Virus record (IMG/VR): IMGVR_UViG_3300021962_004029
Location: 1 to 28,649 of that record
Length of the DNA: 28,649 bases
Source of the DNA: a virus
Strand: one strand, 5' to 3'
Position 1 is the first letter of the stretch, and every line of letters starts with the position of its first letter. Under the pieces are notes generated by a model. The model searched no databases. It was not told where the DNA came from and saw only the letters and a list, made by a program, of their open reading frames with translations. Shown in pieces: positions 1 to 28,649 of this stretch. The position numbers and the translations under genes were made by a program.

Positions 1-8
1 GGAGTAAC

Positions 9-224
9 ATGTTAGCTTATTGCGATCAAATAGCTTCTATGATTCGTAGAGACTTAGTAAATTCTAAAGACCCGAATGATATGCTACTACTAGTAGGGGG
101 TATCAATTACGATTTACATCCTACTGAACATTACTTAATGTCAACAAAGAAAACAATGAAGGTTTGGGATATGAACGAAAAACAATATCGTATAACAATT
201 GAGGAGATAAGCGATAATGGGTAA
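9..224 (+). CDS. Small protein of unknown function (71 aa)
   Basis: I do not recognise this protein. It is 71 residues, soluble-looking, with no membrane segment or clear motif. It starts at ATG 9 behind GGAG at positions 1-4, a short 4-base spacing, and the window edge hides anything further upstream. Its last codons overlap the start of the next gene by 8 bases. The end, IEEISDNG, closely resembles the end of the next protein, IEEVRDNG, because the gene junction is repeated (198-228 and 430-460). It probably shares a transcript with the next two genes. Confidence 0.6.
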   Translation: MLAYCDQIASMIRRDLVNSKDPNDMLLLVGGINYDLHPTEHYLMSTKKTMKVWDMNEKQYRITIEEISDNG

Positions 225-228
225 ACAA
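198..228 (+). repeat. Gene-junction direct repeat, copy A
   Basis: This 31-base segment matches 430-460 at 28 of 31 positions by eye. It holds the end of one gene, the GAGGAG ribosome binding site, the ATG of the next gene and its first codons. The same 8-base stop/start overlap occurs in both copies. Confidence 0.75.
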
Positions 229-456
229 GTAAGACAAAGACATAAAGAAACAGCTATGACTGTTGGTACTGGCTTACTTATCAATTACCCATTAAATCTT
301 TTAGGACTATATATACTTATGGATGGTTTGGGATGGACTGACCCATTTTATATCGGTACAACTATAACTGTCTGGATGACCGTTGTAGCTTACACCAGAG
401 TATTTCTAATAAGATCATACTATGACCATATTGAGGAGGTAAGAGATAATGGATAA
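217..456 (+). CDS. Small two-helix membrane protein (DUF7220-like)
   Basis: This 79-residue protein has two hydrophobic stretches, about residues 16-36 and 44-66, flanked by basic ends. The layout and wording (NYPLNLLG, then an ITVWMT-type second helix ending in RSYYDH) recall the small phage membrane family I know as DUF7220; that assignment is from memory. Function is unknown. It starts at ATG 217 with GAGGAG at 201-206, inside the end of the previous gene, and overlaps the next gene by 8 bases. Confidence 0.75.
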   Translation: MGKQVRQRHKETAMTVGTGLLINYPLNLLGLYILMDGLGWTDPFYIGTTITVWMTVVAYTRVFLIRSYYDHIEEVRDNG

Positions 457-460
457 ACAA
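430..460 (+). repeat. Gene-junction direct repeat, copy B
   Basis: This is the second copy of the 31-base junction seen at 198-228, with three base differences. It carries GAGGAGG and the ATG at 449. It creates the same short C-terminal tail (DNG) on the upstream protein and similar first residues (M-[GD]-K-Q) on the downstream one. Confidence 0.75.
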
Positions 461-643
461 TTAGGTGAGGATCTAGGCCGTATCCTAGAGTTTAATGCTA
501 AGGTACATAGTATCTTAGAAGGTTTAAACAAACAAACACAAAGCTTGTTTGAGTTAGTTAAGGTCCAACAAGAGACTATAGCTAAGCTCAGAGGTGAAGT
601 AGATAACATACGTATTGATGTTAAAGACCTTCACAACCGTTAA
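449..643 (+). CDS. Small coiled-coil protein (64 aa)
   Basis: I do not recognise this 64-residue protein. Hydrophobic residues recur in heptad spacing from about residue 12 to the end (ILEFNAKVHSILEGL, then LFELVKVQQETIAKL), which suggests one long coiled coil. There is no signal or membrane segment. It is the last of three overlapping small genes and is followed directly by two hairpins at 643-710, so it may end this transcription unit. Confidence 0.65.
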   Translation: MDKQLGEDLGRILEFNAKVHSILEGLNKQTQSLFELVKVQQETIAKLRGEVDNIRIDVKDLHNR

Positions 644-710
644 TTCAAGATATGCTCTTGAATCGATACCTACGAACATCTTGCTCTCCAAACTCTAGTT
701 CGTAGGTATC
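643..710 (+). other. Two adjacent perfect hairpins (possible structured RNA or terminator)
   Basis: Two inverted repeats stand one base apart just after the stop codon. The first is ATTCAAGA at 643-650 and TCTTGAAT at 656-663, an 8-bp stem with loop TATGC. The second is GATACCTACGAAC at 665-677 and its exact complement at 698-710, a 13-bp stem with a 20-base loop. No T-run follows, so this is not a classic intrinsic terminator. It could be an RNA processing site, mRNA-stabilising structure, factor-assisted terminator or small RNA. Apart from the 35-codon frame at 750, I see nothing else between 711 and 840. Confidence 0.6.
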
Positions 711-749
711 ACCTTGTTTATTATAGAGTACACCGAAATAAGAGTATGT

Positions 750-857
750 ATGAGAGCAAAGACACTCGCAGAAGCTAGAAATAAAGCAACTTTGTTTGAT
801 AGTCCAGCGATTATCTATAGAACGGAGTCCGGGCCCATTAGAAAAATATATAAATAA
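750..857 (+). CDS. Possible 35-aa peptide
   Basis: An open frame of 35 codons runs from ATG 750 to TAA 855-857. It begins MRAKTLAEARNKATL and looks like an amphipathic basic helix followed by a short tail. A weak AAGAG lies about 4 bases before the ATG. Its last codons are the late promoter motif itself (849-856), so late transcription of the next gene would not include it. It may be a real small gene read from upstream or a chance frame; I have no family match. Confidence 0.3.
   Translation: MRAKTLAEARNKATLFDSPAIIYRTESGPIRKIYK
849..856 (+). promoter_or_regulatory. T4-type late promoter (TATAAATA)
   Basis: The sequence TATAAATA is the T4 late promoter consensus, recognised in T4 by the phage late sigma factor gp55 with gp33 and the sliding clamp. 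Marine relatives use NATAAATA. It sits 34 bases before the start codon of the virion protein at 891, with no conserved -35 element, as expected for a late promoter. The octamer is likely to occur a few times by chance in this AT-rich window, so its position between genes is the main support. Confidence 0.65.
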
Positions 858-890
858 AAGGAGAACATTTTTTATAAAGGCACTCCACTA

Positions 891-1613
891 ATGGCAATTT
901 CGAAATACTTAGATAACAATTCAATCGATATCGCTAAAGGTATTGTAACTGGTGTATCTCATATTCATGTTTTAGGCGCTGTTCCAGTCATGTCTCAATC
1001 ACAGACTGGTACCATATGGGATGTAAACGATGTGAAATATCCATGGCATGTATTTGATTCAGACATAACAAAGATTTCTTATGTTGCAGCAGATGCAGCT
1101 GATAGTGGAGATAGTCTTACTATTATTGGACTAGATACAAACTATGATCCTTTACAAGAAACAGTAACAGTTACAACAACTCCACAATTGACAACCAATA
1201 CATTTAAACGAGTATTCAGAGCATTCTCAAGTGCAGATAATGCTGGAACTTTAACAATGTCAAAAAACGGTATTGTGGTTGCACGAATAAATGCTGGTAA
1301 CGCACAAACTCTTATGTCAGTGTATACTATTCCTAGAGGCAAAACTGGATTCTTAACAAAAGTTATATGTACAACACAAACAGGCGCTGACGGTATTGGA
1401 AACATGCATGAAAGAATTAGCGCTACTGGCGCTTTTAGAGTAGGTCATACTTTTGAAGTTACTGGTGCCGGTGGATTTTATGAATACACATTTACTATTC
1501 CAGAGAGGATGCCAGAAAAGACTGATATAGACGTAAGAGTTACAGCAAGAACAAATAATGGAAGATATACTTCTGTTTTTGATATGATACTATTAGATAA
1601 TGGCATTGCGTAA
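891..1613 (+). CDS. Putative virion structural protein (240 aa)
   Basis: This 240-residue protein is rich in Thr, Gly and Val and looks all-beta, without signal or membrane segments. The middle (GNAQTLMSVYTIPRGKTGFL) and the end (FTIPERMPEKTDIDVRVTAR) resemble structural proteins I know from marine T4-like phages, which share an IP-x-GKTG turn and a PEKxDIDxR segment. The role in the particle (head decoration, neck or tail) is not clear. AAAGG at about 876-880 is the likely binding site for ATG 891, and the late promoter at 849 fits late expression. The next gene starts on the last base of its stop codon. Confidence 0.7.
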   Translation: MAISKYLDNNSIDIAKGIVTGVSHIHVLGAVPVMSQSQTGTIWDVNDVKYPWHVFDSDITKISYVAADAADSGDSLTIIGLDTNYDPLQETVTVTTTPQLTTNTFKRVFRAFSSADNAGTLTMSKNGIVVARINAGNAQTLMSVYTIPRGKTGFLTKVICTTQTGADGIGNMHERISATGAFRVGHTFEVTGAGGFYEYTFTIPERMPEKTDIDVRVTARTNNGRYTSVFDMILLDNGIA

Positions 1614-2842
1614 TGGAATCCTTTTTAAATTATATTACTGAACAAAAGAACACTCATATGACACACATTGAGGATAAACTTCTCTATGGTGGCGTCAATG
1701 GTACACGACAAGCTATCAATGCATTAAGATCTTTACGAGACATGTTAAGAGGTTCTCACGAAGGTAAAGTATCTGTAAAGTGGGATGGTGCACCTGCTAT
1801 CTTCTGTGGTACCGATCCAAGAGACGGACAATTCTTTGTAGCCAAGAAAGGTATCTTTAATAAAAATCCTAAAGTTTATAAAACCAATTCGGAAATTGAT
1901 GCTGACACTTCAGGTGATTTAGCATCAAAACTGAAACTCGCTTTAGCACATCTACCTGAATTAGGTATTAAAGGTGTGATACAGGGAGACTTCTTATTTT
2001 CAAAAAGTGATTTGAAAATGGAAACGTATGACGGTGAAAAGTATTTAACCTTTCATCCTAATACAATAGTATATGCAGTACCAGCTAATTCTGATATAGC
2101 TACAACTATTAAAAGAGCTAAGATAGGAATTGTATGGCATACTTCATATAGTGGTAGAAGCTTTGAGTCTATGACAGCTTCTTATGGAGTAAATGTTAGT
2201 AACTTTAAATCTAGTGCTAACGTTTGGTCACAAGATGCAATGCTTCGGGATTTAACTAATGCAACATTATCTAAAGAAGATACGGAGACTATAAATGAAT
2301 ATCTTTCACAAATTGGGAAACTTTTTAACAAAGTTGCTGGGTCAACCCTCAGAGAACTCGAAAGTAACCAAGAACTCGCACAACACATCGAACAGTTCAA
2401 CAACACTTATGTCCGCGCTGGAACCGTTATCATCAACACCAGAGCTCACACCAAAAAAGTTCAAAACTGGATCGCCAAAAAGTACCGCGCAGAAGCCCAA
2501 AAACGCAAGACTAGCGCAGGCAAAGAGGCGCAGTACAAAAAAGCCGAACAACTCTTAAGCTTTTTCTCACCAGCTAACACTATGAGTCTAATTAATTTGT
2601 TTGAATTACAAAAACTCATAGTGTTAGTGAAACTAAAACTTATAAATAAATTGAATCAATTAGCGAAACTTAAAACCTTTGTAAAAACCAAGCAAGGTTT
2701 TAAAGTAACAGGGCAAGAAGGTTTTGTCGCTATTGATACACTTGGTGGTGATGCGGTAAAGATTGTTGATAGAATGGAATTTTCATACAACAACTTTTCG
2801 CCAGATATATTAAAAGGATGGGATAAACCAACTAGGAAGTAA
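1613..2842 (+). CDS. Ligase-fold nucleotidyltransferase-like protein (DUF6267-like)
   Basis: This 409-residue protein resembles a conserved T4-like phage family that I recall as DUF6267. It carries what look like the motifs of covalent nucleotidyltransferases (DNA/RNA ligases, capping enzymes): motif I KWDG at residues 56-59 with Lys56 as candidate nucleotide-binding lysine, a motif III-like GVIQGDF at 121-127, motif IV EGFVAI at 369-374, and motif V AVKIVDR at 381-387. A Lys/Arg-rich helical insert at about 243-350 separates the two halves. The first residues, ESFLNYITE, resemble a capsid-targeting sequence with an ITE cleavage site. Codon use changes sharply at about 2338-2565. Substrate and activity are unknown; a structural, inactive relative is possible. 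Confidence 0.65.
   Translation: MESFLNYITEQKNTHMTHIEDKLLYGGVNGTRQAINALRSLRDMLRGSHEGKVSVKWDGAPAIFCGTDPRDGQFFVAKKGIFNKNPKVYKTNSEIDADTSGDLASKLKLALAHLPELGIKGVIQGDFLFSKSDLKMETYDGEKYLTFHPNTIVYAVPANSDIATTIKRAKIGIVWHTSYSGRSFESMTASYGVNVSNFKSSANVWSQDAMLRDLTNATLSKEDTETINEYLSQIGKLFNKVAGSTLRELESNQELAQHIEQFNNTYVRAGTVIINTRAHTKKVQNWIAKKYRAEAQKRKTSAGKEAQYKKAEQLLSFFSPANTMSLINLFELQKLIVLVKLKLINKLNQLAKLKTFVKTKQGFKVTGQEGFVAIDTLGGDAVKIVDRMEFSYNNFSPDILKGWDKPTRK
2574..2627 (+). repeat. Perfect 14-bp inverted repeat inside a coding region
   Basis: CTAACACTATGAGT at 2574-2587 is the exact reverse complement of 2614-2627, with a 26-base AT-rich spacer. It lies within the nucleotidyltransferase-like gene, just after the stretch with aberrant codon use. 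In RNA it would form a stable hairpin inside the message. It may be an insertion scar, an mRNA structure or a protein binding site. Confidence 0.7.
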
Positions 2843-2843
2843 T

Positions 2844-3335
2844 ATGGCAACAGTAAGCTTTAAAGACTTTAATCCGGTAAACTATAAGCCCGGTGAAGAC
2901 GAAATAATACAACGACAAGCTAAGAAAAGAAAATTGGATATACCTACTGGTAATACCGGTGAAGGTTTAGAAAACGAAGCACTTTCATTAGCACAAAGAC
3001 GTAAAAGATCTATTCTTATTAAACGTATGAAAGCCAGAATAGCTATCGGTCGTAAAAAAGCAGCCAGAAGGATGGCATCTGTTGATGTCCTTAAAAGAAG
3101 AGCACAAAAACAAGCTCGTAACCTTATATTCAAAAAGTTAACTAAAGGCAAACCCAGAGCTGAAGTATCACCACAAAGACGCGCAGAGATTGAAAAACGT
3201 TTAGACAAAATGAAAGGACGTATTTCTAAAATTGCTCAGCGTATCTTACCTAAAGTAAGAAAAATGGAAATAGCTAGAAAGCGAGGAGAAAAACCCTCAG
3301 CACCTAGCGGTACTCAATCTGGAGTAAGCGTCTAG
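2844..3335 (+). CDS. Highly basic conserved phage protein (163 aa)
   Basis: This 163-residue protein is very rich in Lys and Arg (for example RKKAARRMASVDVLKRRAQK, then repeated KR-type helices to about residue 150) and ends in a flexible Ser/Gly/Pro tail. It has no signal, membrane segment or known catalytic motif. The charge suggests nucleic acid binding or a role inside the DNA-filled head. Similar basic proteins stand between the two nucleotidyltransferases in other marine T4-like phages, as I recall. The start ATG 2844 follows the upstream stop by one base, so translation is probably coupled; GGAAG lies at 2835-2839. Confidence 0.6.
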   Translation: MATVSFKDFNPVNYKPGEDEIIQRQAKKRKLDIPTGNTGEGLENEALSLAQRRKRSILIKRMKARIAIGRKKAARRMASVDVLKRRAQKQARNLIFKKLTKGKPRAEVSPQRRAEIEKRLDKMKGRISKIAQRILPKVRKMEIARKRGEKPSAPSGTQSGVSV

Positions 3336-4303
3336 TGGTTTCATCATTTAAACAATACCTCGTAGAGGCTGAGAAAGAGATCTATTTTACTTTTGGTAGA
3401 ATGAATCCTCCTACTATCGGTCATGGTAAAGTATTTGATAAGTTAGCTCAGGTAGCTAATCGTAATCCATATAAAGTATTTTTATCGCAAGTACAAGATA
3501 GTAAAAAGAATCCTTTAAACTATTCTCAGAAAGTTAAGTTTGCAAGAAAAATGTTTCCTAAACATGCAAGAAACATTTTAATTAATAAAAAAGTAAAAAC
3601 AGTATTTGACGCTGTACAAACTTTATTTGATCAAGGCTATAATAAAATTAATATGGTAGTAGGATCAGATAGAATTAATGAGTTTACTATATTGTTAAAC
3701 AAATACAATGGAGTGAAAGGTAAACACGGTTTTTATAAATTTGAAAAGATTAATGTTATATCTGCAGGAGAAAGAGATCCAGATCAAGATGACGCAACTG
3801 GAATGTCAGCTACTAAATTAAGAACAGCTGCAGCAGATAACGACTTTGTAACTTTTACACAAGGACTTCCTAAAGGAGTAACTAATCCAGAAGCTAAGAA
3901 AGTATTTGCTGCTGTGCGTGCTGGATTAGGTTTAAAAGAAACTAAAGACTTTAGGAATCATGTGTCGTTGGAAAAAGTCTCTGAGACACGAGAACAATAT
4001 GTTAAAGGACAATTGTTTGAGTTAGGAGATTCAGTTATTATAAAGAAAACACAACAACAAGGTAAGGTTACTTGGTTGGGTTCTAATTATGTAGTCGTAG
4101 AAGCTGATGACAAATCATATAGATGTTGGTTAGAGGCTGTAAAGAAAGTAACACCTGTGACTGTAGCTAAAGATAAAATAGCTAAAGAAAAAGAAGCAGA
4201 TAAAAAGAAACACGATCGTATGATGGATAGAGCTAGAACACAACATACTACCAATCTTAACAAACGAGTAGAATTTAAAGAATTTTTAAGGAAAGCAAAA
4301 TGA
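3335..4303 (+). CDS. HxGH-type nucleotidyltransferase with C-terminal basic tail
   Basis: This 322-residue protein has the nucleotidyltransferase alpha/beta-phosphodiesterase fold (cytidylyltransferases, NMN adenylyltransferases). The nucleotide-binding motif GRMNPPTIGH is at residues 21-30, VVGSDRINEF at 107-116 and the second signature MSATKLR at 157-163. The C-terminal third has a small beta-rich part (about 225-270) and a charged helix. It transfers a nucleotide from an NTP to a phosphate-bearing acceptor, but which one is not clear. The start is GTG 3335, sharing the G of the upstream TAG, with GGAG at 3321-3324. The N-terminus SSFKQYLVEA resembles a capsid-targeting sequence with an LVE|A site. 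It overlaps the next gene as ATGA. Confidence 0.8.
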   Translation: MVSSFKQYLVEAEKEIYFTFGRMNPPTIGHGKVFDKLAQVANRNPYKVFLSQVQDSKKNPLNYSQKVKFARKMFPKHARNILINKKVKTVFDAVQTLFDQGYNKINMVVGSDRINEFTILLNKYNGVKGKHGFYKFEKINVISAGERDPDQDDATGMSATKLRTAAADNDFVTFTQGLPKGVTNPEAKKVFAAVRAGLGLKETKDFRNHVSLEKVSETREQYVKGQLFELGDSVIIKKTQQQGKVTWLGSNYVVVEADDKSYRCWLEAVKKVTPVTVAKDKIAKEKEADKKKHDRMMDRARTQHTTNLNKRVEFKEFLRKAK

Positions 4304-5571
4304 AGTACGACTACGGAACACCGGAATCAGTTAAACTAATGAAACAACAAACACCAGGGCAACAAGAGGGCACTATGAAACCACATAACATGAAAGATCC
4401 ATCTACGGGTAAGATGGTTAAGATAACTTCTACTGATAAGCATGATAAGATTCTTGCTAAGAGAAAAGGTTTTAAAGAGTTTGCACAGGGTTTGTCTGAT
4501 CGTGAACTAACTAAACAAGAATTAAAGAGAAGAGAAGAAATTGCTAAGTCTCTTCCAGACGCTGATTTCAAAAAGAAATATGGCTCTCAATGGATGGCTA
4601 TTAAGATGGCCACGGCAACTAAAATGGCTAAGAATGAAGGATTAAAAGATCCTAAAGACAATCCATGTTGGCCAGGACATGAGCCAGTAGGTACTAAGAT
4701 AAAGAATGGTAAGACTGTACCTAATTGTGTTCCTAAAGAAAGCATTGATGAAGCAGTTAGATTCAATCATGGTGAAAAGGTTATTGCGGTAGCAAGGAGA
4801 GGAAAGAACGAATTTGAAATTACCCATAAGGGTCGAGAGTTCAAATTGTATCAAAATAATAAATTCCATGGTACATACAAATCAATGGACTTAGCCAAAA
4901 AGGCAATGAATGAAGTAAAATTAGTGCCAGGTTTTGTAGGAGCAGATGGTAAACTTACTGCTAAGCCTACAGCTAAAGACTATGCAGCCAATAAAGAATA
5001 TCAAGGTATGAAGAAGAAAGGTATTAAACTTCCTGGTCCTAAGAGTCCTATCACTTCAGCCGACGTACAAAAAGCTTTAGCTATTGTAAGATCACCTAAG
5101 TATAGAGATTATTACACAGGTGCTTACAATGCTATTAATAGAATTAAATCAGGTTTAGCAAAACATCCTGTAGTTGCAAAAGCTCTTCGATTAGCTAATG
5201 AAAATAAAAAGCAACCACAGACAGAAGCTAAAATAAGTTTTGCTAAAATGGCAAGACGCGATGCTATGAGAGGTATGGGTAAACAAAGTAAAGTAGATCC
5301 AGCAGACGTAGACGAACCATCCGATGATGGTTCTAGAGCAGGTTTGAATCCTATCATGCAATTAAGAAAAGCCAAAGATGTAAAAGGTAACTATATGATT
5401 ACCTTTGCAGATGGCAAAAAGAAGAAATTAAATCCTGCAACTATTGATAAATTATTAAGAATGCACGATTCATTACCAAAACCCGATGCTAAATTAAAGT
5501 TTGCAAACTTCGTAGGTAAGTCTTATGCAAATGCAGTAAAAGCATCAACTATGCTTAGACAGGAGTATTAA
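4300..5571 (+). CDS. Mosaic prohead-type structural protein (423 aa)
   Basis: This 423-residue protein joins several short modules that recur in marine T4-like phage proteins. Residues about 70-113 (LTKQELKRREEIAKSLP, then ATATKMAK) form a helical module. Residues about 121-146 carry a CW...VGTKIKNGKTVPNCVP motif with Cys123 and Cys143. A small beta-rich part follows at about 153-207, then basic linkers, and finally a C-terminal domain from about 315. I know these modules from capsid-associated or core proteins, but the exact role is unproven. The family is not enzymatic by any motif I can see. It overlaps the upstream gene by 4 bases, and the next gene starts on its last base. Confidence 0.6.
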   Translation: MKYDYGTPESVKLMKQQTPGQQEGTMKPHNMKDPSTGKMVKITSTDKHDKILAKRKGFKEFAQGLSDRELTKQELKRREEIAKSLPDADFKKKYGSQWMAIKMATATKMAKNEGLKDPKDNPCWPGHEPVGTKIKNGKTVPNCVPKESIDEAVRFNHGEKVIAVARRGKNEFEITHKGREFKLYQNNKFHGTYKSMDLAKKAMNEVKLVPGFVGADGKLTAKPTAKDYAANKEYQGMKKKGIKLPGPKSPITSADVQKALAIVRSPKYRDYYTGAYNAINRIKSGLAKHPVVAKALRLANENKKQPQTEAKISFAKMARRDAMRGMGKQSKVDPADVDEPSDDGSRAGLNPIMQLRKAKDVKGNYMITFADGKKKKLNPATIDKLLRMHDSLPKPDAKLKFANFVGKSYANAVKASTMLRQEY

Positions 5572-6368
5572 TGGCTGACTCAGACGTAGCACCAGACTTA
5601 GTAGGCGTAAACGTCAACATGGACGCTTATAATAGCCGCTGGGATTATATGGCTGCTCGTGCGGGTGGAGGTAATAGACCTTGCTTAGATATTAACAATG
5701 TAGATCCTGATTGTTTGGATCATAATATTGTTTGTACTTTTAGTAATATGCATCTAGTGCAAGCTGAAGTAGAGGGTTTAATGACAGCCTTTGATTACGG
5801 TTATGGCTTTAACTTTTTAAGTAAATTTAAAAGTGGAGCACAGCCTTATACTTACGACTTAGATAAGTACGATATGGACCAAATGGGACTATCTACTAAT
5901 GATATCTTTGTACAAAAAATAACAGGTAATCAATTAAAGGGAGTTCAAAATGATATTCCCAATATATGGAAAATAATTAATTGGTTTGGGTTTGTAGATC
6001 ATATTACTTGCAAACTTCATTTTCAATTCCCAGGACAAGTGTTTCCGTTCCACTTTGATGATTTAACTAAACAAAGAGGAACAGATGCAGTAGATGATTC
6101 TTTAGATGCTGATCCAGATACTTGGGCTAGAGTAGAAGTACAAATCTATGATTGGGATTGGGGTCATGTATGGGCTTTAGCTCATACTTATTGGACTCAT
6201 TGGAAAGCAGGTGAAGTAGTATGGCATGATTGGAATACAGTACCTCATGGTACTGCCAATTGTGGTATGTCCAAACGAGTAACTTTACAAATAAGTGGTC
6301 AAACAGATGCTGCATTGCAAGCTAAGTTAAGAGCTAACAATGGCACTATTGACCTAACAACATTATAG
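5571..6368 (+). CDS. Probable 2-oxoglutarate/Fe(II) oxygenase
   Basis: This 265-residue protein looks like a double-stranded beta-helix oxygenase. A metal-binding HxD is at His161-Phe-Asp163 in a VFPFHFDD context. The distal His226 lies in VPHGTANCG, and Arg236 (SKRVTLQISG), ten residues later, fits the 2-oxoglutarate carboxylate contact. The tryptophan-rich strand before His226 is typical of phage members. Known relatives hydroxylate protein side chains, nucleobases or small molecules; the substrate here is unknown. It sits among virion genes, so a capsid or core protein is a possible target. The start ATG 5571 overlaps the upstream TAA by one base. A cupin-like structural protein is the main alternative. 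Confidence 0.7.
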   Translation: MADSDVAPDLVGVNVNMDAYNSRWDYMAARAGGGNRPCLDINNVDPDCLDHNIVCTFSNMHLVQAEVEGLMTAFDYGYGFNFLSKFKSGAQPYTYDLDKYDMDQMGLSTNDIFVQKITGNQLKGVQNDIPNIWKIINWFGFVDHITCKLHFQFPGQVFPFHFDDLTKQRGTDAVDDSLDADPDTWARVEVQIYDWDWGHVWALAHTYWTHWKAGEVVWHDWNTVPHGTANCGMSKRVTLQISGQTDAALQAKLRANNGTIDLTTL

Positions 6369-6370
6369 AG

Positions 6371-6646
6371 ATGAGTATGAATTTTAAAACATTAAGAAAA
6401 GTTATTAAAGCAGCTGGACTCATCGAAAAGAAAATTAAAGAAGATGACGATGAGAGAGAATACGATTATGAAGGCGAAATGGCTAAAAATGATCTAAAGA
6501 CTGTTATCGATGCAGCTGAAGAAATAAAAGATATGCTGGAAGATGATAGCAACCTACCTGAATGGGTACAAGCTAAAATTACTAAAGCAACGGACTATTT
6601 GGATTCAGTCCGAGACTATTTAAAGTCTGAAAATAAAGAATCTTAA
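6371..6646 (+). CDS. Conserved acidic helical phage protein (91 aa)
   Basis: This 91-residue acidic protein contains DYEGEMAKNDLKTVIDAA and LPEWVQAKITKATDYLDSVR, a combination I know from small conserved proteins of marine T4-like phages, usually near virion genes. It looks all-helical. Function is unknown. Two starts are possible, ATG 6371 and ATG 6377 (MNFKTLRKV). Neither has a strong binding site, and coupling to the upstream stop 2 bases away is likely. Confidence 0.7.
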   Translation: MSMNFKTLRKVIKAAGLIEKKIKEDDDEREYDYEGEMAKNDLKTVIDAAEEIKDMLEDDSNLPEWVQAKITKATDYLDSVRDYLKSENKES

Positions 6647-6662
6647 CACATAGGAGAAAAGT

Positions 6663-6869
6663 ATGTTAAATTACTTCAATATAGCAATGTTATGGATCAA
6701 AGCGAGACTAGGAGAAAGAACCTCTTGGGATGGCGGTGTGCTCATAGCTGTTTGTTTATTAGTGCTAGTAGCTAATCCAATAGTTAAATTAGTCGCATGG
6801 GGCGGTTTAGCTTGGGGTATCTACACCTTAGTAAAAGCAGAATACGTTGCGGTGAAAGGAAAGAAATAA
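6663..6869 (+). CDS. Small membrane protein (68 aa)
   Basis: This 68-residue protein has a hydrophobic stretch from about residue 25 to 58, long enough for two closely spaced helices with a turn at ANPIVK. The tail is basic (KGKK). A good site, TAGGAGAAAAGT, precedes ATG 6663. It could be a head-associated or host inner membrane protein; nothing marks it as a holin beyond size and hydrophobicity. The next gene follows one base after its stop. Confidence 0.65.
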   Translation: MLNYFNIAMLWIKARLGERTSWDGGVLIAVCLLVLVANPIVKLVAWGGLAWGIYTLVKAEYVAVKGKK

Positions 6870-6870
6870 G

Positions 6871-7428
6871 ATGAAATTTAGAAAGTATTTAGAAGAGTCC
6901 AAATGTGATGCCGTGTGTTGTGAAGAGACACAAGTCTCTGAGCTTATCGAAAACAATGTGTTTCGTGTTGGGTCACGTTCTTACTATGAATACTTTCGTA
7001 ATATAAGAGAATCTTATAAAGCCGGACAGCTTAATATTATAAGTAGTAAATTCGACATTGAACTCCTAGAAGGTTCTTTGGGCGAGTTCGCAGAATACGA
7101 GGGCAATCCAGTTCCACTAGATTGTCCTCTATTCGAAGAGGAAGATAAAGATCCTCCTATTGGTAAACCTAGAAGAGGTGGACCTAAAAAGTTTTACGTC
7201 TATGTAAGAAAGGCAGATGGTGGCGTAAAGAAAGTTACTTTTGGAGCTAAAGACGGTGGCTCTAATCTATCTGTCAAATTAAATAATCCAGATGCAAGAA
7301 GATCATTTGTTGCTAGACATAGATGCGATCAGCAGAATGATAAAGAATCGGCGGCTTATTGGGCCTGCAGATTACCTTATTACGCTAAACAATTAGGTAT
7401 GTCTGGTGGCGGTTCGTTCTTCTGGTAA
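6871..7428 (+). CDS. Conserved marine T4-like phage protein (185 aa)
   Basis: This 185-residue protein has an N-terminal part (1-100) and a well-marked C-terminal domain. The latter starts with IGKPRRGGPKKFYVYV, continues through VKKVTFGAKDGG, and ends with a RHRCDQQNDK / AAYWACRLP motif and a Gly-rich tip. I know this C-terminal domain from many cyanophage and pelagiphage proteins of unknown function. The N-terminus KFRKYLEES resembles a capsid-targeting sequence with an LEE|S site. Paired cysteines at 13, 17 and 18 in the N-terminal part are unusual. It shares one base with the next gene. Confidence 0.7.
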   Translation: MKFRKYLEESKCDAVCCEETQVSELIENNVFRVGSRSYYEYFRNIRESYKAGQLNIISSKFDIELLEGSLGEFAEYEGNPVPLDCPLFEEEDKDPPIGKPRRGGPKKFYVYVRKADGGVKKVTFGAKDGGSNLSVKLNNPDARRSFVARHRCDQQNDKESAAYWACRLPYYAKQLGMSGGGSFFW

Positions 7429-8045
7429 TGAAAGGTTTTAGAGAATATATAAAAGAAGCTTATATTCCTTCTTTGAATGTATTCGATATTGATGATACTC
7501 TTTTTACAACAAAGACTATGATCAATATTATGAAAGACGGTAAAGTAGTTAAAAGTATTACTAACCGAGAATATAATGATTATAAATTAAAAGACGGCGA
7601 ATCTTATGACTTTGCTCAATTTAGAAACGCCAGCACCTTTGCTAAGCAAGCTACTCCTATTGGACGCATGATAGCAAAGATGAAAAAGTTAATAAGAAAT
7701 GCTACGGCTAAAGGATCTAAAGTTATTATATCTACAGCACGAGCAGATTTCGATAATAAGAAAGTATTCTTAGATGCTTTAGCTGCTCACGGTATAGATG
7801 TTGATAAGATCTATGTTGAGAGATCAGGTAACCTTCAATTAGGTTCTGCAGCTAAGAATAAAAAGGCTATATTTAGAAAATACCTAAGAGGTGGTAAATA
7901 TAGATTAGTAAGATTTTTTGATGATGATATAAAAAATATTACCTCTTTTCTTTCATTAGAAAAGGAATTAGGTGATGTAGAATTGGAAGCTTGGCATGTA
8001 CAAAAAGACGGAAGAGTTAAAAAAGCCGTACGAAGAAGTAGATAA
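7428..8045 (+). CDS. HAD-superfamily phosphatase
   Basis: This 205-residue protein has all four HAD motifs: motif I FDIDDTLF with Asp20 and Asp22, motif II IISTARA with Thr103, a lysine-bearing motif III at about 143-146 (KNKK), and motif IV FFDDD at 164-167. HAD enzymes of this size usually remove phosphate from nucleotides, sugars or nucleic acid ends. A polynucleotide 3'-phosphatase role like that of T4 PseT is possible but unproven. The N-terminus MKGFREYIKEAY resembles a capsid-targeting sequence with an IKE|A site. Start and upstream stop overlap as TAATG. Confidence 0.8.
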   Translation: MKGFREYIKEAYIPSLNVFDIDDTLFTTKTMINIMKDGKVVKSITNREYNDYKLKDGESYDFAQFRNASTFAKQATPIGRMIAKMKKLIRNATAKGSKVIISTARADFDNKKVFLDALAAHGIDVDKIYVERSGNLQLGSAAKNKKAIFRKYLRGGKYRLVRFFDDDIKNITSFLSLEKELGDVELEAWHVQKDGRVKKAVRRSR

Positions 8046-8274
8046 TATACGTACATTTAAAGCTAGCGTAGACGATATAGAATTAGTATGGCATCGTGAT
8101 AGAGAGAAAAGAACTATTACGGTACTAGAAGGTAACAATTGGCAATTACAATTAGATGATGAGTTACCGATAACTATGGGAGTGGGTGATAGTTTTATTA
8201 TTAACGAGATGACCTACCATCGAATTATTAAAGGTGATGGTGATCTAAAAGTTAAAATTTATAAATGGAGTTAA
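7996..8274 (+). CDS. Small cupin-like phage protein (92 aa)
   Basis: This protein of about 92 residues contains VWHRDREKRTITVLEG, then WQLQLDDELPITMGVGDSF and YHRIIKGDGDLKVKIYKW. This is the pattern of a short cupin-like barrel found in marine T4-like phages; the role is unknown. It overlaps the HAD gene by 50 bases. No later ATG gives a complete domain, so ATG 7996 with GGAAG before it is the best start, though a non-ATG start near 8040 cannot be excluded. Confidence 0.6.
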   Translation: MYKKTEELKKPYEEVDNIRTFKASVDDIELVWHRDREKRTITVLEGNNWQLQLDDELPITMGVGDSFIINEMTYHRIIKGDGDLKVKIYKWS

Positions 8275-8278
8275 GGAA

Positions 8279-8599
8279 ATGGCCGAAACAAATGGCGTTA
8301 GATTAGATCGTATAGAAGAGAAGCTTGATAAGCTATCTGATGCTATAGTAGCTATCGCACGCGCTGAAGAAAAAATCATAGCTATGGAGAAAAGATTTGA
8401 CTTCATGGAAGTAGATAGAACGAAGTTATATCAAAAAGTAGATGAAATGCACGATGATATCGATTGCATGAAAGGTACTGTTGATAATAACGCTCAGACT
8501 GTAGCTAATATAAATAAGTTATTCTGGGTCCTACTGTTAGCAATTATCGGTAGCTTGGTAGGGCACGCATTTGGATTACCGATAGATTTTATAGGTTAG
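8279..8599 (+). CDS. Coiled-coil protein with C-terminal membrane anchor (106 aa)
   Basis: This 106-residue protein has a long heptad-patterned helix from about residue 5 to 82 (LDRIEEKLDKLSDAIVAIAR onward). One C-terminal hydrophobic segment follows at about 85-100 (FWVLLLAIIGSLVG). That makes it a tail-anchored coiled coil, soluble part in the cytoplasm. Such proteins are common in phages and their roles are mostly unknown. GGAG at 8267-8270 is well placed for ATG 8279. An internal TATAAATA at 8509-8516 could serve the next gene but may be chance. Confidence 0.65.
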   Translation: MAETNGVRLDRIEEKLDKLSDAIVAIARAEEKIIAMEKRFDFMEVDRTKLYQKVDEMHDDIDCMKGTVDNNAQTVANINKLFWVLLLAIIGSLVGHAFGLPIDFIG

Positions 8600-8606
8600 G
8601 AGCAAC

Positions 8607-9362
8607 ATGAAAACCGAAGACATTAAAAATATGGCAAAGATTCTTGCAGATATGCAAGAAGCCAAGAAAAAAGAGGCTATGGACCCAGTGGGTAAAGCCG
8701 ACGCCGACATCGACAACGATGGCGACGCTGATAAAACTGATAAGTATCTACACAATCGACGCAAAGCTATTAAAAAAGCTATGGGTAAAGATGACAAAGA
8801 TATGGATACCAAAAATGCTGACAAAGCAATGATGCATGACTGTGCAAAGCATGTACTACATAAAGAACATGGCGAAGGTAATTGTATTCCTGGCCAACAT
8901 ACTTTAGTAGAACAAGAAGATGGTACAGCTATTGTAACTCATTACGATGTAGACTTCAATGGTACTATAGTAGAGAACATCCCAGTAGAAGATTTAGAAA
9001 TTTTAGTTTCTGAAAGCCACATGCATACTAAAAAGAAAGCTAAAACAGAAGTTAAAGAAAGTGCTGAACTTACTTATGCTTATGTAGAAAAGATTAAGGA
9101 TGCTATTAAACAAATGTGGGAAGCAGCTGTTCAAAAGAGCCCTGAAGAAACTAAAGATTCACAAGAGAAACAACTTAAAAGATCAAAGGGTGAAGAAGAC
9201 TTCGTAAAGAAACATGTTACTGATAAAGTCGATGGTGAAAAAATAGAAGGTGATTCTATTGATAAATTAAAAGCAGGTGGCAAACAAGCTCCAGCTAGGC
9301 CAGGCGATAATAAGTCAGGTGACAAAAACGTAGTTAACCCAGTTAAAGATACTACTAAGTAG
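8607..9362 (+). CDS. Acidic/basic prohead core-type protein with DxDxDGD motif (251 aa)
   Basis: This 251-residue charged protein carries DADIDNDGDADKTDKYLHNR at about 32-51, a calcium-loop-like motif followed by RRKAIKKAM. I know this unit from capsid core or structural proteins of marine T4-like phages. The middle (about 95-135) is beta-rich. The rest is low-complexity Lys/Glu sequence, ending in a disordered Gly/Pro/Lys tail. A scaffold or internal head role fits the composition but is inference. GGAG is at 8599-8602 before ATG 8607. Confidence 0.65.
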   Translation: MKTEDIKNMAKILADMQEAKKKEAMDPVGKADADIDNDGDADKTDKYLHNRRKAIKKAMGKDDKDMDTKNADKAMMHDCAKHVLHKEHGEGNCIPGQHTLVEQEDGTAIVTHYDVDFNGTIVENIPVEDLEILVSESHMHTKKKAKTEVKESAELTYAYVEKIKDAIKQMWEAAVQKSPEETKDSQEKQLKRSKGEEDFVKKHVTDKVDGEKIEGDSIDKLKAGGKQAPARPGDNKSGDKNVVNPVKDTTK

Positions 9363-9364
9363 TA

Positions 9365-9382
9365 TTAAGAGTATAGTCTTAA
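9365..9382 (+). other. Weak hairpin in the 82-base gap before 9445
   Basis: TTAAGA at 9365-9370 pairs with TCTTAA at 9377-9382 around a 6-base loop. It is AT-rich and has no T-run. I see no convincing promoter in 9363-9444. Confidence 0.25.
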
Positions 9383-9444
9383 GAAAACTATGCTCCAGTT
9401 AACTTGAGACTGTGTAAGTATTATTAAAACAAGTGAGGTAAATA

Positions 9445-9789
9445 ATGGCTAAAATTCAACCACCTAGGTGGGCACCAGACGCGATTCCAACAGACAGAGG
9501 TTGGGTATCTAAGTCAGGAGAGTTATTAGTAAGTCGAAAACATAGACAAGATGAACTAGACGAATACTTTGGTGTCACTGCAGCTCCAGCTGTAGAAAAG
9601 ACAGTAAATGAGTTTACAGGTATGATAGAATCAGAACCTGTACTATTAACTGAAGCACCAGTAGGTAATATATCATTAGAGAGTATGACTAAAGCACAAT
9701 TACAAGCTTTAGCTAACGAACATGGTATAGTGTTTAAAGGTTTTGTAAAAAAAGAGGATATGATCGAACAGTTACTAGAAGTACTTTAA
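9445..9789 (+). CDS. Conserved phage protein with C-terminal SAP/HeH-like domain
   Basis: This 114-residue protein has two parts. The N-terminal part (PPRWAPDAIPTDRGWVSKSG, then ELLVSRKHRQ) is a module I know from cyanophages. The C-terminal 35 residues (SMTKAQLQALANEHGIVFKG, then KKEDMIEQLLE) look like a helix-extended-loop-helix domain of the SAP/HeH/LEM type, which often binds nucleic acid. A disordered linker joins them. GTGAGG lies 8 bases before ATG 9445. Its stop codon falls inside a small hairpin. Confidence 0.7.
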   Translation: MAKIQPPRWAPDAIPTDRGWVSKSGELLVSRKHRQDELDEYFGVTAAPAVEKTVNEFTGMIESEPVLLTEAPVGNISLESMTKAQLQALANEHGIVFKGFVKKEDMIEQLLEVL

Positions 9790-9804
9790 TATATACTATT
9801 AAAG
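9784..9804 (+). other. AT-rich hairpin spanning the stop codon
   Basis: CTTTAATA at 9784-9791 is complementary to TATTAAAG at 9797-9804 around loop TATAC. The loop resembles the TATGC loop of the hairpin at 643. No T-run follows. It may only slow RNase or mark the end of the upstream gene. Confidence 0.35.
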
Positions 9805-9808
9805 CATT

Positions 9809-10177
9809 ATGAAACTATTTGATACATTAAACGAAAGTAACTTTTTAATATTTGCAGCAAAGCATTATTATAGCCCAACCTGCATTGATTCGGATGAGTT
9901 CTTTGAGGACCTTAAACGATTCAAATATATTAAAAGGTTAGTTAATCGTTACCTTGATAAGGACGAATTATCTGAAAGGTTGATACTCAATCATTTGATT
10001 GTAATCTTCAACGTTTTCGGTACACCGGCAGGATTAAAAATGCTGGAGTATCGCCTAGAGGATAATCACTGGCCTGTGATAAAACCATTTTTGATTTTTC
10101 TTAATGCTATTAGTAATACTGACATGATTGGTATAAAAATGGACGAACGAGTAGTAGAAAAATTAAGGAAAGTTTAA
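9809..10177 (+). CDS. Conserved T4-like phage protein (122 aa)
   Basis: This 122-residue protein looks all-helical. It resembles a conserved protein of T4-like cyanophages that begins KLFDTLxESN and contains KRFKYIKRLVNRYL and RLILNHLIVIFNVFG; I recall a DUF7207-type label but am not certain. Function is unknown. The start MKLFDTLNESN has an LNE|S triplet like the other capsid-targeting candidates, though it is the weakest of the set. No strong binding site precedes ATG 9809; a TATACT at 9792-9797 stands just upstream. The next ATG directly follows its stop. Confidence 0.7.
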   Translation: MKLFDTLNESNFLIFAAKHYYSPTCIDSDEFFEDLKRFKYIKRLVNRYLDKDELSERLILNHLIVIFNVFGTPAGLKMLEYRLEDNHWPVIKPFLIFLNAISNTDMIGIKMDERVVEKLRKV

Positions 10178-10750
10178 ATGTCATTATTAACTAGAGCCGG
10201 AGACTTAGTATATACTTTTAGATTCCTAAGACTGCTTACTACACCTTTCAAAGAAACTACTGCTTTTAAATTAGGTATTATTGATGATAAAGGCAAACGT
10301 GTTAAGAGCGTACCTTTAGATACATCAGAAAAGAAATCAGCTTATAATACCTTTCATCGTTTAGCTTTCAACATTAAAAAACTATTAGGTAGCTCCACGC
10401 CAGCTTCTTATGCTGCAGCTTTATTTCTATTAAAAGAAAAATACAATATTACAGAACCTAATATACAAAAGATATTACAGACTCACAATCTAGAAGTATT
10501 AGACTTACTAGATGAGCAAACAAATTGGTTTATACTACCTGATTCAATACTAACTCCAGGTATATATAGAATCAAGTCTGATAAAATGGTTAATCAGACT
10601 TGCGAAGAAATAGCATACGAAGGTGATAAGGTACGCGTGCAAGAACAAGCTCTACCTGTAGGTGATATGTTTGGTATTCCTGTTTATGAAGCTATTCATA
10701 TGTCAACCAACCAAGCAATATATGTAACTGCAGGAGAATTAGTACGATGA
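10178..10750 (+). CDS. Conserved T4-like phage structural-region protein (190 aa)
   Basis: This 190-residue protein has two parts. Residues 1-110 are helical and include FRFLRLLTTPFKET, AFKLGIIDDKGKRVK and FHRLAFNIKKLLG, a set I know from marine T4-like phage genomes near virion genes. Residues about 118-190 are beta-rich (LTPGIYRIKSDKMV, then MFGIPVYEAIHM). There are no catalytic motifs I can name. It follows the 122-residue gene without a gap and overlaps the next gene as ATGA, so the three are co-translated. Confidence 0.65.
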   Translation: MSLLTRAGDLVYTFRFLRLLTTPFKETTAFKLGIIDDKGKRVKSVPLDTSEKKSAYNTFHRLAFNIKKLLGSSTPASYAAALFLLKEKYNITEPNIQKILQTHNLEVLDLLDEQTNWFILPDSILTPGIYRIKSDKMVNQTCEEIAYEGDKVRVQEQALPVGDMFGIPVYEAIHMSTNQAIYVTAGELVR

Positions 10751-11031
10751 AAACATTTTGTAAATGGTTAGAAGACGTACCTTCTACCTCTACTGCATCG
10801 GTAGCAATGCCTCCCACGATGCGCAAAAAGAAAAAACTATTTGATGTACCTACTCACATCTTTAGACGATTTCAAAACAATGAAAGAGTTAAATACGAAC
10901 GATGGGTTAAATATTTAGGTACTGGTATGTATGAAGACAGCGTGTTGAATTACATTAAAGATAATAAACAAACAGAAATTATTTTAAGAGATAACGTTTC
11001 CGGGCAAACAAAAACTATTAAGTCAGTATAA
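10747..11031 (+). CDS. Small conserved phage protein with capsid-targeting-like N-terminus (94 aa)
   Basis: This 94-residue protein starts MKTFCKWLEDV, like the T4 internal-protein leader MKTYQEFIAE that I recall, with L-E-D at the possible cleavage site. A Thr/Ser/Pro linker and KKKKLFDVPTHIFRRFQNN follow, then a small alpha/beta end. Function is unknown. It is the last gene of the virion region; the nrdA promoter starts 5 bases after its stop. Confidence 0.65.
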   Translation: MKTFCKWLEDVPSTSTASVAMPPTMRKKKKLFDVPTHIFRRFQNNERVKYERWVKYLGTGMYEDSVLNYIKDNKQTEIILRDNVSGQTKTIKSV

Positions 11032-11035
11032 CTGC

Positions 11036-11064
11036 TTGACATTTCGAACCGGATAGTATATAAT
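11036..11064 (+). promoter_or_regulatory. Consensus sigma70-type promoter for nrdAB
   Basis: TTGACA at 11036-11041 and TATAAT at 11059-11064 are separated by exactly 17 bases, a perfect match to the bacterial housekeeping promoter. The predicted start is about 11071, giving a 14-base leader that contains AAGGAG before the nrdA ATG. This suggests early expression by host RNA polymerase. Confidence 0.85.
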
Positions 11065-11084
11065 TAATTGTGTCAAGGAGAACA

Positions 11085-12884
11085 ATGGCTAAACAAGAAT
11101 ATATGGGCATCGAAATTGATCTTAGTAGAGATCAACTATTCGATAAGCTAGGTATACAAAGACTCAAAGAAAGCTATATGAAAGAGGATGAAGAATCTCC
11201 TCAACATCGCTTTGCTTTTGTATCTGCTACCTTTGGTACTGATACAGCTCATGCACAACGTTTATATGATTATGCATCAAAACATTGGTTATCTTATGCA
11301 ACTCCTATTCTATCTTTTGGTAGAACTAAAAGGGGTCAACCCATATCTTGTTTTCTGAATTACATTCATGATTCAGCAGAAGGTCTCGTTGAAAATTTAA
11401 GTGAAACAAATTGGCTCTCAATGTTGGGAGGAGGAGTTGGAATTGGATTTGGAATACGTAGTGCTGACGATAAGTCTACTGGTGTTATGCCTCATCTTAA
11501 GATTTATGATGCGTCTTCTTTGGCCTATCGTCAAGGTCGTACTAGAAGGGGGAGCTATGCTGCTTATCTTGATGTTTCTCATCCTGATATTATATCCTTC
11601 TTAGAAATGCGTAAGCCTACCGGTGATCCTAATGTTCGATGTTTAAATATGCATCACGGCATTAATATCTCCGATAGGTTTATGGAAATCGTAGAAAGGT
11701 GTATGGTGGATGCTAATGCAGATGACTCATGGAATCTGATTGATCCACATTCAGGTGAGGTTAGAGAAACAGTATCAGCTAAAGCTTTATGGCAAAAGAT
11801 ATTAGAATTAAGAATGGAAACAGGCGAACCTTATATTCACTACATCGATACTTCTAATAGACATTTACCAGAGTTTCAAAAAGCTAAAGGATTAAAGATA
11901 CATCAATCTAATCTATGTTCAGAGATTATATTACCTACTAATGCAGAGAGAACAGCTATATGTTGTTTATCCTCTGTTAATTTAGAATATTATGATGCTT
12001 GGTCTAAGAATAGTTTATTCCTACAAGACATAGCTGAGATGTTAGATAATGTATTACAATACTTTATTGATCATGCACCCAATGCTGTCAAACGTGCTAA
12101 GTTCGCTGCTTCACAAGAAAGATCTATTGGTGTAGGAGCTTTAGGGTTTCATGCTTATTTACAAAAGAATAATTTACCTTGGGAGTCAGCATTAACTACT
12201 GGTACCAATGTTCGCATGTTTAAACTAATTAGAGAAAAGCTAGATGCTGCTAATTTACATTTAGGTAAAGCGCGAGGTGAAGCTCCTGATGCTAAAGGTA
12301 CTGGTAAAAGATTTAGTCATGTCATGGCTATAGCACCTAATGCTAGTAGTAGTATCATTATGGGTAATACTTCTCCTTCTATAGAGCCATTAAGAGCTAA
12401 TGCTTATCGACAAGATACATTATCAGGGGCTCATTTAAATAAGAATAAGTTTTTAGATTTAGTCATTCAAGAAGCTTGTGCTAAGAATACTAAATTAGAC
12501 GCCGATGAGATCTGGAGATCTATTATAGCTAATGATGGTTCAGTACAACATTTAACTTTCCTAGATGATTATACTAAAGATGTGTATAAGACAGCTATGG
12601 AAATAGATCAACGATGGGTCATTGAACATGCAGCTAAACGTCAAGAGTATATAGATCAAGCTCAATCTGTTAATTTATTTTTTAGACCCGATGTCAATAT
12701 TAAATACTTACATGCAGTACATTACATGGCTTGGAAACAAGGATTAAAAACATTATACTATTGTCGATCAGAGAAATTAGGCAAAGCAGACAAAGTATCC
12801 AAACGAATAGAAAGAGAAGTTATAAAAGAAATAGATATGGAAGCATTAGTTAACAATGAGGAGTGTTTGGCTTGTGAAGGTTAA
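11085..12884 (+). CDS. nrdA: Ribonucleotide reductase class Ia, large subunit
   Basis: This 599-residue protein reduces ribonucleoside diphosphates to deoxy forms together with NrdB, feeding phage DNA synthesis. Visible active-site elements are Cys89 (ISCFLNY), Asn276-x-Cys278-x-Glu280 (NLCSE), Cys293 (AICCLSS), the Tyr558-Tyr559 radical pair (LYYC), and the C-terminal redox pair Cys594-x-x-Cys597. It is shorter than cellular NrdA (about 760) and lacks the N-terminal ATP-cone, so dATP inhibition through that domain is not expected. I chose ATG 11085 because AAGGAG is at 11075-11080; a GTG at 11070 would place that site inside the gene. It overlaps nrdB by 11 bases. Confidence 0.95.
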   Translation: MAKQEYMGIEIDLSRDQLFDKLGIQRLKESYMKEDEESPQHRFAFVSATFGTDTAHAQRLYDYASKHWLSYATPILSFGRTKRGQPISCFLNYIHDSAEGLVENLSETNWLSMLGGGVGIGFGIRSADDKSTGVMPHLKIYDASSLAYRQGRTRRGSYAAYLDVSHPDIISFLEMRKPTGDPNVRCLNMHHGINISDRFMEIVERCMVDANADDSWNLIDPHSGEVRETVSAKALWQKILELRMETGEPYIHYIDTSNRHLPEFQKAKGLKIHQSNLCSEIILPTNAERTAICCLSSVNLEYYDAWSKNSLFLQDIAEMLDNVLQYFIDHAPNAVKRAKFAASQERSIGVGALGFHAYLQKNNLPWESALTTGTNVRMFKLIREKLDAANLHLGKARGEAPDAKGTGKRFSHVMAIAPNASSSIIMGNTSPSIEPLRANAYRQDTLSGAHLNKNKFLDLVIQEACAKNTKLDADEIWRSIIANDGSVQHLTFLDDYTKDVYKTAMEIDQRWVIEHAAKRQEYIDQAQSVNLFFRPDVNIKYLHAVHYMAWKQGLKTLYYCRSEKLGKADKVSKRIEREVIKEIDMEALVNNEECLACEG

Positions 12885-13851
12885 ATTAACAGACGAACGA
12901 ACTTACTTTAAGCCTTTTAATTATCCATGGGCTTTCGATGCTTGGTTAAAACATGAGCAATCTCATTGGTTACATACAGAAGTACCTATGATTGAAGATG
13001 TTAAAGATTGGAAAAATAGATTAACGAAAGAAGAACAAACCTTTCTAACTAATATCTTTAGATTCTTTACTCAAGGGGATATTGATGTGGCTGGTGGTTA
13101 TATTAAAAACTATCTACCTTACTTTCCACAACCGGAAGTAAGAATGATGTTAGCTGGCTTTGCCGCTAGAGAAGCATTACATGTTGCAGCTTATTCACAT
13201 TTGATTGAAACATTAGGTATGCCAGAATCTACTTATAATGAGTTTTTAGAATATGAAGCTATGAGAGATAAACATGATTACTTTATGGATATGTCTAATA
13301 GTAATGGTACTAAAGAATCTATAGCTACTAATATTGCAGCCTTTAGCGCCTTTACCGAAGGTATGCAATTGTTTAGTTCCTTTATTATGTTGTTAAACTT
13401 TCCTCGACATGGAAAGATGAAAGGTATGGGCCAGATAGTAACTTGGTCTATTGTAGATGAAACGCAGCATTGTGAAGCTATGATTAAACTCTTTAGAACT
13501 TATATTGAAGAGAATTTAGCTATTTGGAATGATAAATTAAAGAGTCAGATATACACTATTGCTACTAAGATGGTAGAACTAGAAGATAAGTTTATTGATT
13601 TAGCTTTTGCTATGGGTCCTATGGAGGATCTAACAGCAGCAGATGTAAAACAATACATACGATACATTGCCGATCGTAGATTGATTAGTTTAGGCATGAA
13701 AGGTATTTTTAAAGTTAAAAAGAATCCACTTCCTTGGGTTGAAGAAATGATTAATGCTCCCACACACACTAACTTCTTTGAGAATCGAGCAACAGATTAT
13801 GCTAGAGGAGCCCTATCAGGAAGTTGGTCAGATGTATGGGGAGACGAATAA
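12874..13851 (+). CDS. nrdB: Ribonucleotide reductase class Ia, small subunit
   Basis: This protein of about 325 residues carries the diiron-tyrosyl radical cofactor for NrdA. Residues aligning with the E. coli ligands are Asp69, Glu100, His103, Glu162, Glu196 and His199. Tyr107 stands seven residues after Glu100, as the radical Tyr122 does after Glu115. The C-terminal tail (SGSWSDVWGDE) would bind NrdA. I prefer GTG 12874, ten bases after GAGGAG at 12858-12863; ATG 12856 would overlap that site. The gene overlaps nrdA by 11 bases and shares one base with the next gene. Confidence 0.95.
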   Translation: MKVKLTDERTYFKPFNYPWAFDAWLKHEQSHWLHTEVPMIEDVKDWKNRLTKEEQTFLTNIFRFFTQGDIDVAGGYIKNYLPYFPQPEVRMMLAGFAAREALHVAAYSHLIETLGMPESTYNEFLEYEAMRDKHDYFMDMSNSNGTKESIATNIAAFSAFTEGMQLFSSFIMLLNFPRHGKMKGMGQIVTWSIVDETQHCEAMIKLFRTYIEENLAIWNDKLKSQIYTIATKMVELEDKFIDLAFAMGPMEDLTAADVKQYIRYIADRRLISLGMKGIFKVKKNPLPWVEEMINAPTHTNFFENRATDYARGALSGSWSDVWGDE

Positions 13852-13988
13852 TGCATCATTTTATTTGGGAACTAGATTGTGATTTGTGTGGTGAAATTAC
13901 AGAAGTAGTGACAACTACAGACTTACCACCAGAACATTGTCCTATGTGTGGAGCAGATGTGGAGGCAGTGCTCATTCAAGACGATTAA
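13851..13988 (+). CDS. 45-aa zinc-ribbon protein
   Basis: This tiny gene starts on the last base of the nrdB stop (TAATG). It encodes 45 residues with two CxxC knuckles, Cys10/Cys13 (CDLCG) and Cys30/Cys33 (CPMCG), the spacing of a zinc ribbon. The rest is acidic. It could bind a protein or nucleic acid partner; its direct coupling to nrdB raises the possibility of a link to RNR. No family name comes to mind. Confidence 0.75.
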   Translation: MHHFIWELDCDLCGEITEVVTTTDLPPEHCPMCGADVEAVLIQDD

Positions 13989-13996
13989 CCATGATA

Positions 13997-14002
13997 TATA
14001 AT
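13997..14002 (+). promoter_or_regulatory. Possible -10 element without a clear -35
   Basis: TATAAT at 13997-14002 lies in the 19-base gap before the endonuclease gene. The -35 position reads ATTCAA, a poor match. If active, transcription would start at about 14009, within the ATG at 14008-14010. Confidence 0.35.
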
Positions 14003-14007
14003 ATTCT

Positions 14008-14418
14008 ATGGAATGGTTATACAATAATGAACGCTTTGAGTTATCTGATCGCGATTACTATGGTTTTGTTTATCTAATAACAGAACTAGATACACAGAAA
14101 AAATATGTAGGTAAGAAATTCTTTTGGTCTAAAAAGACTCTACCTCCATTAAAAGGTCAAAAGAGAAAGCGAAGATCTTTAGTCGAATCAGATTGGAAAA
14201 CTTATTATGGTTCTTCTGAAAAGTTACAAGAAGCTCTAACTAAGGGTTTGCATCATTACAAAAGAGAAATACTACATCTTTGTAAGACTAAAGGTGAATG
14301 TGCTTACTTTGAAGCTAAAGAACAATTTGAACGTAATGTATTATTAAGAGACGATTACTATAATGGTATTATTAGTTGTCGTATTAACAGAAGGTCTGTA
14401 GCACATTTAGATGGGTAA
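14008..14418 (+). CDS. SegE-like GIY-YIG endonuclease
   Basis: This 136-residue protein has the N-terminal GIY-YIG core: GFVYLI at 19-24 and KYVGKKFF at 32-39. An Arg-rich stretch with SDWKTYYGSS follows at 61-70, and the candidate metal-binding Glu lies in AYFEAKEQFE at 99-108. It matches the single-domain phage type related to T4 SegE rather than full homing enzymes with a separate DNA-binding tail. Such genes nick DNA and often spread next to nrd genes. There is no binding site before ATG 14008. It overlaps the carbamoyltransferase gene by 8 bases. Confidence 0.8.
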   Translation: MEWLYNNERFELSDRDYYGFVYLITELDTQKKYVGKKFFWSKKTLPPLKGQKRKRRSLVESDWKTYYGSSEKLQEALTKGLHHYKREILHLCKTKGECAYFEAKEQFERNVLLRDDYYNGIISCRINRRSVAHLDG

Positions 14419-16318
14419 CATTTTATCTTTTTATTTCGGTCACGACGCCAACGTAACCTATTACAATGCTACTAAACAAACTTTTCGTGTTATAGAATTA
14501 GAAAGAGTCTTTAATCAAAAACATATGCATTTACAGCAAAGATCACTCAATGCTGGTAGTTCTACTGTAGCTGAAGGTACTGTAAGTCGTCATACTGCTT
14601 TAGGTATCATAAAAGAACAGTTAATTAAATACTGTGATTATAATCCTGATGAACCTTTAGAATGTGTAATTGCAGGTACCTGTAACGAAGCAGAAAGACC
14701 TATGATGTCTAATTTTAATACTTGGCCAGAAGCTCCTCGCTCAGAAGGTATCTGGGGACAAGTATTACATCCAGACTTACTATCTAAATATTTTAAATTT
14801 AATGATTGCATCATCGTATGCTCACATCATACAGCGCATGCTGCTTGTGGTTATTATCAATCTCCTTTTGATTATGCTTTTATACATAGCTTTGATGGAG
14901 GTGGTGATGATGGTGCTTGGAGAAACTTTACAGCAGATAGACTTTCAGGTGTTACTCATTTAACTACTACAGGTCGTAACATAGGACGTAAGTATAATGA
15001 ATTAGGCATGTGTATTGCTGATTTATATCCCTCTAGCTTTTTAAAAGTAGATCTACCAGGTAAGATTATGGGTTATTCTGCTTATGGTAAAGGAGAAGAG
15101 AATAAAGAATTAATTCAAGCTTTTGAAGATCTCTTCACACAACATACTACTTTAGGTAATATGGGGGAAGCTCTAGATATATGGAGACGTATCTGGAAAC
15201 ATTTTAAACATTGGCAACCCTATACAGAACGTATGGAAGACTTCTTTACTATGCGTTTACATAAAGTAAAAAATTGGAGTCCAACGCTACAAGGTGATTA
15301 TACTAATGATTTAGATACCCTAGGGGAATTAGTTGCGACTCAAGATTTAAAATCGAAAACAGAAATTACTTGGATGTTTAATCATGCTACTCAGAACAAA
15401 CATCATACTCGTGATATAGAATTACCTTTTCCTGAATCTGCTAAGTTTGCTCGAAATTTACAAATAGGTTTTGAGAATATGGTAGTAAAATATTTTCAAA
15501 GAAAAGACATACGCGACACTATAGCCTTTATGAGAGATAATGTAGTGATGACAGGTGGCTGCTCATTAAATGTATTATTAAATGAACGATTGAAAAATGA
15601 ATTTGGTCAAAAGTTAAATATCTATGTACCGCCTAATCCTGATGATCGTGGTTTATCTTTTGGTGCACTTAAATACTATTTAAGTCTCTATCATAATGAC
15701 CAAGGTAAAGTAAAACATTTACAATATGCAGGTATGCCCATTAGTGATGTACATAGAAGAGAGTCGAGACCTTATACTACTCCTACTCTTACTGATATAG
15801 TAGACTTATTAAAAGCAGGTAAGATTATAGGATTAATACAAGGCAACTATGAATTAGGCCCTAGAGCTTTAGGTAATCGATCTATCATTTGTGATCCTAA
15901 ATTTCCTGATATGAAAGATACACTTAATGCTAAAGTTAAATTTAGAGAATGGTTTAGACCTTTTGGTCCTATGACTACAGCTGAATTAGCTCCTAAATAT
16001 TTTAAATCTAAAACATTAGATAATTTAGAGTATATGAGTTTCGCAGTATTTACAAAAGAAGAATATAGAGATGAATTAAAAGCAGTGACTCATATAGATA
16101 ACACAGCTAGATTACAAGTAGTACATAAATCGGTGACTCCTTGGACTCATGAATTAATAACAGCCTTTGATGGTGTTTTATTGAACACTTCGTTCAATGT
16201 TCAAGGCAAACCTATCATAAATACTTTATATGACGCCTTCTCGGTGTTAGATAAAACAGGTTTGGATTATGTCTTATTAAGACATGCCGGTAAAATGTAT
16301 TTGTACGGAAAGGAATAA
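14411..16318 (+). CDS. TobZ/NodU/CmcH-family carbamoyltransferase
   Basis: This 635-residue enzyme moves a carbamoyl group from carbamoyl phosphate, through a carbamoyl-adenylate, to a hydroxyl. The N-terminal Kae1-like domain shows GHDANVTYY at 10-18, SHHTAHA at 138-144 (metal-binding His) and SFDGGGDDGAW at 160-170, followed by GGCSLN and NPDDRGLSFG. The C-terminal YrdC-like part contains ELGPRALGNRSI and NTSFNVQGKP. Cellular members act on antibiotics, Nod factors or sugars. In marine T4-like phages the acceptor is unknown; a sugar or modified nucleobase are candidates. It is sandwiched between two nuclease genes. Confidence 0.9.
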   Translation: MGNILSFYFGHDANVTYYNATKQTFRVIELERVFNQKHMHLQQRSLNAGSSTVAEGTVSRHTALGIIKEQLIKYCDYNPDEPLECVIAGTCNEAERPMMSNFNTWPEAPRSEGIWGQVLHPDLLSKYFKFNDCIIVCSHHTAHAACGYYQSPFDYAFIHSFDGGGDDGAWRNFTADRLSGVTHLTTTGRNIGRKYNELGMCIADLYPSSFLKVDLPGKIMGYSAYGKGEENKELIQAFEDLFTQHTTLGNMGEALDIWRRIWKHFKHWQPYTERMEDFFTMRLHKVKNWSPTLQGDYTNDLDTLGELVATQDLKSKTEITWMFNHATQNKHHTRDIELPFPESAKFARNLQIGFENMVVKYFQRKDIRDTIAFMRDNVVMTGGCSLNVLLNERLKNEFGQKLNIYVPPNPDDRGLSFGALKYYLSLYHNDQGKVKHLQYAGMPISDVHRRESRPYTTPTLTDIVDLLKAGKIIGLIQGNYELGPRALGNRSIICDPKFPDMKDTLNAKVKFREWFRPFGPMTTAELAPKYFKSKTLDNLEYMSFAVFTKEEYRDELKAVTHIDNTARLQVVHKSVTPWTHELITAFDGVLLNTSFNVQGKPIINTLYDAFSVLDKTGLDYVLLRHAGKMYLYGKE

Positions 16319-16319
16319 C

Positions 16320-16748
16320 ATGGACTACTCATATAAATGTAAAATAGTTAAAATAATAGATGGTGATACTGCAGACATAGATATCGATCTAGGTTTCGAC
16401 GTTTGGTTAAGAAATCAAAGAGTTCGATTTATGGGTATTGATACGCCCGAGTCTAGAACATCGAATAAAGAAGAAAAGGTATTTGGTTTATTAGCTAAAG
16501 ATTTTGTAAAAGGTTATTTGCCAACAGGTTCATCACAAACTCTATTAACATTCAAAGATGAAACAGGTAAGTTCGGTAGAATACTGGCTGACTTCTTAAT
16601 AGAGATTAATGGAGAACAAAAGAGATTAGTACAACATATGATTGATTCTCATATGGGTGTACCATACTTTGGACAATCAAAGAATGATATTGAAGATTTA
16701 CATTTAGCTAATCGTAAAATACTTATCGAGTCAGGATTGACAAAGTAA
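16320..16748 (+). CDS. Thermonuclease (staphylococcal nuclease-like)
   Basis: This 142-residue protein matches the staphylococcal nuclease fold: IIDGDTADIDID at 12-23, VRFMGIDTPES at 35-45 with Arg36, Asp41 and Glu44, and KFGRILADF with Arg87. These correspond to the Ca-binding and catalytic residues of the family. No signal peptide is present, so it probably acts in the infected cell on host DNA or RNA. I chose ATG 16320 because AAGGAA is at 16309-16314; the upstream ATG 16284 lies inside the carbamoyltransferase gene. Its last codons contain the next promoter's -35 box. Confidence 0.88.
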   Translation: MDYSYKCKIVKIIDGDTADIDIDLGFDVWLRNQRVRFMGIDTPESRTSNKEEKVFGLLAKDFVKGYLPTGSSQTLLTFKDETGKFGRILADFLIEINGEQKRLVQHMIDSHMGVPYFGQSKNDIEDLHLANRKILIESGLTK

Positions 16749-16765
16749 TAAATATCATATATAAT
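16737..16765 (+). promoter_or_regulatory. Consensus sigma70-type promoter before the DUF6433-like gene
   Basis: TTGACA at 16737-16742 and TATAAT at 16760-16765 have a perfect 17-base spacer. The expected start is about 16772, with GCGAGG before ATG 16789. A late-promoter-like AATAAATA at 16747-16754 lies within the spacer, so dual early and late use is possible. Confidence 0.85.
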
Positions 16766-16788
16766 ATATTATTGAAAGCGAGGTTATT

Positions 16789-17217
16789 ATGGCATATAAT
16801 ATAGTACTGCAAGTACATGAAGTGATAGCAAAAATAGTTGAAGGTAAAACCAAAAAAGAAAAGGTGGAATTGTTAAAGCAATATGAGAGTTGGCCTTTGA
16901 AAGACGTATTGAGATGTATCTATGATGATACTATTCAATTCCTGCTCCCAGGCGGTAAGCCACCTTATACACCTAATTTAGCGCAATCAGCACCATCATC
17001 CATTACTCGAAGACACAAAGACTTTAAATACTTTGTGAAAGGAGGCCCCGGTGTTAACATACAAGGATTTAAAAGAGAAAAGATGTTTATTGATTTATTA
17101 GAATCAGTACATCCGGACGAGGCGTTGCTACTTATTGATATGATGAATAAGAAAGCAATAACTGGGTTAACTAAAGCTACGGTAAAGGAGGCGTATCCGA
17201 ATCTCATAAGGGCGTAG
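16789..17217 (+). CDS. Conserved T4-like phage protein (DUF6433-like, 142 aa)
   Basis: This 142-residue protein begins with a helical part (VLQVHEVIAKIVEGKTKKEK, then LLKQYESWPLKDVLR). It continues with a Pro-rich loop (LLPGGKPPYTPNL) and ends with helices including HPDEALLLIDMMNKKAI. I recall this family as DUF6433 of T4-like myoviruses, function unknown. A consensus promoter makes it the first gene of its unit. Its TAG stop is the start of a GC-rich hairpin. Confidence 0.75.
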   Translation: MAYNIVLQVHEVIAKIVEGKTKKEKVELLKQYESWPLKDVLRCIYDDTIQFLLPGGKPPYTPNLAQSAPSSITRRHKDFKYFVKGGPGVNIQGFKREKMFIDLLESVHPDEALLLIDMMNKKAITGLTKATVKEAYPNLIRA

Positions 17218-17239
17218 GGGACTACACTATCTAGTCTCC
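17217..17239 (+). terminator. Hairpin at the stop codon, possible weak terminator
   Basis: GGGGACTA at 17217-17224 pairs with TAGTCTCC at 17232-17239 (one G-T pair) around CACTATC. The stem is stable, but the following bases TTCAAATATT are not a clean T-run, so termination would be partial. Confidence 0.45.
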
Positions 17240-17272
17240 TTCAAATATTAACTTTTAACAAAAGGAGATTGC

Positions 17273-17437
17273 ATGAGTCAATTAGAAAGGCTGAAGAAAG
17301 ACGTTAAGGAGCTAGATCATTATATCTACAAGTTAGCGAAAAAGAATAAGCCAGAATTAGCTCAAAAGATGATGAAGAAGCGTGATTTCCTACAACAACA
17401 TATAACAGAAGCTGCGGCTTCCTATAGAGGAGTGTGA
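17273..17437 (+). CDS. Small helical protein (54 aa)
   Basis: This 54-residue gene runs from ATG 17273, with AAAGGAG at 17261-17267, to TGA 17435-17437. The protein reads as two charged helices (SQLERLKKDVKELDHYIYKL and ELAQKMMKKRDFLQQHI), a likely helical hairpin. It resembles small phage proteins of unknown role. It stands alone between two hairpins, so its expression level may differ from its neighbours. Confidence 0.75.
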   Translation: MSQLERLKKDVKELDHYIYKLAKKNKPELAQKMMKKRDFLQQHITEAAASYRGV

Positions 17438-17450
17438 TCCAATATCTAGG

Positions 17451-17480
17451 AAGGGGCTTTCTGTAATAAGTTAGCCCCTT
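17451..17480 (+). terminator. Hairpin with 8-bp GC-rich stem, probable terminator
   Basis: AAGGGGCT at 17451-17458 pairs with AGCCCCTT at 17473-17480 across a 14-base loop, followed by ACTTAATTTACATT. The tail is T-rich but interrupted. It probably ends or weakens transcription between the 54-residue gene and the next gene. Confidence 0.55.
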
Positions 17481-17494
17481 ACTTAATTTACATT

Positions 17495-17725
17495 ATGCCA
17501 TTTTACGATATAAAAAATAATGCAACAGGTGAGATAGAAGAAGTGTTTCTATCCATTAAAGCTATGGAAGAAAAAATAGCCGATGGTAAGTATTCAGTAG
17601 TAATTGGTACTCCATCAACTATAACACATACAGGTAACATAATTAATAAAACAAGTCAGGGATGGCAAGATCATTTAAAAAGAATCAAGAAGAAGTCCGG
17701 TCGCAACAACACCATAAAGACGTAG
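17495..17725 (+). CDS. FmdB-like small phage protein without the zinc cysteines (76 aa)
   Basis: This 76-residue protein begins MPFYDIKNNATGEIEEVFLS and continues through MEEKIADGK and a GWQDHLKRIKKKSGRNNT tail. It is laid out like FmdB-type zinc-ribbon regulators (start, KExxE-type middle, basic end) but has no cysteine. Cys-less versions are common beside phoH in marine T4-like phages, as I recall. Its last 64 bases overlap the PhoH frame. No strong binding site precedes ATG 17495. Confidence 0.65.
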   Translation: MPFYDIKNNATGEIEEVFLSIKAMEEKIADGKYSVVIGTPSTITHTGNIINKTSQGWQDHLKRIKKKSGRNNTIKT

Positions 17726-18423
17726 ATAGAAGAAGATCGCGTACACCTAATCTTAGGTTAGATGATTTGATTACTATTGATCCTATGACTAAGGCGCAGG
17801 CGGAAGCTTTTGCTGAGTGGAAGAATAATAACCATTTAATATTATCTGGCGCAGCGGGTACCGGTAAAACATTTATTGCTTTGTATCTTGCACTTGAAAC
17901 GATTTTAGATCGTAGTAGCTTTCAGAAAAAGATTTACATAGTTAGATCTATAGTACCTACTCGAGAGATAGGTTTTCTTCCTGGTACTATAGATGAAAAG
18001 TTAGAAGCTTACAAAGCTCCTTATATAGGTATCTGCGCAGAACTATTTGAAGATAGAGATGCTTATAATAACCTAGTTGAGCAAAATCGTATAGAATTTT
18101 TATCGACTTCGTTTATACGTGGTACTACTATGGACGATGCTATTATTATAGTAGACGAATGTCAGAATCTTAATTTTCATGAATTAGATTCTATTGTAAC
18201 ACGATGTGGTAAAAATACACGTATTATATTAAGTGGAGATTACTATCAATCAGACTTTACTCGTAATGCAGATAAAACTGGTATATTAGAATTTCTTAAT
18301 ATCTTCGAACAAATAAAAGATGTTTGCCATATACAATTTATTTGGTCAGATATAGTAAGAAGTGATTTCGTAAGAGAATATATAATGACTAAAGAATTAA
18401 TTAGGAGAAACAATGGATCTTAA
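17662..18423 (+). CDS. phoH: PhoH-like P-loop ATPase
   Basis: This 253-residue protein has Walker A GAAGTGKT at 63-70 and Walker B IIIVDE at 161-166, with VRSIVPTREIGFLPG at 94-108 and ILSGDYYQSD further on, the PhoH family pattern. An N-terminal basic tail (RRRSRTPNLRLDDL) is typical of phage copies. PhoH-type proteins are linked to RNA-related ATPase/helicase activity and, in bacteria, phosphate starvation; the phage role is not settled. I kept ATG 17662 although it overlaps the upstream gene by 64 bases. It overlaps the rubrerythrin gene by 11 bases. Confidence 0.92.
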   Translation: MARSFKKNQEEVRSQQHHKDVDRRRSRTPNLRLDDLITIDPMTKAQAEAFAEWKNNNHLILSGAAGTGKTFIALYLALETILDRSSFQKKIYIVRSIVPTREIGFLPGTIDEKLEAYKAPYIGICAELFEDRDAYNNLVEQNRIEFLSTSFIRGTTMDDAIIIVDECQNLNFHELDSIVTRCGKNTRIILSGDYYQSDFTRNADKTGILEFLNIFEQIKDVCHIQFIWSDIVRSDFVREYIMTKELIRRNNGS

Positions 18424-18841
18424 AGGATCAAAAACAGAACAATGCTTGAAAGACGCCTTTGCTGGCGAATCGATGGCTAATAGAAGATATCTCTATTTTG
18501 CTAACCAATGTGATGTATTAGGTGCCGCTGATATAGCCTCTGTATTTAGAGCTACTGCAGAAGGTGAAACCGGACATGCACATGGGCATATGGAATATCT
18601 AATAGAAATGGGGGTAGGTGATCCCGGAACGAGTTTACCTGCTAAAACAGTACCGGAAATGTTAGCAAGTGCTATCTCAGGAGAAATACATGAATATACA
18701 GATATGTATCCAGGTATGGCTAAAGTGGCTAGGGAAGAAGGTTTTGACGAAATCGCAGATTGGTTTGAAACACTTGCCAAAGCAGAACGATCACATGCTA
18801 ACAAATTCCAAAAAACATTGGACGGATATACAAATGAATAG
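18413..18841 (+). CDS. Rubrerythrin without rubredoxin domain
   Basis: This 142-residue protein is a ferritin-like four-helix diiron protein. Candidate ligands match rubrerythrin: Glu19, Glu52, His55 (GETGHAHGH), Glu91, Glu94 (GEIHEY), Glu125 and His128 (AERSHA). Classic rubrerythrin has about 190 residues with a C-terminal rubredoxin domain; no CxxC pair is present here, so electrons must come from another donor. Likely activity is peroxide or oxygen reduction in the cytoplasm; another ferritin-like activity is possible. AGGAG lies before ATG 18413. It overlaps phoH by 11 bases and the lysozyme gene by 8. Confidence 0.88.
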
Positions 18842-19274
18842 AGAAGCAGTATACGAACAATTAAAAATAGATGAAGGTGTAGTGTATGAGATTTATCTTG
18901 ACCACCTTGGTTATCCTACGTTTGGCGTTGGTCATCTTATTACCGATGCCGATGAAGAATCAGGGAAACCAGTTGGTACCGCAGTCAGCGAGGAGCGTGT
19001 TAAGAAATGTTTTGAAAGAGACTTAACTACAGCTATCGGTGAATGTCAAGCCTTATACGAAGACTTTGATACTTGGCCTGATGAAGTGCAACAAGTATTA
19101 GTAAACATGATGTTTAATATGGGTCGCACTAGACTATCTGGATTTAAAAACTTCAAAGCAGCTTTAGATGCTAAAGACTGGAAGAAGGCAGCAGTAGAAG
19201 GCAGAGACTCTAAATGGTACAAACAAGTTACCAATAGAGCAGAAAGATTAATGAAACGATTAGAAGTAGTATGA
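18834..19274 (+). CDS. T4-type lysozyme (endolysin, GH24)
   Basis: This 146-residue protein cleaves the glycan strands of peptidoglycan at lysis. The catalytic triad of T4 lysozyme (Glu11, Asp20, Thr26) appears with a constant +3 offset as Glu14 (IDEG), Asp23 (YLD) and Thr29 (PTFGVGH). The C-terminal half has [17 protein letters not shown] and [12 protein letters not shown]. It is a little shorter than T4 lysozyme (164) and has no signal peptide, so a holin is needed. I chose ATG 18834, in frame with a longer frame that would run through the rubrerythrin gene. No clear holin lies beside it. Confidence 0.92.
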
Positions 19275-19471
19275 GACGTAAAATCATTGAAACTCTAATT
19301 AAGCATTTTGAAGCTTGTATTGAAAAACATAAGCTGAACATTGAAATTTATCTTGAGAAGGGCGTAGGTGTTGCAGAACATCCTGACATTATGGGCTCCA
19401 TTGAAGGAGAACTAGCACGCATGGCTGAGTATCAAGATAAAATAGATATGTTGAATACTTACTTTAAATAA
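19271..19471 (+). CDS. Small conserved phage protein (66 aa)
   Basis: This 66-residue protein reads IETLIKHFEACIEKHKLNIE, then GVGVAEHPDIMGSIEGELARM and a final short helix. I know the GVAEHPD pattern from small cyanophage proteins of unknown function. It overlaps the lysozyme stop as ATGA and is followed by a promoter, so it ends this unit. Confidence 0.7.
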   Translation: MRRKIIETLIKHFEACIEKHKLNIEIYLEKGVGVAEHPDIMGSIEGELARMAEYQDKIDMLNTYFK

Positions 19472-19474
19472 AGC

Positions 19475-19503
19475 TTGACATTAATCTTTAAAACCGTTAT
19501 AAT
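19475..19503 (+). promoter_or_regulatory. Consensus sigma70-type promoter giving a leaderless message
   Basis: TTGACA at 19475-19480 and TATAAT at 19498-19503 have a 17-base spacer, the third perfect match in the window. The predicted start, seven bases past the -10 box, is 19510, the A of the next gene's ATG. Confidence 0.85.
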
Positions 19504-19509
19504 TATTTC

Positions 19510-20088
19510 ATGAATGTAATATTAGTTGACGCAGACGGTGTATTGTTAAGTTGGAGAGATTCTTTCTTTCGCTTTATGGCAAGGAAAGGCTACTCTGATT
19601 TCGACCCATCTTTTTATAAAATACATGAAAGCTATGGTATAACAAAATCCAAAGCAGATGAATTAGTGCAAACCTTTAATGAATCTGCTTATATGTTAAC
19701 ACTATCTCCTTTTAAAGATGCTGTTAAATATGTAAAAAAGCTACATGATGAGCATGGTTATAAGTTTCATGTCATTACTTCACAGACTAGTTTAGATCAA
19801 GCTAAACGTCTTCGTGTAATGAATTTAATCAATACCTTTGGTGATGTCTTTGAAGGCTTTACTATATTAGGTACTGGTGATGATAAAGACCGAACACTAA
19901 CACGTTGGAAAGACTCTGGCCTCTGGTGGATTGAAGATAAAGTAGATAATGCACAAGCTGGATTAGATGTTGGTTTACAACCTATAGTGATGGCTCATGA
20001 TTACAATAGTATCGAACAAATGAGTAAAGGTATGACTTATTGTGCCAAGTGGCGTGATGTGTATGCAACTATAACTGGAGAATTTTAA
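19510..20088 (+). CDS. HAD-family 5'(3')-nucleotidase-like phosphatase
   Basis: This 192-residue protein has motif I VDADGVLL with Asp7 and Asp9, motif II VITSQ at 88-92, a basic motif III near KDRTLTRWK and motif IV WIEDKVDNA at 140-148. The layout, with a small helical cap after motif I, fits deoxyribonucleotidase-type HAD enzymes. Likely substrates are nucleoside monophosphates; a sugar phosphatase such as a Kdo-8-phosphatase is less likely. The ATG is only six bases after the -10 box with no ribosome binding site, and no later start preserves motif I, so translation is probably leaderless. Confidence 0.8.
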   Translation: MNVILVDADGVLLSWRDSFFRFMARKGYSDFDPSFYKIHESYGITKSKADELVQTFNESAYMLTLSPFKDAVKYVKKLHDEHGYKFHVITSQTSLDQAKRLRVMNLINTFGDVFEGFTILGTGDDKDRTLTRWKDSGLWWIEDKVDNAQAGLDVGLQPIVMAHDYNSIEQMSKGMTYCAKWRDVYATITGEF

Positions 20089-20327
20089 TGAACGGTAAAA
20101 AAGCTAAACAATTTAGAAAACTTACTAAAGAAGCTATGATAGTAGTTTCTAAAGAAAATGAGAAAGATGTGGTACCTTGGTGCGCTTACTATGAAAAGAA
20201 AAATAGTAATGCTCTTGGCGGTCCAGCTTTAAGTTCCGTTGCATTAATGCCAGGTTGCGGTAAGATGGTTTATCGTAAAATGAAAGAAGATTTTAAGAAA
20301 CTAAGAAGAGGAGAACTACGTGTCTAA
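20088..20327 (+). CDS. Small basic phage protein (79 aa)
   Basis: I do not recognise this 79-residue Lys-rich protein beyond a general likeness to small cyanophage proteins (MNGKKAKQFRKLTKEA, then VALMPGCGKMVYRKMK). Cys32 and Cys57 are the only cysteines. It starts on the last base of the upstream stop and overlaps the next gene by 8 bases, so it is translated in series. Function is unknown. Confidence 0.6.
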   Translation: MNGKKAKQFRKLTKEAMIVVSKENEKDVVPWCAYYEKKNSNALGGPALSSVALMPGCGKMVYRKMKEDFKKLRRGELRV

Positions 20328-20568
20328 TATTGAAAATGTATTAACTAATTTATCTGAACGTGAAGTAACAGTAGAGTTTACTAAAAAGAAAGATGGTTTA
20401 CTAAGAACCATGAGATGTACTACTAATCCAAAGATGATTCCAGTAGAGAAACATCCTAAGACTACTTCTGAAATTAAAGCAGGTTTGTATAAAGTCTTTG
20501 ATTTAGATTTAAATGAATGGCGATCATTTAATCTTGACACAGTTATTCGCGCATGGGCTTTTGAATAA
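20320..20568 (+). CDS. Small SH3-like beta-barrel phage protein (DUF2693-like, 82 aa)
   Basis: This 82-residue protein reads VTVEFTKKKDGLLRTMRC, then LYKVFDLDLNEWRSFNLDTV. This is the pattern of a small beta-barrel family in phages that I recall as DUF2693. It probably binds nucleic acid or protein, but that is not shown. The start is GTG 20320, with AAGAGGAG at 20306-20313. The next gene starts on its last base. Confidence 0.7.
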   Translation: MSNIENVLTNLSEREVTVEFTKKKDGLLRTMRCTTNPKMIPVEKHPKTTSEIKAGLYKVFDLDLNEWRSFNLDTVIRAWAFE

Positions 20569-20993
20569 TGTTAGGGTATTTAAAAATGTTACCTATTCTT
20601 ATTGCATTAGCAGGCGTAGGGTTTATGGGGCATTTGTTTATTGTTAATAACTTAGAGAGTAGAGTGAATGTATTACAAACTCAAGCTGATCAATTAAGAG
20701 CAGAGAATGTAGCATTTCAAACAGCGCAAGCTACTAATCTAGCTACTATACAAAGTTTACAAAACAATCTACAACAACAGATTCAACAAATTACTGGTCT
20801 ACAAACTAGTATGAGTCAATTAGAAGCTGAGAAGAATGAGTATCTAAAAATATTTAGAGAACATGATTTACAACGATTAGCTTTAGCAAGACCCGGTTTG
20901 ATTGAACCTAGAATTAATAATGGAACTGACGAAGTATTTAGGAGTATCGAAAGAGACTCACAAGAGATACAAGCAGCTAATGGAGAAGAATAA
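20568..20993 (+). CDS. Inner-membrane spanin (Rz-like)
   Basis: This 141-residue protein has one N-terminal transmembrane helix at about 7-27 and then a Gln/Leu-rich coiled coil from about 30 to 100 in the periplasm. The C-terminal LARPGLIEPRINNGTDEVF is typical of phage i-spanins. With the lipoprotein at 21177 it would bridge the periplasm and fuse the membranes in the last step of lysis. It starts on the upstream stop (TAATG), as does the next gene on its own stop. The fold call rests on layout, because spanins diverge strongly. Confidence 0.75.
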   Translation: MLGYLKMLPILIALAGVGFMGHLFIVNNLESRVNVLQTQADQLRAENVAFQTAQATNLATIQSLQNNLQQQIQQITGLQTSMSQLEAEKNEYLKIFREHDLQRLALARPGLIEPRINNGTDEVFRSIERDSQEIQAANGEE

Positions 20994-21202
20994 TGCCGTA
21001 CGTAGAACAATGTGGAGTAAACACTATTAAACAACAACTAGAACAATGGAAAGGTGTGATGCATGATCCTTACATTGATGGTTTTAATGGTTACGGTTGT
21101 AAACAAAAGATTAAACAAGTATTAGTAGCGGCACAACAAGCTTTAGTAAACGCACCTACTTATGCAGGAGAAGAACATGAAGATCCTATTACTACTGAGT
21201 AG
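20993..21202 (+). CDS. Small conserved protein between the spanin genes (69 aa)
   Basis: This 69-residue soluble protein (MPYVEQCGVNTIKQQLEQWK, then GFNGYGCKQKIKQVL) is related to small cyanophage proteins of unknown function. It sits between the inner and outer spanin genes, starting on the stop of the first and overlapping the start of the second by 26 bases. A lysis role is suggested only by position. Confidence 0.65.
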   Translation: MPYVEQCGVNTIKQQLEQWKGVMHDPYIDGFNGYGCKQKIKQVLVAAQQALVNAPTYAGEEHEDPITTE

Positions 21203-21596
21203 TTTAGTTATTACAGGCTGTTCTTTTCTACCTACTAAACCAGTACCTTATACACCTCCAGTCATTACTACTGTGACTGAACAAGTACGAGTACCTATTT
21301 ACCAACCTCCTTTACCCGCTGCTATTCAATTAGAGAATGTAAGATGGTTTGTGATTACTAAAGATAATCTAGAAGCTAAGATTGCTGAAATAGAAAGTAT
21401 TATAGGTAACGACTTTGTAGTCTTTGCTATGACACCGCAAAGCTATGAGAATATGGCTTACAATATGCAAGAGTTACGAAGATACGTATTACAACAAAAA
21501 GAAGTAATTCTCTATTATAGAGCAGCTACACAAGATGATGATGGTACTACAGCAGAAGATTGGTTAGAGAAAAACGAGGCATTGCAACAACAGTGA
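21177..21596 (+). CDS. Outer-membrane spanin lipoprotein (Rz1-like)
   Basis: This 139-residue protein has a lipoprotein signal: a Lys at position 2, a leucine-rich core and lipobox VITGC with the acylated Cys at about 14. A Pro-rich linker follows (TKPVPYTPP, QPPLP), usual for o-spanins. The rest (ENVRWFVITKDNLEAKIAEI, then NMQELRRYVLQQKEVIL) is helical. I chose ATG 21177, six bases after GGAG, because it gives a clean signal peptide; the in-frame ATG 21162 adds EKN before it. It pairs with the i-spanin at 20568. Confidence 0.78.
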   Translation: MKILLLLSSLVITGCSFLPTKPVPYTPPVITTVTEQVRVPIYQPPLPAAIQLENVRWFVITKDNLEAKIAEIESIIGNDFVVFAMTPQSYENMAYNMQELRRYVLQQKEVILYYRAATQDDDGTTAEDWLEKNEALQQQ

Positions 21597-21778
21597 GACG
21601 TGGTCATTTAGCTAGACAAGATAGAGAGGCTATCATAGAAAAAGGTACCAACACTAAATTTGAAGTCATACTAAAGAAAGGAGCTAGTGTCATAGAACAA
21701 AGAGGTTGTGCTACTATGGTAGAAGCATCTACAGTAGCGGAAAATTGGATTAATCAATGGGGTGAATTTAATGTCTAA
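21593..21778 (+). CDS. Small phage protein with AEN-x4-WG end (61 aa)
   Basis: I do not recognise this 61-residue protein. It reads FEVILKKGASVIEQRGC, then STVAENWINQWGEF, a short beta sheet with one helix. The end resembles that of the next protein (AENFVMKWGKW), hinting at a shared ancestor. I chose GTG 21593, overlapping the spanin stop as GTGA; a TTG at 21560 is the only longer option. Confidence 0.55.
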   Translation: MRRGHLARQDREAIIEKGTNTKFEVILKKGASVIEQRGCATMVEASTVAENWINQWGEFNV

Positions 21779-21989
21779 AGCAGGTGGAAGAGAAACGATA
21801 TACTTATTATCAGAATTTAATAATGAGAATCGTAAAGCACAAACTATACTACATCATGACCATTATGGTTTTAGATGTTACATAGATGATCAATTAGTAG
21901 AGACTGTGATGTGTCCTGGTCATAGTGAATCATTCGCAGAGGACGGCGCAGAGAACTTTGTTATGAAGTGGGGTAAATGGAGTGAGTAA
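21771..21989 (+). CDS. Small phage protein with AEN-x4-WG end (72 aa)
   Basis: This 72-residue protein is probably a distant relative of the one before it: TILHHDHYGFRCYIDDQ, then DGAENFVMKWGKWSE. It looks like a small alpha/beta fold and has no known motif. ATG 21771 has GGTGA at 21761-21765; an ATG at 21762 overlaps that site. It overlaps neighbours by 8 bases on both sides. Confidence 0.55.
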   Translation: MSKAGGRETIYLLSEFNNENRKAQTILHHDHYGFRCYIDDQLVETVMCPGHSESFAEDGAENFVMKWGKWSE

Positions 21990-22329
21990 GTCGGGTAAGA
22001 TATGGGGTCAAACAGAACTGATACATGCTAATGGTGTATTAGAGTTTCATCGTATAGAATACAAAAAAGGTTTTGTATGTTCAGAACATAAACATGAATA
22101 CAAATGGAATGGATTCTTTGTAGAGTCTGGTATTATGAAAGTAACTGTTTGGCAAGACGATCAAGGTTTAGTAGATGAAACTATATTATACCCAGGTGAA
22201 TTTACACAAGTCAAACCTGGTAAGTTTCATCAGTTTGAAGGATTAGAAGATGGAGTAGCATTTGAACTCTATTGGGCAGAGTTTAACCACAACGACATTG
22301 TTAGGAGAACCTCAGGTAAGAAAAAATGA
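21982..22329 (+). CDS. Cupin-domain protein, possible sugar-phosphate enzyme
   Basis: This 115-residue protein is a single cupin. The first cupin motif has His36 and His38 (SEHKHEYKWNGFFVESG) with Glu49, and the second has PGEFTQVKPGKFHQFEGL with His83. These would bind one metal ion. The wording recalls mannose-6-phosphate isomerase-type cupins and fits the sugar genes just downstream. The start is GTG 21982, overlapping the upstream gene by 8 bases; it overlaps the next gene as ATGA. An isomerase activity is inferred, not shown. Confidence 0.75.
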   Translation: MSKSGKIWGQTELIHANGVLEFHRIEYKKGFVCSEHKHEYKWNGFFVESGIMKVTVWQDDQGLVDETILYPGEFTQVKPGKFHQFEGLEDGVAFELYWAEFNHNDIVRRTSGKKK

Positions 22330-22502
22330 TTATGGAATTTAAGAAAAAAGAAGGCTTTGAAATATGGCCTATTCATTATGAAGATGATAAAACTAAATAC
22401 AGAGTAGTTTCTTATAAAGATAATAAAGTAGTTTACGAAGCTATTTTCTCTACTATCATGGCAGCTGAAGATCATATACGGGTATGCAACGAACCGGAAT
22501 AA
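22326..22502 (+). CDS. Small alpha/beta protein (58 aa)
   Basis: This 58-residue gene starts at ATG 22326 on the cupin stop (ATGA) and ends at TAA 22500-22502, overlapping the next gene by 19 bases. The protein reads KKKEGFEIWPIHYED, then YRVVSYKDNKVVYEAIF and a short helix AAEDHIRV. The layout is like the two small proteins at 21593 and 21771. Function is unknown. Confidence 0.6.
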   Translation: MIMEFKKKEGFEIWPIHYEDDKTKYRVVSYKDNKVVYEAIFSTIMAAEDHIRVCNEPE

Positions 22503-22888
22503 CCTTTTCTGCTTTTGATTTATTTCATGCAGGTCATGTTACTATGCTTAAAGAAGCTAAGCAACATTGTGATTATCTTATTGCCTGTCTACAAACCGAT
22601 CCTTCATTAGATCGAACTACTAAATCTAAACCTATACAATCTGTCTTTGAACGCTATGTACAATTAGCAGGCTGTAAATACATCGACGAGATTATTCCTT
22701 ATACCTACGAATCTGAAGTTATAGATATATTATTAACCTATCCTATTGATGTTAGAATCATAGGTGAAGAATATAAAGATAAAGAGTTTTCAGGTAAAGA
22801 AATTTGTATACGTAAAAATATTGAAATCATATACAATGATAGAAAACATTCTTTTTCTTCTACTGAATTAAGAAATAGATTAGCATGA
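22484..22888 (+). CDS. HxGH cytidylyltransferase (glycerol-3-P / sugar type)
   Basis: This 134-residue protein has the short cytidylyltransferase fold: ITFSAFDLFHAGH with His15 and His18, FERYVQLAGCKYIDEIIP in the middle, IIGEEYKDK and SSTELR at 125-130. These enzymes make CDP-glycerol, CDP-ethanolamine or ADP-heptose type products. The size fits a stand-alone enzyme. Its position between a cupin and kdsA suggests activation of a sugar or polyol for a surface glycan. It overlaps kdsA as ATGA. Confidence 0.85.
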   Translation: MQRTGITFSAFDLFHAGHVTMLKEAKQHCDYLIACLQTDPSLDRTTKSKPIQSVFERYVQLAGCKYIDEIIPYTYESEVIDILLTYPIDVRIIGEEYKDKEFSGKEICIRKNIEIIYNDRKHSFSSTELRNRLA

Positions 22889-23676
22889 GAATTATAGCAG
22901 GCCCTTGTCAGCACGAATCGCTTGATCATTCGTTTATGATTGCACAGCACTGTAAAGAAGTATGTAAAGAATATGGTATACAATATGTCTTTAAAGCATC
23001 TTATGATAAAGCTAATCGTACATCATTAGGAAGTAAAAGAGGCGTAGGATTAGAAAAAACTTTAAGAGACTTCTTACATCTTAAAAATGATCTAGGTGCT
23101 AAAACATTAACATTAACTGATTTTCATTCTGTAGAAGATATTAAATCATTAGAACAATGGTCTACTGTAGATGTAATTCAAATACCTGCATTCCTTTGTA
23201 GACAAACTGATCTTATAGTAGAAGCTTGTAATCAAGTATCTAAGGGTAACGCTAAGTTTGTTAATATTAAGAAAGGACAATTTTTAGCTCCATGGGATGT
23301 AGCTGGTATTCTATCTAAGACTAATACTATTAATAAGAATCAAGTGTGGATTACTGAGCGAGGAACATCATTTGGTTATAATACATTAGTAGTAGACTTT
23401 ACTGGTATACAATATATGTTAAAACATTATGAGAATACTATTGTATTTGATGTAACACATAGTGTACAAGCTCCTGGTGGTAATGGTACAGTAAGTGGTG
23501 GTAATAGAGAATATGTACCAGGATTAGCTAAAGCAGCCGCCGCTATGGGAGTCACTAATTTCTTTTTCGAAGTACATGATAATCCAGATCAGGCTCCTTC
23601 TGATGGTCCTAATGCTTTACATTTAAAAGATTTTAAACCATTAGTGGAATCTTTAGTTCGTATTGCAAACTTATAA
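22885..23676 (+). CDS. kdsA: 3-deoxy-D-manno-octulosonate 8-phosphate synthase
   Basis: This 263-residue protein condenses arabinose-5-phosphate with phosphoenolpyruvate to Kdo-8-phosphate, the first step to the Kdo of Gram-negative lipopolysaccharide. Family motifs are AGPCQHES at 5-12, FKASYDKANR at 36-45, VIQIPAFLCRQTDL at 97-110, KKGQF and FDVTHSVQ at 188-195. The metal site of the metal-dependent class is complete: Cys8, His192, Glu229 and Asp240, with the last three spaced as in the Aquifex enzyme (185, 222, 233). It is slightly shorter than cellular KdsA (about 280). Phage use could be host glycan change or virion glycosylation. Confidence 0.93.
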   Translation: MRIIAGPCQHESLDHSFMIAQHCKEVCKEYGIQYVFKASYDKANRTSLGSKRGVGLEKTLRDFLHLKNDLGAKTLTLTDFHSVEDIKSLEQWSTVDVIQIPAFLCRQTDLIVEACNQVSKGNAKFVNIKKGQFLAPWDVAGILSKTNTINKNQVWITERGTSFGYNTLVVDFTGIQYMLKHYENTIVFDVTHSVQAPGGNGTVSGGNREYVPGLAKAAAAMGVTNFFFEVHDNPDQAPSDGPNALHLKDFKPLVESLVRIANL

Positions 23677-23679
23677 ATA
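23672..23679 (+). promoter_or_regulatory. T4-type late promoter (TATAAATA)
   Basis: TATAAATA overlaps the stop codon of kdsA and stands 26 bases before the start of the EF-hand membrane protein. Spacing is like that of the promoter at 849. It suggests the next gene is made late. Chance occurrence of the octamer is possible, but the position between genes and the terminator after the gene support it. Confidence 0.7.
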
Positions 23680-23705
23680 CTTATGTTATTACATAGGAGT
23701 CCATC

Positions 23706-24026
23706 ATGGCAGAGAAAAAATTACAGAATGGATCTAAGTATGCACAGTTCGACGCAGACGGTGACGGCATCGTAACAGATGAAGAAATGGCCGCTGCTGA
23801 GAGAATGATTGAAATAGAAAATAAAGACAAGAAAGAAGATCAATTAAGACAAATGGCTTGGGTAGCTATGGGTTCTATGGTATTATTTACTGTAGCACTT
23901 TTTACTCCTATGCTATCAGTTGAAAGACTTACAGCTTTGGATAATCTATTATCCATGTTCTATATAGCGCAGGCTGGTGTAGTTGCAACCTTCTTTGGTT
24001 CTTCTGCTTATATGTCTAAGAGTTAA
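23706..24026 (+). CDS. EF-hand membrane protein (106 aa)
   Basis: This 106-residue protein starts with a soluble part holding one EF-hand loop, DADGDGIVTDEE at about 18-29 (calcium ligands at positions 1, 3, 5 and 12). After a charged helix come two transmembrane segments at about 50-67 and 80-101. I know similar proteins from marine T4-like phages, role unknown. TAGGAG precedes ATG 23706. It has its own late promoter and a strong terminator, so it is a single-gene unit, suggesting high late expression. Confidence 0.75.
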   Translation: MAEKKLQNGSKYAQFDADGDGIVTDEEMAAAERMIEIENKDKKEDQLRQMAWVAMGSMVLFTVALFTPMLSVERLTALDNLLSMFYIAQAGVVATFFGSSAYMSKS

Positions 24027-24031
24027 AGTTC

Positions 24032-24057
24032 GAGGTCTCTTCGGAGACCTCTTTTTT
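24032..24057 (+). terminator. Strong intrinsic terminator
   Basis: GAGGTCTC at 24032-24039 and GAGACCTC at 24044-24051 form a perfect 8-bp stem capped by the very stable tetraloop TTCG, followed by six T and then GTTTT. It closes the EF-hand gene. The next start codon is only five bases past the T-run. Confidence 0.92.
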
Positions 24058-24062
24058 GTTTT

Positions 24063-24944
24063 ATGATGAAACCAATTGCAAAAAATAATCCCGTATTGTC
24101 CAAAGATATACATTGGAAGGCTACTCCAGGTGCAGGAGATATCATGATGGGTTTAAACTCTGCTCATCGTGTAGCCCATATTTTTCAAGAACCCGTATCT
24201 CTTACCTTTCATTACTTTCACGATGGTATGTCATTACATCATCCAGAAGATGCAGAAACTATTATTGAAAGAGGTCAATACATTCATAACTTTTATAGAG
24301 ATCAGCATATGGTAGATGTATCTATTAAGTTAAATAGTGATGACGAAGACATTGATAAGTATCGCGCTAGAGGCGCTTATAGATCTACTGGTAATCCTTT
24401 ATCATCCTCTTGGTTCTTTAGAGATGATTGTCAACTACCTATAGATGAACATAAAATAGTATTTTGGAGACCTACTTTCAATGCAGAAGTACCTCGTGAC
24501 TGGAAGTTATTATTAAGTCATTATGATTACGATAAGATACTATCTATGTTAGCTTGTCAAGGATTAGATCACGCTGTAGAACTTACTTATAAAACACCTA
24601 TTAGTGAAGCCATGTATCATATCAATACTGCTAAGTTAGTATTATGTTATGATGGTATGTGGCATTATATTGCTAAAAACTTTTATAAACCTATGATTGT
24701 GATATCACGATCTGCTGTGACTAAATTTAATACACCTCATTGTATTATGCTTAGTGAGAAAGATATCTTTCATTATATGCGCAATTGGGATAAAGTAAAA
24801 TCACGAGAAATTTTATTTGATAAATTAAAAGAAGAATTAAGAACTTTTAAAATTAAAGCTGGTGTCAAGTATCGTTGTAATGCGTTAGAGCAAATAGAAA
24901 GAAGAGCTCGTTGGTATAAGGCTAAGATATTGGAATTAACATGA
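24063..24944 (+). CDS. GT9-like (heptosyltransferase-type) glycosyltransferase
   Basis: This 293-residue protein has a GT-B feel. An N-terminal TPGAGDIMMGLNSAHRVAH resembles the PGxGD acceptor loop of GT9 heptosyltransferases. The C-terminal AMYHINTAKLVLCYDGMWHY followed by AKNFYKPMIVI resembles their nucleotide-sugar site, where a conserved DxGxxH is usual. It probably transfers a sugar in a surface glycan; donor and acceptor are unknown. Start is ATG 24063 or 24066. No ribosome binding site precedes either, only the terminator T-run, so how it is expressed is unclear. It overlaps the next gene as ATGA. Confidence 0.6.
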   Translation: MMKPIAKNNPVLSKDIHWKATPGAGDIMMGLNSAHRVAHIFQEPVSLTFHYFHDGMSLHHPEDAETIIERGQYIHNFYRDQHMVDVSIKLNSDDEDIDKYRARGAYRSTGNPLSSSWFFRDDCQLPIDEHKIVFWRPTFNAEVPRDWKLLLSHYDYDKILSMLACQGLDHAVELTYKTPISEAMYHINTAKLVLCYDGMWHYIAKNFYKPMIVISRSAVTKFNTPHCIMLSEKDIFHYMRNWDKVKSREILFDKLKEELRTFKIKAGVKYRCNALEQIERRARWYKAKILELT

Positions 24945-25912
24945 AAGAATTAAAAATAGATAGAGCAGTAATAGAAGTGAATGGTGGCTGTAACTATTCT
25001 TGCTCTATGTGTCCTCAAGATATGAGAACAGGTGGTAGAGATAAACGTTTTCTAAAAAAGATGAAGATTGATGAATTTGAACGTATTGTAGCTCAACTAG
25101 CTGAACATGGTTTAAACGTAGTTAATTTAGAAGGTTCAGGTGAACCTACATTACAAAGAAAGTTACCAGACTATATTAGAATAGTTAAGAAGTATGGAGC
25201 TAAAGCTTATGCTTTCTCTAATGGCTTTCTTATGAAAGATCAATTCATGCGCGATTGTGTAGATGCAGGTATTGACTTCTTTAGATTTTCTATCATTGGT
25301 TACTCTGCTGAGACTTATAATAAATGGATGCATAATACTATTAATGGTAACTTTCATTTAGTCCTTAACAATATGAAAGCTATGCAAGACTATGTCAATG
25401 AGACAGGAGCCAATTGCACTGTAGCCTCTTATCATTTGATATTAGATAATGATAAAGTAGAATATGAAACAGAGCAATATAAAAAGATTGATGAATGGGC
25501 AGGCACCAAAACAGAGATTTGGAAAATGCATAATTGGTCTGGTGTCTATGATGTAGATTATAAACGTAAAGGTGAAATGAGAACTTGTGGTAGACCATTC
25601 TCACCTGATCTAGTCATACGAGCAGGAGGCCTAGATGGTAAGACAGGAGCAGTGAATCCTTGTTGTCAAGTATTGGGTAGAGATGAAGAAGCTGTGTTAG
25701 GTCACTTCTCTGAACAAACTTACGAAGAGATTTGGTATGGTAAAGAGTATGAGCAACTAAGAGAAGATCATAAAACAGGTAATTATCCAAATTATTGTAA
25801 AGGCTGTGACTTTTTGCTTGACGATCCAGAGGTTTTAGTATATACTAATCATAATAGATCATTATATAAAATGGTCGGCACTAATTTTGATTTAAATGAT
25901 TTTAGAAAGTAA
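24941..25912 (+). CDS. Radical SAM enzyme with SPASM-like C-terminus
   Basis: This 323-residue protein has the radical SAM cluster motif CxxxCxxC at Cys17, Cys21 and Cys24 (CNYSCSMC) and the GSGEPT motif for SAM binding. The C-terminal third contains spaced cysteines (TCGRPFSPD, NPCCQV, YCKGCDF) around LGHFSEQTYEEIWYG, a SPASM-type auxiliary cluster region. Such enzymes modify peptides or sugars by radical chemistry. Within this operon a sugar or a glycan-bearing peptide is a likely target. It overlaps the next gene by 17 bases. Confidence 0.88.
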   Translation: MKELKIDRAVIEVNGGCNYSCSMCPQDMRTGGRDKRFLKKMKIDEFERIVAQLAEHGLNVVNLEGSGEPTLQRKLPDYIRIVKKYGAKAYAFSNGFLMKDQFMRDCVDAGIDFFRFSIIGYSAETYNKWMHNTINGNFHLVLNNMKAMQDYVNETGANCTVASYHLILDNDKVEYETEQYKKIDEWAGTKTEIWKMHNWSGVYDVDYKRKGEMRTCGRPFSPDLVIRAGGLDGKTGAVNPCCQVLGRDEEAVLGHFSEQTYEEIWYGKEYEQLREDHKTGNYPNYCKGCDFLLDDPEVLVYTNHNRSLYKMVGTNFDLNDFRK

Positions 25913-26549
25913 AGAAAAGAAACATCATTGGGAAGTACATATGATACAGATGTCAGATCATCCTGTCTCTGTACATTATCGTAATATTTGTAAACCCTCT
26001 TGGGAAAGTCGTGGACTAGATGTTAAATTATTTGAAGCTATTACACCCAAAGATCTTTCTATATTAAAAGATTTACATTTTACACGTATCTATTCTATTG
26101 GGTCAGGTTTAGAAGGCAGAGACTTTACTGATACAGAATTAGCTATTTGGGGTTCTCATTATGCATTATGGAAACAATGTGCTGAGCAAAACAATCCTTA
26201 CATTATCATAGAACATGATGCTTTATTAATGAAGCCATTACCTTTTGAAAAAATGAAACATTGGAATGTGGTATTGTGTTTAGGTTATACTTATTTAAAA
26301 GGTAATGGGCCCGTAGGTTCAAAATGGCCTTGTGGTGCTTATACTTTACATCCTGCTAAAGCTAAAATATTAGTAAACCACGTACGAGGTTGTATTATTA
26401 AAGCTAATTCTGATGCTTATATACAAAAGTTTACCACAGTAGATGACAAATATTTTTCTGCAGTACAATTGTATCATGCAGATATGGGTAATACTATACG
26501 ACATGGGAATAAGGAACCCGATATTACATTTTATCAACCTACACGATGA
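25896..26549 (+). CDS. GT25-like lipopolysaccharide-type glycosyltransferase
   Basis: This 217-residue protein resembles GT25 enzymes: HMIQMSDHPVSVHYRNICK at the start, FEAITP, then TELAIWGSHYALWKQCAEQ and a divalent metal motif in IIIEHDALLM where family members have EDDA. A PCGAYTLHPAKAKILV segment follows. It probably adds a sugar such as galactose in a surface glycan. The start ATG 25896 lies inside the radical SAM gene, and the next gene begins in its stop (ATGA). Confidence 0.8.
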   Translation: MILESKEKKHHWEVHMIQMSDHPVSVHYRNICKPSWESRGLDVKLFEAITPKDLSILKDLHFTRIYSIGSGLEGRDFTDTELAIWGSHYALWKQCAEQNNPYIIIEHDALLMKPLPFEKMKHWNVVLCLGYTYLKGNGPVGSKWPCGAYTLHPAKAKILVNHVRGCIIKANSDAYIQKFTTVDDKYFSAVQLYHADMGNTIRHGNKEPDITFYQPTR

Positions 26550-27325
26550 AAAGAATGATTTACCAAGTAGCCGTAGGCACACCTTCTAAGCTTTATACAC
26601 ATTGTATAGAGAGTGTGGCTAACTACTGTAAAAAATATAATATAGACCATTATGTACAACGTACACCTACACTTTGGATAAAACCAGATCCATTTACTAG
26701 TAATCGTAGTAAAGAAGCTGTATCACGAGTAGGGTGTTTACCCATTTATGAAAAGGAGAATGCATTTGAATATTTGGATGATTATGATCAAATCGGTATT
26801 ATCGACGCTGATATCTATATTAGGGATAGTGCTCCTAATATATTTGATAGCTTCGATGTAACCAAAGCTTTTGGAGCTGTCTGTGAACGAGAGATGGATA
26901 TACAAGATTGGTATCTAGAAAAGATTATTAATTACTCTCGTATGCAATACATGCATTTAAACAATACTATTAATTTTAATTTTAATGCTAAAGGTTATGA
27001 GTTCTTTAATATGGGTTTGATTCTATTAAACAGTCAACTCTTTAAACCTTATCTAAAGAATGAAACACCTAAAGAGTTTATTAATCGATTTGAGTTTAAA
27101 GACTTTGTAGATGGTAAAGGTGCTTGGAAATGGTCTACTGATCAAACTTTATTAAACTATTTTATTAAAAAGTATAATATACCTACTCAGCATTTGAATC
27201 CTGCTTGGAATGGATTATTTACTGCTATACATAATATTAAAGATTGTCATTTTGTGCATTTCTTTTTAAAAGATAAATTACCACATAGAGGCGAAGATGT
27301 CTCTGCTTTGATGGAACAGATATGA
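26546..27325 (+). CDS. GT8-like glycosyltransferase
   Basis: This 259-residue protein has a GT-A layout: an N-terminal nucleotide-binding start (MIYQVAVGTPSKLYTHCIES), DxD motif IIDADIYI at about 89-96, EFFNMGLILLN, STDQTLLNYFI, and a C-terminal LNPAWNG with HFVHFF. This order matches the GT8 group (retaining galactosyl- and glucosyltransferases). It overlaps both neighbours as ATGA, so production is coupled with the rest of the operon. Confidence 0.8.
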   Translation: MKRMIYQVAVGTPSKLYTHCIESVANYCKKYNIDHYVQRTPTLWIKPDPFTSNRSKEAVSRVGCLPIYEKENAFEYLDDYDQIGIIDADIYIRDSAPNIFDSFDVTKAFGAVCEREMDIQDWYLEKIINYSRMQYMHLNNTINFNFNAKGYEFFNMGLILLNSQLFKPYLKNETPKEFINRFEFKDFVDGKGAWKWSTDQTLLNYFIKKYNIPTQHLNPAWNGLFTAIHNIKDCHFVHFFLKDKLPHRGEDVSALMEQI

Positions 27326-27987
27326 AGAAACTGTTTATACACATACCTAAGAATGGTGGCATGTCTATACGAAGAAATGATACACTGCGACCTATGGTAC
27401 AGATATGTAATGCTAGTACGCATAAGTCGCGAGACTATAGTGAAGCAGTGCGCAAGACTATGAAACAATCTGATGATCATCATGGTTGGGAACATGCACG
27501 CTGGAGAGATTTAAAACCCATGTATCAAGCGATGCCTGCCTTTGCTATTATACGTAATCCATGGGCTCGAGTAGCTTCGCGTTATATGTTTTGTAAAGCA
27601 GAATCACCTGAGGGTTACGCTGATGTATCTTCATTAGAAGCTTTTCTAGAAGAAAGACATAAATGGGGTGGTAAACAATATTATTGGCATAGAGCTATTC
27701 GTGGTTGGTATACTGCTTTAGATCATGTAACCGATGACTTAGGAGTAGTACGATGTGATATGTTAAGGTTAGAACATTTAAATGAAGATTTAAATAAGTA
27801 TTTTAATTTACTGACCACTTATCCACAACGTAATATTACTCGCGTGGAATACTCTTATAAAGACTTATATACACCTCAAACTATACAAATAGTTGCTGAT
27901 TGGTACGCACAAGATATCGACTATTGGGGCTTTGACTTTGATAGTGCTGCTACTAAAAATTATTGGAATAATCATGCACCCTTCTAG
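27322..27987 (+). CDS. PAPS-dependent sulfotransferase-like protein
   Basis: This 221-residue protein shows the two cofactor-binding signatures of membrane-type carbohydrate sulfotransferases: FIHIPKNGGMSIR at 5-17 (5'-phosphosulfate loop) and FAIIRNPWARVASRY at 74-88 (3'-phosphate loop). These enzymes move sulfate from PAPS to a sugar hydroxyl. It lacks a membrane anchor, as usual for bacterial and phage members. It probably sulfates a glycan made by the neighbouring transferases. It overlaps the next gene by 14 bases. Confidence 0.82.
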   Translation: MKKLFIHIPKNGGMSIRRNDTLRPMVQICNASTHKSRDYSEAVRKTMKQSDDHHGWEHARWRDLKPMYQAMPAFAIIRNPWARVASRYMFCKAESPEGYADVSSLEAFLEERHKWGGKQYYWHRAIRGWYTALDHVTDDLGVVRCDMLRLEHLNEDLNKYFNLLTTYPQRNITRVEYSYKDLYTPQTIQIVADWYAQDIDYWGFDFDSAATKNYWNNHAPF

Positions 27988-28498
27988 TTACACAAACATG
28001 GAAATAGCTTTAGGTATGATAGAGCTTGAAAATGATATAGATATTATTGATATTGGTGGTAGAGCTTTAAGACCAGATCAAGATAGATCGTATCAGAATC
28101 TATTAAAACATAAAGCAAAGCATTATTGGATTCCAGATATTGCTTCTGGTAAAGATGTAACGCATGTTATGCCAGGTCCATATACTTTACCGTTTGATGA
28201 TAATTCTATTGACCTAGTATTATCAGGACAAGTATTAGAGCATGTGAATAATCCATTTAAATTTATTGCAGAATGTAAAAGAGTATTGAAGTTAGGATGT
28301 TGTATGATACATATTGCTCCTAGTGAAAGGGGCATATGGCATGATAATCCTGACAATTGGAGATTTGGTAGAGATGCTTGGAAAGCTATTACTCAAGATG
28401 TAGGTTTAACAATTATCGGTGATTGGATAGATACTTCAGCTTTAGATGAAAGATCTAGAAAATGGGCCGACCACGTAATGATAGGTAAAAAGATATGA
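27974..28498 (+). CDS. SAM-dependent methyltransferase (type 11)
   Basis: This 174-residue protein has motif I IIDIGG near the N-terminus and LPFDDNSIDLVLSGQVLEHV, then FIAECKRVLKLGCCMIHIAP, the standard class I pattern (type 11) with its post-motif regions. The end (WRFGRDAWKAI) is usual for sugar-operon members. I chose ATG 27974 (MHPSSYTNMEIA), 14 bases inside the sulfotransferase gene; ATG 27998 is an alternative. It probably methylates a sugar or sugar nucleotide. It overlaps the next start as ATGA. Confidence 0.82.
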   Translation: MHPSSYTNMEIALGMIELENDIDIIDIGGRALRPDQDRSYQNLLKHKAKHYWIPDIASGKDVTHVMPGPYTLPFDDNSIDLVLSGQVLEHVNNPFKFIAECKRVLKLGCCMIHIAPSERGIWHDNPDNWRFGRDAWKAITQDVGLTIIGDWIDTSALDERSRKWADHVMIGKKI

Positions 28499-28649
28499 TG
28501 AATGGTATGAACAAAGACTCAAGCAATATTATTGCTCATATACCTCCTAATTCAGTAGGTATCGAGTTGGGAGTATGGAAAGGTAACTCTTCTGCTAAGT
28601 TTTTAACTAGAGATTTAAAACAATTATACTTAGTAGATGCTTGGTCTGT
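28495..28649 (+). CDS. SAM-dependent methyltransferase, cut by the window end
   Basis: The first 51 codons of a gene continue past the window. They read MMNGMNKDSSNIIAHIPPNS, then VGIELGVWKGNSSAKFL and LYLVDAWS, the motif I and motif II of a Methyltransf_24 or TylF-like class I enzyme. ATG 28495 overlaps the upstream stop; ATG 28498 is also possible. It probably continues the glycan operon. Confidence 0.7.
   Translation, partial: MMNGMNKDSSNIIAHIPPNSVGIELGVWKGNSSAKFLTRDLKQLYLVDAWS

Follow-up and report, generated by a model that had tools for sequence, protein, structure and literature searches.

Why would several unrelated proteins, encoded near one another in a viral genome, begin with nearly the same ten or so residues? 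The question arises from the window analyzed here, the whole 28,649-nt stretch of IMG/VR record IMGVR_UViG_3300021962_004029, which probably derives from a T4-like, Kyanoviridae-like marine phage (genes are named below by their first position). The initial annotation proposed that these N-termini are capsid-targeting-like and mark a packaged enzyme cargo. The shared N-termini were confirmed for five proteins, those of genes 1613, 3335, 6871, 7428, and 10747, and the cargo reading is supported in part, in that head packaging is backed by orthologs and by the virion proteome of cyanophage S-CREM2, while a sixth leader and the comparison with T4 Alt did not hold.

Leaders and cassette in the window

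The five leaders, all on the + strand, are MESFLNYITE (1613..1642), MVSSFKQYLVE followed by Ala (3335..3367; MVSSFKQYLVEA, with a GTG start), MKFRKYLEE followed by Ser (6871..6897), MKGFREYIKE followed by Ala (7428..7457), and MKTFCKWLED (10747..10776), and their codons differ. They are described by the pattern M-x(1-6)-[FYW]xx[FYW][LIV]x[ED], that is, two aromatic residues three apart and then (L/I)-x-(E/D), which matches exactly these five of the 52 window genes. All five fall among the 16 genes of region 1613-11031, with none among the remaining 36 (P = 0.0017). Among 7,883 non-terminal positions in the window proteins, 24 have the pattern (binomial P = 6e-7). Shuffling of residues 2-16 produced 0.07 matches on average and at most two in 5,000 trials, never five, although this window statistic is circular when taken alone, as the pattern was composed after the five leaders had been seen, and out-of-sample tests weigh more. 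The initial annotation also pointed to a weaker sixth leader, MKLFDTLNES of gene 9809 (9809..10177, + strand), which we reject: the product is a DUF7207 protein whose PF23837 match (9.8e-43) begins at residue 4, and none of 60 family members fits the pattern.

As judged from its sequence elements, the cassette is bounded by a T4-type late-promoter-like element, TATAAATA (849..856, + strand), some 35 bases before gene 891, and by a predicted sigma-70 promoter with 12 of 12 consensus bases (11036..11064, + strand), directly 3' of the last leader gene and just before nrdA. The window holds six ATAAATA sites, all on the + strand, and at 46 of 75 DUF6267 loci TATAAATA lies on the coding strand no more than 2 kb upstream, against one of 75 for the other strand; CTAAATA showed no excess as a promoter element. 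The first operon gene (891..1613, + strand; phrog_8198) has no leader and overlaps gene 1613, whose ATG lies in its stop, and its product is similar to gp176 of S-CREM2, a member of the S-CREM2 virion proteome. Gene 2844 (2844..3335, + strand) encodes a basic protein that starts MATVSFKDFNPVNY, with the aromatic pair but not (L/I)xE, and the full leader is present in five of the 78 members of its family.

Correspondence with the T4 capsid-targeting sequence

T4 Alt is a packaged ADP-ribosyltransferase that is processed by gp21 and injected. It resembles the proposed cargo in being a packaged enzyme but differs in its N-terminus, MELITELFDED, which has no aromatic pair, and Alt was therefore rejected as another protein with this leader. 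The other half of the comparison drawn by the initial annotation stands, since pattern matches in the T4 genome include IPII and IPIII, which start MKTYQEFIAEA. The likeness to IPI, IPII, and IPIII lies in a roughly ten-residue N-terminal leader with aromatics at positions 4 and 7, (L/I) at 8, and Glu at 10, and in T4 as in the window it is unrelated proteins that have the leader in common. T4, however, tags a few small basic proteins, whereas the window tags ligase-like, NMNAT-like, and HAD enzymes in a cassette beside nrdA.

Mutagenesis in T4 showed that targeting depends on residues 4 and 7 and processing on residues 8 and 10, and the IPIII leader alone packages a foreign protein (PMC9026906). 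All five window leaders have aromatics at about positions 4 and 7, the T4 capsid-targeting criterion; the register is identical to that of T4 in 1613 and 7428 (both F4, Y7, I8, E10 in the IPIII numbering) and in 10747, and is offset by one in 3335 and 6871. The gp21 cut motif (L/I)-x-E closes the leaders of 1613, 3335, 6871, and 7428. This placement of aromatics and cut residues at the T4-mapped positions supports the capsid-targeting reading. In T4, a leader with D10 allows targeting and blocks cutting (PMC9026906), and the 10747 leader, whose targeting half is intact, would probably behave likewise, being targeted and left uncut, because Asp stands at position 10 where T4 cutting needs Glu.

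The 28.6 kb window contains no gp21, gp22, or gp23, and the cut-site comparison with the major capsid protein used the capsids of relatives. Two of these, C48C1 and G002, have gp21, gp22, and gp23, and the context of their capsid cut sites reads FLTE and FLAE; across relatives the contexts are FLTE, FLAE, or FLGE, matching the cut motif of the leaders. The Ala or Ser after Glu that the initial annotation took as a feature did not hold up, as the next residue among 174 distinct leaders is Gln in 39, Glu in 34, and Ala in 21.

Tagged proteins here, in related loci, and in virions

The leader-bearing proteins are in large part predicted enzymes. Gene 1613 (1613..2842, + strand; PF19782, 2.2e-104) encodes a DUF6267 protein, a putative KxDG nucleotidyltransferase with a possible RNA-ligase-like fold, in which K56, D58, G59, E369, G370, and K383 (motif I KxDG, motif IV EG) are invariant in 27 sequences, as is leader residue E10 in 27 aligned homologs. 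Its predicted model is disordered at residues 1-14 and thus has the leader outside the folded domain. Foldseek alone gave no match at E 0.001, while VIA re-alignment placed RNA ligases on top at Z 7.3-8.4, a middling range at 8-13% identity, led by a Naegleria RNA ligase (Z 8.4) and T4 Rnl2 (Z 7.5-7.6), all with Foldseek E above 0.1, and also returned unrelated DnaK helical domains. Gene 3335 (3335..4303, + strand; PF01467) encodes a predicted cytidylyltransferase or NMNAT-like nucleotidyltransferase, 40% identical to GC190 of S-SM1, with NaMNAT, NMNAT, and PPAT as top Foldseek matches (E 1.8e-5 to 1e-3). The TxGH of its (H/T)xGH nucleotide-binding motif is invariant in the family alignment, and the Glu of its cut site, E11, does not vary among 26 homologs. 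Some relatives of this protein have additional C-terminal domains. Gene 7428 (7428..8045, + strand) encodes a putative HAD-superfamily phosphatase with the DxDxT motif FDIDDTLF; PF03767 (1.6e-5) falls just below its curated cut-off and DUF2608 just above its own, phrog_415 matches at 8.2e-11, and the product weakly resembles the phosphatase part of polynucleotide kinase. Searches of PDB sequences with 3335 and 7428 returned nothing useful. The product of gene 6871 (6871..7428, + strand) is a phrog_7595 protein with no assigned function. Overall, gene 1613 looks RNA-ligase-like, 3335 NMNAT-like, and 7428 like a HAD phosphatase, and the "nucleotide or RNA-repair toolkit" of the initial annotation is a plausible role as predicted from folds and families.

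The motif search was extended to about 170 related IMG/VR loci, where the pattern proved specific to N-termini, being present at 225 of 2,254 ORF starts (10%) and at 21 of 9,197 internal Met (0.23%), a 44-fold difference. The tagged starts are spread over 39 protein families, as defined by clustering with coverage limits, of which 22 have at least two tagged members, and adenylate kinase is among the tagged proteins. The 174 distinct leaders have Glu at P1 in 169 and Phe at P7 in 167. In the gene 7428 family the strict leader is present in seven of 12 members, while homologs of gene 6871 keep the aromatic pair with a variable (L/I)xE, and those of 10747 keep the aromatics and often lack (L/I)xE. 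The six genuine leaders of C48C1 are confined to one cassette, with none on head, tail, or replication genes; the cassette is also present in pelagiphage HTVC008M, but no leader of the strict form occurs there.

The virion proteomes of relatives provide an independent test. Of the 219 proteins of S-CREM2, only three have the motif, namely a SAM hydrolase, a kinase, and a cytidylyltransferase, and each of them is listed in the published virion proteome of that phage (PMC10665884 Table 3; P = 0.013 with all proteins as background, 0.002 without the named structural ones). Hence in S-CREM2 the leader is not equally common on non-virion proteins, the outcome that would have counted against the initial annotation. 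A looser motif, the aromatic pair only, was dropped as a weak predictor of virion presence in S-CREM2 (P = 0.2, or 0.011 minus named structural proteins). In S-SM1 the motif is on one of 215 ORFs, the cytidyltransferase GC190, which was found in virions (PMC3037559), and virions also contain the cytidylyltransferase of S-SZBM1 (PMC9146016; leader MRFRQFIIEA) and the NMNAT of S-SCSM1 (PMC9602691; leader MKSFLQFLKEA). Tagged relatives of gene 3335 are thus reported, from mass spectrometry, in the virions of four cyanophages, S-CREM2, S-SM1 (T4-GC190), S-SZBM1, and S-SCSM1. Kinases are reported from S-CRM01 virions (PMC10665884), and the S-CRM01 kinase leader is MISFDQFLSEK. The DUF6267 protein of S-SZBM1, which is leaderless, is not listed in its virion proteome (PMC9146016), and the 105-residue S-SZBM1 _191, with a perfect leader, was not detected there. 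We know of no DUF6267 or HAD family member from a virion.

Probable packaging and delivery, and the alternatives

We consider it probable that the products of genes 1613, 3335, 6871, 7428, and 10747 are head cargo with a T4-type leader, cut in the prohead, ejected with the DNA, and active early. Orthologs and the independent proteome test give good support to packaging in the head, through relatives rather than through data from this phage itself; cleavage and injection we infer from T4. The phage probably delivers the enzymes together with its DNA, because the T4 tag is on unrelated enzymes and tagged enzymes are in the virions of relatives. The cassette would be expressed late, so that the cargo is made together with head proteins. 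The two aromatics would bind each protein into the scaffolding core during prohead formation, a gp21-type prohead protease would cut after (L/I)-x-E, probably sparing 10747, and the enzymes freed inside the head would be ejected with the DNA. The cargo would be largely enzymatic, with two putative nucleotidyltransferases, one RNA-ligase-like and one NMNAT-like, and a putative HAD phosphatase. Its most likely targets would be nucleotides, NAD, or broken nucleic-acid ends, at a time when infection is only minutes old and phage genes are not yet expressed.

The leaders might instead target the prohead core for proteins that serve in head assembly or filling, not delivery as working enzymes. T4 IPIII affects head morphogenesis (PMC9026906) and serves partly in this way, and some leader proteins, such as the gene 2844 family, are small and basic, yet the tagged set is rich in enzymes with conserved catalytic residues that assembly factors would not need (KxDG in DUF6267, the nucleotide-binding motif in 3335, adenylate kinase, and the S-CREM2 SAM hydrolase and kinase), and we regard an assembly role as unlikely. 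Still less probable is that enzymes abundant late in infection merely co-purify with virions while the leader has another role, such as binding a host or phage partner. Detection in virions is indirect evidence, co-purification was allowed for by the authors of the S-CREM2 (PMC10665884) and S-SCSM1 (PMC9602691) papers, and cytidylyltransferase peptide counts are low (3 and 2), but it would not single out exactly the three leader proteins of S-CREM2, nor yield a match to the T4-mapped targeting and cleavage residues and to the capsid cut site. As for chance, or the remnant of a recent duplication of one N-terminus, the motif is short and the five genes lie within one region, but the 44-fold enrichment over 39 families, the differing codons, and the invariant Glu in two diverged families (1613 and 3335) make this very improbable.

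The packaged-cargo reading also differs from what has been described. For polyvalent proteins (Iyer et al., 2017; PMC5512222) the idea is likewise one of enzyme domains delivered with phage DNA, but there the domains are joined in long chains encoded close to virion genes, whereas separate enzymes here share a short leader. Earlier cyanophage papers named no packaging signal and left contamination possible, and the window lineage also tags DUF6267, HAD phosphatase, and other proteins. Our literature search, which covered subscription papers in part, found no link of capsid targeting to cyanophage cargo and no mention of DUF6267. The signal itself is known from T4; its use here is much wider. 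We lean toward the broader view that in many marine T4-like phages the leader is a general cargo tag, comparable to a secretion signal for phage heads, with which a late, fast-changing cassette near nrdA would load differing enzymes (RNA-ligase-like, NMNAT-like, adenylate kinase, SAM hydrolase, kinase, and phosphatase proteins) that act before phage expression. Cyanophage virion proteomics has repeatedly met enzymes, among them cytidylyltransferases, kinases, and a SAM hydrolase, with the choice between cargo and contamination left undecided. The ten-residue leader, which matches the targeting and cleavage residues mapped in T4 and picks three virion enzymes from the 219 proteins of S-CREM2, offers a mechanism and also a test at the sequence level. 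From genomes alone, one could then predict which effectors abundant marine phages inject, and the prediction would extend to DUF6267 and to many short "hypothetical" proteins with such a start.

Specificity and spread of the leader

The window is a fragment (28.6 kb) of a T4-like phage whose closest isolate genome is that of Phage C48C1 (Kyanoviridae; 65% identity for DUF6267 and 59% for the cytidyltransferase); next in line are Stenotrophomonas phage DLP_6, Methylophilales phage Melnitz, cyanophages, and pelagiphage HTVC008M. A 17.9 kb IMG/VR contig is 100% identical to it across the leader genes used as queries and is no independent witness. The five capsid-targeting-like leaders reported in the initial annotation, on genes 1613, 3335, 6871, 7428, and 10747, are genuine and present at those places. 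The strict pattern, M-x(1-6)-[FYW]xx[FYW][LIV]x[ED], matches 5 of 52 window genes versus 0.3% of other positions, and none of 5,000 shuffles of residues 2-16 yielded more than two matches. As the pattern was derived from these same five genes, evidence was sought outside the window. Across ~170 IMG/VR loci, obtained using three window proteins as queries, it occurs at 225 of 2,254 ORF starts versus 21 of 9,197 internal Met codons; since the loci are mutually related and the queries bear leaders, these figures are counts rather than independent trials.

Clustering of the proteins stripped of their leaders placed the tag on 39 families, 22 with at least two tagged members. It is present in 75/100 members of the DUF6267 family (1613), 68/83 of the 3335 family, and 7/12 of the HAD family (7428), and in none of the DUF7207 (0/60), gene 10178 (0/52), helicase-like (0/13), or primase-like (0/17) families or of another neighboring family (0/28). 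The 6871 and 10747 families keep the aromatic pair, with (L/I)xE missing in several members, and HTVC008M has the cassette without a strict leader, so tagging is not universal. A set of 174 distinct leaders has Glu at P1 in 169 cases, Phe at P7 in 167, and Leu/Ile at P3 in 165; the pattern sets the residue classes and leaves Glu over Asp and Phe over Tyr/Trp free. The annotated start (MNPPT) of the C48C1 cytidyltransferase (L003:16622-18031) removes a likely true GTG start and the leader MIKNFSQYLLEEE, and other leaders may be obscured by gene callers in a similar way. One small DUF5824-like domain is found as a C-terminal fusion on 3335 relatives and also standalone with its own leader (L101:3502-4938, L105:3833-5278, L028:13029-13268).

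Likeness to T4 leaders and capsid cut sites

In the T4 record, IPII and IPIII begin MKTYQEFIAEA and IPI begins MKTFKEFTSTTTPVSTITEA. Work from the Black laboratory (reviewed in PMC9026906) established that ten leader residues package foreign proteins, that targeting requires residues 4 and 7 and cutting residues 8 and 10, and that Asp at 10 blocks cutting with targeting unaffected. The window leaders have aromatics and (L/I)xE at these mapped positions, with 1613 and 7428 matching the T4 numbering exactly. The exception is 10747, which has Asp at 10 and is therefore predicted to be packaged without cutting; by analogy, the leader is probably cut in the other four. Neither gp21 nor gp23 is present within the 28.6 kb window, and cut positions in the relatives' major capsid proteins were assigned by analogy with T4 (...GSFLTE/AEIG): ...GGFLTE/TGP in C48C1, ...MNFLAE/TPT and ...NNFLTE/AAP in two further relatives (G002 and G001), and ...KAFLGE/IAN in HTVC008M. 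Aromatic-L-x-E is common to these capsid cut sites and the leaders.

Across the whole T4 genome the strict pattern matches IPII, IPIII, 61.1, and one upstream in-frame start of 61.4 that differs from the annotated start. Gene 61.1 (54 aa; L236:1467-1631, T4 record 18966-19130) begins with a perfect leader, MKTFKEFIKEDM. Its position, flanked by genes 61 and 41, is that of the cassette in marine relatives, and the gene may code for a T4 head protein that has been overlooked.

Leader proteins in virions of relatives

The authors of cyanophage virion studies are undecided as to whether such enzymes are cargo or contaminants. For S-CREM2, whose virion proteome is published with coordinates (PMC10665884 Table 3), the strict pattern occurs on 3/219 annotated proteins, the SAM hydrolase gp6 (MKDFDSFLEEF), the APH-like kinase gp14 (MKRFDAFLTEEE), and the cytidylyltransferase gp154 (MKNFSSFLTEAD), and all three are among the virion proteins (Fisher P 0.013 versus all proteins, 0.0022 with named structural proteins taken out). 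The other non-structural enzymes on that list (PMC10665884) are a Cas9-like nuclease and two endolysins. The nuclease (L192:7704-10313) has an offset leader-like stretch, RFASFMAEA, in MTSRWSNWSTGSDKKPLRFASFMAEA, which the start of S-CRM01 g128 (MRQSRWAKWSRGTEVKLSLDSFIKEA) resembles; possibly, both belong to a class of longer leaders like that of T4 IPI.

In S-SM1 the only match among 215 ORFs is GC190 (MKKFSAFLNEAE), which is 40% identical to gene 3335 and was found in virions (PMC3037559). The S-SZBM1 cytidylyltransferase (MRFRQFIIEA) is on that phage's virion list and its leaderless DUF6267 neighbor is missing from it (PMC9146016); _191 (105 aa, L237:2812-3129), which has a good leader, MKSFKSFLSES, was not detected in S-SZBM1 virions. 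S-SCSM1 ORF91 has the leader MKSFLQFLKEAA and is reported in virions (PMC9602691); an S-CRM01 kinase has MISFDQFLSEKK, and kinases are reported from S-CRM01 virions (PMC10665884). We consider it highly probable that the leader proteins are packaged.

Predicted late expression and the probable cargo enzymes

All six genuine leaders of C48C1 map to 57-68 kb, upstream of nrdA and well away from the head genes (8-18 kb), and the corresponding group in S-SM1, S-CRM01, and HTVC008M lies between gp41 and gp61/nrdA. A T4 late-promoter sequence, TATAAATA, precedes the window group at 849, and a sigma-70 promoter (12/12 consensus) lies upstream of nrdA, 5 bases past the group end (11031). In 46/75 loci, TATAAATA occurs on the coding strand within 2 kb upstream of DUF6267, versus 1/75 for the opposite strand. 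The late-promoter sequence suggests late expression beside the head proteins, with which a cargo role would fit. A second sigma-70 promoter with 12/12 consensus bases (16737-16765) stands just upstream of gene 16789, with an additional 11/12 match nearby at 16772. Gene 14008-14418 matches PHROG 'NAD synthetase' (phrog_447) and homing-endonuclease families, and the phrog_447 name is probably wrong for it.

In the DUF6267 protein the KxDG and EG motifs are invariant. Its predicted structure is confident (pLDDT 85; residues 1-14 disordered), and the best structural matches are RNA ligases, at Z values in a range that is not decisive (8.4 for the Naegleria ligase, 8.1 for T. brucei REL1, and 7.5-7.6 for T4 Rnl2). 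The 3335 product is similar to NaMN/NMN adenylyltransferases, and 7428 encodes a HAD phosphatase that weakly matches the polynucleotide-kinase family. An adenylate kinase in another phage (L137:163-747; PF00406, E 1.6e-43) has the leader MKTFLEFITEA, and three more members of its family carry a leader as well. By analogy with T4, the leader proteins would likely be delivered to the host, where our best, and tentative, guess is that they may act in the first minutes in NAD, nucleotide, or nucleic-acid end repair, perhaps as a counter to host defense.
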